The notes beneath the pieces were generated by a model that saw nothing but the letters and a program-made list of their open reading frames with translations, did not search any database and was not told where the DNA came from. This document shows, in pieces, positions 1 through 60,473 of a stretch of 60,473 nt of DNA. A program made the position numbers and the translations under genes. The stretch is from positions 1-60,473 of the forward strand of contig AJFK01000843.1 in the NCBI GenBank assembly GCA_000467715.1, in the 5' to 3' direction. The stretch is from Hysterium pulicare CBS 123377 (lineage: Eukaryota > Ascomycota > Dothideomycetes > Hysteriales > Hysteriaceae). The stretch's first letter is position 1; every line of letters starts with the position of its first letter.

Positions 1-651
1 TTTTATAAGAGATAAACCTACTTAAGCCTACGTATTAGGTCTACTTAGTTAGTAAGAGAGAGAGAGACTAAGGAGATTATATTCTAAGGAACGATCTAAT
101 TCTAATAAATCATGGTAGATTGTAGAAAACCACCATGTTTTATAAGGAGACTACCATAATTCATTAGGTAGATCACAATGTATCATCGAAAGGAAAACCC
201 GTAGGGACCTATATAGTTCTTTATTCCTTTTCTGAAACTTCAGCTACATAGCAAAATCATTTAGTTAAGAACACCTAGATTTATCTATGCAGGGTAAATA
301 TATAATACCTAAGAGCACATCTTAGACTATAGGTAGTTTGGCAAATAGCAGTCCTTTACGGACATTTCCTTTTTGTTTCATGGTGGGGCATTGCGCGACC
401 TCCCGTCGAGTCAGCATACGACGCTGACAACCGCGGCTCAAGAAAGTCAGGCAAGCATATTCTTTCTACAGCTTCAATTCTTCTCTACTTCCTGTCCTTC
501 ATTCACTCCGACTACAATCTTTCTACCTCCAACCGTAATCTCACGATCCTTTCCATGCCTACAGAATAACTTTATCTCGTGATTGGCCCTTCCTCTTTCT
601 ATCTCACGTCTCCAAATTTCCAACAAGCAAGTTCAGATATTCTATACCATA
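1..651. other. AT-rich upstream region and 5' leader of the nitronate monooxygenase gene
   Basis: Positions 1-350 are AT-rich, with repeated short words such as CCTA, TAGGT and CTTAG and a GA-rich run near 53-70; this resembles decayed repeat DNA but I cannot assign a family. Positions about 450-650 become pyrimidine-rich, as is common just upstream of translation starts in filamentous ascomycetes, and probably hold the promoter and 5' UTR of the next gene. I see no supported coding region. Confidence 0.5.
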
Positions 652-1835
652 ATGTCCCTCACAACTCCACTAACCTCCCTTCTGGGAATGAAACATCCAA
701 TCATGCTAGCCGGCATGGACCAAGTCGCCGGTCCCGCGCTCGCCGCCGCCGTCGCAAATGCAGGCGGCTTTGGCACTTTAGGCGGAGCACGATATACGCC
801 GCAAATGCTGCGAGACATGTGCAAAGAGCTAAAGAGCTTACTAGTGCGCAAAGATGCAGCTTGGGGAGTAGATCTGCTGCTACCGCAGGTGGGAGGAAGC
901 GCCCGAGCTACCAACTACGACTACACGAAAGGCAACCTGAACGAACTTCTAGACATCGTGATTGACGAGGGAGCGAAACTGTTCGTTTCGGCTGTGGGCG
1001 TGCCGCCGAAGTGGGCGATTGAGAAGTTGCATAAGGCGGGGGTGCTGTATGCGAATATGGTCGGCCACCCAAAGGTATACACCGCATAATCCTGTACGAG
1101 TGACGACAAAGTAGAGACTGATTCAGCGCAGCATGTCCACAAAGCCTGTCAGGAAGGTGCCGATATCATCGTTGCCCAAGGCGGCGAAGCAGGCGGCCAC
1201 ACCGGGGAGATTCCTTTCAGCATCCTCACACCTGCGTGTGCGGATATATGCAAACAGTACAAGTCTCCTTTGACTGGTAAGCCTGTCGTCCTCGTTGCCG
1301 CAGGTGGTGTCAACGATGGGCGTAGTCTCGCCGCAGCACTTATGCTTGGTGCGAGCGGTGTCTGGGTCGGAACGCGATTCATTTCCTCCGTTGAATCCAA
1401 GGCGCCTGAACGCGTCAAGAAACTCGTCATCGAGGCTGGATATGATTCATGGATCATGTCGACGATTTGGAGCGGGAGACCCTTGAGGGCGCTGAAGAAC
1501 CCGTATATCGAGGACTGGGAGAAGAATAGGCGGGAGGAGATTAAGGATTTGACCGGAAGGGGAATTGTGCCGCTTGAGTATGAGTTGGATAGGCTTCATA
1601 AGGAAGGAAAGTTGACGGAGGAGATTGAGGATTGGACTGAGCTGAGGTGAGTGCTATAATTGCCCGATGAGTTTCAACACTAATCGAATGATTTACTAGG
1701 CCAATCGGCATCGTGGCAGGATCAGTCAACAAACCAAGCCAGAAAGCAGCAGACATCGTGAAGGAGATGGTCGATGAAGCGACAGCAGTGCTGAACTCAG
1801 CGAACAGTTTCCTAGCTACATCTGCTAAACTATGA
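652..1835 (+). CDS. Nitronate monooxygenase (2-nitropropane dioxygenase family), FMN-dependent
   Basis: Three exons (652-1074, 1132-1646, 1700-1835) give 357 residues. Family members oxidise alkyl nitronates such as propionate-3-nitronate using FMN and O2, a detoxification role. Visible features of the TIM barrel are an N-terminal HPIMLAGMDQVAG segment, GGFGTLGG, the AQGGEAGGH motif whose His (about residue 164) corresponds to the catalytic histidine of the family, and VAAGGVNDGRSL followed by ALMLGASGVWVGTRF, typical of the phosphate-binding part of the FMN site. The start at 652 is chosen because homology begins at MSLTTPLTSLLG; an in-frame ATG at 583 would only add a low-complexity leader. 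Introns are 57 and 53 bp. The first uses the second of two nearby AG acceptors (1130-1131), which keeps the frame. Length is normal for fungal members. Substrate is not determinable from sequence. Confidence 0.9.
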
Positions 1836-1905
1836 TACCAGAAGGACAAAGCTAGACCAACTTTTGCAGAACGACCAGAGCTTTTTCTTTCGAGATGAGT
1901 TCGCA

Positions 1906-3503
1906 CTAATGAACCTCCAATTCCTGAAACCTCCTCCGATCCCCCTCAATATCCCCCATCATCTCCGGGAATTTCTCATAGAACTCGTCTTTTACGGTCC
2001 AGTACTTCAGGTCCCTGTGATATCGCTCGAATAACGGACTGGGATAATACGTCTGCATAAGCTCGTCGTAGAAGAAGGTATCTTCGAAGGAAAACGGCCA
2101 GTCGAACTTCAGATAATGCGAATAGCAGCGTGAGAGATCTTGTGTCTGAAAGATCTCGGTGTGATTCGAAAGCAGGCGATCTCTTAGAGTTGGCCAAGCG
2201 AAGAAATCGAGAGCGATTGGATGCTTCGTGCGTGCTTGAGCTGTACTTGGCCGAAGCCACTCTGGGACCTTTGCTAGCTCTTCTTTTGAGGCATTGAGGT
2301 AGTACTAACATATTCATCAGCAAATACCTGTCGCAAAAACGAGGAATCTACAAACTTTCAACAACTTGAAACTCTTGTACGCTGCTGCCAACCTCTCAAG
2401 CTGATCTAAATGACAGAATAGAAACTCATCCACCTCTTTCGAAATCCTCAGCACCGGACTCTGCATCCATTCGGTGAAGGTATTCCAGCCCTGCTTTATC
2501 CCCAAATAAAGCAGCCCGGCCTCAATATCATCAGAGTTCAATCCAACAGTGCCGGGTCTCACGGAGAAGACTTTTCCAAACAGCTGGTTACTTCTCTTCC
2601 AGATAGGGCACACAGCACCCGAGGGCGTCGCAGGTCGATCCGGGTTCCCGATATGCAGGATTACGGGACTCGGGACACGCCACCCAGGGCCGAAGATCTC
2701 GTGTATGAAGGGTGCGAAGGCTGCCGTGGCGGGCGAATCCATGGAGTCCGGCATTGCCATCATGCTTCTATCCATGGATTCGTCGACGGTGTCGAGGTTC
2801 ATGGTCAACGCCAGTGAGGAATTAGAGACTAAGCCATCCATGTGCATTCCGTCGAGATCAACTCTAGAAGAGCTTCGAGGGATTTCGTGATTGAAGGGGA
2901 TGGCATCGAAAGTCTGCTGCGGCATATGCTGTTCCCGCACAGACTCTTGCTCGGGCAGGTCCTCCGGTTGCTCAATCTTACCCTCGATTTGAAAGTCGGC
3001 ATTGTCGTTGTGATGATGGTTGCTGGGAGAAACCGCTTGACCTACCGTCGTAAGCCAAACTTCGATTCGCAGTAGAATGATAGAGCAGGGTTCTTCGGCA
3101 TACCACTCACGCCGCTCGCTGCAGGCGAATTCTCAGACGCAGGGCCCCTTTGCTGAAGCTGCGCTCCCCTCCCCATGATCTCACTCCCAACCACGCTCTT
3201 CACGCTATCAATGACATCGCGCAATCGCTCGTTCTCCTGCCGCAGCTGCTCAATCTCACCCAATAGTGAAGCCGTGGCTCCATTCCTGTCCTGGTCGCGC
3301 AGAACCTGGATCGTGCGTTCGAGTTCGGCGATGTGTGTTTTCGTCTTCTCTCTTAGCGACCGTTGAGCCTCTCGATCAATTGCCCGTTTGCGTTCTCGGC
3401 GCTCTTGCTCGCCTAGACAGCTGGCTCTGCGCTTTCTCTTCACGACGGGCGCGATGGGTGCTTGACTCGCTGGGCCGGCGTCGCTTGATCGTCGGTTTAC
3501 CAT
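1906..3503 (-). CDS. bZIP transcription factor with C-terminal DUF3425-like domain
   Basis: Minus-strand gene of three exons (3503-3104, 3041-2356, 2304-1906), with introns of 62 and 51 bp. The N-terminal basic region carries REAQRSLREKTKTHIAELE, the variant basic signature of fungal bZIPs in which DREAQR replaces the classical NxxAAxxCR, followed by a leucine-zipper heptad region (LERTIQVL to LRDVIDSV). A long Ser/Asp/Met-rich linker follows. The C-terminal part has SPVLRISKEVDEFLFCHLD, LERLAAAYKSFKLLKYY and FAWPTLRDRL, typical of DUF3425 in fungal bZIP proteins. The expected role is nuclear DNA binding; targets are unknown. It is convergent with the nitronate monooxygenase, with only 70 bp between stops. 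The second intron has a less common GTTTGT donor, but joining KLLK to YYLNASKEEL restores the conserved block, so I trust it. Confidence 0.88.
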
Positions 3504-3937
3504 TGTGTCGGTCGCGAATTAGACAACAGTCTCGAATCGAGAAGTCGAGTAATGTTTCAAACGATGATTGAGGAAATGAGAGTCAACACCTAGGCTCGTT
3601 ATTATGTGATGTATTTTACGCCTACCGAGGACGTATCCGACCTCTCCGGCTGCTGGGTAAGGGGAATGCGGGGGTGGAGACCCCGCCTCTGCCCAGGTGT
3701 CTGGGGAAGGCCAACCACACTTTCCTTAGAACAGTTACGACGCTGGAAACAGTGCGGAAACAGTGACAGTCCAGCTTCACAGCGTTCAAGATAGATGAAG
3801 GGATGCTTCCATGTTCCCTAACTCGTGGGGTTCTCCCATTCATAGCGCCAATATGGCGATGATCACAAGATTGGAGCTCATCATTGCGTTCTGGACGGAA
3901 AACTGCAGCCGACGGTCCTTGATTGAAACTATATCGC

Positions 3938-4838
3938 CTACAGTTTCGAAGGCTGCCAATCTGGCTTTCGCTTCTGAGCAAACGCCATAAGACCCTCTTT
4001 CGCATTGTCACCCTCCATCAGCGTCACGTTGAACTTCTCTATAGTAAGTTGAGTCGCGCGTTCAACACTAGCGCTCTCCCACGCTTCTCTTAGCCCAGCC
4101 CTCGTCACGATGGCGGCATCGGGTGAGATGTTCGCGATGCTGTTCGCCAATTTGACGGCCTCGTCCACTAACGTCTCCTGAGATGGCGATATTCGGTTCA
4201 CGAGTTGGAGCTCGTAAGCTCTTTGCGCTGATATCGGTACGCCAGTTAAAGCCATCTCGCTCGCAATCGGCATTCCAACATTGCGGACGAGTCGCGGCGG
4301 CCCTCCTGCTCCAGCATAGATTCCACGCAGAGCTTCTGGGAGTCCAAATGATGCGGTTGGCGATGCGACGACCATGTCACTTTAGTGAATTAGATACGTG
4401 CAGAACTCAGTCATCTAATTGAGAAACATACCAGCCCAGTACAATCTCGAATCCTCCTCCCAATGCAAACCCATTGACAGCCGCAATGATGGGCTTTTTC
4501 CCAGCCCGTCGACTTATCGCTCCAAACCCACTCGTAGGATGTCTTGTGAGCTGGGTCGGCGGTTTCACTGCTGCGGTCCGAAGCCTTCCAAGCTCAATCA
4601 GATCCTGGCCTGCACAGAAGGCTTTCTTCCCAGCTCCAGTGATGATTGCTACGCGTAAGTTGGGTTCTTTGTCGAACCAGTCGAAGACTTCTGCCATCTC
4701 CCAATGGCCGGCAAAGGGTATTGAGTTCATCGCTTTTTCGCGATTGATCGTGACGAGTAAGACATAGGGAGCTGGGTATGAGAGGATGACATGGGAGGTT
4801 TCTGGGGGTTGGGTAATGGGTTTCACGGAAGCTGACAT
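3938..4838 (-). CDS. Enoyl-CoA hydratase/isomerase (crotonase superfamily)
   Basis: Two exons (4838-4432 and 4379-3938; 52-bp intron) encode 282 residues. Crotonase features are clear: an N-terminal VLLVTINREKAMNS strand-turn, the first oxyanion-hole segment ITGAGKKAFCAGQDL, and the second in AAVNGFALGGGFEIVLGCD followed by VVASPTASFGLPEAL and the GIYAGAGGPPRL stretch. Such enzymes hydrate or isomerise acyl-CoA thioesters in beta-oxidation, amino-acid degradation or siderophore acyl-CoA pathways. The layout recalls fungal enzymes annotated as carnitinyl-CoA dehydratase or mevalonyl-CoA hydratase-like, but I cannot tell which substrate is used. The C-terminus ends in SKL, a canonical PTS1 signal, so a peroxisomal location is likely. 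It has the same orientation as the bZIP gene 434 bp downstream. Confidence 0.9.
4836..4838 (-). other. Start codon context of the crotonase gene
   Basis: The minus-strand ATG at 4838 follows TCAAATC; the next sequence reads MSASVKPITQPP, a short unstructured leader before the crotonase fold. No alternative in-frame upstream ATG was seen. Confidence 0.6.
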
Positions 4839-5692
4839 GATTTGATTGATGTGTTGATAGAGGTGACTAGAAACATGAAATGAAGAACATAGGAAACCCT
4901 AGAGAAATTGAGGTTATTGAAGGTGATTTGGAGGGCTCACATCAGGAAAAGCTCACGCGGTGAGACTCCGCGTTGGCGTTGAAGCGGGAGCTTCGGTGCC
5001 GAGGTTGTTGAAGCTTACGCCTGCTCCTTATCTAGTGTCACACTTCGCTATTCGGAGCAGTATAGAACATATCCTCCAACAAGCCTGACGACCTTGGGAT
5101 CTCGGAGATCCACTGTCTTCATTTCTTCCGAGCCTCTTCAAACGTCCTTTCCAAGTTATCATCTAAAAGATGAAATTTAGAATATGTCATGGAATTATGG
5201 AATGACGAGGAGGTACCCGCGCAAGGCTGAACGAGCCGCGTGCTTGCTTCTTCAGGCTCCAGCTCAGCCTTGCGCGATATTGGCTTGATATTATTTAAGT
5301 ATCTGAGAACCCTTCAACGGACACAAATGCATCTGTTTTGACAAGTCTGCATTTGTTTCGTCGGTCGTCCGTCTTGACTTTGAAACACGCTTGTCTACTT
5401 CCTTACAGAGGCACATATAGGAGTGTGCGTGAAGTAAGTTTCTACTTTTCTGATCTCGAATTTCCTGTTTTCTATGACTTCGGATCAGTTTTAGGCATTA
5501 TCTAACGAGCAAAAGTCAGTCAACAGTCCATGGGTAAAAACTTATTCACCACGCACTATTTTCCTATCAAAGTCCTAAGCGAGCACCATTGGAAGTACCC
5601 CTATATTCGCTGCAGCCAGTATACAGCTCGCTATCAGAACGTCTGATATCTCTCCCCCATCCGTTTCATATGAACTCCTAAATGATCCCAGT
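4839..5692. other. Divergent intergenic region with two inverted repeats
   Basis: This 854-bp spacer lies between the divergently transcribed crotonase and CorA-like/Zn2Cys6 genes and must hold both promoters. It contains a perfect 13-bp inverted repeat at 5218-5230 and 5264-5276 (CGCGCAAGGCTGA and its complement, 33-bp loop) and a 9-bp inverted repeat at 5323-5331 and 5348-5356 (ACAAATGCA/TGCATTTGT). A TATTTAAGT stretch lies near 5289. No coding region is supported. Confidence 0.55.
5218..5276. repeat. Perfect 13-bp inverted repeat (possible hairpin)
   Basis: The arms CGCGCAAGGCTGA (5218-5230) and TCAGCCTTGCGCG (5264-5276) are exact reverse complements separated by 33 bp. The arms are GC-rich in otherwise AT-richer intergenic DNA. 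It could be a stem-loop in a long 5' UTR, a dyad operator, or the trace of a small inverted-repeat element; no target-site duplication is evident. Confidence 0.6.
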
Positions 5693-8529
5693 ATGGCCAT
5701 CTCTACAATCGAGACAGATGACAACAGATTGACTAAACAACGTCACCTTGATGGAAATTTTGATGCAGCTATTGGTACAGCACACCATCGACCTGATCAT
5801 GAAGAAAGAACATATGAAACTTCAGATGATGAAGACAGACCTTCAGTGTATGATACTGAAGCCAAGATACATTCAAGGTCATCTTTGACTGCAAGGCCGG
5901 AGTTTCCGGACAATCTCAACCAGATTCTAAGCTCTTATCAGGGCGCCACACAACTCGCCCGTCAATATCTTTCTCGCATAGACGAACTTACAACGGTCAA
6001 CTCGGTCCTCGAATACAAAATGGACCTGCTGAAGAGTCTTAAGGGTAGTGCAGAACCAAAGCTTGGGGATGTTGAAGAGAAGTTAGTCCAACCAAGATCT
6101 CGCTCATCCCTAATTCCATTGGACGCCTCATCTCACCAAGACCGTTTAAATTTGGATACTGTACATGAACCAGAAGCTCGTGGCAACTTGACAAGTTCAC
6201 CGGATTTGGTTACAAGAGGAGCAAGGCTGGCAGGAAACCCTGGCAGAGCTGGCCGGCATTTTTGGGAAGAAGAGGATGACAATTATAGTAAACCCAACCA
6301 TGCTTACGGCCAATCTGCCGTATCCGAAGTCCATAGGGCGATTGCTATATTAAAGGATGAACATGCCTATAATCAAGCAGTCATAGTAGATCTACGACGA
6401 TCTTTAAATGCGCTCTTGCAGCTCTGCTTGATCGAACAAAATAAACTTGCCGTCGCTGCCAACTCACAACATAAGGCTATTTGCATACTCACGGCTGGGA
6501 GTTTTGTCTTCCTGCCTCTTTCCTTCCTTACCTCGTTCTATGGCTTGAATTGGAATGGCGCTGTTGGTATCTCTAAGCCCGGGAGTTATTTCTGGAAGGC
6601 CTGCGGCGCTACGGCACTCATTTCAGTTGTATCACTATGGGCCTTCAGGCCCAAGTTGGCACTACGACTGTTTTCCAAAGAAGAGAAAACAGATCGTCCT
6701 CCATCATTAAAACCGCTGGAATATTTGGTCGATACTGACAAAGTTTCCAGCCGACTATTACAGCGTCATTATACGGCTCATGGGCAAGATCAGAATAATA
6801 TAGAAGGCTTACCGCTTAAAAATGGATTAATGCCCAAATCCGCGGAAAGGACACCGATTTCTTGCAGCAATTGTACCAAAGCCAGTACTAAATGCGACAA
6901 AAAGTTACCATGCTCTCGATGTGTCAGTCGGGAACTTCAATGCACACTAAGACCTACCCGTCGGGCTTCGAAAAACATCAGTCGACTTGTCCTTCCAGAG
7001 GTCTCTAATAGCTATCAAGCTCCTCATCATCCAAAACAGGAATTTAGTCAATGGCGGATCTCATCAAGTAAAGAACCTGATTTAAAAACCACGATAGAGA
7101 ACATACTCGGTCTAGACAGGATTGCAAATATTGCGGCTCCCGAAGGGAAAACCTCCGGTACATATAACAACATTACTGTCGACAATCCACTGTCGACTGC
7201 TGGAACATCTTCGCCGCTGGATTATCATCCACCAGAACCGGAAGAGGACTTGATGCTACAGGAGCTTGCTGAAAGTAAGCATTCAATACTCGATCCAAAA
7301 GCTCGGATTCCGTGGACAATGCTGAGAATGCCACTTGATGTTCTCTGCGAGATCGGATATAGATTCAGGAAACTACTTCGCCCGAGAGTCAGGGCCAGCT
7401 TCACGCGGCTGGAATGGACCTGTGTAAGTGTTCTTATTCTCAACAATGAAGAAATATCCCAAAACGTGAGAATGTTCGGGTTTCTCATAGCGATCAGCTA
7501 CTGCACGTAAATCCAAAGCTTTTTTAAACCTTACCCCTCAGCTCTAACGTTGCTTGTTAGGATTGTGGACAGTTTATGTACGGAGACTACAAATGTGGAG
7601 GGGATGGAAACCTGAATAATCTGTTAGCTCGATTACAACTCCTAAAATATAACAATCCGCAATATACCCAAGAAGACTCATCCAGATCCTCCGAAAACTC
7701 TAGCACCATTCAGGGGGTATCTCAAGGAAATAACGGAGCGCATTCCACGTCGCAGGGTTCGCTATCAGGCATTTCATATCACCCAAATTCTGAGATCGGA
7801 AATAACTCTACCGGCTTCAGCATGAACAGCGTCGCGCCGCCGATTTCTCTCTATCGTTTCTTTGAACTCTGCGTCAATACGAGCTCGTCAACGACCGTGT
7901 TGGGCGAGCTCGATCTTCGCTTTACATCGAATAGGGAGGAATGGCCTCCAGTGAAGACCGATGCTGCGCTATTCGAAATCATTCATCGCCGATATTTTGA
8001 ACTCCGCAAACATCGCCGCTTCTCGTTCCTGTATAAGCCGGTAGATATCCAATTCGTCCGCTTCAGTACTTTCGAAGGCCACCGCGTGGGTATATATGAA
8101 AAGCCAATGGCTGTCCCACCCCTGGACGAAGTTAAAGAGGGACGATACCACTACCACGAGTGCCCGCTCGACCCTCTGCCCCCAATTGATCATCGCACGT
8201 TCTTACATTACTTCTGGAACCACGCACGACACCGTCACTCCAAGAGCGATCTTTTCCTCAACAGATTGCCCAAGAAGTTGCAAACAAGCATGCTTCAACA
8301 GGCGCGACCAGACCAACTTAACCTTGGATGGGGTGTGCATATTATCGAAGGGCCGAATAAAGCCTTGCTCGCACTAGGCATGTTCATCATACTGATCATC
8401 AGCTTTACCGTGTCCCTGGTCTACGCTCTTGCGATGAAAACTCAAGAAAGCGGCTTCGGGATTGGCCAATGGATGGTCGCTACGCTGTCAGCAGGGCTGG
8501 CTGCCGTGTATTTCCATTTGGCAGAGTGA
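5693..8529 (+). CDS. Large membrane protein fusing CorA-like segment, Zn2Cys6 cluster and C-terminal anchor
   Basis: Two exons (5693-7423 and 7561-8529) joined at TGT|GAT give 899 residues. Residues 1-200 are acidic and charged. About 210-325 resemble the C-terminal part of CorA-type Mg2+ transporters: a helical stretch, then a membrane segment (about 262-282) ending in YGLN, close to the CorA GMN motif with Met changed to Leu, and a second membrane segment (about 302-318). Residues 391-417 are a canonical binuclear cluster, C-x2-C-x6-C-x5-C-x2-C-x6-C (CSNCTKASTKC, then CSRC and the last Cys), flanked by basic residues. The intron junction lies in RLEWTCDCG, a motif I associate with an unnamed fungal family; the second exon ends with two hydrophobic helices (about 843-866 and 873-893). 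The CorA-like and zinc-cluster parts share one uninterrupted exon, so the fusion is not a splicing guess. Function is unknown; a membrane-tethered regulator is one inference. Confidence 0.8.
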
Positions 8530-9282
8530 ACCCGCGGAACCGGTAGGAAAGGATAAAATGGGTACAAGTCATTCTCCAGATCCTTACTCAGATTCTACGG
8601 ATGTTTGCGCCGAGAGATGGACCTCGGGAGGGTTCAGGTGGCCAGGCGTGCCGTTTAGAGGAAGGCCGTTAGAAGGACGCAACGGCAAATTCCATGAGTT
8701 TCCAGCGCGAGAGCCTGTGAATGGCTGGGTAACATGCCGTTGCCGCACCTGGATCTACGTGCCATGAAGTCAGCCTTCCCGCCCCGAGCATCTTGGGTTG
8801 TCCCCGCGATGATCCCCGGGATGGATTCATTCCGTGCAAGCCACAAACGTCACAAGGAGGTCAAAGGATGCTGGAAGTCTTGGCGATAGGTCAAGCTTTT
8901 TCACTGGCCAATCAGCGGCCTCTCTATCAAGCTTAAATTTAAAGACCCTGCTAGCGTCCCTACCTCGACCATTCCATTCTATATTCGGGCTGTTTCGTTT
9001 CCGAGACCAATGCCCAAGATCGTCGCTGCCACTTCTGCCTTTGGACAGTCGCAAGGCTCTTCTCCACATTCTAACCGCTTCCGACCTCGACCCTCTCAAA
9101 AGGGAAATGACGATTTTCTTCTTTGTCGTTGGTCTCTGGCCTAACCGCAGCTCTGTTCGCGGATGCAAGTATTCCGCTGCACTGGATGCTTTCGGTGACA
9201 GTCAATGACAAATTCGACAAGCTTGATTGTCAGTGTCATAGGTCAGCCGGAAGGTCAAGATGCCATTTCTATGATTCTTGTT
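8530..9282. other. Intergenic region upstream of the ferritin-like gene
   Basis: About 750 bp between co-directional genes. It would hold the terminator of the preceding gene and the promoter of the next. Several short open frames occur on both strands, but none has protein-like composition, introns or recognisable motifs. Confidence 0.5.
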
Positions 9283-9291
9283 TATATATAA
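9283..9291 (+). promoter_or_regulatory. TATA box of the ferritin-like gene
   Basis: TATATATAA lies 69 bp upstream of the ATG at 9360, followed by a pyrimidine/CA-rich leader ending CAGTCACAATG, a good fungal start context. Confidence 0.6.
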
Positions 9292-9359
9292 GAGGCTCTC
9301 CACGAGCACTTGTTTCGTTGGTCAAGTCTTACACAAAACCTCTTCTCGCACCAGTCACA

Positions 9360-10389
9360 ATGAAGTTCGCTACCACTCTGTCCATTGTTCTCGCAACAGC
9401 AGGCTCAAGCCTTGCTCACCCGACACTGAAGAAGAAGGCTGCCATCACTGATGCCGACATCCTCAACTATGCGCTGACTTTGGAGCACCTTGGTAAGCCG
9501 CATCAAGAATATTATAAGTGGTCAGCACTCACAATACTGCAGAGGACAAGTTCTATCGTGAAGGCCTTTCCAACTTCACGATGGAGGACTTCGAAATGGC
9601 AGGCTTCAACAAGACCTTCTACAGCAACTTGAAAGAGGTCTCCTATGATGAAACGACTCACGTCGCCTTCCTCACCAAGGCTTTGACAGGTATGCTGCCC
9701 TCCATGTCCTCATATTCCTTCGCCATACTGACTCAGCTTTAGCTGCTGGCGCAAGCCCTGTTGCGGAGTGTACCTATGCCTTCGGCGTCACCGACGTGAA
9801 GACCTTCGTCGCGACCGCTGCGATCCTCGAAGGCGTTGGCGTCTCTGCCTACCTAGGTGCTGCCGCTTCAATCATGAACAAAGATTATTTGACCGCCGCG
9901 GGCTCCATCCTGACCGTCGAGTCCCGTCACTCATCCTACCTCCGCGCCGCCAACATGGAGTCACCCTTCCCTCAAGCCTTCGATGCCCCTCTCGACTTCG
10001 ACCAAGTATACACACTTGCAGCTCCCTTCATCACATCTTGCCCGTCCTCAAACGGCGCCCTGCCCGTGAAGGCTTTCCCGATGCTGATGCTTGATCCATC
10101 AACTCCGGCAACAACGAATGCGACAATCACGCTTGATACAAAGGGTTATGCGCTCGCGGAGCCCTCAAGCGGAAATGTTCCCATCTACGCTGCATGGATC
10201 GCGGTTACCGGCCCAACCTTCGTGCCAGCGACTTTGATGGGCGGCAACAAGATCCAGACCACGATCCCAGTAGGATTCAATGGTCAGAGCTATGTCGTCA
10301 TCACGACAAGAAACGATGCTGTTACTGACGAATGCACCGTTGCTGGACCTGCTATTGTGGATGTTGCAGGAAGTCAAGGTGGAAACTAA
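9360..10389 (+). CDS. Secreted ferritin-like domain protein (Ferritin_2 / Rds1-like stress protein)
   Basis: Three exons (9360-9492, 9543-9689, 9743-10389; introns of 50 and 53 bp) encode 308 residues. A signal peptide (MKFATTLSIVLATAGSSLA, cleavage before HPTLKKK) is followed by DADILNYALTLEHLEDKFYREGL, the first helix of the Ferritin_2 domain with the ExxH-type carboxylate/His pair, and later YDETTHVAFLTKAL, GVGVSAYLGAA and VESRHSSYLRAA, matching the other helices with Glu/His metal-ligand candidates. The C-terminal 120 residues form a beta-rich extracellular part. Homologues such as fission yeast Rds1 respond to nutrient and stress signals; several are secreted or wall-associated. Both splices restore the conserved helices exactly. 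Metal binding is likely; enzymatic activity is unproven. Confidence 0.9.
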
Positions 10390-10884
10390 GAAGCGAGTTT
10401 TCTTTGTGCCATGAACGCTTGCCGCCTGTTTGCGGCCTTTGTAACGACACTTTAGTATTAAATATTAATTTTCTAATCATCTAAACAAAACCTTTGTTTC
10501 TCAAGTCCCTTTGACAATCTATCTATTTTGTTACTGGATACGCGGTTTTTGCGACAAGCCGAGAATGATTCATTTGCCAATAACCAAGCCTACGAACTGA
10601 GAACTGCCACAACAACAAACCCGAAATTGTAATTCACATTTCATTACCGTCATCAGTCATAATTACTTCCACCGCGTCGTTTCCGTTAGCCTTACCCCGT
10701 CGATCAACCTATCATTCCTAAATGTCACAATCATGATTCCTTCCACATATACTCTCACTCCACTCCCAGACCCTCGACTTCTAAAACACCCAGGAAGCGT
10801 CAAACACATCTCCTCCTATACCCCAAAGCTAACAACCTACTCACTCTTCCTCACATCTCCCCTCCCCTCCCCTATCCATCATTC
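10390..10884. other. Intergenic region between convergent genes
   Basis: 3' flanks of the ferritin-like gene (plus) and of the small minus-strand ORF ending at 10885. It contains AT-rich stretches near 10450-10480 and a pyrimidine-rich block at 10740-10890. An ATG-initiated frame at 10733 is Pro/Ser/Thr-rich and looks like a by-product of that block. Confidence 0.5.
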
Positions 10885-11085
10885 TCAGTCAAGACCTTCC
10901 AAACCGTGCGAGCCCATCAACCACCAGTCCACCGGAAGAGCCCACGGTGCTTCAAAGTCAGGAGTATCCATAAAATGAGCGCATTCAGCGTATACGTTGC
11001 ATGTGCGCCCGCAATCCCACTTTCGAACCCAGTTTTCGGGTCGGTAGAAGTTGGTTTGGGGATCGGAGATCTCCCAGTGACACAT
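10885..11085 (-). CDS. Possible small Cys/Trp-rich protein
   Basis: A 66-residue minus-strand frame beginning MCHWEISDPQTNFYRPENW, with six Trp and five Cys, including a WDCGRTCNVYAECAHF stretch. It resembles in style the many short fungal proteins that begin MCxxx and carry a CG-x-C motif, but I recognise no family. Support comes from its unusual composition and upstream DNA: a TATATAAA (forward 11191-11198) about 106 bp before the ATG and a pyrimidine/CA-rich leader ending CTACCATG. There is no signal peptide. A downstream intron extending the protein cannot be excluded. It could also be a chance frame. Confidence 0.45.
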   Translation of the reverse strand: MCHWEISDPQTNFYRPENWVRKWDCGRTCNVYAECAHFMDTPDFEAPWALPVDWWLMGSHGLEGLD

Positions 11086-11190
11086 GGTAGACTAGGAAGG
11101 TATGCTTGTCGGAGTGAAGTTAGGTTTTGAAGTCGTAGAGAAGGGCTTTGGTTGAATGGTATGTGGAGTTGGATGAGGGCAGTTCGATGG

Positions 11191-11198
11191 TTTATATA
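11191..11198 (-). promoter_or_regulatory. TATA-like box for the small minus-strand gene
   Basis: On the minus strand the site reads TATATAAA, 106 bp upstream of the ATG at 11085, followed by CA/CT-rich leader sequence. Its position is consistent with a core promoter. Confidence 0.4.
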
Positions 11199-12430
11199 GA
11201 TTAGTGAATAGGGTCATATCTTGGAGTGGGAAGATAGAGTATCTGAGACAGCTTGATGGTGTTTCAGGTTGAAGTTGTGCTTTTTGATAGGCAATCTGCT
11301 AAGTTCTCGTTTTCTATGTCTTACAAACAGCCTCTCCGTCTTTCGAATTCCAAAGCTTGCATATTGCGACTAAAACATTCAATGAGTGATATCAACCACA
11401 AGTTAGGCATCTGAGACGGTCTTCAATTTGATTATATGGGCGTTCTTCCAAAGTATCCCCGGCTTCGTCTTGAGCGTCAAACTCTCCACTTCTCATGCAG
11501 ATTATTGGGCAGTGGCAGACTGGTGGCTTGCGGAATATGTTATTTAGGAACCAAAATTTGTTCATTTTGGGTGAGGCCAAGTTTGAATGCGATTCCAAAC
11601 CGGGCTATGGCCAATAGGGCGGTGCTCGCTTCACCAGAAGAGTAGTTCAGTTCTTCGTAAGCCATTAATGCTTTACTAGTGAGACGAACTTCCTCGTTTT
11701 GGTATAATGGCGGCGGAGTTCCTCGTCTTCATCCCACCTATCGAGTCCAAGAGGCGCCTGGTGAAGTGAATGTATACTGTTGAAAGCCCTCCCATCCTTT
11801 TTACCGTCTCCTCCGCTGGCTTGATCTACGTCAAATTAGTTGAGAAGTTTCGATCCGGAGTTAGGTTATGCTTTAGAGTTGCCTTTTCAGTACAATATTA
11901 TGTATGACGGTTGGAAGAAGCTTAGCTAATGCCCAAGCGTGCCTCGGTTAACCTCCTTACATAACCCCTGAATTTATTGACCTTCTTCCCTTCTTTCTTC
12001 AACAAGAACTCTCCGAAGTGATTTAACCTTCATGTATTACAGTTCCTTTACCCGCAGTTCTCTCCGTTATACTAAGCTGGGTAGCCAATTCAAAATTTTC
12101 GTCATGCTCTTCTTCTAGAAGGGCCTTTTTCGAATTATTTGCGTTTATATATGGCATTTTCTGTCCACTACGCAAAGCGTCAATACATTATCTCCTTAAA
12201 GTGCTGTTCCAGTACAACCGTCCTTAGGCCTTCAATACCAAGAAAGAGACTGAAGGGTACAGCATAAACCCCCCTGCTTCATGAAAGCCATGGGCGTCAT
12301 AGTATTTCTCTTCCTCTTTACTAGAGCTCTCGGAGCTTCTTCTTCCTCCTCCCTCGACTCCTCATTCTACTCTCAGCCGTAGAACCAACCACCATCCCCA
12401 CCCCCATCCCCACTCTCAGACCTCTTTTAG
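11199..12430. other. Gene-poor region
   Basis: No supported gene in about 1.2 kb. Composition is mixed, with short CT-rich runs. Words similar to those of the tandem-repeat field further right (CAGTTCTCTCCGTTATACTAAG near 12055, CTGTTCCAGTACAACCG near 12205) suggest that the decayed repeat field may start here. Confidence 0.4.
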
Positions 12431-12435
12431 CTCTC

Positions 12436-12698
12436 GCCATAATCATCAGTATCATCAGCATCTCCACCCCTATTCAGCCCCCATTCCTCGTCAAGATCCG
12501 AGTTTTCCCGGATCCTGACAAGGAATCTCTCTTCCCCAACTCCCCATCAATCCCAATCCCGCCTTCACTTTCCGAACCCCTAGACCCACTCTCGCTCCAT
12601 CTCAAACTCCTCCTCTCCAATCCACCATTCCGCGTTAACTGTTTGGTATACTTTTCGCTGATGGCTTCAATGGGAGGGCAGTCGACGCAGAGTATCAT
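12436..12698 (-). pseudogene. Coding-like fragment, possible decayed gene
   Basis: On the minus strand, a frame from ATG 12698 begins MILCVDCPPIEAISEKYTKQ and continues Ser/Gly/Glu-rich. A second frame in the same stretch ends with an acidic tail, DADDTDDYGES then a stop, preceded by RFLVRIRENSDLDEEW. Both look protein-like, but I find no clean intron to join them, and the right flank runs directly into decayed repeat DNA. The most economical reading is the remains of a host gene end. The family is not recognised. Confidence 0.25.
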
Positions 12699-12879
12699 TC
12701 ATACGAAGTGTGTCGGACTTTATGTTTTCCCAGCCCAGTCACCAAGCTTATTTAAAGGCCTAATGTATCGTAGGCGGAAACTCGGTCAAGAGTAAATCAT
12801 TCCAGTAGCATTACCCGTGGAGTTCTCCGAGATTTCGTCCCTGGCACCGAAGCCGAGATGATGACCGGATCCATTGTCA

Positions 12880-15060
12880 GTTCGAGTTGCAGTGCTTTTA
12901 TAGCAGGCATTCCACTGCGTGAAGCTCCAAGAGATGAGTTTTCTTAGAGTCCTTTTCCAGTATACTGTTATGCAGTCTTACAATGTCTGGTATAACTTCA
13001 TTCCTTACAGTTCCTTTGTAGGAGTTCTTCTCGCTAGGCAAAACTTGATAGATAGCTTCTTGAGAGAGCTATTCAGACTTACCGTTCTAGACTATTATCA
13101 CTTAGATACGTCTAAGTTTCTCACTGTTTCTAAGGAGTCTCGTTCACAGCATCACGTGAAGCGTAGATAGTACTTAAAAGAGGGTTTCCAGCACACCATC
13201 ATTCATGCCTCTACTATTGAGTAAGCTACCAGTTCTCATAGTTCTCCTGTGGCAGTTCTGCGCGCTAAACAAGCCTGAGTTATATAAACTCTCCAGAGAG
13301 CTCTCTTAGCCTCCTGTTCCAGACCTTTAATATGTTTTTCTTATCCTAAGATGGCTATAATTAGATAAGTGAGCGCATTCCAAGACGTCATAGCTGAACT
13401 GATCCAGGAGTTAGTCAACCAGAATGCGTAGAAGCTGATGAACGACCTCCTGGACCAATCCGACATCATCCTTTGACATATGGAGGGACTAGTTTGAAAT
13501 AGAGTGAACGCGCAAGCGCTTTAAGCTGAGTAGTATATTTGGCCTACATAGATTAGCTAACTTAAGAGGTATTCTAGTCTCCTTTTATCTAAGACTCTAG
13601 AATCTAGCAGACTCTTATTTCCTACTGTACGTCAGGAGCAGTTCAAAGCATCTTGTAAAGCGTGAATGGATTCATACTTTAAGGCTCAGTCCTGCCTCCC
13701 ATTCGTATTGAAATTAAGACGCTGATTGAAGTATTCTTAGCTTAAGATGTAGGCTGGTAGAGTCAAAGAAGTTGTTAGGCCGTACAAAAGCTTCAGTAGC
13801 TACAGTATCACTTGAAATAATAAGGAGAATGAAGATCAAATAATAAAGAGACTTTAGCTAAAGGGAAAGCACCTCTAGAAGCATCAAGAAAGGTCTAAAG
13901 ACATAAGTTTCCTTAGAGCATATCTCTAGTAGACGTTTATCCAGATCTTTAATTACAAGCATAGCCCTATTCTATATAGTTCTTCAGGAGCACTTAACAG
14001 CTGTTTGTGAATCTCAGATGAAGTACAAACTTCAAGGGTGCTTCCCGTCCTCTATTATCTAGATCTCTAGAACTTAGCATAGAATTCCTTCTCACAGCTT
14101 GCCAGGAGTAGTTGTAAGTGCACTGCAAGTAGTGCAAGACTCAAAAATACCTACTATTCTAAAGAAGAATTCCAGTATACCCTTATTCAGAATTTGAATC
14201 TATAGTATCGGATCCTTTCACATAGTTCCCCAGGAGCAGTTGAAAGCAGCGTGTGAAGCTCAGATATATTAACTACAGGAAGGGCTTTTCTAGTATATTA
14301 TTACCTAGAGCTATAATTTACAGCACACTGTTCTTTCCCACGGCATCTCTAGAGCAGTTCTAAGCCGCACGTGCAGCTCAAGCATTTAGATAACTTAGAG
14401 AGTTATTCTAGCATACCTTTATCTAGAACTTTAATCACTAGAAAACTTCCCTCTATCTCTACTCTACAGGAGCAGTTCTATTCACTCCACAAAGGATAAG
14501 TTACGGGATTATCGACAGTAACTGAAGCCATTTAATAGATAATCCTAAGCTTAGATTAAGCCTTTTCCCATAAAGGGCTATTCTAGTATACTATTACTTA
14601 GGGCTCTTATAATAAATATACCTTTATTGCTCACAGTCTTGCTGGAGCATTTCTATTCACTACACAGAGCATAAGCCTTAGACTCGTCGACAGTAATTAA
14701 AGCATTTCAATTTATTATCATAAGCCTAGATTAAGTCTTTACCCTTAAAGGGCTATTCTAGAGTATCCCATTTCAGGAAGTTAGTAGATAGTCTACCTCT
14801 ATTTCCCAAAGGTTCATAGGAGCATTTCTATTCGCGTCACGCAGCATAAGTCTTAAGTTTGTCAATAATTATCAAAGTGTTTCATTCTATAGTCCTGAGC
14901 CCAGCTCAAGCTATTTCCTCTCAAGCCTTTCAGCAGAGTATCAAAATCCAGAATTCTATCAAGTAGTCTCCCCCCACTCATCATTCTCCGACGGGAGCAT
15001 TTCACGACCCTATCCAGTATGTTAGTGTCAAGCTTCCTCTTTTCCTAGGTATAGTAACTT
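12880..15060. repeat. Field of strongly diverged tandem repeats
   Basis: A core close to GGAGCAGTTC (variants GGAGCATTTC, GGAGTAGTTG, AGAGCAGTTC) recurs near 13628, 13988, 14104, 14234, 14350, 14469, 14651, 14820 and 14994. It is followed by AAGC-x-GC-TGTGAAGCTCAG-like sequence and then by a TTCTAGTATACC-x-TTATCTAGA block. Spacing is about 115-130 bp between 13986 and 14470 and about 170-182 bp after that. Three units between 14467 and 14990 also share a CATAAGCCTTAG / GTCGACAGTAAT / AAAGGGCTATTCTAG order. Weaker copies appear from about 12890. There is no open frame longer than about 80 codons. It looks like an old satellite or minisatellite eroded by point mutation. Confidence 0.7.
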
Positions 15061-15151
15061 CTACTTACAGCAAAAAGCCAAAACTAACTCCGGACCATCC
15101 CCAGAAGCAATCTCAATCTCAATCTCAATCTCGAAGACGGCCTAGAGCCGC

Positions 15152-15705
15152 TTAACGTCTACTTCTTATAAGGTTTTGGAGTCTCCCTCGGGCAGCGGTC
15201 TTCTGAATCACCCTACCCTCAACACGCATTTCATCAGTTTTCCGTAACTCCTCCGCCTTCTCATCCTCCTCCACCCAGTTCCCACTCCTAGCAACGTGAT
15301 TAGTGTCTGTTTCATCGTCCAAAGGCAGAAGACTTACCTTTCCACCCTATCCCTCTCCTCTCTCTCCTCCCTTCTCTTCCTCTCTGCCTCCTCATCCTCT
15401 TCCGGCGTGAACACATGGATGATCTCGCCACCATCATCCTCAACCTTCTTCTTCCCCTTCCCCTTTGCCACCCTAGGCTGATTGGCGCGTCGGGCAGGAG
15501 GCTTCACGACCCTGTGCTTCTGTTTGTTTAACTGCCTTGTCCGCATGTACGCGTCTCCGATCGCGAGGTCCTCAATATCCTTCTTCTTCTTAGCCTCAAG
15601 AAGTTCTTTTTGGCGAGTGGGTAGATCAGGGAGGGTAGGACTAGTGCTCTGGACGGAATTCTGAGTGGTGGTGGTCTGGAAATTGGGTGAATTTTGGCTG
15701 GACAT
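15152..15705 (-). CDS. Small highly charged protein, probably nuclear
   Basis: Two exons (15705-15338 and 15287-15152; 50-bp intron, GTAAGT donor, TGCTAG acceptor) encode 167 residues. The N-terminus is Ser/Thr/Gln-rich (MSSQNSPNFQTTTTQNSVQS). Basic blocks follow (RQLNKQKHRVVKPPARR and AKGKGKKK), then HVFTPEEDEEAERKRREERE, which is predicted coiled-coil or single alpha-helix, and a basic end (LIRSRR). The lysine/arginine clusters suggest nuclear localisation. No domain is recognised. The splice joins VER to SGNWVEEDEKAEELRK, keeping the charged helical character, which supports it. Confidence 0.65.
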
Positions 15706-16436
15706 CGTGACAGGTGGTTGCAGTAAAGGATCTTGTGTGGTTTGGTATCAAGAAGGATCCGGAGGTGACTGTGTAGAAGCAATTAGCACGAAGCCTCTTG
15801 GAGGTATCTTGGTCTGTGGTGGTGGTGCTGTGCGGAGAGAGATTGTTGTGGTGCTAGAGAGGAAAGGAAGCAGAGGAGCGATATTTTGAAGAAAACATTG
15901 TGCGAGTCTTGGCGCAATTTCCGAGCCGATGGTGAATGTGAATGTGAACGCTGGAGGGTGGCGTGATGCGGGTTCACTTACAGCTGTATGGGTGGGAGGT
16001 GAACCACCGTTTGGTGGAAGCCTGCACCCCAAAGCAAGGTCCATCGCCTTTTGAAATAGCCTTGACGACGGACCTTGCAATGGGATGCAGGTCTTATTCC
16101 ATGCTGAAGGCTGATGATGGAAGATGGTGTTGATGTGAAGGCTGTGGTGGAGGAAAGTGATGCTTAAATAGTCGGTTTCACCGCTCACGTGTGGATTGCT
16201 CACGGGGACCTCGCACACCTAACGGTATGTTAATCCAGACCAATCCGATCAATTGGATGTTCCAGGGGAACTTCGAACTTCGTACAATATGTTGACATGA
16301 TGTCAGTGAAGCAAGCAAGGCTGGAGGAAAAAAGCAACGAAATATCTCGTCTCGGAAGCAAAAAGGCCAAGGGCACATATAGACAATTGTTGAATGATCG
16401 ATATCGATAATCTACTTACTCTGCCTTACCGACCAT
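15706..16436. other. Intergenic region upstream of the small charged protein gene
   Basis: This holds the promoter and leader of the minus-strand gene at 15705 and the 3' flank of the kinase-like gene ending at 16437. A CACATTCACATTCAC run occurs near 15935-15950 (minus sense), also seen at about 20271-20288 before the kinase-like gene. A long minus-strand frame (15748-16218) is rejected as a gene. ATCGATATCGAT near 16397 is palindromic. Confidence 0.45.
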
Positions 16437-19400
16437 TCATATCCCTCCCAAATGCTTCAAGACCCTCGTACCATGAGTCCATGTCACGCCCAGAGCACCA
16501 GGAACATACTCCCCCGTACTCCCACTCCTCTGCCTCATACCTTCCCACTCACCCTTATACCTAGGCCAAGGCATCAAGACACCCGTACTCCACCTCCTCT
16601 TTGGCAGGGGTCGATCATATCCGGACCACTGCGCCTCACTCTCCTCTACGCTCTTAACAATCGCCTCCTGCAACTCCTCCTCCGCAATCCTCAACTCCCG
16701 GTCATGGACTTCATCGAATTTCTTGACGCCCGCATCCCTCTCGTTGCGATCGTGTCCAAAGAGGAAGTACCAATCGATAACCTCAAGGAATCTGCGAAGC
16801 CGCTTTTCGCTCTCTTCGACCGACTCATCTTCATCCCTTCCCATTAGAAGTACATCCGCCATCTTCTTGAGCATCGCCATGAACCGGTCGTCCGCGACGT
16901 AGGATCGCTTGATATGAACTCGCAGTCGGTCCCACTCATCATTCCAGATCCTCTCCGCACGTACTTTATATTCTTTGTCCATATGCTCTCTATGTTCCTT
17001 GTCCTCTTGTGACTCAATCATGCCTCTGGAGGTGAAGAGATACTCCCAGCGTTGAACGTCTTCCTCGATCTCTTTCCTCCACTTCGCAAGCCTTGTAATG
17101 CGGAGTCGGACTACTTCTTCGAGGAACTTGATTTGGGGCGCGTCTTCGGGTCGGCGCAAGAGCTCGGGCGAACATTCTAGCGCTGCGTAGATGATGACGA
17201 GGAAGAAAGAGTCGAGGTCGTGGGAGAGGGTGCGATGAGGAGTTTCTGCGTTTATGAGGGGGGATATGAAGCCGGGAGTGCCGATTTTCAGGTCTTGGGG
17301 AAAGGGGCGTTGGCCGTCGACGATGAGGGCTGAGGACCATCCGATGAGCGTGCCACGGTGGGATGTGCCGCGGACATCGCCAGTGAGTCTGGTAAGAGGT
17401 GTGGGTACAAGGATGTTGAAGGGTGATACATCTATACGGCATCAGTAACAGGCTCTGCGTTGAGAGGCGGACGGTGATTGCTGCTTCTAGCAAACGCAAA
17501 CGAAGCATCAGGGTAACGAGCTAAATAGAACTTACTTCCATGCATGACACCCTTTTCTTCCATCTTGTAAGCCTCATAATAACTGATCACGGCATCTCGC
17601 ACAATCGTCATAAGAGTGACCGCAATACACGGCGGCCGATCAATCGTCCAATAAGCCTTCTCCTTTGACGGATCCGGCGGCTTATAGTTTTGATCGGTCC
17701 ACTCAATCACCTCCATCAGCGGCGTAGCATACGACGTAAACCGCCGCATAAGCTGTCGTTTTGGCTGCGCACACTCAATATTGAACACGTTCGTCAAGCA
17801 TTTCGGATAGTTTCCAGTAACAGGAGTTGCATGTCGCCGCTCCGCAACCATGTCCGGAAGACAACGAGCACCGGCTTCTTTTAGGGTGACGAGGACATCG
17901 ACTTCATCTCCTGGTGGTGATGCGTGAGTTTGTGTTAGTTCCCAGGAGGACTTCAGAACTAATATCCCTTTGGGAATTGCTTTGTAGGGGCGTTCGGATG
18001 TGGCTGGTTCGATCTTTACTTCGCCGTCCCATATGCTGTCTGGGTTGAAGTCTTTTAGATGGTTGTCTTCGAACGTGGCACTCTCCTCATCTACATCATC
18101 TCGATCATAATCGCTTTCGAGCCGAGGTATCCGGGTTTGCATGCCCACGACGGTTTCGTTGGGGGTGTCATCATGTTCGAATCTGACTCGTTTTGCGCTG
18201 TGGCCGTTGGTCTTAATTTGGTCATCATGCTCATCCCTAGGTCTCTTCTTGCTTCCTGCCGAGCCTGGTAAGACTGCTTGGTCGACATCCATCTGTTCAT
18301 CATCTGGCAAAGTCAGAACAAATTGGGGTAGATCTAAAATCACATCTGAGTCGTGAGGAGCTGAGCTCCCGAATTCCGGGATATGATGCTCGAGTTCCAT
18401 GTCTTCACTCTCCGTTTCGCTAATTGTGATAAGCGGAACATCAAGAGCAACATTTGGAGTCTGTGCTGTTGAAGGTGGTGTAGGCGCTGATGGGTTGCCC
18501 ATGGGCAGATCACACTCCATACTATCAGTCTCGACTCCCGTCACAGTGATGACGGGAGGTTGCGGAAATTCCGACGTCTGTTTCTTCGGTGGTGCTAAAG
18601 ACACTGGTATGCCTTCATTCGTGAAACACACCAACTCATCAGTTGCGGCTCTGTAGAAGCACGGAACTGGGCCAGCTCCGTCAACAAGGTACTTCGACTT
18701 TCGGTAGAACTCGCGATCTACGCAGCTCAACATCAGCGTCCTCCAGCCCACGGGTAATATCGTATTCTTCTTCCTCTGCCTCTTCAACTTTCTATCCAAA
18801 GTACGTTTCGAAATTCGCTCTAGCTTCGAATTCCGCCAGAAGATTTTCGGTTCTACTCGTCCGCCACGAAGCCGGGATGTAGAAGCTCACCGTTAGAAGA
18901 GCGGAGGGCCCAGACGAGGTCGTCATCCTCTTCTGTCTTCCTTTTATCCTTCTTTTTCTCCTTCTTTTTCTGCCTCGACCTAGAGGCTCCGCCGAAGACG
19001 CCCCCCTTCGGAACCTGCAAAAGCCCAGCGGTTTGTGGCGGAGGGCGATTGAACTCTCCATCCAAAGTTTCGGGCCTCGTGATAGTAATGAAAGGAACAC
19101 TGTCGAAATCCTGCCCATACTCGAGGAACTTTTCAAAGATTCGCACTTCTTCGAGTCGGGCCTCATGTTCTAGTTCTCTAGGCGTCATCTGCTTGATGAG
19201 TGCAACGCGAACATGTCTACCTTGGAGTTCGGGCTTCCAATGGAGCACTTCTAGTTCCTTGTACCATCTTTGGGCGACAAGAAATGCTGAGGGTATCCCT
19301 TCGAATTCGGGAGTTTGACCTCGTGTGCTAGGATCGGCGATGAACTCGAGCAAGAAGCTGATAAGGCTGATTGCGTGGTTGTAGTCTTCCATGAACCGCA

Positions 19401-20099
19401 ACGGCGTTGTTAGGACGTTCTCAGAGTGATCGGTGTAGCAGACGAAAGCAACTGGCCTGATGAATAGAACTCCGAGCAGAAAGGGCCGCCAAGGTTGGTC
19501 TTCGAAGACGCGTTTGGCTCTGTTCAGCCATCGTCGATGCACATGCTCAACATGCCCGGCGATGCGGTAGTGTTTGCTGGAATGCTCCATAAGAAGCTGA
19601 ACACTTGTAAACTGTTTGCAACAAGGACCGGAGTAGAGGGCAAAATCAGGCTCAGGTCCTGGCTCTAGATCCAGGAGTTCTAGAGCTGGACGCCACCACC
19701 TGCGTTTCTTGGGGTGTAGCGGTGGCGGTCCTTCTATTTTTGCGTAGTGTAAAGAGAGTTCTTGGAGGTCCTGGTCCGACATCATTAATACTAAAGCATG
19801 AGAATAGGACGGAATTCATCTCTTACCTGCGTAGCAAATGCCTTGAGAACATGCTGACCAAAAGCATCCTCCTGCCACATTTCCTCCGACTCCCCGAGCT
19901 TGACTAGGCTTAGAAGCATCTTCGTGCCGTAGTGCTCTAATTCTCCCTCAAGCTTAAGGAGGTCTTTTGCTGGCATGGGAGAGAACGGCTGAGGTGGATC
20001 CTCAAGCTCTTCGAGATCTGCATGGTGGCAGTATGTTCCCGGTGGTACTGGATAGATGACGGCTTCTTCATAGCCGCAAAAACAGAGACCTAAGCACAT
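16437..20099 (-). CDS. Large FunK1-type fungal protein kinase-like protein, probable pseudokinase
   Basis: Modelled as five exons (20099-19827, 19770-18891, 18787-18693, 18634-17536, 17431-16437), which keep one frame through 1113 residues. The N-terminal half has FEDQPWRPFLLGVLFIRP and a following all-alpha part, the region seen before the kinase lobe in FunK1 proteins. A charged linker with KKRPRDEHDD and AKRVRFEHD blocks looks like a nuclear localisation signal. The C-terminal half has VLVTLKEAGARC, YYEAYKMEEKGVMHGNVSPF, KIGTPGFISP and HDLDSFFLVIIYAALE, matching the kinase C-lobe order. The HRD position reads HGN (Asp to Asn) and the DFG-like position reads LIGWSSALI where relatives have LIDWD or LIDFD, so both catalytic Asp are absent. 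The two middle introns (18788-18890, 18635-18692) are the least certain. Alternatively this could be two genes, but both halves are needed for one FunK1 domain. Confidence 0.7.
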
Positions 20100-20562
20100 G
20101 GCTGTATATTTTCATTAGCTATATCAGGCGACTATACACCGGTAAGTCTGCAAATGGAGGGAGAGGAGGGTGGTGGTGGACAAGATGTAATGAAACGCAA
20201 GACCAAAATGAGCCTTGTTAGCAAGTGGTTGATAAGTAAGCGATAGACGGTGAATTAAAGCTGCTGAGCGAGTGAATGTGAATGTGAATTTGAATGAAGT
20301 TGTGATGTCCACCTTGATGCGACACTACGATATCTAACAAACTGCTCCTTCCTCCTGAAACGTAGTCTAGCTGAGTTGTTCTAGAAGCGATGCTTGAAGA
20401 ATTTCGTCCAAAATCCCATAGGAAATGTGATCCCGTTTCATCTATGCCAATTTGAAGGCCGAGACTACTTCCTCACACCCTCAAAGGCACACTATGTCGG
20501 ACTGCGCTAGCACAACACGTCCCTATGTCATCGATAATGTATTCTTGAATCGGTTTCCTCCT
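20100..20562. other. Promoter region of the kinase-like gene and 3' flank of the dehydrogenase
   Basis: 463 bp between two minus-strand genes. Minus-sense TTCACATTCACATTCACTC lies at about 20270-20288, and CACCACCACC-containing pyrimidine-rich leader at about 20160-20180. No coding region is supported. Confidence 0.45.
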
Positions 20563-21516
20563 CTACTTCTTCGGCTTCAACGCATCTTGCTGCAGAATGC
20601 CGATCGCACCCTCCGCGGTTTCCATACCCTCCGTACCGCCTCTTTGATCTACGACTTTGCCCAGCACATCATAGACATGCGATATCTGGCCAAAAACCTG
20701 CGCCTGCTCTCCCCATCCCCCATCTTCGGCAAAACATTGGCCTATCTGATTCATCTCCTCAACCCATCGATATGCCTTATGGGTACATCCGACTATACTC
20801 TTCGCGGCTCGATCTTTTGCGCTCGGATTGAATTCCGTCATATAGTCCTCCAGATGGGGAAGGACACCAAGGGAAGAAGCCGTGCTGAACGACTGCACGG
20901 CCAACGCAGTAAAGCCTTTCGACATGGATGCAAAGCAGCATTTCAAGCCCGATGCACTACCAATCTTCGGCCCGATGTATTTGGTATTCAACGTTTCAGC
21001 GAGGGTAGCGCCGCTTGTGGGTGCGTCGTGCAGAGGATGTGGCCCTGAGACGGGAATGCCGGGCTTCTTCCATGATTCTGATTCGGCGGCTTGGGAGGGA
21101 GGTCCACCAATTATTCCACCATCCACAAAAACAAGATCTGGAGTCTGCGATCGGAATGCGGTATCAATTGCGGAGGCCGTCGTTGGAGAGATCGCATTGA
21201 GGTCGAGGAAGTAGAGAGGTGGGAGAGACGTAGGACGAGGAGGCGGGGTACTGTTGAGAGCACTGATAATCCGACCTGCAGTAGCGACAGCGTCTCTTGG
21301 AGGGACGATTGAGAGGATGTAGTCGCACTTTGCTACGAGTTCTGTGTCAGTAGAAACCAATTGTAGTTGCGCGGATTGAGCACGCTTCTGCGTCGCGGAG
21401 CTCCTGTTCGAAACGTTTGTCAGGACGCGATAATTGTTAGCCACGAGTAATTTTGCGATACCAAGGCCCATGGAACCAATGGATAGAATGCCAACAGTTG
21501 CTAATGGCGCAGACAT
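20563..21516 (-). CDS. NAD(P)-binding 6-phosphogluconate/3-hydroxyisobutyrate dehydrogenase-like protein
   Basis: A single-exon gene of 317 residues. The N-terminus has the Rossmann glycine pattern GILSIGSMGLGIAKLL and a following beta strand, VLTNVSNRS, that ends in Asn/Arg/Ser, a hint of NADP preference. SIVPPRDAVATAGRI and YFLDLNAISPTTASAI match the substrate and coenzyme loops of the beta-hydroxyacid dehydrogenase family. The C-terminal half has KCCFASMSKGFTALAVQSF, the start of the DUF1932 all-alpha domain, in which Lys (about residue 200) is the catalytic lysine of the family. Substrate is unknown; relatives reduce or oxidise beta-hydroxyacids. The start is unambiguous, directly before the Rossmann strand. 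Confidence 0.85.
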   Translation of the reverse strand: MSAPLATVGILSIGSMGLGIAKLLVANNYRVLTNVSNRSSATQKRAQSAQLQLVSTDTELVAKCDYILSIVPPRDAVATAGRIISALNSTPPPRPTSLPPLYFLDLNAISPTTASAIDTAFRSQTPDLVFVDGGIIGGPPSQAAESESWKKPGIPVSGPHPLHDAPTSGATLAETLNTKYIGPKIGSASGLKCCFASMSKGFTALAVQSFSTASSLGVLPHLEDYMTEFNPSAKDRAAKSIVGCTHKAYRWVEEMNQIGQCFAEDGGWGEQAQVFGQISHVYDVLGKVVDQRGGTEGMETAEGAIGILQQDALKPKK

Positions 21517-22068
21517 GATTGAAAGATCAAAGTATCAAAGCAGACTTCTGGGAAGCTGCAATGGACTGCAGACGCGGTCGGATTTAAATAATTACCATTC
21601 CGACGCCTTCTGGCTGACCTGTCTTTCGGCGGGGGGAAGCACTATACCAGCCACAAATCGCGTTATTCGATGGAATTCCCTTTACAGCCTAGAGTGTTGC
21701 ATATTGACATGGAGAAAGAACGAGTTTAGGCTGTGGAATTGGCGGTGGACGGCAGAGTCGGCATGTGTAGCTAGGTCCTGGGAGATGTTAAAGCGTACGT
21801 CATCGTTCACATGCACACAGATTGCTACACATTGGAGCTGGAGTAAGTGAAATATGCCAATTTCAATTATCTGCCATTAGAGGCCATAGAGACCAAAGAA
21901 TGAAATCTCCCGATAGCAAGAAACCGTTCGAGGGTATCATCAATCTCAATCTCCCAAAGCCGAACACCCGAAGTTCCATGAAGTTGATCGTCCTTCTCCT
22001 TGTTGTCGTCTTCCCATCCTAGTTCAAGTCTGCGTCTTGGGACCACAGCCTGGTATCAGATGCTGAAC
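21517..22068. other. Intergenic region upstream of the dehydrogenase gene
   Basis: About 550 bp with the promoter of the minus-strand dehydrogenase (pyrimidine-rich leader just right of 21516) and the 3' flank of the MARVEL gene. No gene is supported. Confidence 0.45.
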
Positions 22069-22697
22069 TTAGACGCGGGATCGGCCCCAGCCACGACGAC
22101 GGCGACCAGTGGAACTACAACTGCATTAGCTTGTCGGATGCGAAAGGGATCGCGTGAGGAGCACTTACTCAACAGCTCCATCAGTAGTAGCCACGGGCTG
22201 GTTCTTGCGAAGCTTGTGGAAGACATAAATGCCCTACCGATGTTATTAGCTTTAAGAGTCAACGTTCCTTACTCTTATGGGATACTCACCAAGAGGAAAG
22301 ACGCAAACCAGAAGCAGGCAGAGATGAAGCTGAAAGCCTCAGCAGCCTTCCACTGGCCACAGCCCGATGAATGGGCGAGTCCACCCCAGTGAAAGACGCC
22401 ACCGCAGCCCAAATGATGAATCCAGTTTACGAGGAGGGCAAATGCGGCGAACCAGGCTGCCGTCATGAGCAAGTCGAATGGGTAGTGAAGGAGATGGGCG
22501 GTGAACGGCAGCATCCAGACCAGGGCCATGATGGTGCTGACGGTAGCAATGACGAGGGTATAGAGTTCCCTGCCGCCGGGGCCGATGCCATACTTGTGAT
22601 GCTGGTGGAGAAAGAAAGCAGTGAGTCCGAGGACTACGGCACCACAGACGAACTCGCCGAAGCGGAGGAAGATGGAAACAAGGCGGGAGACAATCAT
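22069..22697 (-). CDS. MARVEL-domain four-helix membrane protein
   Basis: Three exons (22697-22290, 22233-22169, 22114-22069; introns of 56 and 54 bp) give 172 residues. Four hydrophobic helices are visible in MARVEL order: SIFLRFGEFVCGAVVLGLTA, LYTLVIATVSTIMALVWMLP, FDLLMTAAWFAAFALLVNWI and FSFISACFWFASFLLGIYVF. A Cys/Gly/His-rich loop precedes the last helix. The cytosolic tail is short and basic (STGRRRRGWGRSRV). Fungal MARVEL proteins of this type act at the plasma membrane or in vesicle membranes. The last intron has a textbook GTAAGT donor and GCTAATGCAGTTGTAG end; without it the protein would stop immediately after AVE, so the C-terminal 15 residues are slightly uncertain. Confidence 0.85.
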
Positions 22698-22703
22698 GAT
22701 GGC

Positions 22704-22850
22704 TCTTGTCGATGTTGATTAAGCTGCAAGACTGAGGCGAGAGGACGGAGGAGTCTTGTTGATGCTTGTTAAGCTCTGCAGAGTGAGATGGGAGAATATG
22801 AGGGTCTCGTTGATGCTTGCTAAGCTCTGCAGAGTGAGATGGGGAGACAA
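22704..22850 (-). repeat. Three tandem copies of a 50-51 bp unit in the MARVEL gene leader
   Basis: Units start at 22704, 22754 and 22805 (TCTTGTCGATG, TCTTGTTGATG, TCTCGTTGATG). The second and third share TTGATGCTTG-x-TAAGCTCTGC then AGAGTGAGATGGG with few changes; the first is more diverged. The array begins only 7 bp upstream of the start codon in minus sense, so it probably forms part of the 5' UTR or core promoter. Confidence 0.75.
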
Positions 22851-24269
22851 AGTGTGTGGAGTGGAAGAGAAGAAGAAGAAGAAGAGTGGAAGATGCAAGC
22901 GGAAATGGATAGTTTTATGTTTGTTGGCCGATGACGCTTTGTTTGGTCGTTGGTAGGAAAAGGTGAAGAGCGGCGCGACCACGTAGCTAATATATGGCAA
23001 GGGCGAGCCTTGATCTTTGGCTGCGAGGCCAACAATGATGGTGAAATTCGTAATTTCACTGAGCGCGCACAGAGTTTGATTCGATTTACTGCCACGCTCC
23101 TGCCCTTGCCAATGCCGACGCGGTTGAATGACCTCACAGATCTCGTCGCCCTTGCTGAAACACGTAGCCAGAGTTTGTCAACGCTGCCACATCGTGGTCA
23201 GCTGTTGAGAGGCCGAGTGGGCCAGCCAATGGGTGCAATGCCCTCAGCCACTTTGAGGCACCGCATAGACCGCATCTCTGCATGTTCCAAGGTCGACGCG
23301 GAGGCATGAGCTTTTGCACGTCAAATCATGCTCTCCGGTCCCTGCTTGCATGCTCTCGTGATGGCAGCGAAACAGGGCAGGATACGCAGGCAACTTCACA
23401 TGCGAGGCCCAGATTCAAATAGCCGCCACGGTAAACAGGCTTGCCCAGCAAGAAGACCTTGGTTGTAAGGTGCCGAGGGAGCGTCCAAGAGAGATGAAAG
23501 GATGAGGCCTCGCTCGTTAATCGTCGAAACCGGTTTTAGCGTGCAATCAAGCTTTACCCGTGCGGTTCGGAGATATTATCATGGCTTGCACAAGTGCATT
23601 GCACAAATCAGGCCTCCCTCTCGACCAATGACGGTAAAGCCGTCTATTCCGCCTATCAACAGTGGCATTCATCCATCGTTGACTTTTTCCATTGAATTCC
23701 CAATTGAATTTCTATGACTGTTGAGAACCGAAACCATAGGGTGTGTCGCCACTCGTCATAATGCGGAGCTCCATAGCTATCCACGCGTGGTCTTTTCCCA
23801 TTTCCTCCAGAATAGATTTTATTTCTGCTGCTTTCCAAATCATCCTAGGGCTAGCAACTTGCTTTGATACCTTTCACTGAGTCTCATTCGGCTCTGTATG
23901 CCGATAAGAATGACGGTAGTAGTCACAAACCGTCTCTCCGAAATTGAACCACTAGGTTTGGGTGTGCATGTGAGAATATCTTTATCTCTTTTTGGTCATC
24001 CGAATATTTCGAGTTACCAGAGATGTTTCCATTACTTTTGACCTTATTTGTCTAGCCCAAATGAATATGTACACCCTTGCTTCTCTCTCTTCAAATCCTG
24101 GGCTCACTTCAAAAGACCCTTGTGACAAGAGCTGGAATCCGCGATGATAAGCTTATAAACTGATCCCATACGAGGGAACTTATATCATTAAGAAATTTCT
24201 ACCACCGACACAAGCACTCGTACAAACACTTCTCCGCTCTCATTATCCAACCCTCATTTTCCATTCCAC
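22851..24269. other. Gene-poor intergenic region
   Basis: About 1.4 kb with no supported gene. It holds the upstream region of the MARVEL gene, including a GAAGAAGAAGAAGAA microsatellite near 22868-22885, and the 3' flank of the DUF3237-like gene. Confidence 0.5.
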
Positions 24270-24864
24270 CTACTTAGAAGCCGACGGCGCGCGCGCCAAA
24301 TACGCCTCAACTTTAACACTCTTCCTGTCTCCACTCATCTGCGTCGTCCCCACAAAGAAGGCATCATAAAGATTCAGCGCATCCCCCTCTCCGTACCCCT
24401 TCGCCTCAATCTGTATTCTAGTCACCTGTGACGCGACAGGTCCTACACCGGCTTCCCTCACGTAAAAGGCATTTTTCGTTCCGTCAATGAGACCATAGAG
24501 AGATATCTCGGCCTGGGAAATGGTGCCATTTGCGGTGAGGATGGGCACCGCGGTGCCCGCGATAATGGTTGCGTTCAAGATACCGGTCACGTTGCCGCCG
24601 ATTATGGGCTCGACTGGGAGAGGTCAGAGCTTGGACTTAAGTGCTCAATCGACTTTATGGAAGCAATAGGATGATCTGGGCTAGGCGAGCTTGAGTTCAC
24701 TTACTGACGCGCTGGCCACCTGGAATAGGGATAGGACCGAGTGGATTGCCGAGCTCGATGTTCGCGACAAAGGCTGGTGTCAGGGATGGGGACGTTGTTG
24801 GGGCGGCGAACGCAAAGGCCGAGAAAGAGGCTGGAATGAGAGAGAGGGAGGCTGAGAGATACAT
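24270..24864 (-). CDS. Secreted DUF3237-like protein
   Basis: Two exons (24864-24705 and 24613-24270; 91-bp intron) give 167 residues. The start at 24864 is chosen because it directly begins a signal peptide, MYLSASLSLIPASFSAFAFA, with cleavage before APTTSPS; an in-frame ATG at 24912 would bury it. The mature part has FVANIELGNPLGPIPIPGGQ, then EPIIGGNVTGILNATIIAGT and LYGLIDGTKNAFYVREAG, matching the strand order and Gly pattern of DUF3237 beta-barrel proteins. NVT and NAT are N-glycosylation sequons, consistent with secretion. Function of the family is unknown. Confidence 0.75.
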
Positions 24865-27800
24865 TGTTGTAGGTTGTGTATGGAAAAGAGCAACTTGGTG
24901 ATGAAGTGACAATTGCGAGGCTTGATCTCAGGACTGACGGGGATAGCGGAGGTGTTCGTCGTAGAGCTTGGCCGTAGTCACTGTATCAGTGCTGGATGTT
25001 GGAATGCGATGAATGGAACCAGTCCAGGTCGTGGTTCTCGAGGCCCCTCTTATACACCATCGATTCTCTCCACTCCGCCTCCAATTTCCAAGTTCACGAG
25101 ATGAATTCCAAATTCAACTACAGCCTACGCACGAAGCGCATTTCTCTCTCAGCCATCATAGCTAGTGACGATAGTGACTTCCGTACCTGCGTCGAGCGAT
25201 TTCCAAATCGAGTATTTGAGATCCACAGCCTCGGTACAATGGCTGACCGATCCTTGCCAGCGGTGTCCAAAAGCTTGTTCGAATGCCAAATTAAGAACAA
25301 GCTTCATCGCTCGTGCTTAAGCAGACAGGGCGTGGAGAGCCTTGTAGTTGGCAGATTCGGCCGTTAAGGATGATTATTCTCCGCCGCGCGAAATGTGACC
25401 GAAAGAAGAATGGGCTGGGTACGTTAGTTCCGTTCGCTTGCGAAATTTCGGGGGGCCGTTCCTGACTAGAAGAAACGATGGATTTTGGAGTTTGGGGTCC
25501 AAAGGTTTTAGGAAAAGATTGCCAAGCTAGCGGTCTTGAGGCCAGGGTGCGATGACGCTGTCCAATAAATACGCGCGCAAACACGAACATTTGAAGGAGT
25601 TACGAACGTAATGTGCCGTCCCTTTGCTGGTACATGAGACTTGCTGGTACATGAGACTTGCTGGTACATGAGACTGGAGTCGTGATGGTTGATGGCGTAC
25701 TGTAACAGTTCGAACGCCGGGTCTAGGCCGAAAAGAGAATAGATTAGGACATATTCCATACTCAGCGCTGCCAAAAGGTTTCCTCTCAGAAGAAGGTGAC
25801 TCTAGTGCTAGACCTGACCAGACATCTTATGTGAAGTTGAATTTAACTGTCTCCCGCCAAGTCGTCAAAGATTGAACAGGGTGCGCGTCTGTTGTTCGGA
25901 GGCCTAAACCTTTTTGGAAACACTACGTGCACGGGCTGTGTATACCTAGGTACTTGAGTAGCTTTTGGATACCTAGGCCTGTGGAGCGCAACTGGATATT
26001 ACGCCATCTACCAAGTCTGAATGATCTATATGGACTTCAAGCGTCTTGTCTAGGGTAGATACAAACTAGAGATGCCATTTTGACTTTCCCGATAAAATGT
26101 CACAGCCTCGAGACCTATACACTCTATCGTCATGTGCACATTCTCGTTAAGAATTTATGAGCAAACATACGCGCATGTAGAAATCACTGTTGCTTATGTT
26201 TTGTCCAATAGTGTCATTCTTCTGGAAGCTTTCGACGCAATCTAGATCTGACTCAACCGACAGGGTCCTGAAGGCATAAATGACCAATGAAATGCTTCCA
26301 TTCCTGTAGGACGTCTCGTAGTTTCCGTAATCAACTCGGCTTGAGCGATGAAAATCAATTTCGTGCCTCAGAATAATGATTCCTAAGGGTCTTGCAGTGT
26401 TGGCTTCTTGTTGGGCACCGTTTGTCGTGTAGTCCCACTTCAGGCAAGGACATCATGTCGACGAGACGAATCCTGACAAACAATCTGGACCCACGTAACT
26501 TCAGGCCCATTTTCGTCACACCGGAGACAAGTCATAATGGGATCATTCGATGGATCTGTGCTGCCTCGACCTCGTGCTCCGGATGCGGAAATATAATATA
26601 TGAGGTTTATATGACCAATTCCAGTGCTCAGTGGGAAGGTCTCACCGCTCTAAGGATTTCTGCGATCACATGCCACATGAAACACATTCTTGCAGACACG
26701 AACTCAATATTTGTCAAGGCTCGTCGAAGGATTCGCGGTGATCCTAACGTCTAGTGCCATATGCATCGGGTAAGGTGGCACAGGGCGATATATATGCCGT
26801 TGCCAGTTGGTTGTGAAGAATAATTTAGTGGCTGCAAGCTTACCCGAGAGTAATCGTCAAGATTCCTCCTCGCCCTATGGATGCCTATTGTTATCGGCAA
26901 TAAGACGCAGGTGAATCGAATTCAGTTGTATGCAGGATTGCCTGTCAAGTAAATTGAGTCGAACGAGTGGATACACGAATGCAAGAGGATTGTCCTGTGC
27001 GCATGCAAGTGGTACGTTTTCTTCATATGCACGGAAAGCTGAGCCGCAACCTCTCGCATGAAGCCCATAATCACGTGAGAAATGAGGCTCGCAATGCTTT
27101 CCCATTCGTCTGTCGCACAGGTGTCGTCGGTTAATGAGTGTCGATGTTGCTTCCTTTTTCTTCGTTGCACGCGAAAAGGAACGCACTTGCAGCGGATATA
27201 AATGCAGTGGTTATGACGGACAGTTCGCCTTAAACTGTATTAGGGAAGAGCGTGGGGGGCTGACTTGACCGCCGCTTTCAGAATCGTCATCACTGTTTCG
27301 TTTCTGTTGTTTGGAGCATGATGGATACCAGAGGTGTGAGTGGGGCGTTATACTGGGACCGTAATACTGCAGTTCCTTCCTTGGATGTATGTAAGGACTT
27401 TCAATAAAGCCGTGGGCCTATCTGTGCAGATCGGGGCTGCCTTGAATCTCCACATCATTCAGGATTGAATCCGAGTGGGCGAATATCTCCTCGGAGCATT
27501 ATTTGCGTTCAGTGAAGGACGCTCAAAGGCATGGGCTGCTCCAAGCCCTTCCGTATGGGAACATACCTTATTCTGAAGGTGGTCAAAAAGAGGTAAATCT
27601 GAAAGCCATAACCCATGTTAATACATTACAATGACATTGAGAGAAAGGAATGATGCAACCCGATATGCAGAGTATCAATTCGTGCTGATTCATGGAACGA
27701 GAATGATATCCCTCATCTTAATCCCACTAGCATTAACGATAAGGGAAGCTGGTCGTCCATGTCGCATTTCCAGAACAGACTCGCACTCGAGTGTACGAGG

Positions 27801-28996
27801 AATGTTGCTGGAGGCTGTGTCACAAGCATCTGCTTCCACGAGGCTTCAGGGCGTAGGAACCGATACCTCCCCAATGGTTGCATATCCTCCTTCAACTGTA
27901 CGCGAGCGACCAGCTTGACAGGCTCATCAGGGTCCTGTTTCAATCCTATGCAGCTAATTTTGAGCACGGAAACGAGCTTCGTTTCAAGAAACGGATTCCA
28001 TCGTACGGTGCCCCGATTTACCGTCCTGGCTGCGGCGTTAGGATGAGGTTGAGGTGAGCGGAACAAGGCACGTTGGATGGGGATCGATGAGCCGGTTAAA
28101 GCCTTTCCATTGGCGACACACGCGCTGGGCAAGGAGGAGGTCTTGAGCAGGTAGGCTGAGAAAGATCGCTTCAAGGATCTCAGTAGGAAGCCATTATTGG
28201 ATCGGTGAAGTGACTGAGTCCATCGGCAATGAGGAACCGCAGCATGAGCCGAACTTCACCTGCATGTCTCGTGCAATTTTACGCAGCTGGAGGCGTTCCA
28301 AGGTTGTTTCCAAGACGGGTTTTGCGGGAAGCGGAATGTCTTCCTGATGGACGATGGTGCTTAAGCGAAGTTCCAGCTGAGCGATCCCAGCATCGCACGT
28401 GACTGCACATTCTACCTGGGCGTTTATATATCTTTGCTTCAGGGAAATCAATATTGCGCGGCTATCTAAATGAGGTATGATCTATAGGTACATATTCTAA
28501 TCGAAGCTAGCGGACATGCAAGAGCAAAAAGCCGAACCCACTTTTAACCCAATTAAGAGGGCCGGAAGCGCTTCCTAGCACTTCCACCGCTTTGGATGAC
28601 ATGCATTGCCGTTGTGGAACGTGGGGTCGGGTCGGGGGTCAGGGACCTGGAAAACACATATCAGGATAATGCCTCCTACACTCGCCTGAACGAGTAGTGA
28701 CAGGATAATCAAATCGCTAAGACTGCGCTATGTACGCGTACACCAGGAATTTAAATCAGCAGCAGACCGATCCCTCATGGTAAATGCGGGACCGAGCACG
28801 CGTTAATTGCCTAACGTGTTGATGGCAGAAGGCGGAGAATGAATGAGAAGTCGGTTTGCCCTGGACATTCATACTCTCTGAGAAAAAGATTGTCCGTGAC
28901 GGCAGGAGCGATGTGCTCGACAAGGACTGGGCATCGAAATTCCCGGGGTCGATAGCAACCATGTAGTGAGAAGTTGACGAGTTTTTCCGTTCTTAA
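24865..28996. other. 4.1-kb gene-poor region
   Basis: No gene is supported on either strand. Frames above 80 codons exist, for example 26392-26754 plus and 27713-28174 minus, but they begin at non-ATG codons and lack recognisable motifs. It includes a 17-bp triplicate at 25626-25674 and the promoter of the DUF3237-like gene at its left end. Composition is closer to 45-50% GC than in the AT-rich repeat field, so this may be a degraded gene region. Confidence 0.45.
25626..25674. repeat. Three tandem copies of a 17-bp unit
   Basis: GCTGGTACATGAGACTT occurs at 25626-25642 and 25643-25659, followed by a copy lacking its last two bases at 25660-25674. The copies are identical, so the expansion is recent. 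It lies outside recognised genes. Confidence 0.9.
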
Positions 28997-29617
28997 TCAG
29001 TATTGCATCTTTGAGAGGATGTCAGTCTGACCGGTGAATCTACAAGGCTACGAAGCTGAAATACCTTTGAAACTTCGGCAAAGTCCTTGTCCTTGTCCGC
29101 ACTCCCCGAGTTCAGCCGAGGAAATTGTATGAGATTTCGACGGAGCCAAACAAAGTCTCTCTTGAACTCCTCGGAAAGGATTTGCATATCATCTGTGTCG
29201 AAAGGTTCTGCGGAAGGGAAAATGTCAGAGGACAACTAAAACGACCATCGTCCTGGATACCAAACTGGAGTCGGATTTCTTACGCGGCATCGATGCTCTC
29301 GGTTCCGGATAGGTTTCGTCGTTAGGTAGCTCGCTAACTAATCTCTCCGACAGAATCTTTAAGACCTTCGTTTCAATGTATTTTTCACCTATAACGGGGC
29401 GCTGCTCCAACTGTCGTAATCGTCTATCGAGATCTTGGACTCGTTGGTTGAGAGTGTCAGCTGTTCTGGACAGATCAGAAACCCCTCTCTGAATCTGCTG
29501 CAACCGCTCGTCCATTGCTAAGAAGGATGTTTCTGTCTTCCTGACGTAGACTCGAAAGAGGTGGAGAATCTGATCAAGGGCTATCTGAGATACGTGGAGG
29601 ACCAAGTTGGTAGCCAT
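28997..29617 (-). CDS. Small coiled-coil protein of unknown function
   Basis: Modelled with three exons (29617-29284, 29207-29065, 29008-28997; introns of 76 and 56 bp) giving 162 residues. An amphipathic N-terminal helix (MATNLVLHVSQIALDQILHL) is followed by a clear coiled coil, LQQIQRGVSDLSRTADTLNQ then RVQDLDRRLRQLEQRP, and a second helical block, ILSEEFKRDFVWLRRNLIQF. The first intron uses a GTAAGA donor and a CTGAC branch, and joining MPQ to PFDTDD keeps the frame. The last exon is only four codons (MQY and stop) and is uncertain. No family is recognised. Confidence 0.55.
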
Positions 29618-32600
29618 GTTTGAATGCTAAACGAACAATTGAGAATTCAAGAAAGACAGCTGCCTATGTTGTGCATGAGTCGATAATGATAGTGCAATTA
29701 GGGGCGACAAAGAGGGAGTTGGAAAGAAATAGTGGAATGACCCTTCAGATGGGGTTTCCAAAACTACGGCTAGTGAGACGCTTAATACCCGTCTTAGTGG
29801 GTTCGAGAAAGCTGGCGATGCACCACGGAAAGGATTGTTTGATCAGCTCTGCGATGTATGAGGGCCTTGGAGTCACATCAGAAGCGGAAGGCGGTCGGTA
29901 TCCCACGTACATGGAAAAAGGCAACGAGGCAGGACGACAGCCAATGGCTGCGGATAAAGGTCGTCTAATATTAGTTGGTAGCAAGGAAGAAGATGGCCCT
30001 GATCAAAGTACAGCATTGCTCGTTGGGAACCAAGACACCCTCTCATGCAGCATCGGCTTGGGCTTAGCGGCGATTTTGTGTGACGGCCTGACGAGAACTG
30101 CAGGAGGCGTAAAAGGAGTGGGGTAGGGCACCACGTAGGAATGGTGCGGATGAGATGGCGGAGCCAACGCAGTGCATGCAGCAAGTCAGAAGGCAAGTCG
30201 ACGATGAGGCCACGAGAGTTGGCGAGAGGAATTTTGTTACTCGTCAGATTCTGAAAATCGCGGGTAAATCCCATCACTTAGGTACCTTGCTCTGCAGCGT
30301 GGATCGCCAGGTCTAAGGATCACTTCTCCGTGCTGCGTAGTTGGTCCACCGACTGCGAGCAGCATTTGGCGACGTGCAGCCCAAGCCTGTGGATGTGGAT
30401 GTCTGTCTGGATGCGCGCGTCCTGCTGTAGCTGGGCGGGAAGGCTGGGTCTATGTCGCTGAACACTGAACACTGATTTGTACGACGGCCGGTCCAAAACG
30501 CCTGCAGGAGGCCTTCGGGGAAGCAGGCTCAGAGCCATGTCCGCAGCGACGTCGCGCTTCCGCGGCCTTGATTGGTGTGTGGTGTCACGATCAAGGAGAA
30601 ATTGAGAGAGTGTCAACCCTCAGAGCTGACGGGCAAGGATGGGCAACGAGAGCTCGCGCCATGCTCCGCCTGATGATCGAAGATCAGAGAGTCGAGCAAT
30701 ACGAAAGAGCTTGACCGCAGCATGCAACGAGACGTGTCGCTTCTGACAAAGAACGACGTGAAGGACAGTGAAACGCCATCGCACATACGGTGCAGGAGCG
30801 GGCTGTTGTGCATGTCGGCTGGTTAAGGCTGACGAGAATCTCCAATTCATCTCGGTTGGCAAATAGACGGCCGGCTCGCCGATTTGCTACCTGGCGAAGC
30901 GGTTGGGATTGTGCAAAATGTCACTGATCGGGAAGAGATCCCATTTGAGCTGATCAAGATGCCAATCTTGAGGAACAGCTTCAAGCCGCGGGGCACGGGC
31001 AATCCGCGACAATAGGCGCGGCCTCTACCGTCCCAGCGCACCATCCGCTGGCCTCTCCTCGACGTCGACGACACCTCTAGGTACAGCTGCAAGGGAGGAC
31101 GGGACGATATTGCAAATGACTTCGCCACGCATCCGCCTCATCCGTCATGCCGCTTTGTCTCGAAAGGATTTGGCTCTGACATGCGTCTGCTTCCACTTGC
31201 GTAATGCGTGAGATGTCTCCCAGCGTTGAGCGCCCCCAGCGAGGAATTGATGAGATGTATCGTCGAGTCGGAGAAGATTGCCGTATTCTATCTTGGGCGG
31301 CCGTTATGCACCTCGAATCTCGATGCGTACCTACCTGCAAACCTCGCTCCGTACCTAGGGGCCTTGGAGCATGAGGGCGGCGGGTGAAGTGGACAAAGGT
31401 ATTGCCTCCCTGCCGTTCAGTCCTTTCTGCATCTGCACGACCGTTTGATTTGACGACTTCGGCATCCTGGAAGTACCTTACTGCTGCACGTGCGTCCATA
31501 AGAACTGTCGGCGGAAATGCCGTTTGTGACTGCTAAAGAAGCCTAGACTCCCGTCGTCCCTCGCTTCGAGCTGCAAGAGTGCCTATCAGTTTTCCCTCGA
31601 TGCAATCCTTCCGCACATCTACAAGGTCGTTTACTAGTAATGGGCGATTGGATTGTTGGGCTCCCCTAGCGATATCGGGTCGGACAAGCTTCTTGTATGA
31701 AGTGCTCGTTCACCTAGAACAACCGGAGAACATCGGCCACGACCATGCAGGCCACACCGCCATCACCAGGTGCGGCTCTCCCCCGCAAACACTCGAATCC
31801 TTGAGAGCCAGGATGACAGAATCGGCATGTTTGACTCCCCGCATGAACTAGGGAACCGCTCCTGTTCATCAATTCCACCCTCGATGGATGGCCACAGCAG
31901 ATCGGCAAACCGGGACCAGAACATCGGGGCATTTCTATCTTGTTGTGTTCGCATGCGGATCCAGCGGATCAGACGCGCTCTGTGGTACCGACAGTCAGTC
32001 TACTGTGGCAGGATGTAGGATTCAGGAAGAGAGCCTTGGAACGGGTTCTATCATTCAGGATGTCATACGGCAAACCGTACCGCTTTTGTAACAGATCAGC
32101 GCATGCGGAAAATTAGAACGAACTGAATCCTCAGCCCGCTGCCGCACTCATGCAGGAGGCCCGCAACATCCCAAGAAACGTGGCAATGGCCAGCAGGTGA
32201 GGTGGAATATTTCCATGCACGAGGTTGATGAATGCAGAGTTGGAAGCCTTAGGCCTGAATGAGTAAAGTCCATTCGCGTCCCCGTGATTGACAACGCTTG
32301 GAGAGCAGCTATCTAGTAAATGAAATGATTTGCTTTGACCATTACGTTATAGCAGTTTTGTGTTTTACTTTAGCATTTCTTGAACAAGATGTGTGAGATC
32401 GGTACATCTTCCTACAGATAGCAACGCTTTTGAAAAGCATATGTGACCAACTTGTTGTTGCACTCCGACCGAATACGTAGATGCGCCAAGGAGTTGTATT
32501 ACTAAGATAGTAACAGTCAATTAATCTACAAGACAGAATGAGACTGAAACAAGACAGAATGAATGGCCAATCTTCTTTAGATGCTCACATGAAGAATCAT

Positions 32601-32648
32601 TTCATCATCTCGCCGTTTGTCTTACTCGTCATCAATTCGCCGCTTATG
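29618..32648. other. 3-kb gene-poor region
   Basis: No supported gene. It lies between the coiled-coil gene (minus, start at 29617) and the aldolase gene end at 32649. GC content is relatively high. Several frames of 60-170 codons occur on both strands and in conflicting frames, without motif, intron logic or good start context. The left end presumably contains the coiled-coil gene promoter. Confidence 0.45.
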
Positions 32649-33692
32649 TCACTCCTCACCTCCTGGACAATCATTCTTATACAGTGGACAGACTTCAACC
32701 TCTCTACACCAGAGTCCCCACGGTCTACTTACCGTCCCTTGGTTGGCCTCCCAGGCATCGTGTGCTTCCCTGTCACTCAAGTATTTCAAGTCACCCTCAG
32801 CCTTGACTTTCGCGGACTTTATCTTTCCTCCACCTTCAATGTCCACCTTGCCCTCAACTGTGTGCCCGAAGAATGCATTGTGTATGGTGAGAGAAGTTGT
32901 CTGGGTCTTTGCGGCCTCTTTGGTGTAGATTGCCTGATACACCACTTCTTCAATGCCATGGGCCACGGTTGTGAAACCATGTCCTTGCATAAGAACCACA
33001 GCATGGTCTGGTTCCAGTTTGGCCTCCGATTGAGCACCAGGCAGCGCTGATCGCATTTTGGTGTAGATAAAGCCTGCCGAAGTTGCAGGTTTGAAGGCTG
33101 CGGACAGAGAGGCACCGAGAGTTGTGTCTCGGACGAGGAGGTCATGCTTGGAGCCGCTGGGGTAGTGTGAAGAAATGTCCCACACAGGCACATTTGAACC
33201 TGACATTCCACATCATTATTAGCGTCGGTCACTTACGTCAAACTTGAATCTGATGCTAGGAATATGGATCAGGAGGCGTAGATACTCACCCAAGAATCCC
33301 GCCATATGGACAGTGGCCTTGAGGGGAACACCACTAATACAATATGGTAACACATCGCTAGCATGGCTATGAACAACACTGTTCACCACCGGAAATCGCT
33401 TGTAGATTTCGCTGTGGATGCAACGCTCAAGGTACCCAGGCTTGGCATTCTTCTCTACTGGACTGGCATCTTCGACGTTGTATTCGACCAAATCATCTTG
33501 GGAGCTGATGAGAGCAGGGGAGATGTTGGTGGGCATCCAGAAAGTTGCTGGGTTATCAGGGCTTCGCACAGAGATATGGCCGTACGCGTCCAAGACTCCG
33601 TGGTAGTGAAGGATGTGAGAAGCGTTGACGAGGCCTTTGAAGAGGTCCTCAAGGCCGACTTTTTCGCGTTTTGGGAAGTATCCAGCAGACAT
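32649..33692 (-). CDS. Class II aldolase/adducin N-terminal domain protein
   Basis: Two exons (33692-33290 and 33199-32649; 90-bp intron) give 317 residues. LFKGLVNASHILHYHGVLDA and YGHISVRSPDNPATFWMP match the start of the class II aldolase fold; RCIHSEIYKRFPVVNSVVHS carries the Glu (catalytic acid position) and HSH zinc ligands, and a third His lies in VLMQGHGFTTVAHGIEEVVY. These are the residues that bind Zn2+ and sugar phosphate in L-fuculose- and L-ribulose-phosphate aldolase relatives. The C-terminus has SRPWGLWCREVEVCPLY. Fungal members are mostly uncharacterised. The splice gives GFLG-SNVPVWDISSHY without disturbing the fold. The ATG at 33692 has no better upstream alternative in frame. 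Confidence 0.88.
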
Positions 33693-34308
33693 TGCGATGG
33701 ACGGAAGACTGGCGATGTTTGGTGGCGGGCATCATGTTGTTGGACTGAAAGTGGTGGTGGTGTTTCCTGTTCGATGACGTTCGTGGAAATGGACACTACA
33801 CTCCCGGCTATTCTTTCCACGTGCGAGTACCTGCGCATGGTGTTGGTATTTTCTCCAAGTCAGCTTCGAGTTTCACATTTCAATCACAGCGAACTCTGGC
33901 ACAAGTCCTGGATGCTTCCTGCCAAATCCAAGGCCATTTCAAAATCGGTGTTCCCGTCCTGAGTTTGCATGGTGGTTGCGGAGGTCGGATCCAGTAGTTG
34001 GAACCCTACCTAGGTACACGTTTTCGTTTTCACATCACGCAGGCCATCTCGACATCATTTATCTCATTAACCTCCTTCTAATCCTCTCAGCTAGATGTTA
34101 CTCTATGTCTTTGTTCTCCAAAATGACATCACTCCTATCCCTTCCCAGTCCAATAAGAGAAGCTGTTTCAACCACGAGGGTGGCTGTGCAGCTGAACAAC
34201 CAGGGACACACAATATCATGGGCAGGTATATACCTAGGTTGCAAGCCATAATCAGTCGGGCAAATATCGATTCTAGGGTCTCAATTCCATCATTCTCTAA
34301 TAGTCTCC
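33693..34308. other. Divergent promoter region
   Basis: 616 bp between the aldolase (minus) and the hypothetical gene at 34309 (plus). Short frames are present but no gene is supported. Confidence 0.4.
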
Positions 34309-34857
34309 ATGTACAAGACTACCTCTGGCGAGAGAAAGTTCAGCTCCCCTCAAGGGTCCGATTTCGATTCAGCAGAGCAGGATCAGCTCTTCGAATGCCA
34401 GCTGCTAGAAGAAGACCCTGCGAAGTTATGTACTATGTCCTTCCTAGTGGGTGGCATCACCACTTCGGAACGGTTTTCTAGTCAAATCTACAGTTCCCTC
34501 TTGAAAAACGGTGTTCTATCAGCGGACTCTCCGACTGTCACCACGCGCGCGATCACGTCCAAGTTTCCACACCAGGTTCCTCACCTTAAAACCTCTGATC
34601 AGAAGAAGCTAGTGAACTTATTATTCTTTTGGGAAGAAGAGCAACACCGATGGTGCGTTCTGAAAGAGGAGGAAGCGGAACTCAAAACGGTCATTGAGGC
34701 AGAGAGGGAAGTCGGGGGTGATTTTGGAGGGTACGAAAAGCGACTGAAAGAGTTGGAAGGATTGATCAGACTTAAGCCAACAATGAGAAGCCAGGCAGCT
34801 AGAGATGCGGAAACGTTGCCGGAGTATCAAGTACCGAGGCCATCCTTGAGAAGGTAG
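34309..34857 (+). CDS. Hypothetical acidic, helical protein
   Basis: A single frame of 182 residues from ATG 34309. The N-terminal 45 residues are polar (MYKTTSGERKFSSPQGSDFD). The middle has LVNLLFFWEEEQHRWCVLKE then an EEEAELKTVIEAEREVG helix and GGYEKRLKELEGLIRLKPTM, a likely coiled coil. It ends with LPEYQVPRPSLRR. No signal peptide, membrane helix or recognised domain is visible. Composition and the regular helical pattern favour a real gene, but upstream exons cannot be ruled out. A diverged repeat copy begins about 15 bp after the stop. Confidence 0.5.
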   Translation: MYKTTSGERKFSSPQGSDFDSAEQDQLFECQLLEEDPAKLCTMSFLVGGITTSERFSSQIYSSLLKNGVLSADSPTVTTRAITSKFPHQVPHLKTSDQKKLVNLLFFWEEEQHRWCVLKEEEAELKTVIEAEREVGGDFGGYEKRLKELEGLIRLKPTMRSQAARDAETLPEYQVPRPSLRR

Positions 34858-34870
34858 CATTATCCTAATA

Positions 34871-35060
34871 GATGTAATGATTAGAATTTCAGGCTTTACT
34901 TTTCCTGCACACTCAATAAAAGAAAGCTAGACAAACGATAGTTTCTACGTCGGGGAGGAACTAGATAGTCCTCTAGAATCACATTACCCAGGTCAGTTGG
35001 CCTACGCGGACGAGAGGAAGAGTCATCACGAGGTCAATGCGCAGCTCAAACTCCAGCGAA
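34871..35060 (+). repeat. Diverged dispersed repeat, copy A
   Basis: It aligns by eye with 37318-37510. Shared words in order are TTTCAGG/TTTCCAGG, ACTTTTCCTG/ATTTTTCCTG, GATAGTCCTCTAG/GATACTCCTCTAG, ACATTACCCAGGTCA/ACATTACTAAGGTCA, GCGGAC and CAGCTCAAACTCC/GAGCTGAAGAGGG. Identity is moderate, roughly 55-65% by eye. The family is unknown. Confidence 0.55.
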
Positions 35061-35153
35061 TTTCCAACACTTGGAAAGCAGATCTGCCGTGGAGGAAGCA
35101 TAGTGCGGCACCAAATGCTAATTGTAGTTGACCATTTCCAATTCACATCAGGT

Positions 35154-35765
35154 TCATATGCCAAAGATTTGTTTGGCATAACCGGCGACTACACCTCGTA
35201 CGAGCTTCCAGCCTGATTGCTTCTCCTCCAAGATCAACATAGCCACTTCGTGGTCATAGTTGGGATGTGAATTCTCCACTCCCACATCCTTCCTTCTTTC
35301 TCCGTCCTCTTCTGACCACTCCGAGATGGTTGGTGATGGAACACAAACCCAGCCCGCAGGGCTGACTCCAGGGTGGTCAATCAAATCCGTGTTGGTGAAG
35401 ATAAGGGATTCGTTCATCTCCTGAGTGGATATTGGCAGAGTAACACCACTACTATGTTCCGCGTGAGTGCAAGTTGTGGCTTGAACCTGACTGTGCTCCT
35501 TATTCCGGGAGTTGGATATGTCGCGCTCTATATGAGTAGCTGGGCTGATTCGAAGTTCGCGGTGTTCTTTACACTGGAACCGAGCGGCGTGGTGTTCGCT
35601 ATTATTCTCCATTGCGGTGCCATTTTCGTAGGCATACTCCTCTAGCTCTGCCCGTATCGGTGGACTGTTACGACGTCTAGATTTACTCGAAACCCACATT
35701 GCAATTGCAAGTAGAATAGCTGGGAGAGCCGGAATAGCCATGTACAAGATTCCGAGGGAATCCAT
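35154..35765 (-). CDS. Hypothetical single-pass membrane protein
   Basis: An intronless frame of 203 residues. A hydrophobic N-terminal helix (ILYMAIPALPAILLAIAMWV) is followed by a positive stop-transfer cluster (SSKSRRRNS), suggesting a type III or signal-anchor topology with a cytosolic tail. The rest is polar, with many His, Ser and Glu and an acidic stretch (SEWSEEDGERRKD). The last 40 residues, EVAMLILEEKQSGWKLVRG then VVAGYAKQIFGI, are amphipathic. No family is recognised. The start ATG is at 35765 with a long open leader before it. Confidence 0.55.
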   Translation of the reverse strand: MDSLGILYMAIPALPAILLAIAMWVSSKSRRRNSPPIRAELEEYAYENGTAMENNSEHHAARFQCKEHRELRISPATHIERDISNSRNKEHSQVQATTCTHAEHSSGVTLPISTQEMNESLIFTNTDLIDHPGVSPAGWVCVPSPTISEWSEEDGERRKDVGVENSHPNYDHEVAMLILEEKQSGWKLVRGVVAGYAKQIFGI

Positions 35766-36162
35766 GGTCTCTGTCTACTTGAGACCCTCGTTGAAAGTGC
35801 TTGTTCAATCGTAATCCATGGTTATTTGGTTACCCATTTGCGGTATGGAGAGGCGGGGAATGATTTCCATGCTCTCTTTGTGTGGCTGAGAACTATTTGG
35901 GGCACTCACCTACTTTCTTTAATACTCAGTGAAGGAGGCCAAAGCTAAGAGAATCTCACAATGTGTTACTCAACCAACAACAGAAGGCCATGCGGACAAC
36001 ACCTGTAACATCCGTTGAGAGATAGACAGTCCCATATAACCACAATACAAAGGACAAGCCAAAAGAATTGTTTCAAGGCTGATGCGCAGCCCAGTGTCCA
36101 ACTAATTGCCCACATTACATTGTCTTCCAGACCTTTCGGGTGGTCCGAAATAACCCGCATAC
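35766..36162. other. Intergenic region left of the inverted-repeat element
   Basis: 397 bp holding the promoter region of the minus-strand membrane-protein gene. No supported gene. If the fragment right of the MITE once had a 5' part, I could not find coding-like sequence for it here. Confidence 0.4.
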
Positions 36163-36310
36163 TGTAAGGATATATACTGTTCTACGCAGTGAATAGCTAA
36201 TGAGTTAGTTATTCAGCTTACCTTTTGGTATTGTGGGTGTAGAGCCCCTCTCCTGACATAATAACTAACGCATTAGCTATTCACTGCGTAGAACAGTATA
36301 TATCCTTACA
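36163..36310. mobile_element. 148-bp MITE with 51-bp terminal inverted repeats
   Basis: Left arm 36163-36213 begins TGTAAGGATATATACTGTTC; right arm 36260-36310 is its reverse complement with a single mismatch over 51 bp (GCTAATGAG versus GCTAATGCG). The 46-bp centre is unrelated. No coding capacity, so it would depend on a transposase elsewhere. Flanks are GCATAC on the left and ACCTTA on the right; a 2-bp AC repeat is the only candidate target-site duplication, so I do not assign a superfamily. The near-perfect arms indicate recent insertion. Confidence 0.88.
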
Positions 36311-37016
36311 ACCTTAAAAGCGTTTGGCAGACCAGGAGCTTGTAATAAGGAAACTGGACGAGGACCCCAAATACAAAGGGACAAGTGCTTTTGAACAGCA
36401 GATTATAGAAATATACAAGAACTCAGATGCTTCCAAATATGGTTTGGGTCGGTAAGTTTGATAATATGAGGAGCAGCAATGCTAACGTAATTTCAGCAAA
36501 TCATCAGCCGTCCATGGTACTATAAGGGTTATCAGAGTCCACAAGAGAAAGCCGACCGATAATTTCACATGATAACACTAATTCCTTTCCAAGTGTGTTG
36601 TTTACCATTGAGCACCTCCGAATGCTTTTCATGAGTTCTACAATGTACTCACCTTCGATACAGAAACCATCCCTCTGCCCATCCCCGCCGGCTTTGTATC
36701 GACCTTTCATGACGAGGTCAATCTTGGGAGGGTCATTCAACTTGTGCAAGACGCGTTGAAGAGTCATGGTGTTAGCGTTCATGTTTTGCCAATCGAAGAG
36801 GACCAATTCCATGTCAAAAAGGAGGAGCGGGAGAGTCTAAAGTCTGGCGGGCGATCGTCCTTTGCTCAGAAACGAGCTTACCATGACGGAATCCCATCGC
36901 CGAATCCTAAGCGGAAGAAGCGAGAAGAGAATGCTCTCAGGGATGTCAATAGTGGCGACGGAGAGCATGTAGATTCGAGAGTTTCTGTAGCCAACTTTCT
37001 GCGGGATTATTATTAG
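36311..37016 (+). pseudogene. Coding-like fragments next to the MITE, probable gene remnant
   Basis: Directly right of the MITE, a plus-strand stretch reads LADQELVIRKLDEDPKYKGT, then FEQQIIEIYKNSDASKYGLG, and meets a good GTAAGT donor; after a short intron either of two AG acceptors is possible, one giving RRPWYYKGYQSPQEKADR then a stop. Further right, a second open stretch reads FHEFYNVLTFDTETIPLPIP, later GRVIQLVQDALKSHGVSVHV, and ends with a nuclear-localisation-like PNPKRKKREEN and FLRDYY before a stop at 37014-37016. No ATG leads either part and no intron joins them cleanly. I read this as a 5'-truncated host gene. Alternatively the two parts belong to different genes. Confidence 0.4.
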
Positions 37017-37686
37017 TCGGGTTGCTGAAAGTAGTACCATCAATCATGTGCTGACTGGGCGGGTATCTATGTTCTGGTTTCTTCGGTCAGTTTGGAAGGG
37101 CTTGCCGTTCTTAACCTTGGTCGCAAGACTGGTCGTCTCTATTCAAATATCTCGATTCTCTAGTACGATAGAAATTTTAAGCCGCATTGTAGATTACTCT
37201 ATCACAAAATACTCTCTTCTACTTCTAGACTTTTAGTAGTTCGCAATAAGGCTGGAATGACATGCGGATGGTCATGTCTCAATATCGTGAGTTTGGATGG
37301 AAGAGTCCATTTTGCGTATGATAATTATTAGTTTCCAGGTTTATTTTTCCTGTATGTATTGTAAGAGAAGGTTAAACGTACAACATTTATGGTATTCGCT
37401 AAGGGTTAGATACTCCTCTAGGTCTACATTACTAAGGTCAAACAGGGTATGCGGACAGTAAGGAGACTCGTTACGAGAATGGTGCGGAGCTGAAGAGGGT
37501 CAACCTCCGTCAGTCTACTCCGAAAATCTATATCACCGTCCAAGCGAACTGTCATAGGCAGCGCAGTGTAGCCTAGGAATATCTATGCTTGTTGTGTCTG
37601 AACGAACCAGCTCAAGCTTTTTCGAACGGGTGGTGCCTGGGCCTAACTGCTTTTGGCTAGTCATCTCACTTCTCCTTTTCTCTAGG
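37017..37686. other. Intergenic region upstream of the F-box-like gene
   Basis: AT-rich, with repeat copy B inside and the F-box-like gene promoter at its right end. No gene is supported. Confidence 0.5.
37318..37510 (+). repeat. Diverged dispersed repeat, copy B
   Basis: Partner of 34871-35060 in direct orientation, about 2.45 kb apart, with matching blocks in the same order. Copy B is more AT-rich at several shared positions, as expected if it has lost cytosines by C-to-T change. Confidence 0.55.
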
Positions 37687-37696
37687 TATAAATATA
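37687..37696 (+). promoter_or_regulatory. TATA box of the F-box-like gene
   Basis: TATAAATATA lies 51 bp upstream of the chosen ATG at 37747 and downstream of an in-frame ATG at 37585, which supports the later start. Confidence 0.65.
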
Positions 37697-37746
37697 GCGG
37701 TCGTTTACCCTCAATTTCCACTTCTTGCATCTTCTCAATTGCAATT

Positions 37747-39105
37747 ATGCCTCTTCAATTCCTCGACCTTCCCGTGGAGCTTCACGATCTTTGGATCCAG
37801 TCTCTCGCAAGTGATGAAGATACGAAGGCCCTGAAAGCCGTGCGGCTCCTCAACAAGTCTCTATCGACAATCGCGTCTAAATACCTCTTCCAAACGTTGA
37901 ATCTACTTCCTACCGACGGAAGTACCGCAAATTACTTAGATGTGCTAAGGGATTCCGATTTGAATCGGCTTGTTACTAAAATCATTTTCAATACATCCGT
38001 CACACCCAATGCAATGCCTCATTACGACGGCAGCTCTTTCGAGGGAGAAGCCGAGCTTCCCGAGCAGTACGAGAAAGCGATGGGGGAGGTTGGAAAATTC
38101 AAGAACTTAAGAGATGTCGAACTCAAATTCAGCAAAGAATGTGCGTTCGATAGGGGCGATCTCTTTGGAAAAGAAGTCTCCGAAACGACTGAATTCCGGG
38201 CTACGGTTCTCAAGATGCTGATGGAGTCTTTGAACGATGAAGAGCATCCCGCACTGGATGTTCGCAGTTTGTCGTTTAAGAATCTACAAGACGTTTCTCC
38301 GGACGAAGTTGTCAACTCTAAAGACTTTAAAGACGTAATGAGCAGGCTTGACAGTCTGGCTCTGCAGATTGCAAGCGAACATGATGATGCCGCGCCTGAG
38401 AACTCGATCAGTTTGCCGGAACTCGATGAATTTTTTGAAAAGGAGCTAACGAAATATTGGCTTCGACCGCTTCAAAATCAACTGACCCAACTGACGCTCT
38501 ATGCAACGGAGGCTCCCTGGGGTTACAATCCTGGAACGGATCTTGGCGATCTACACTTTCCGAAGTTGAAGTCTCTTTCATTGGGCAATTTCACCTTCAC
38601 ATATGACTGGCAACTAGATTGGATCATATCTCACGGCACGACTCTCGAACAATTGCGTTTGGATGACTGTCCCATTGTTGTTGCGATCGATGGGTCTGCC
38701 AATCCCGACTCCGAGAGCTATCCCATCGACCCTGAAGATGAAATAGTAGGTCACGCCCAGGCAACGAACTGGTGTTGCGACAAACGCTGGCACGACTATC
38801 TTCCCCGTATCCAAGCTGGCTTACCAAAGTTGAAGCATTTCGCCATGGGCCATGGCTCCTGGAATACCGACGATGCGTTTGAGAAGAGCGGGATCCTACC
38901 CGCAGTCATTGACAACAGTCGGTATTGCATGTTCGAGGGAGGCACTGGTCCAAGTCCCTGGATGTATTGTGAAATGGATGCTGACATGGAAACCTATGTG
39001 TACACGTATGGCGATTATGATCCGGAACCGCAATTTCCTCATTGTGGGAAGGAAGATAGAAGGGCGCTGGAGGCGTTGCTGGAGGATGTTCGGGGAAGGC
39101 AATAG
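37747..39105 (+). CDS. F-box-like protein
   Basis: An intronless gene of 452 residues from ATG 37747 (MPLQFLDLPVELHDLWIQSL). The first 50 residues match the F-box pattern LxLPxEL-x-I then LRxVNKxxxxxASxxLF, here LKAVRLLNKSLSTIASKYLF. Such proteins recruit substrates to SCF ubiquitin ligases through Skp1. The remainder contains Leu-rich stretches (LNRLVTKIIFNT, LKSLSLGNFTF, LEQLRLDDCPIVV) that suggest a degenerate leucine-rich-repeat substrate domain, and a C-terminal acidic, Tyr/Cys-rich part. An in-frame ATG at 37585 exists, but the TATA box lies after it. The target is unknown. Large F-box families of this style are common in plant- and soil-associated ascomycetes. Confidence 0.8.
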   Translation: MPLQFLDLPVELHDLWIQSLASDEDTKALKAVRLLNKSLSTIASKYLFQTLNLLPTDGSTANYLDVLRDSDLNRLVTKIIFNTSVTPNAMPHYDGSSFEGEAELPEQYEKAMGEVGKFKNLRDVELKFSKECAFDRGDLFGKEVSETTEFRATVLKMLMESLNDEEHPALDVRSLSFKNLQDVSPDEVVNSKDFKDVMSRLDSLALQIASEHDDAAPENSISLPELDEFFEKELTKYWLRPLQNQLTQLTLYATEAPWGYNPGTDLGDLHFPKLKSLSLGNFTFTYDWQLDWIISHGTTLEQLRLDDCPIVVAIDGSANPDSESYPIDPEDEIVGHAQATNWCCDKRWHDYLPRIQAGLPKLKHFAMGHGSWNTDDAFEKSGILPAVIDNSRYCMFEGGTGPSPWMYCEMDADMETYVYTYGDYDPEPQFPHCGKEDRRALEALLEDVRGRQ

Positions 39106-39623
39106 TACGATTTCTATGCACTGCTCGTACGGTCTAGAGTAATGATCCTCGTAGGGTTTCGGCGGTTGGGGTGGCTTTGATGGCTTTTAACACTGGAATA
39201 AAACTCTAGGACCTCAGTAGCACACAGGCGTCCTAACATGTTATTCTAAGGAGAATAGGTCTAGGTCTACTTTCTTCTACTTTAAGAGTCTGGCCAGGCT
39301 TATAGGCTTATAGGCTATAGATGTGAGCTACCCCAACTATTTAAACGCTACGAACAGCATCACATAGAAGTGAATGTCTTTCCGAGTGCCCAGGGTCCAA
39401 ATTGTGCAGCTGCCGAGTGACGTCGACTAGGGCGTTATTGGATCAGATGCTGGTGGGTCGTGCCACCCCGCGGGGAAAGCGGGTCTGGCGCCATTCCCCA
39501 GCTTACCCCTCGTGCCTCTCTAGCCTTCCGCACACACACACAACACAATACACACCCTCCGCTCGAGCTCATCCCCAGCTTCTTCTATTGCCCACCCAAT
39601 CCATCAAACATCAATCTTTTAAA
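39106..39623. other. Intergenic region with CA microsatellite
   Basis: It contains TATAGGCTTATAGGCTATAG short duplications near 39300-39320, a (CA)n run near 39531-39545 and a pyrimidine-rich promoter/leader before ATG 39624. No gene is supported. Confidence 0.5.
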
Positions 39624-40578
39624 ATGAGTGCAATTGTGGATGCCAATGATGGGCCTAATGAGACCGTCAAGGTGCTCTTCGCTCTCTACCCTGGCTATGA
39701 CACTCTGGACGTTACTGGCCCTCTTGAGGTGCTGACACGAGCTCTTCACAACACCAAAGACAAATGTGAGCACGTTTGTTCTTCAATCCTCGCCCTGGAG
39801 AACTCCCCAGTACTGACAAGCGCTCTGTTCAGCTACCAAGGCCTTCGAGTGTCAATTCGTCGGGCCTACCCCCGCCATGGTCTCCTCCCAGGGCCTAACC
39901 ATCAAAGCCGACATGGACTACGAAGATGCCCATGAGGACATCGAGGAGTTCGACGTAATCATTGTCCCCGGCGGTGACACCTCAGAGGTCCTCAAGAACA
40001 AGTCGGAGCCGCTCCAGCTGCTCTCAAAGATGGTCGAGATCCAGGAGAAGAACCCAGCCAAGGAGCGGACCATCCTAGCTGTCTGCACCGGTTCTCTTAT
40101 TCTTGCCCAAGGCGGCCTTCTTGAGGGCCTCGCTGCCACCACCCACCCCGACTACTATACGAGGCTTGAGACCATCTGTCAGGAAGCTGCCACGCGTGAC
40201 CTTTCGGAACGCACCGATGTTATGGAAGAGAGATACGTGGTCAACAACGCTCGATTCGATCTGGGCGAAAACCCCGAAGAAAATCCATACATCATCAGAA
40301 AGCGTCCCGAGGGACCTACACACGGTCGGAGGAAGTCGATTGCGAGAAAGGGCAGCAATGCCTGGCGTGAGTCTCGCCGTCGCGAGTCCATTGCTAGGCG
40401 TGCCTCTATGCCGCTCGGAGGTACTCGCGTGATCACCACCGGCGGAGTCACCGCTGGTCTGGATGCCAGCTTGTACCTTGTCGGATCCTTGGTCTCTCAT
40501 GAGTCTGCCGAGGAGGTTGCCAGGGTCATGCAATATTCTTGGATTAAGGGCGTTACGGTTGATGCGATTGATGTTTGA
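39624..40578 (+). CDS. DJ-1/PfpI family protein
   Basis: Two exons (39624-39765 and 39833-40578; 67-bp intron with GTACTGAC branch) give 295 residues. The class I glutamine-amidotransferase-like fold is visible: VKVLFALYPGYDTLDVTGPL at the N-terminus (with the buried acidic position in LDVTGP), EFDVIIVPGGDTSEVL, the nucleophile elbow ILAVCTGSLILAQGG with the conserved Cys, and ITTGGVTAGLDASLYLVG. A basic Ser-rich insert (RKSIARKGSNAW, RRRESIARRASM) sits before the last motif and offers several RRxS-type basophilic kinase sites. Relatives include isonitrile hydratase-like and stress proteins; activity is unknown. No signal peptide is present. The start is supported by an AAAATGAG context after a CT-rich leader. 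Confidence 0.87.
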
Positions 40579-41388
40579 GGCCTCGAAAAGCGCTCAAAAT
40601 ACCATATCACTCTCCATTTGAAAGCATTCGGAGATATGTCGGAATCTTCATTGGAGATTTCTTGACCCTTTTTGTAGTTTATGGTAGTTGTACTACGGTC
40701 TAAATGCGAACAGGAAATTATGATCAAAAGAACAGAGCCTAGCTGTGATATTATGAGAGCATCTTTACATCTTGGTGCCAGACAATTACTTGAATACCTT
40801 CATCAAAACAATGCTAACAGCGTATTCAGTATATCACATCCCAGCCCTGCAAAATACATCTCCATGACCATGGTTCCGGCTAGATACTTTTCCCGTCCTC
40901 CTTGTGGATCTCTACTCGAACGCCTTCCGAAGGAATGTCGCCTCAGAAGCTGCTCTATGAGGCCAGCCTGCATATAGCTCCTGTGAACGTCGTTCGGCCG
41001 AAGTTTCATCCGACTTCAGCCTCGATCGAGCGGCCTTCAGGTATGCGTCTTTTATTTTTCGGGGCCTCTCGTTGAAGGCTTCTGGGAGGTTTGAGCTTAT
41101 TGGTTGCCCTTTGGGGAGGCCGCACGTTGTGACGTGTTCATCCCGCTTCCAGCTAGCAGCTCAGCCTTGTGGGTGTTTTTCGTTCATTCACGGATGCAGA
41201 AAATCTTCAACTAATCGAAGTGTTTGAAAAAGTACAAAGGTCAGCGTTTTCCCACATCGCATAGAGCAAGAACATGTCGACATATTTGGCCGGTTACCCA
41301 GACCTTGAGTAACCGTAGTTGACCGTCCCCACGGCTACACTTCTATCTGGTCGATACTGGTAAACTCTGGGTTCGGAAATTCCTCGTG
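40579..41388. other. Intergenic region
   Basis: About 800 bp between co-directional genes. No supported gene; short frames on both strands only. Confidence 0.45.
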
Positions 41389-41397
41389 TTTATAATA
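41389..41397 (+). promoter_or_regulatory. TATA-like box of the C2H2 factor gene
   Basis: TTTATAATA lies 64 bp upstream of the ATGATG at 41461 and favours that start over a frame that opens earlier without an ATG. Confidence 0.45.
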
Positions 41398-41460
41398 CGC
41401 TATCTTACTCAACAACTTGAGACATCTGGATCTGGAGACGCCATTTCTCGGATTCTTTTT

Positions 41461-42900
41461 ATGATGAGTATATCAAGGCTATCGACGTCCGTTGATAGGG
41501 AACTTGCCGGAGTGGATCTGCTGGCCATTGAATCTATGGGACGTGGAGAGAGACTGTCATTCGACTTCTCAGCACGCGAATACCTGGGCTCGCGAAACAT
41601 TAGACATCTCCCGTGTTCAATCTACCCGATTGATCACGGTGTGTCTATGTTCGTGAACCAGGATTTGTCTGCTAGAAGTCGTGATGATGGTCTTTTTCTT
41701 GTCTCTAGATTGAATGTGTCGTCGGGTACTCTGGTGGGCTCTCTATCGACTGGCGTCGCCGGTCTGACAGAAAGTCAACACGCTCTTTCGAGTTGGGAGA
41801 GCATTTACCAGACTCCTCGACGGCACAGTCAATCTATTGATGACTCGTCTTGGAGCCTGGTGAGTGTTCGCCTAGACTGAGAGAAATTGTTCGGTTTGGA
41901 TTGATGAAATCTCCAGGAGCCTGATCTTGGCTTGATCAATGGGAATACTTTGAGTCCGATCATTTCCGGGAGTTGGGGTTTTCCAGAGCAAAACTTGACC
42001 TCCGAGGGCGAGGTCTTGAGCTGGCAGAGTGGCGTGGCTTTCCCACACAATTTGGAGGCCTTGAATCCAGTGCCTATTGATACTCTTTTTTCAAATACAG
42101 TAAGCCGTAATATTTTTGACGCCATTGGAATACCGTTGTACTGACTCTGAAAGCCGTATACCGACCACAACTTCATCAGCGAGCCTTCTACCCAGAATGA
42201 AGTGTTAAAATCGAGCATCGACAACCCTGAACTAAAACCTGAACTTCTATACGATCCATTTGCAGTGTTCGCAGGTTCGACCGAGCTGGGTGCCTGTGTC
42301 GGCATGCACGATTACTCTACCAATCTCATAAAATCTGGCTCAAATGAAGCGGTCAATAACCTTGATCTATCTACACTCGAACTTGAGCTTGGAGTGAACG
42401 ACTTCCTCATTCCTTTGGATGATTTGTTGTTTTCACCAACCGTTTCTCCATCCTTCACAAACCAAGAAGGGAGTGCTCAATCCGCATCAACCACAACATC
42501 GTCCAACGAGAGCCCGAAAACTCTGAATGAGCGCAGAAAGAGAGTAAAGAAGGGCGACTACGCCTGCAAGTATTGCTCAACGACGTTCACTCTACGGAGC
42601 AAATTGAGGTAAGCTCTGTCCATCACACCATTCAACCTCCAGCCCTAATATGTTGATAGACGCCATCTGGAAACACATACTCTCCCCTACAAGTGTCCAC
42701 ACACTGACTGCAAATACGCATTTGCACTCAAGAAGGACCTCGAGCGCCACCTCCGAACCCGGAAGCATGCGGGAGAGAACGGTGACGCCTCTTCCCACCG
42801 TTTCTTATGCGCAGGGGAGCATTGTAAGTATGCGAAGGAGGGCTTTGCTCGTCGTGATAACTTCCTGCGACATATGCGGACGATGCATCCGGGTGCTTAA
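41461..42900 (+). CDS. C2H2 zinc-finger transcription factor
   Basis: Four exons (41461-41859, 41917-42099, 42154-42608, 42660-42900; introns of 57, 54 and 51 bp) give 425 residues. The first about 310 residues are Ser/Leu/Asp-rich and acidic, consistent with an activation region. The C-terminus has three fingers: CKYCSTTFTLRSKLRRHLET ending in His; CPHTDCKYAFALKKDLERHL then RTRKH; and CAGEHCKYAKEGFARRDNFL then RHMRTMH, just before the stop. An RRKRVKK block before finger 1 is a likely nuclear localisation signal. The last intron splits finger 1 between LR and RHLETH, a strong internal check on splicing. No known regulator is recognised. The first exon could extend upstream. Confidence 0.82.
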
Positions 42901-44053
42901 AGTAGGGATTCCCATGGATTGGACTGAGTTAAGGGGCGTGAACTGGCATGGCGTTTTGGGGCAAAGAATTGGGGACCATGTTTGAATAGGAGGTATTTTG
43001 TGATGGTCGTCTAAGGGATTATAGTATCGTTATTGAGAGGGCAAGGAGTTGTCTTGCTTTAGGTAGGGCTATGGATTTTTCTTGTAGGAACGAACTTATG
43101 TAAAGGTTGGATGGTCAGATGGATGGGTTCAAAACGTCTCTAGCCAATCTTGGTAATTGCTCAGATGCGAGGCTGCCGTATGACAATGCCAAAGATAGTA
43201 GTAGGCTGCGATGTTGAGTGGCTATCTCCGCCTTTAGATCATGCGACATTGATAATGTATTGAATGGAACTCTACATAAATAATGGCAATGGCTACTATG
43301 CAGGTGGTCATGCCAATTCGAATATGATTGTAAGAGTCTATCACAGCACAGTATTGCTGCATTACTAATTGGAAACTTGGCGCGTGTGGCATCTTCGATG
43401 ATGGCCGTTATCGAGCCTTCGATGATGTCATAGCACTCGTCGCACAGAAAGTATGCTCAGCCCACATCCGCAGATCTTTACCGATATCAAGCTACGGGAA
43501 GCCTTCTTGGCCACGCAGGGCGATGGAAAAGGCCCGGCCAAGGAGGCCTATCGGCTCACGGCAGCGCCATGAGCGCTAATCGTTTCCGTCGCTGGTATGG
43601 TGAACGAAATGCGACAACACCGCGTGCCCAAGGCTGAGTTGGGGTGAGATAGATGCTCGCTCGTCGACCTCTCACAGCTGCCAAAGCCGTCAGGGAGACC
43701 TTTCTGACACATGAACTTCCCGAACTCCTGGGGAACGCCTTGCACACCGGTCTGCAAGGTGACGCACATGGCAAGCCGTTGCGTTACCCAGGGCAGAAAA
43801 TGCGAGATCATCGACCATGTTTCTTTGCATGGGAGACGGACTGGTGGGGGCCTGATTTCCCGTTGTAAGAAGCCCACAATTTAAATCCCCCAGATCTCCG
43901 GGCTTCGAACTTCGAAGTATCGTGGATGACCCATATGTGGGCGAGCTATTCTAGTCTACAACATACCTCCCCTATTGTCCAGGCTTTAGAGCTTTTCGAG
44001 CGCTACAACTTGTTCACATTAAAGAGCATAATCGTTGAATCATTGTATCCGAT
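42901..44053. other. Intergenic region upstream of the sugar transporter
   Basis: 1.15 kb without a supported gene. Near 43400-43430 two short GCCTTCGATGATG-like words occur. The stretch 43550-43870 is more GC-rich and open in several frames on both strands, but none has motifs. Confidence 0.45.
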
Positions 44054-46350
44054 ATGACGGACTCCGTTAAAGAAAAGGCCGGGCGCTCAAGCGGCTCCGA
44101 TCACGACGTCGCCCACAATGAGAACGTCAGAGAGAAGCATGGATCCATCGATCCGCTGCATGATCCCATCGAACAATCGCCAAACAAGCTCAATGCCATG
44201 TTTCAGAATCCGCTGGGGAATATTCCAAAGGATCAGCTTATGAAGGACGTCACAGACTTCTGCCACAAGTTCAATCTAGTCGAATATCTCGAGACTTTCA
44301 AGAAAGGAGCGCTAGTATCGCAGAACCCACATGGGTTTATGGAATTAGAGGAATTGGATGAGGCGGATAAGGCGGCCCTGGAACGTGAGCGAACCCATAA
44401 ATGGGATCAACCCTTTGCTTTGTACTGGCTAGTCAGTAAGTAGCCCTTGCCGTGATACGCATCTCGACTAGAAAGGAGGAGGACTCACAAGGTACAGTAA
44501 TGTGTTCCCTAGCAGCGGCGGTTCAGGTGAGTTTCAATCCTCTCGAGAACATGTAGAGTTACCCAGCTAAATGCATCTCACAGGGCATGGACGAGACCGT
44601 GAACAACGGAGCGCAAGCCATCTACCTTCAGCAACTAGGAATCACGAAAGATAACAAGGGAACGCCGGCAGACCGTTTCGATAAAGCGATGGTCGACAAT
44701 CTCACTGGTTTGATCGTGGGCGCGCCCTATCTTGCATGCGCCATCCTAGGCTGCTGGCTCACTGAACCCCTGAACTGGTATCTGGCTCGACGTGGAACTA
44801 TTTTCCTTTCGTGCTTCATTGCTGCCGTGGCATCTATCTGGGAAGGTGTCGCCAATTCTTGGGTTAATCTCTTCATCGCAAGATTCGTTCTTGGTCTCGG
44901 CATTGGTTCGAAGTCTACGACGGTGCCCGTGTATGCTGCAGAATGCTCGCCGGCGCCTATTCGCGGCGCTTTGGTCATGATGTGGTATGTTTTTCCCTAG
45001 CTTCTACGATTCATATGGAAGCCTTTACTAATTCAGAAACCATAGGCAAATGTGGACCGCTTTCGGTACGACACTTCCTCGAATGTTAGAATTTCGTTGC
45101 TAACATATTGAAGGTATCATGCTTGGAAACATCATGGGAGTCGCCTTCGGGAGTTTGGCCCCAGACCTCAGCTGGAGACTTATTCTAGGCTCCACCGTTG
45201 TATTACCTCTCATCGTCTGCGCGCAAGTCTACTACTGCCCAGAATCCCCTCGATGGCTGATTCAGCATGACAAAATTGATAAGGCCTTCCGTTCATTTCA
45301 AAGTACGTAGCAACAGATTTATCGTCTCCGTATGTCAGATTCTAATATACATGCAGAGATCCGCCATTCTGACATCCAGGCTGCTCGGGATTTGTACTAC
45401 ACTTACATCAACGTACAAATTGAGGCTAAGATCAATACTGGGAAGAACTTCTTTACTATGTTCATGGAATTGTTTACCATTCCTCGCAACCGTCGCGCGA
45501 CTCTGGCGTCTTGGATCGTCATGTTCATGCAACAGTTCTGCGGTGTTAACGTACGTAATCTTCACGCATTGCAATCGCCCAAGCGCTGATGAAAACCTGT
45601 AGGTAATTGCTTACTACTCGACGACCATATTCACCCAATCTGGGTATTCGACATCGAGCGCCCTCCTTGCCTCCATGGGTACAGGTATCCTGAACTGGGT
45701 CTTCGCCATTCCAGCCTTCCTAACCATCGACACCTGGGGCCGTCGCAACCTTCTTCTATTCACATTCCCATTCCTTGCCATTTGTCTCTTCTGGACGGGC
45801 TTCAGTTTCTGGATCCAAGAAATTAGGCCCACGCGTATTGCAATGGTAACAACGGGAATGTATCTCTTCGAAGTATTTTACTCGCCTGGTGAAGGACCTG
45901 TACCCTTCACATACAGCGCCGAGGCTTTCCCGCTGCATGTCAGAGACGTTGGGATGAGTTGGGCGACATCTACGACGTGGTGTTTTAATTTCATACTTAG
46001 CTTTACGTGGCCGCATTTGCTTACTGCGTTCAAGCCTCAAGGAGCTTTCGGCTGGTAAGTGATCGATCCTAGATCCCCTCTGCTCTTCATTTCCATATAA
46101 CTTACGACGTAATTCTAGGTACGCCGTGTGGTGCATCATCGGCTGGTTCCTAGTCCTTCTCTTCGTGCCCGAAACCAAAGCTCTGACTCTTGAGGAGTTG
46201 GATCAGGTTTTCTCTATTTCGACTCGCAAGCATGCGAGCTACCAGATCAAGAACGCTATCTGGCATTTCAAGACGTGGGTTTTGAGGAGGAAGTTGGACC
46301 CGCTTCCGCCTTTCTATTTGGGCGAGGAGCACTTGAGGGCTGGTGCCTAA
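44054..46350 (+). CDS. MFS sugar transporter (fungal polyol/sugar-type)
   Basis: Eight exons (44054-44435, 44498-44526, 44584-44984, 45046-45065, 45114-45302, 45357-45550, 45603-46054, 46119-46350) give 632 residues, including 29- and 20-nt exons that restore the frame. A long polar cytosolic N-terminus (about 125 residues) precedes 12 membrane helices. Sugar-porter signatures are ARFVLGLGIGSKSTTVPVYA with the following AECSPAPIRG, PESPRWLIQHDK, MFMQQFCGVNVIAYYSTTIF, DTWGRRNLLLF, and the C-terminal VPETKALTLEELDQVF. Members transport hexoses, pentoses or polyols by proton symport across the plasma membrane. The substrate is not predictable here. The 20-nt exon is supported by the conserved WQMWTAFG-IMLGN junction. 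Confidence 0.92.
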
Positions 46351-46566
46351 TTGGATCGATTTGTGCTAGAGTATATATACTCATCTATCAAGGGCTTAAT
46401 TGATCTGGATGGAGCTTGCTCCATCATCAACGATTAGTTATGTCAAGGCATACAGCACAAAATGATACGGGGCTGGTGTGGAGACAGGGAGGAAACCCCA
46501 TCTTGGCCCCTCTTGCTATGATCTACATTAAATCTAATCGCGAGACTGACATGTTCTTGATGCTTG

Positions 46567-47238
46567 TCATTTGAAAATCCACAGTGAAGTCGCTTGAAAA
46601 ATTTGAATAATGGTGAACAGGCAACCAGCTGACGCAACTCCAATATCTCCGCGACGAGACGTGAAACCAACCACTAATCCAAGTACAAGAGAGATCAGAA
46701 CCGCAAGGACCGTGAGGACCATGAACACAAATATGTCGATGCTCCATTTGACTAGCAATCCTTTCTGCATCACCAAGTCATCCTCCACGTGGGAAGCATC
46801 AAGAGACTCTGCACATTTCGACGCGAAGTGCTGCACAGGTGCAACCAGGGAGGGTTGGCGGAAAGCGGATGTGAGAGCAGGATGGAATGACGTCGAGCTG
46901 AGTATGACCTCTCTAGGAAGCTGAGCTTCAAGATTCGGGGTTGACAGCTGAGTTTGTTAGCAGTGCCACAATTAACGATGAACGTTACCGACACTGGAGA
47001 CGGTTGCGATGTATACTCGAGGTTTTCGTATGCCTGTTTTCAGCGGGAACCTGTTGGCGCGGCTCATATGACGAGCCTTTTCCATGACTTGCTGGCCATG
47101 ACTCTCGATGGGAAGGGTGAATATATGAAGCTGATAAGCTCCCTCCCTGTTCTTCACGAGAATCTTCCAATTTGCAACTGGATACTCTCGTCTGGATTGA
47201 GTGTCGGATAGAATAAGATCTGGTTGTTGTGATCCCAT
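46567..47238 (-). CDS. Small predicted membrane protein
   Basis: Minus-strand gene with a probable single intron. The first exon (from ATG 47238) reads MGSQQPDLILSDTQSRREYP, then WKILVKNREGAYQLHIFTLP and ARHMSRANRFPLKTGIRKPR. The second, ending at 46567, contains PREVILSSTSFHPALTSAFR and two hydrophobic segments, DIFVFMVLTVLAVLISLVLG and CLFTIIQIFQATSLWIF. Both parts are protein-like. The best joining intron is about 46946-46986 with a GCTAAC branch and a weak GTTCAT donor; a better donor (GTAACG) breaks the frame, so the boundary is uncertain. A TATATACAC lies about 20 bp upstream of the ATG on the minus strand. The family is not recognised. Confidence 0.5.
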
Positions 47239-47742
47239 GCCGTTGGAAATAGTGTATATACGGATATTGGTTTAAGTAATCACGATACTAATGAACTCAT
47301 GCGAATAATATATATGTCGCAAATCTGGTCGAGTCTGGGGCGCCAGTCGCAACTGCGACTATCTTACATAGACACGGGCAAATCGCCGTCGCAGACTTAG
47401 GTTTCTCTTTCTGTAGTAGAAAGTGCATTGGAATGAGTCCAACTTCTTGAACACTTCCTTGGTTGCTGTTATTGTATATTTTGATTTCTCTCCTTGAATA
47501 GAATTCATGGTCGAAGCTTGCTAACAGCCCGAGAAAATCTTATAAGAGGTGTATTTAGGCAAGATGGGCAGGGATGCGGAGACAGAAGCGAGAACGGCTT
47601 TTTGCCAACGTCACATCGGGTCGCGTTTGCGACCGACTCCTCGAGCTCGACCTGGTGCTGCAAGCTGGGGTAAAATGGCTTTTCAACCCGACTTGAAATG
47701 TAATTCCAGAAGAAACCAAGGCAAATATAAAATCCGTGCAGA
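47239..47742. other. Intergenic region
   Basis: About 500 bp between divergent genes, AT-rich near 47250-47320. No gene is supported. Confidence 0.45.
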
Positions 47743-48959
47743 ATGGGCGTACCTTATCAAATGCAACGCTTCCTTTCCGGGGCGGATCCGTGTCCATGGT
47801 CACCATATTTTCGAAGAGAGGAGGACTTGAAAATGCGCCTCTCTTTGAACAATTCTAAATTATCTGCACCTCACAGAGATAGCCTGCTAAAGTCGTTAGT
47901 TTCTAATTACAGCCCACTGGGAGTTCTACTTACTATCCCTAGGTATCGCGCGAAATCAGCAATTTCAGCATCGACTGCCTCTGTCTCCACAGAGAAGTCC
48001 GTCCGTATCAGACCTGACACCTTTACCGTCGTAAAAGACACGACCCTAGCCGTTTGTGAGGTCGACTTGTCTGAGATCACAGTCATTAATCTTTCTTTGG
48101 AAGATAAAATTCATGGCTACACGGGGACATACACAAGCCCTGCACCACCGGATAGATTTGTGAGGCAAGCGGTCTCTTCTGGTGCTTCAAAGAGGAAAGA
48201 GCCATCAGAAGGCTTTGCCAATAGTAAACGGGGGCGAAGTGAGCAATCTCCATTGCTCGAGTCCGATCGCAGTGGCTATTGGGCATGTCCATTCCCGAAG
48301 CATGACCCTGAACGATACGAGGAGGTGTACAATTCGTGTACAAACAGACCGGGATTCAAAGAGTTGAAAAGAGTCAAGTATGACACGTCATTTTTTAACT
48401 TGCGTATCTAGCTGATCGAGACTTAGTGAACATCTCCATAAAGTGCATTCTCCGCAACATTGCTGTAAAGTATGCCGTAAAAGATTCTACGATGCCGAAG
48501 GGTTAGCGAAGCATAAGTCATTAAACAAATGCAAGGAGAAAGAGGAAACCTTGAATGACCCAGAATGGATGACTCCAGACTAAGAAAAGGTGTTCGATAA
48601 GCGTTTCGATGTCGGGACTTCAGATCAAGAGAAGTGGCGGAAAACCTACCAGCACCTTTGGCCGGATGACTCTAAGGGCGCTACGATCAATCCATGTATG
48701 TTGGTTTCCTTCGTGTCTTGTTTCACCTTACTGATGTTTGAGTATAGATTATGACTATTGTCTCGAGAAGCACAAGCTACAGAAGGCAAAAGCGGATCCC
48801 GGAAAGACTGGGACCTTTCGAGCAACCAGCTTCGGGACCGACCCTATGCCCCATTCTGAGGTCCAAATTCGAAGAAATTCATCGTTCCATGATTCGGACT
48901 ATCAGTCTCTTATTGACGAGTTCACAATCGATCCTGCGTTGTTAAGCACTCCAGCGTAA
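47743..48959 (+). pseudogene. C2H2-type zinc-finger protein gene with an in-frame stop
   Basis: Exons 47743-48377, 48427-48695 and 48748-48959 have clean splice sites. The product has a polar N-terminal region (KRGRSEQSPLLESDRSG), an atypical finger (YWACPFPKHDPERYEEVYNS then C, and NEHLHKVHSP) and a CxxC finger (CCKVCRKRFYDAEGLAKHKS). After EWMTPD a TAA occurs at 48581-48583, while the frame continues as EKVFDKRFDVGTSDQEKWRK and TYQHLWPDDSKG, through the last intron to a normal stop. A CAA to TAA change would explain it. Either the gene is freshly inactivated, the protein is truncated, or the assembly has an error here. The start is uncertain; the next in-frame Met (MRLSLNNSK) is at 47833. 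It belongs to a fungal protein family with this double-finger layout, function unknown. Confidence 0.65.
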
Positions 48960-49844
48960 GCTTTGCCTGTGCCGAGGTAGAAGGTGTGACAGGTAGACCA
49001 AGTATCAGGAACAAATTGGGTCTTCTCTGTAGTTCAAAATGGCAGCATTTGACAAGCCAAATGTTTGTGGGGTCAACTCCTGATTGTTTTTCGGCGGAGT
49101 AGAGATGCTTCAGCATGGAGCTGCGTATCAAAGTCCGAAAACCAAATCCGAGTCTCACACCATCACGTGGTCGTGATTCGTAACCGCGCCGTGCTTGCTA
49201 GTCATCTCAACGCTTTATTATGCAGAAACAGAACTGAAGGTGATGCATCTGCCGGCCTACGCGACTTCTCTGATGAATTATGTCGTGTCCCTGTCAAAAG
49301 CGCCATTCGAAGGTCAGCGGACTATGATTAGTGGACATGGTAGATTCATGCATGAGGCCACTGCGGAGTGAATTTCACATTTCTGTCTTTGAACCCACGA
49401 ACTTGCGCAATGACTCAGACATATGGCGGATTGTTAAGTTTTAACAAGGGGGGTTGATGATGGTGGAAAAGGATCAGCTTCGCTTTTCGGCCTCGCTGGA
49501 GAACAAAGCCGACAGGGCCGAGATGAAACGGCACACGCCTCGATACACGAAAGCGGCGTTTGAGCTTGCAGCTAGCAGCAAACGAACATGCAATCATCTG
49601 TGACTCGCCTAAGGTGCGCCTTTGGTTGTACAAACGCCTTCGTACTGTCCTCGGACATGGATTCGGACGCGCTTTTCCTCCTCCGACACTAACGTACAGC
49701 CCTGAGTATATCTATCTTCGTCGCTTCTTGCCTTGTGAAACACCATACAGTCCAGAACTTCGAAGCAGTAACCACATTCCTTTGATCTACCTTCTTCTTG
49801 GATTTTTACGAGGCTTTATTCTTTCACCTTTATCTACTAATACG
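48960..49844. other. Intergenic region upstream of the monocarboxylate-type permease
   Basis: About 880 bp. No supported gene. The last 150 bp are pyrimidine-rich leader. A frame continuous with the permease opens at 49560, but homology-free sequence precedes ATG 49845. Confidence 0.45.
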
Positions 49845-51355
49845 ATGTCGAAATCAGATTTATCCTTACCCTCAATGGACACATCCGAGCAACGAAAAGT
49901 GGAAGACGAAGAGAAGGCCGCTGATACCAGTGTGGATGCACCTGCACCTGCGCCTGCGCCTGCGCCCGAGCCAGTCAACCCTTTCCACCCAAGTCAATTC
50001 CCTGATGGCGGCAAAGATGCATGGCTTTGCCTTCTCGGTGCATTTTGCTGCTTGTTTTGCAGTTTCGGCTGGTTGAACTGCGTCGGAGTGTTCCAGAGCT
50101 ACTATCAAACTCACCAACTGAGCCACTACTCGCCTAGTACTATTGCTTGGATCCCGTCATGTGAGATCTTTGTCATGTTCGTGTTGGTAAGTTGGTGGTG
50201 TTCATGATGTTGAGGCCAGGACCTGCATGCTGACTTAACCTGCAAGGGTCCCATTATTGGATTCGTCTACGACAATCATGGACCTACATATCTTCTTATT
50301 TTCGGAGCTTTCTTCCATGTCTTCGGCCTAATGATGACTTCGCTTGCGAAAGAGTATTATCAATTTTTTCTGGCTCAGGGCATTTGCAGTGCCCTGGGTC
50401 TTAATGCCATATTCAATGCCGGTAAGATGTTTTTCTCCTCTAGAAGCGACCTTGACTAATATACCCACAGCGATCAGTTCCGTGACAACCTGGTTCTTCA
50501 AGAAGCGAGGTGCAGCTTTCGGTATCACGGCTGCCGGATCCGGGCTTGGAGGCATCATCCTCCCCATCATGACTAATCATCTAATTCCCAAAGTGGGCTA
50601 TGGGTGGGCGATGAGGATTGATGCCTTTTTGATTCTCGGCCTTCTCATAATCGCCATTCTGACCGTCAGATCTCGTCTACCGCCCAGGAGGAGATCTTTC
50701 GAATTCGCACACTTCGTTGCGCCGTTCAAGGACCTACCCTTCGCTCTGACAACCGTGTCAGCTTTCCTGTTCTTCATGGGCCTTTTCCTTCCTTTCAATT
50801 TCATTGAAATCCAAGCTATGGCAAACGGGATGTCCGTTAAACTAGCACAATACCTCATCCCGATTCTGAATGCTGCCAGGTATGTTTCTTCTGAAATCTT
50901 CCCATCTATACTTTGCCAACCGTATCAGTATCTTCGGACGTATCTTCCCGGGCATCTTAGCCGATAAGGTCGGCCGTTTCAACATGCAAATCATCATGAG
51001 CTTCTTCGCGGGCATCATTGTTCTAGCGTTATGGCTCCCTTCCTCCTCTAACGCCGCCTTCATCGTTTTCGCTGTCCTATACGGCTTTGCGTCCGGTGCA
51101 TTCGTCTCACTTGCTCCGGCTCAGATTGCACATATTTCTAAAGTCGAACAGATTGGCATCCGTACAGGAGTCATGTTCGCTGCCATTTCATTTGCTGGCC
51201 TCGGAGGTAACCCCATCGGTGGAGCCATCGTAACTAGAGACCACGGAAGTTTTCATGGGCTGCAGATCTTTACGGGAGTTATGTTGCTTGCAGGTGCAAC
51301 TTCCTTTATATTTGCTAGAGCCTCTCTGGTTGGATTCAAGCTCGTTAAGGTTTGA
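49845..51355 (+). CDS. MFS monocarboxylate-type permease (MCT/MCH-like)
   Basis: Four exons (49845-50186, 50247-50421, 50471-50879, 50929-51355; introns of 60, 49 and 49 bp) encode 450 residues. The N-terminal about 55 residues are polar, with an (AP)n run. DGGKDAWLCLLGAFCCLFCS begins TM1, with the D-G-G-x-G/D-W-like motif that marks fungal monocarboxylate-porter homologues. GLNAIFNAAISSVTTWFFKK with the following RGAAFGITAAGSGLGGIILP and FGRIFPGILADKVGRFNMQI are typical of TM5 and the TM8-9 loop. Fungal relatives (Mch-type) transport riboflavin, nicotinate precursors, carboxylates or secondary metabolites. It is followed by a co-directional Zn2Cys6 regulator gene 563 bp downstream. Confidence 0.9.
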
Positions 51356-51779
51356 GAGCAAAGATACACAGCATATACCCAGTTTATGATGTAAATATCA
51401 CCAACTCCCCTCATCTCCGCTACGGTTTAGACGGTAAAATGGCCTCGACGGTCACGGCCAACTCATGGAATCCTTTTAGGGTACACCACGACAGTGAGAA
51501 TATAGCTATTTTGTAATATAATATCAAAGTCAAAATCACGACAGACAACCATCTTCGCGAATAGCACCTTGGTCGACGTGACCTCAGTCGGAAAATCGAA
51601 ATATGAAGGATTCAAACATCGTCATCCTGGATCTCAACTTTATCGCACTCTAGATCAAAACCTCTATTCGATTGCTCAATTTTGCTAATCCCAGGTTTTG
51701 TTGCGTTCGACCTTACATCTAGGTTCGGGGGTGATCCCTCGCGCTTTCATTAAGGCCGAACTCCGTTTGGGCCTAGTGT
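51356..51779. other. Intergenic region between permease and Zn2Cys6 factor
   Basis: 3' flank of the permease and promoter region of the factor. No gene is supported. The TTCGTAC array follows at 51780. Confidence 0.5.
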
Positions 51780-51833
51780 GTACGAAAGATTTCGTACAAT
51801 CTTTAGAACGGCCTTCGTACCTTACTTTCGTAC
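51780..51833 (+). promoter_or_regulatory. Four TTCGTAC half-sites upstream of the Zn2Cys6 factor gene
   Basis: An 18-bp palindrome GTACGAAAGATTTCGTAC (51780-51797) is followed by two further direct TTCGTAC words at 51814-51820 and 51826-51833. All four lie 86-139 bp upstream of ATG 51919. The mix of inverted and direct half-sites is typical of binding sites for dimeric regulators and could mediate autoregulation, or it may act as an RNA hairpin if inside the 5' UTR. No binding protein is known. Confidence 0.5.
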
Positions 51834-51918
51834 CTGCTCAAGTATCCATCACTCCCAATTCATGCTCGTCCAACCATGTATTCTTTTTCATTGAAGTCTC
51901 TTTTAAGCTCAACCCAGA

Positions 51919-54171
51919 ATGCCGAAACTCAGACAAACATGCACTCGATGTTCGATGCGTCGCCAAAAATGTGATCGTAAAATGCCATGCAGCCGATGCG
52001 TACAAAATAAGGAAAGCCACCTTTGCTCGCGCGAGTGGCCGGATGGATATGATCCAAATATCCATCGTAAATATCCGAAAAGACAACCTGTAGAAACTCC
52101 ACAGCCCGAAACCCCTGGTCTGACCTTTTCGTCATGGTCGCACGGTACCCCATCGTCGACACCAGAGATGATGGTCTCGAGCGAGATACCCGTTCGTTCT
52201 ACGGACGGCCGAGGGAACTCAGCCATTCTTACAGAAATGCATACTCCGCCTTCGAACAACTCTCCAACGGAAGTGGTTCCTCCCACCAATGTAGCTCATC
52301 CTAACACCAATACTCCATCCATCGAGTTCATCACTTGGGGGAAATCCGAACTTTCAGATTTCAACATCAACACACTAGTGTCGAATGAGGATCCGCAGTC
52401 CCAAACTAACGGCCTAAATCAAAACCAAATACCAAATCAAGATGGTCCGCCAAACTCCCCCGGGCCAACTTCTTCTGGCCCTCTCTCACTCCCGGCCCGA
52501 GCCGTTGAGGTCTATCACCTGCAGGCACTTATTCCAGCCAGACAACAGGTACTCCAGCTAGTAGAATATCATGAAAGATGCATGGCCTACTACGCTGGCG
52601 TCATGCATGGTCCAAGTTTCCGACAGAGTCTCTTCGACGCTTACCGGCGAAGTCCATCACTCCAGTTAGAAAATCTGGATTATCGGTGGACAGCACTGCT
52701 TTTCTCAATTATGTCAGCGAGTATATTATGCTCCCCAGAATCAGTTTCTTTCGTATGGGGGTTCTCCACGCATGATAAGGCACGATTAGCCAGGAAGTGG
52801 TGTCAATCAACCGTTTCTTGCCTGCTTCTTGGAGATTACGCCTCCAAATATCACATCTACTCTATCCAGGCGATCATGACCATGCACTGCTCAGAGCACC
52901 TTCTAGGAAGCTCGAAAGCATTTCTGGTCTACTTGAGTGCTGCTCGCACGATCGCCAAGGGGCTTGGTTTGCACCGTCTTGGACCCAGGCAAGAGCGTCG
53001 AGCAGATGGAAACTCCCCATTGAGCATAGCGGAAAGAGATGCTCTTATCCAACGGGAAATTGGTCGAAGAATATGGACTGCTCTTTGCTGGCAGGACTGG
53101 CTATGCGCCTCGTCAAGTGGAATGTACAACCTCAACAAAAAGCAGTTTACTACAGCTCTTCCTGGCTTATATGATGACGAGACGATGAAGGAAGTCGGAT
53201 ATACGAAACCAGTATTGCCTCATTTCAGCATCTATCTGCACAAGGTTGCATCACTCATGGTCGATTTCTTCGATGCATTACTCGATGCAGAAGAAGTAGC
53301 TACGAAATACGAAGTCGTCTTGAGGTATGACACCAGATTGCGATCGCTCAGGAACGTGGATAACTTACCGAGATTTTTCTCTTCTGATGTACCCATTGAC
53401 GCTTCTTGGCCTCGTTGGGTCTTCTGGGCCCGACGGGGTTTCCAAGTATGTGTCGCTCATAAGACTATCATGATCCACCAGAGTTTCCTGGGTAAGAGCT
53501 TTAGCAGTCCGCAGTATGCTTATAGTCGCTGGGCTTGTACATCATCGTCCAAGTTCATAATTGAGACGATGGAAGGAATAGCTCAGGAGGAAGAACAGCC
53601 GCTGTGGTGGGTCGAGCAAGTAAGTTGACCGCGGGGTCTCATCCGCCGAAGCCACTAATATGCTAACGCGGTTACGTAGGCATTCGTTGTCACAGCCGGC
53701 ATTACTCTCCTTCTGGACATCTCTCATAGAGAAAATAAAGAAGTTGAATTCAACGAGCATAAAGATTGGATCGAACGAGCAATCAGACTGCTTCAAAAAT
53801 GGTCAATCAGCGTTTTAGCTTCTAACGGCGCCCGCCTCCTGACTTGCCTACTGGACGAGCGTATTCAAAGAATCGACCCCACCCAGAGTAATCTCATATC
53901 TACATTCGTTCCTTGTGAATCCTACCAAGATGGAATTGACACACCTTCCCACGCTTCGTCCTACGTCATAGATAATATACAACCCTCCGCACACAGCGTT
54001 CGCTCAGACTTGCCGAAACCGCCTAGGTCTAGTCACAACTATTTGTCTGCACAGAATACGGATCTTATGGATTTCGAAAACCTGTTGGACACTTTTGGTT
54101 CTGAGGCCGGATTGGATAGCAATGCATTCTTTGAGGATATACTCAATTTCACTCATAATGAATTACTTTGA
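51919..54171 (+). CDS. Zn2Cys6 transcription factor with fungal-specific (Fungal_trans) domain
   Basis: Two exons (51919-53619 and 53680-54171; 60-bp intron) give 730 residues. The N-terminal zinc cluster has C-x2-C-x6-C-x5-C-x2-C-x8-C spacing (TCTRCSMRRQKCDRKMPCSR then C, last Cys after KESHL). A long Pro/Ser/Thr/Asn-rich linker follows. The middle homology region has YHLQALIPARQQVLQLVEYH, YRWTALLFSIMSASILCSPE, FLVYLSAARTIAKGLGLHRL and EIGRRIWTALCWQDW, matching the order and the RRIWW-type motif of Fungal_trans proteins. The C-terminus is acidic (LMDFENLLDTFGSEAGLDSN), a likely activation segment. Its promoter contains the TTCGTAC array, and it lies behind the permease gene, which may be its target. 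No target is known. Confidence 0.92.
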
Positions 54172-54252
54172 TAGGTGGGTTAGCCTGTCAAAACCAAGAT
54201 GAGCTGGCTAGGAATCTAAGTCAGCACTACCACGCCGTGCAAACTCCGTGTA

Positions 54253-55121
54253 TTAACCGCAGCTTCTATGGCACTGAAGTTTGACCGTCTTTGTTCGAAC
54301 GAATGCAAAGGCCGTGTCTTTGAAATCCTCTAGACCCGCTCGAAATGCTATCCTCGGTACCACTGCAATCAGGATCGTACCAGTAATGGCTTTATTTCTA
54401 TACGCACTTCTCCGATTCCTGCCATGGCCCTTCTGTAATTTCTTTGCAAAATCCTCTGGCACGTTTCCCTTCGGGAACTCCGTCTTTGGCACGTCCTTTC
54501 CTAAAAATTGACACAAAGGCTGCCAGCCAGCTTCAGGACCCCATTCCAATAACCTCTCCTTTGGAACCAGTCCCCGAACCATGGCACAATGCTCGCGGTA
54601 CACCCACTTCCCATTCACCTTCTAATGACCCCTATAAAACCAAGGCAGAATTTCTCGGAAAACGAGACGGCGGCTCCTATACAAGTCTGCGCAAAACCAA
54701 CTCGTAAACTAATGACTCAAGCTCTTTTCCAATACGCCGAAGGCACCCAGCACGCTCGCATGCCATCTGTCTACATCTGCACGCCGATTCAAAATCACTT
54801 TAGCGTCCGGATACGCCGCTATCAATTCCGCAGCAAGTACTGCGGCGCTAATATCCGTCTACGCATCATATTCATCAAATAGCCGGTCGAATTCCTCGGC
54901 TGTAAATTGCACGTTTCCAACCTGGGATCCGCTGCGGTATTTCTTCCGCAGAAGGCGGGAGATGAGGGGGTTTTGCCAGCCTTGAGAAATGGTCGAGTAG
55001 CCGTGATGAACGCGTGGGTAACCTAGTTCGAGAAGTGCGGAAGGGAGGGAGTCGGTTCCTAAGCACGAGGGTCCGATGCAGAGGACTCACTTGAGAGGAT
55101 GTTGTCCATGTTTGGTTGCAT
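54253..55121 (-). pseudogene. Sulfotransferase-family (P-loop) pseudogene
   Basis: On the minus strand, conserved blocks of the fungal sulfotransferase family appear in order: MQPNMDNILS, then after a 35-bp intron-like gap GTDSLPSALLELGYPRVHHG (the GT-D-S part matches the P-loop region), QFTAEEFDRLFDEYDA, TDISAAVLAAELIAAYPDAK with VILNRRADVDRWHASVLGAF, and finally EHCAMVRGLVPKERLLEWGP with WQPLCQFLGKDVPKTEFPKG. In-frame stops interrupt this (TAG after FDEYDA near 54864, TAG after EKSLSH near 54707, TAG near 54623), and the stretch between the last two is not conserved-looking. The N-terminus is shorter than usual. It is a host gene that has decayed; the downstream part remains open for 121 codons. 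Confidence 0.65.
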
Positions 55122-55750
55122 TGCTCGAGCATCGTAGTGGATGGTGCATGAATTACAAAGTTGGAGGGAAAGAGAGAGCTTGTCTTCTTTTATACTTATA
55201 AGACTTGGATCTGATGATTTACGGATCTGATGTAACCTTATTAGAAAAGTCCAGACTGCCGTCTAGTCATCAGACTACGCTTGTTCTACATTTCCTTTCT
55301 ACCTAGCTCGCGGTATTTGTGAGCTGAAGACTACAGCCTTAATGCATAATAGTCTAGAATCTAGATTTTGAAGCCTTGTTCAAGTAGATGTCCGGGAAAG
55401 ATGCCAGCCTTCAAAGTGTTAGGTAGGTACTAGTGAGGGGCTTGGCGTTTGATTTGGTTAAACGTCGAGCCACTGCAAGGTTGTCATTGACACCTACGCC
55501 AATGGATCGCAATAATCGTAAACCTCTCTCCCTATGGATCTGGAAGGAATATTTCTTCAAGGTTGCCTTCTTCTATGCCGTTGGCACAATGGGCGGCCCC
55601 CAATTCAAGAGCCAAAACCGCAACGACGGAATGCCTACGCGTCGATTGTAGATTCTTACGGAGTAAAACCCTACTCCGGATAGAGCTGCGACTACAACAT
55701 CTATTCCGAATGACTGACTCACGCGGAGTTCAATTAGACCAATTCGCTAC
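55122..55750. other. Intergenic region upstream of the M20 peptidase
   Basis: Largely AT-rich left part, with TCTAGAATCTAGA-like words at 55352-55366. No gene is supported; frames at 55433-55651 lack motifs. Confidence 0.45.
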
Positions 55751-55758
55751 TATATAAA
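55751..55758 (+). promoter_or_regulatory. TATA box of the M20 peptidase gene
   Basis: TATATAAA lies 46 bp upstream of ATG 55804 in a short leader. Confidence 0.6.
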
Positions 55759-55803
55759 TTCCCAACTCTACAGCGATTTGAAGAAGTCGTACTGCTCTCA
55801 ACG

Positions 55804-57075
55804 ATGGCGTCCAAACAAGACATTCTATCCGAGATCGAACAGAACATCGACAGCTACATCACCTTCCTTCAATCCTTCATCCGCGCCGCATCCCCAAATC
55901 CTCCAGGCGATACAGTACAAGCAGCGGCTGTCATCACCGAATTCCTCTCCAAACATGGCATCGAAGCCCAAACAATTGCGCCTCAAGCCCACATGCCCAA
56001 CATTGTCACCGACTTCCAGGGCGGCAAAGGTCCCGGTCCGCGCGTGATACTTAATGGCCATATTGACGCGTTTCCAGCCGGGGATCCCGATCGATGGGAG
56101 CGAGGCCCATACTCCGGATACAATGATGGGAAGTCCATACACGGGCGTGGAGGCGTGGACATGAAGGCCGGGACCGCAGCTTCCGTTATTGCATACACGC
56201 TTCTCAAGAAGAGGGAGGAGCACATCAAAGGCAGTGTGGGATTGACAGCCGTTTCAGACGAAGAGACAGGCGGGAAATGGGGCACGAAATATCTGCTCGA
56301 GCAGTACGGAGATCCATCGCCTTGGAAGGGCGACTGTGTCATCAATGGCGAGCCTGGTGGTCTTCAATCCGTGAGATTCGGAGAGAAGGGTTCGCTGAGG
56401 ATGACGTTCACTGTGCAGACTGGAGGCGCGAATGGAGCTTACAAGCATCTGAGTCGGGGTGCTAATATCGTCGCCGCGCAGCTTATCATCAGGCTACTTG
56501 AAATCGAGGATTTGGTTCCTGATCTACCGGAGGAGTTGCGCAGACACTTTGATGCGCCGGAAGTGAGAGCTGTTGCCGATGAGATTATGGGAGCTGGTGC
56601 TGCAGATATCCTCCTCGCTCCAACGCTCAATATCGGGACCATCCAGGGGGGTGTAAAAGTTAATGTGATACCCGAGAAATGCACGTTCGAAGCAGATGTT
56701 CGCCTTCCCATCGGCCTCACCGCGGAAACCGTCCTCGCTCGCCTGTCCGAAATTCTCAAAGATTTCCCAGAGGCTTCAGTCGCAAAGCAAGAAGCGGCGA
56801 GTAATCCGGCCAACTACTGCGCAGTGGATCATCCTTTTGCAGAATGTATTGCTGGGGTTGCGGAAGAAGTGACTGGACGTAAGCCTGTTCAGTTGGCAGG
56901 TATTGGCGGTACGGACTGCAAATTCTGGAGATATGCTGGTGTGCCGGCGTATGTGTATGGGCCGTCCCCTAAGGGGATGGGTGCTACTGGGGAGGCAGTG
57001 GGGATTGATGAATTCAAGGTCATGATCAAGACGCATACTTTGGCCGTCTGGGAGTATCTGGGTGGGCCTTCTTGA
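55804..57075 (+). CDS. M20 family metallopeptidase/deacylase (ArgE/DapE-like)
   Basis: An intronless gene of 423 residues. The M20 signature residues are present: VILNGHIDAFPAGDP (first zinc-ligand His and the catalytic-site Asp), SIHGRGGVDMKAG (bridging Asp), and AVSDEETGGKWG (the Glu pair; general base and zinc ligand). A dimerisation domain follows (EKGSLRMTFTVQTGGANGAY), and the return of the catalytic domain carries GIGGTDCKFWRYAGVPAYVY with AVGIDEFKVMIKTHTLAVWE. There is no signal peptide, so it is cytosolic. Family members cleave N-acyl amino acids (acetylornithine, succinyl-diaminopimelate) or dipeptides; the fungal substrate is unknown. Length is normal. Confidence 0.92.
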   Translation: MASKQDILSEIEQNIDSYITFLQSFIRAASPNPPGDTVQAAAVITEFLSKHGIEAQTIAPQAHMPNIVTDFQGGKGPGPRVILNGHIDAFPAGDPDRWERGPYSGYNDGKSIHGRGGVDMKAGTAASVIAYTLLKKREEHIKGSVGLTAVSDEETGGKWGTKYLLEQYGDPSPWKGDCVINGEPGGLQSVRFGEKGSLRMTFTVQTGGANGAYKHLSRGANIVAAQLIIRLLEIEDLVPDLPEELRRHFDAPEVRAVADEIMGAGAADILLAPTLNIGTIQGGVKVNVIPEKCTFEADVRLPIGLTAETVLARLSEILKDFPEASVAKQEAASNPANYCAVDHPFAECIAGVAEEVTGRKPVQLAGIGGTDCKFWRYAGVPAYVYGPSPKGMGATGEAVGIDEFKVMIKTHTLAVWEYLGGPS

Positions 57076-57788
57076 GGTTCACATCCTATCTATGACTATC
57101 CTGATGCCTTATGCGGTTGGGTACACACCCTTTGAATTTCGTGGAAAGTGTCAAATCTATTTCCACAATCTGGGCATACTCCGGACTCATAGTGGTTTGC
57201 AGTCTAATTTGAGAACGACCTTCAAACAACTCTAAATTTCATCGTCAAATTACACCATATGCGATGTCAGTACTGGAGAACGTCGACGCAGACATGCATG
57301 GCTTACACCAATGATGCTGTCCTGAGGTCTAGATGCTCAAATGTAGACTTCCATATTAGCCCCGAATAATGGATATCCTTCGATAGCGAGCGTTTAGTGG
57401 TCCCTGAACTCCTGGGCATCGGATGAATTACTCAGTGGTACCAGAATTGATCAAAGTCATAGAGGGCTACAACAACTTCACCTAAGTTCCAGGATGAGGA
57501 GACTTTAATGTGAGTGTGCACACGCATTCTCTTGAATCAGGTTAATTTGGGGCATGTTCATTTCGGTCGAGCGTTGGGAAGTGATGATCAGAATGGATAA
57601 CTCAGCACGTGATATGAGCTCACCAACTCTTCATTGATTCCCCTTTCCAACAGTATTTCTTTGGGAATCATTTTTCGACTGCGGGGTTGGTGACTCACAT
57701 GGAAACCTGACTGATTGTGTGTTGGCTTGGCACAGGATTTGTATGGTCTTCTCGGTTCAGGCAGACATGCTAGTGGGTGAGGCGCAGC
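57076..57788. other. Intergenic region upstream of the VIT/vWA gene
   Basis: About 700 bp without a supported gene. The frame opening at 57719 is continuous with the VIT/vWA exon but consists of leader sequence. Confidence 0.5.
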
Positions 57789-57797
57789 ATATAAAAA
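57789..57797 (+). promoter_or_regulatory. TATA box of the VIT/vWA gene
   Basis: TATAAAAAG, followed by a strongly pyrimidine-rich tract and CA-rich leader to ATG 57923 (TCAACTCATGGCT). The distance of 126 bp fits a leader start about 95 bp before the ATG. Confidence 0.6.
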
Positions 57798-57922
57798 GAG
57801 CACCTTCCCCTTTTCTTCAACATCAAACTTCTCCTTCGCAAAATATTCTCTCCTTTCAACTCACTCTTCTTTTCCAGAGAACCCCTCAACAAGTCACCCA
57901 CCAACGTCTCGTCACTCAACTC

Positions 57923-60473
57923 ATGGCTCGCACCAAGCAACCGGCTCGAGGTTACTCCGCTCCTCACATCTGCGGGTGCTACTTCACTACTGATACAGGC
58001 TCTGGAACCCTGAAGCGTACATATCTTCCGCAGGTCAAGCTTGATGCTCATATGACTGTGTTCTCCACTGCGTCAAGCACTACCTTAACACAGACGTTTG
58101 TTAATCCGTCGAAGAATCAGCCATTGGGAGAGATCAGGTGAGTGCTATACTCCCCTGTAGTTTCTTTCCTCCACTGGCCATTCAGCCAATGCTAACGAAC
58201 ACAGATACACGTTTCCTTTGTACGAGGGTGTCAGCGTCGTCGATTTCAAATGCCAGGTCAACGAACGTACCATCTACGGTCTCGTGAAAGAGAAAGAGGA
58301 AGCCCGTAGAACATATGAGAAAGCCAAAGAACGAGGAGAAAATGCCAGTATCCTTGAGCAGCTGCCTGATGCTGCTGACGTCTTCACCACCTCAATCAGT
58401 AACATCCCAGAGGGCAGCCAAGTCATTGTGACCATCACATTCATTCAAGAACTCAAGCATGATGCTGAAGTGGATGGGATTCGATACACTATGCCGACTT
58501 CGATCGCCCCTCGCTACGGCTCGTATCCGGGCGACCTTATGTCATCGTCTTCTGTCAATGATTCAGGGGGCATGTCCATTACTATTGATGTTTCTATGTC
58601 TGATGGTGTCCCTATTCAGAAGATCATTTCGCCATCCCACCCGATCGAGGTCTCACTTGGCACGCTATCCACATCAACTATTGATCAGGATCCTTCCACC
58701 TTCAAGGCTTCTGCCACCCTTGCTATGAGCACGACCGAACTTGAAAAGGACTTCGTCCTCCAGATCGTCGCGCGCGATATCGGCGTCCCACAGGCAATTC
58801 TCGAAACACATCCTACACTGCCAAACCAACGAGCCCTCATGACCACGCTGGTACCTAAGTTCTCTTTAAAGCCCCAGAAACCGGAGATCATCTTTATCGC
58901 CGACCGCTCTGGATCAATGCAAGGCAACGTCCCCACCTTGATCTCGGCTCTGCACGTTTTCTTAAAGTCACTTCCTGTTGGCGTGACGTTCAACATTTGC
59001 TCCTTTGGCAGTCGCTATGAGTTTCTCTGGTCTAAGAGTCAGGTGTATTCGAAGACGAGCTTGGCGCAAGCCATGAAATACGTGGATAAATTTGGTGCGG
59101 ATTTCGGCGGCACTGAGACATTTGCTGCTGTGAAGGCGACGATCGAAAACAGGCATAAGGATGTCCCGACCGAAGTTATGTTACTTACTGACGGGGACAT
59201 CTGGTCGCAGGATCAGCTCTTCAAGTATCTTGAAGAGCAGACTAAAGAGGGAACGGTCCGAGTCTTCCCTATCGGTATAGGTGGTGGTGTGTCAAGCGCG
59301 CTGATCGAAGGTGTGGCAAGAGCCGGTAAAGGCTTCTCTCAGATGGTGGGTAATGGAGAGAAGCTCGATGGGAAAATTGTTCGAATGCTCAAAGGAGCTC
59401 TGACGCCACATATCAACGACTACCAATTGGAAATCAAGTACGAGGATGATTCTGTGGATCGAGTGGCTGATAGTCTTCGCCTACAACTCACACTCGAAGA
59501 TGAAGACGAAGGCGACAAGAAGCGAGGCCCAGAACGCTACCCCCTCAGGAATCAGCCAATCTCTCTCTTCGACCCTGAGGCCAAGGAAACTGAAGCAGAG
59601 CCGGAGAAAGACGAGCCTCAGGATCGCTTCGCTGGTGTTCCAAAGTTCGACCGACCGAAGATTCTGCAAACGCCTCATACGATACCGCCGCTCTTTCCAT
59701 TCAATCGCACTTGTGTCTACCTCCTCATGTCTCCCGAAGCCTCCGAACTAATGCCTAAGAGCGTGATTCTCAAGGGAACATCGCCTCAAGGACCTTTGGA
59801 GCTGGAGATCCCTATTCAAGTCCGAGATGCCCCAGGCGAAATGATTCACCAACTCGCTGCACGCAAAGCCACACAGGAACTCGAAGAAGGCCGCGGTTGG
59901 CTCTCTGATGCCAAAGTTAACAGCCACGGTGCCCTTATCAAGCACAAGTATTCCAGCAAATATGACATGATCCTGCAGCGCGAGGCAGTACGTCTAGGCG
60001 TCGAATTTCAAGTCGGCGGGAAATACTGCTCTTTCGTCGCCGTGGAAGCCAACGAGGCTGAGATGGCCGAAAAGAGGAATAAAGTGTTGGAAGACGTGAA
60101 TAACAGATTCCACGCTGACTCCGAGAAGGATGATGAGAGTGCCGAAGACGATTTCGAGGTGGTGGATGCACTGGAGGAGGATGTACTGAATGCGAAGGTC
60201 CTCACTTGCTCCGAGCCAAGAGCCCAGCCCCAGTCGAGCCGGGCCGGATTCATGCTTATGGCATCCAGTAGAAGGACTAGCGCGAAAGCGCCCCGCAAGC
60301 AACTCGCCAGCAAGGCAGCACGAAAATCTGCCCCATCTGCTGGTAGCGTCTTTTTCGCCGACGCTGAAGCCGAAGTGGATGCTGAAGAGGAAGCAGAAGA
60401 AGAGTCCGAAGATGAGGATATGGGTTTTGGGTTCTTCGATGATGGAGCCCCTCCGCTATCGAGGCCGACGCCA
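57923..60473 (+). CDS. VIT and von Willebrand factor A domain protein with histone H3-like ends (incomplete)
   Basis: Exons 57923-58137 and 58205-60473 (67-bp intron, GCTAAC branch) give 828 codons, still open at the window edge. Residues 1-9 are MARTKQPAR. The VIT domain spans about 20-145 (YTFPLYEGVSVVDFKCQVNE, IYGLVKEKEEARRTYEKAKE, LEQLPDAADVFTTSISNIPE). The vWA domain (about 305-475) has a complete-looking MIDAS set: IIFIADRSGSMQGN (DxSxS), a Thr in FGGTETF and an Asp in MLLTDGDIW. A conserved middle region follows (RLGVEFQVGGKYCSFVAVEA). The last part is acidic, but residues 766-783 are KAPRKQLASKAARKSAPS, which matches fungal histone H3 K14-S31 as I recall it, flanked by TSA and AGSV. 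Related VIT/vWA proteins are cytosolic or of unknown role. I translated the whole second exon and saw no stop. Confidence 0.88.
60285..60338 (+). other. Segment coding for an 18-residue histone H3 tail match
   Basis: The codons from AAA at 60285 to TCT at 60338 encode KAPRKQLASKAARKSAPS in frame with the VIT/vWA protein. The preceding RRTSA and following AGSV also resemble H3 (KSTGG and TGGV). It carries the positions of H3 K14, K18, K23 and K27, and ARKS, the context of H3 K9 and K27 methylation. Confidence 0.85.

What the first reader, a model, noticed from the sequence alone, without database searches (positions are those of the whole stretch)
57923..60473. Histone H3 tail sequence split over both ends of a VIT/vWA protein
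Seen directly: the protein starts MARTKQPAR (H3 starts MARTKQTAR) and residues 766-783 read KAPRKQLASKAARKSAPS, matching from memory ascomycete H3 K14 to S31 without a mismatch, with similar flanks (TSA before, AGSV after). Established: VIT/vWA proteins of fungi, as far as I know them, start with other sequence and have no H3 homology; H3 tails are read by methyltransferases, acetyltransferases and chromodomain or PHD proteins; mimicry through ARTK and ARKS motifs is known in other proteins. Inference: the protein may be modified by, or compete for, H3-tail enzymes, or H3 coding DNA was captured. The ARKS motif with K27 context and the K4-like ARTKQ are both intact; the T6 position is Pro and the K9 position is Gly.
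Basis: partly seen in the sequence, partly recalled or inferred. Interest (0 to 1): 0.95.

Follow-up and report, generated by a model that had tools for sequence, protein, structure and literature searches.

The report
Histone H3 tail inside fungal protein
A fungal protein with VIT and von Willebrand A domains carries an 18-residue exact copy of the histone H3 tail, H3-like first residues and a ribosomal-stalk-like motif, which looks like real protein mimicry rather than chance, although what it does is untested.

Summary
A spliced gene (57923-58137, 58205-60473, still open at the window end) encodes a VIT/vWA protein that starts MARTKQPAR. Residues 766-783 equal H3 K14-S31 at 18 of 18 positions. 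None of 25,000 shuffles reached the alignment score. The block has S22 and S31, as in PDB H3 chains such as 1id3 (yeast by recall).

All three lie outside the VIT/vWA domain matches, which are ordinary (PARP4 E 4.9e-21). The H3 block keeps both lysines, K14 and K23, that the karyopherin Kap123 grips, and ARTKQ sits at the protein's own N-terminus, as in H3. Best reading: an old H3-derived docking and import tail kept for its protein sequence. Function, descent and selection are inferred.

Orthologues, the genome's own H3 gene and the gene's 3' end could not be examined, because no genome is held for this window. I rate it a new variant of histone mimicry, cheap to test.

The parts
57790..57796 (+). 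TATA box-like element upstream of the gene; no ATG between it and 57923; stretch 57801-57922 is 70% C+T
   Evidence: sequence; ATG scan and C+T fraction
57923..58137 (+). exon 1 of the VIT/vWA gene
   Evidence: spliced reading frame open for 828 codons
57923..57949 (+). N-terminal H3-like piece MARTKQPAR (7 of 8 residues of H3 A1-R8)
58138..58204 (+). intron, 67 nt, GTGAGT...ACAG
   Evidence: inferred from frame and consensus sites, no RNA data
58205..60473 (+). exon 2, open at the window end
58037..58442 (+). VIT domain (protein residues 39-151), interrupted by the intron
   Evidence: Pfam PF08487 E 1.9e-34
58884..59342 (+). vWA domain (residues 299-451) with a DRSGS metal-site motif (D305, S307, S309, by reading)
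   Evidence: Pfam PF13768 E 5.6e-26
60276..60350 (+). H3-like block, residues 763-787 = H3 T11-V35, 21 of 25 identical; core 60285-60338 = K14-S31, 18 of 18
60366..60440 (+). acidic stretch ending DEDMGFGFFD (residues 793-817), like the C-terminus of ribosomal P0/P1/P2

Best explanation
The gene encodes an intracellular VIT/vWA protein of a fungus, probably a filamentous ascomycete (inferred), whose C-terminal tail and N-terminus carry short peptides of the H3 tail. I think the K14-S31 block descends from fungal H3 coding sequence taken in long ago, whose flanks have since drifted, and is kept by selection on the protein sequence. It most likely works as a docking peptide: it presents the two lysines (K14, K23) that Kap123-type karyopherins use to import H3, so it can carry the protein to the nucleus. 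There, the intact K14, K18, K23 and K27 (ARKS) contexts and the ARTKQ N-terminus can be modified or read by H3-tail enzymes and readers. The stalk-like motif would be a second docking peptide. Shown: the sequences, their positions, the domain core, the fit to the published Kap123 consensus. Inferred: descent, selection, disorder, import, modification, and any role of the stalk-like motif.
For: Match to H3 beyond chance. The block has S22 and S31, like the five chains aligned (1id3 and others, yeast by recall), whereas two printed chains labelled H3.3 and H3.1 have T22; this points to a fungal source. Outside K14-S31 the alignment keeps 3 of 7 positions (T11, G33, V35), which fits decay around a kept core, though I set those ends where matches lie. 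Codons of the block look like the rest of the gene (GC3 0.50 against 0.56). A765-K766-A767, seven residues, K775 fits the consensus small-K-small-(X)6 or more-K, and of the H3 residues ordered in the crystal (12-17, 21-26) only G12 and G13 differ, being Ser and Ala (PMC5677370, passages). ARTKQ is at the protein N-terminus, as in H3. Composition suggests disorder: 85% disorder-promoting residues in windows 741-780 and 761-800. A histone-mimicking linker in a cellular protein is described for BAZ2B (PMC5663869, passages).
Against: Import does not need A27-S31 or ARTKQ, yet both are present, so import alone does not explain the pieces. The consensus is loose: with spacing limited to 6-10 a second match falls at residue 446, at the end of the vWA domain. 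The best PDB hit is an H3.3-labelled chain with T22, slightly ahead of the S22 chains, so the fungal-source argument rests on one or two residues. No orthologue could be compared, so selection is not shown. The AlphaFold model failed (mean pLDDT 32.7). The N-terminal piece is short and not found by database search.
Confidence: 0.42

Rival explanations
1. Passenger fragments: pieces of two abundant messages (H3 and a stalk P protein) were captured in frame into a permissive tail, for instance during break repair, and have no function.
For: H3 and P-protein messages are among the most abundant (recalled). The tail is outside the part shared with bacterial relatives: 44 of 72,556 plasmid records matched, none covering 80% of the query, and in the 12 rows shown the match ends at or before query residue 414.
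Against: A recent fragment should carry H3-like codons; the block uses AAA, GCG, CAA, AGC, GCA, CGA and CCA, like the rest of the gene, although the genome's own H3 gene was not available and histone codon bias is recalled. An old unselected fragment should not stay 18 of 18. The N-terminal ARTKQ needs a separate event.
Confidence: 0.22
2. Single event: the VIT/vWA coding region was inserted into, or fused behind, a copy of the H3 gene, so that H3 residues 1-8 with promoter and leader lie upstream and residues 11-35 downstream.
For: The pieces are collinear, do not overlap and are nearly contiguous in H3 (A1-R8, T11-V35). TATA box and C+T-rich leader upstream.
Against: No convincing H3 core or H4 in the window: the best core row is E 0.62 at 20% identity (printout cut) and is absent from the list at E<=1; the H4 rows are E 0.34 and 0.84. 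About 127 residues lie between the last residue aligned with PARP4 (635) and the H3 block (763). The promoter was not compared with an H3 promoter.
Confidence: 0.1
3. Decoy or bait: the tail displays the peptides by which foreign or competing proteins find chromatin and ribosomes, and so sequesters or senses them.
For: An H3-tail peptide and a stalk-like peptide lie within one stretch of 55 residues (763-817). One ribosome-inactivating protein was shown to bind the stalk peptide through its acidic triplet and FGLF (PMC3280276, passages).
Against: PADLOC has no match to exon 2, and none of the 10 other reading frames scanned with Pfam looked like a defence gene (neighbours were not run against PADLOC). 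The stalk motif has F for L and is followed by at least 11 residues, so it is not a free C-terminus. No test of binding.
Confidence: 0.1
4. Convergence: the peptide arose without descent from H3, by selection for binding an H3-tail partner.
For: Codons in the block do not look histone-like (histone codon bias recalled).
Against: Eighteen consecutive identical residues include positions not specifically recognised by Kap123 (the middle region 15-22, PMC5677370), and exceed what known short-motif mimics share (recalled).
Confidence: 0.1
5. Assembly chimera or wrong gene model.
For: The gene lies at the window end and no reads or RNA were available.
Against: One uninterrupted frame of 2,268 bases runs through the block, the flanks are not H3 sequence, third-position composition is continuous, and a chimera would not give a second H3 piece at the start codon.
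Confidence: 0.05

Closest known systems
Intracellular VIT/vWA proteins (VWA5A, Dictyostelium Vwa1, PARP4)
   Same: VIT followed by vWA, no obvious signal peptide by reading; best solved relative PARP4 (E 4.9e-21). PMC10539598 (section 22 and passages seen) places fungal members in an intracellular clade.
   Different: That paper's main text does not contain the word histone; the tail of this protein carries H3-like and stalk-like peptides.
Cellular histone mimics (BAZ2B linker, G9a, ADNP)
   Same: A non-histone protein carries a stretch resembling the H3 tail, in a linker or tail (PMC5663869, passages, which also names G9a; ADNP paper PMC3022755, listing and abstract start only).
   Different: BAZ2B's lysine-rich linker is a looser resemblance; G9a and ADNP share a few residues (recalled). 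Here 18 residues are identical and ARTKQ is at the N-terminus as well.
Viral histone mimics (ARKS-type)
   Same: The ARKS motif with K27 context is present.
   Different: Those mimic a host; here the gene appears to mimic its own kind. One such viral claim is disputed (PMC10833455, title and abstract start in the listing).
H3 nuclear localisation signal read by Kap123
   Same: K14 and K23 with small neighbours of K14 and the required spacing (PMC5677370, passages).
   Different: G12 and G13 are Ser and Ala; it lies internally in a large protein; import is untested.
Ribosomal stalk P0/P1/P2 C-terminus
   Same: Acidic run, then DMGFG-x-FD.
   Different: F for L; not at the C-terminus; below the Pfam cut-off (23.6 bits in the fragment, 19.6 in the protein, cut-off 28.1).

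Membership tests
VIT/vWA protein family | VIT domain | tested here: met
   PF08487 118.6 bits against cut-off 26.5
VIT/vWA protein family | vWA domain after VIT | tested here: met
   PF13768 91.9 bits against cut-off 27
VIT/vWA protein family | C-terminal domain shared by VWA5A and Dictyostelium Vwa1 | not testable with these tools
   the gene runs off the window; the domain is described in PMC10539598 section 22
Histone H3 | histone fold following the tail | tested here: not met
   the frame continues for 41 residues after V35 without H3 likeness; best H3-core row in the window is E 0.62 at 20% identity and absent at E<=1; no histone among Pfam hits at E<=1
Histone mimic | histone-tail-like sequence in a non-histone protein, beyond chance | tested here: met
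Histone mimic | bound or modified by histone readers or enzymes | not testable with these tools
   needs experiment
Kap123-type import signal | small-K-small-(X)6 or more-K consensus | tested here: met
   A765-K766-A767 and K775; the loose pattern also matches at residue 446
Kap123-type import signal | directs nuclear import | not testable with these tools
   needs experiment
Ribosomal stalk P protein | Pfam PF00428 above its gathering score | tested here: not met
   23.6 bits in the tail fragment, 19.6 in the full protein, cut-off 28.1
Ribosomal stalk P protein | motif at the free C-terminus | tested here: not met
   at least 11 residues follow

The most novel reading that the evidence does not exclude
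A fungal VIT/vWA protein that displays, outside its folded core, self-peptides of two central machines: the H3 tail at both ends in its native topology (ARTKQ at the N-terminus, K14-S31 internally) and the ribosomal stalk tail. It would act as a decoy or sensor that links chromatin and translation, or guards the peptides that invaders use to find them.
Probability: 0.12. Interest if true: 0.9.

Novelty: new variant of a known kind. Interest (0 to 1): 0.68.

Why it matters
Known histone mimics share only a few residues with H3 (recalled). An 18-residue identity in a fungal non-histone protein, with ARTKQ at the N-terminus, would be a long natural mimic in a kind of cell that can be manipulated genetically. 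It would also matter practically: the peptide KQLASKAAR, bounded by arginines in both proteins, would not be specific to H3 in this fungus, and antibodies to that stretch might cross-react. The stalk-like motif next to it suggests that such tails may collect docking peptides of core machines.

Tried and rejected
Chance: rejected for the long block by shuffles and PDB E-values. For the stalk-like motif the evidence is weaker: whole-sequence E 0.0074 for the best PDB hit, 0.042 for its matching stretch alone, and Pfam below cut-off; I noticed it while reading, so the shuffle result is after the fact. Remaining H3 gene or H4 neighbour in the window: none convincing (the printout was cut). Relatives in viral contigs: 32 stretches matched a pattern, none confirmed. 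Relatives in prokaryote genomes: two scans, 62 and 81 pattern matches, none confirmed; since plasmid records do hold bacterial relatives, this reflects the patterns chosen, not absence. A degenerate KAPRKQLA pattern in viral contigs (only CGN for Arg and CTN for Leu) gave one match, a chance KAPRKQLAA at the end of an integrase-like frame. Plasmids: 44 of 72,556 records, none covering 80% of the query. Phages: no match to a 66-residue tail piece. PADLOC: none for exon 2. NCBIfam: TIGR03788, 207.8 bits against a cut-off of 551.65. Residues 1-62 and the tail before the block against the PDB: one hit at E 1.3 and none. AlphaFold of exon 2 alone: pLDDT 32.7, not used, no fold search made. Repeats in 59900-60473: five families of short direct repeats and two imperfect inverted pairs (15 nt 80%, 12 nt 83%), one short tandem array; no insertion signature seen. 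The bacterial promoter scan is not informative for a fungus. Literature (open-licence PubMed Central only): a 17-letter piece of the block, 0 papers; VIT with histone H3, von Willebrand and fung-, 1 unrelated paper; histone mimic with H3 tail and fungal protein, 0; VIT with fungi, 4 listed; histone mimic with fung-, 84 papers, 25 listed, none of those titles on such a protein.\n\n

Full report
What is there. The window ends inside a gene on the + strand. With one inferred 67-nt intron (58138-58204) it reads 828 residues without a stop. ATG 57923 is the only ATG in 57791-57925, after TATAAAA at 57790, and 57801-57922 is 70% C+T. Pfam finds VIT (residues 39-151, E 1.9e-34) and vWA (299-451, E 5.6e-26). 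The best solved relative is PARP4 (E 4.9e-21), aligned over protein residues 73-450 and very weakly again over 554-635 (E 52 for that stretch alone); ITIH1 and ITIH4 follow. Forty-four of 72,556 plasmid records hold bacterial relatives; in the 12 rows shown the match ends at or before query residue 414 (protein residue 486), and none of the 44 covers 80% of the query. So the core is ordinary and the tail is extra.

The H3 pieces. Residues 766-783 are H3 K14-S31, 18 of 18; over T11-V35 it is 21 of 25. The alignment score is 101, against maxima of 51 (5,000 whole-protein shuffles) and 53 (20,000 tail shuffles). The 143-residue tail region finds H3 in the PDB at E 3e-5; of 144 sequences the 60 shown are H3 kinds or labelled Cse4. 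The S22 and S31 of the block equal the five chains aligned (1id3 and others; that these are yeast is recalled), while the printed H3.3- and H3.1-labelled chains have T22; one of these, with S31, is the best-scoring hit. The N-terminus matches H3 A1-R8 at 7 of 8. By itself it finds no H3 in the PDB and scores E 4.3 within the window; its weight comes from its position and from the company of the second block.

A third piece. Behind the H3 block an acidic run ends in DEDMGFGFFD (60366-60440). It resembles the ribosomal stalk C-terminus: PDB P1-alpha E 0.0074 and P0 E 0.0089 for a 45-residue query, 0.042 and 0.022 for the matching stretches alone; Pfam PF00428 E 7.8e-5 in the fragment and 0.0014 in the full protein, both below the curated cut-off; score 83 against shuffle maxima of 51 and 62. 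It was chosen after looking, so the database E-values are the fair measure, and they are modest. It has F in place of L and is followed by at least 11 residues, unlike real stalk proteins.

How it may work. In the crystal structure of Kap123 with H3 1-28, only residues 12-17 and 21-26 are ordered; K14 and K23 fill two pockets, K14 needs small neighbours, and the stated consensus is small-K-small-(X)6 or more-K (PMC5677370, passages). The window block has A-K-A and the second lysine at the right distance. The pattern is loose, since it also occurs at residue 446. Import would explain K14 to R26 but not K27-S31 or ARTKQ. The wider identity therefore suggests either descent from H3 with selection over the whole stretch, or several uses: acetyltransferases, K27 enzymes, and readers of a free ARTKQ N-terminus (recalled knowledge). 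Removal of the first Met before Ala would leave ARTKQ as in H3 (recalled, not tested). In 25-residue bins the net charge runs -9, -3, +7 (751-775), -4, -9, so a basic stretch lies between acidic ones. A histone-mimicking linker that competes with H3 has been shown for BAZ2B (PMC5663869, passages).

Origin. Codons in the block are like the rest of the gene: AAA, GCG, CAA, AGC, GCA, CGA and CCA occur, and GC3 is 0.50 against 0.56. Fungal histone genes are strongly codon-biased (recalled). This speaks against a fresh insert but cannot replace a comparison with the genome's own H3 gene, which is not held. The two H3 pieces are collinear and nearly contiguous in H3, so a single event that put VIT/vWA inside an H3 tail is possible; no convincing H3 core or H4 is in the window.

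Limits. No fungal orthologue could be searched, so the claim that other fungal VIT/vWA proteins lack these pieces is untested. The 3' end is missing. The structure prediction failed. That the organism is a fungus rests on a Zn2Cys6 cluster and a fungal transcription-factor domain among the 10 reading frames scanned; filamentous ascomycete is by general appearance only. The literature searches covered open-licence PubMed Central papers; the listings seen held no description of such a protein, and searches listed only part of the papers found.

Verdict. Chance and assembly chimera are unlikely. The best reading is an H3-derived docking and import tail, at moderate confidence; passenger fragments are the main rival.

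Noticed in passing
   Followed up: partly
5579-7507: One reading frame holds a CorA-like transporter segment (E 3.1e-9) and, downstream, a Zn2Cys6 cluster (E 2.8e-6), an odd combination that may be a fusion or two genes.
   Followed up: no
L001 1098-2549: An integrase-like (by eye) minus-strand reading frame of a viral contig ends in SPKAPRKQLAA, a chance eight-residue likeness to H3 KAPRKQLA.
   Followed up: partly
60366-60400: Short array of 12-nt units GAAGCAGAAGAG (2.9 copies) encodes part of the acidic run.
   Followed up: no
16437-19815: Three long minus-strand frames in a row; the two scanned (17435-18886, 18856-19815) have no Pfam match at E<=0.001; the third, not scanned, looks like a fungal protein kinase piece by eye.
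   Followed up: no
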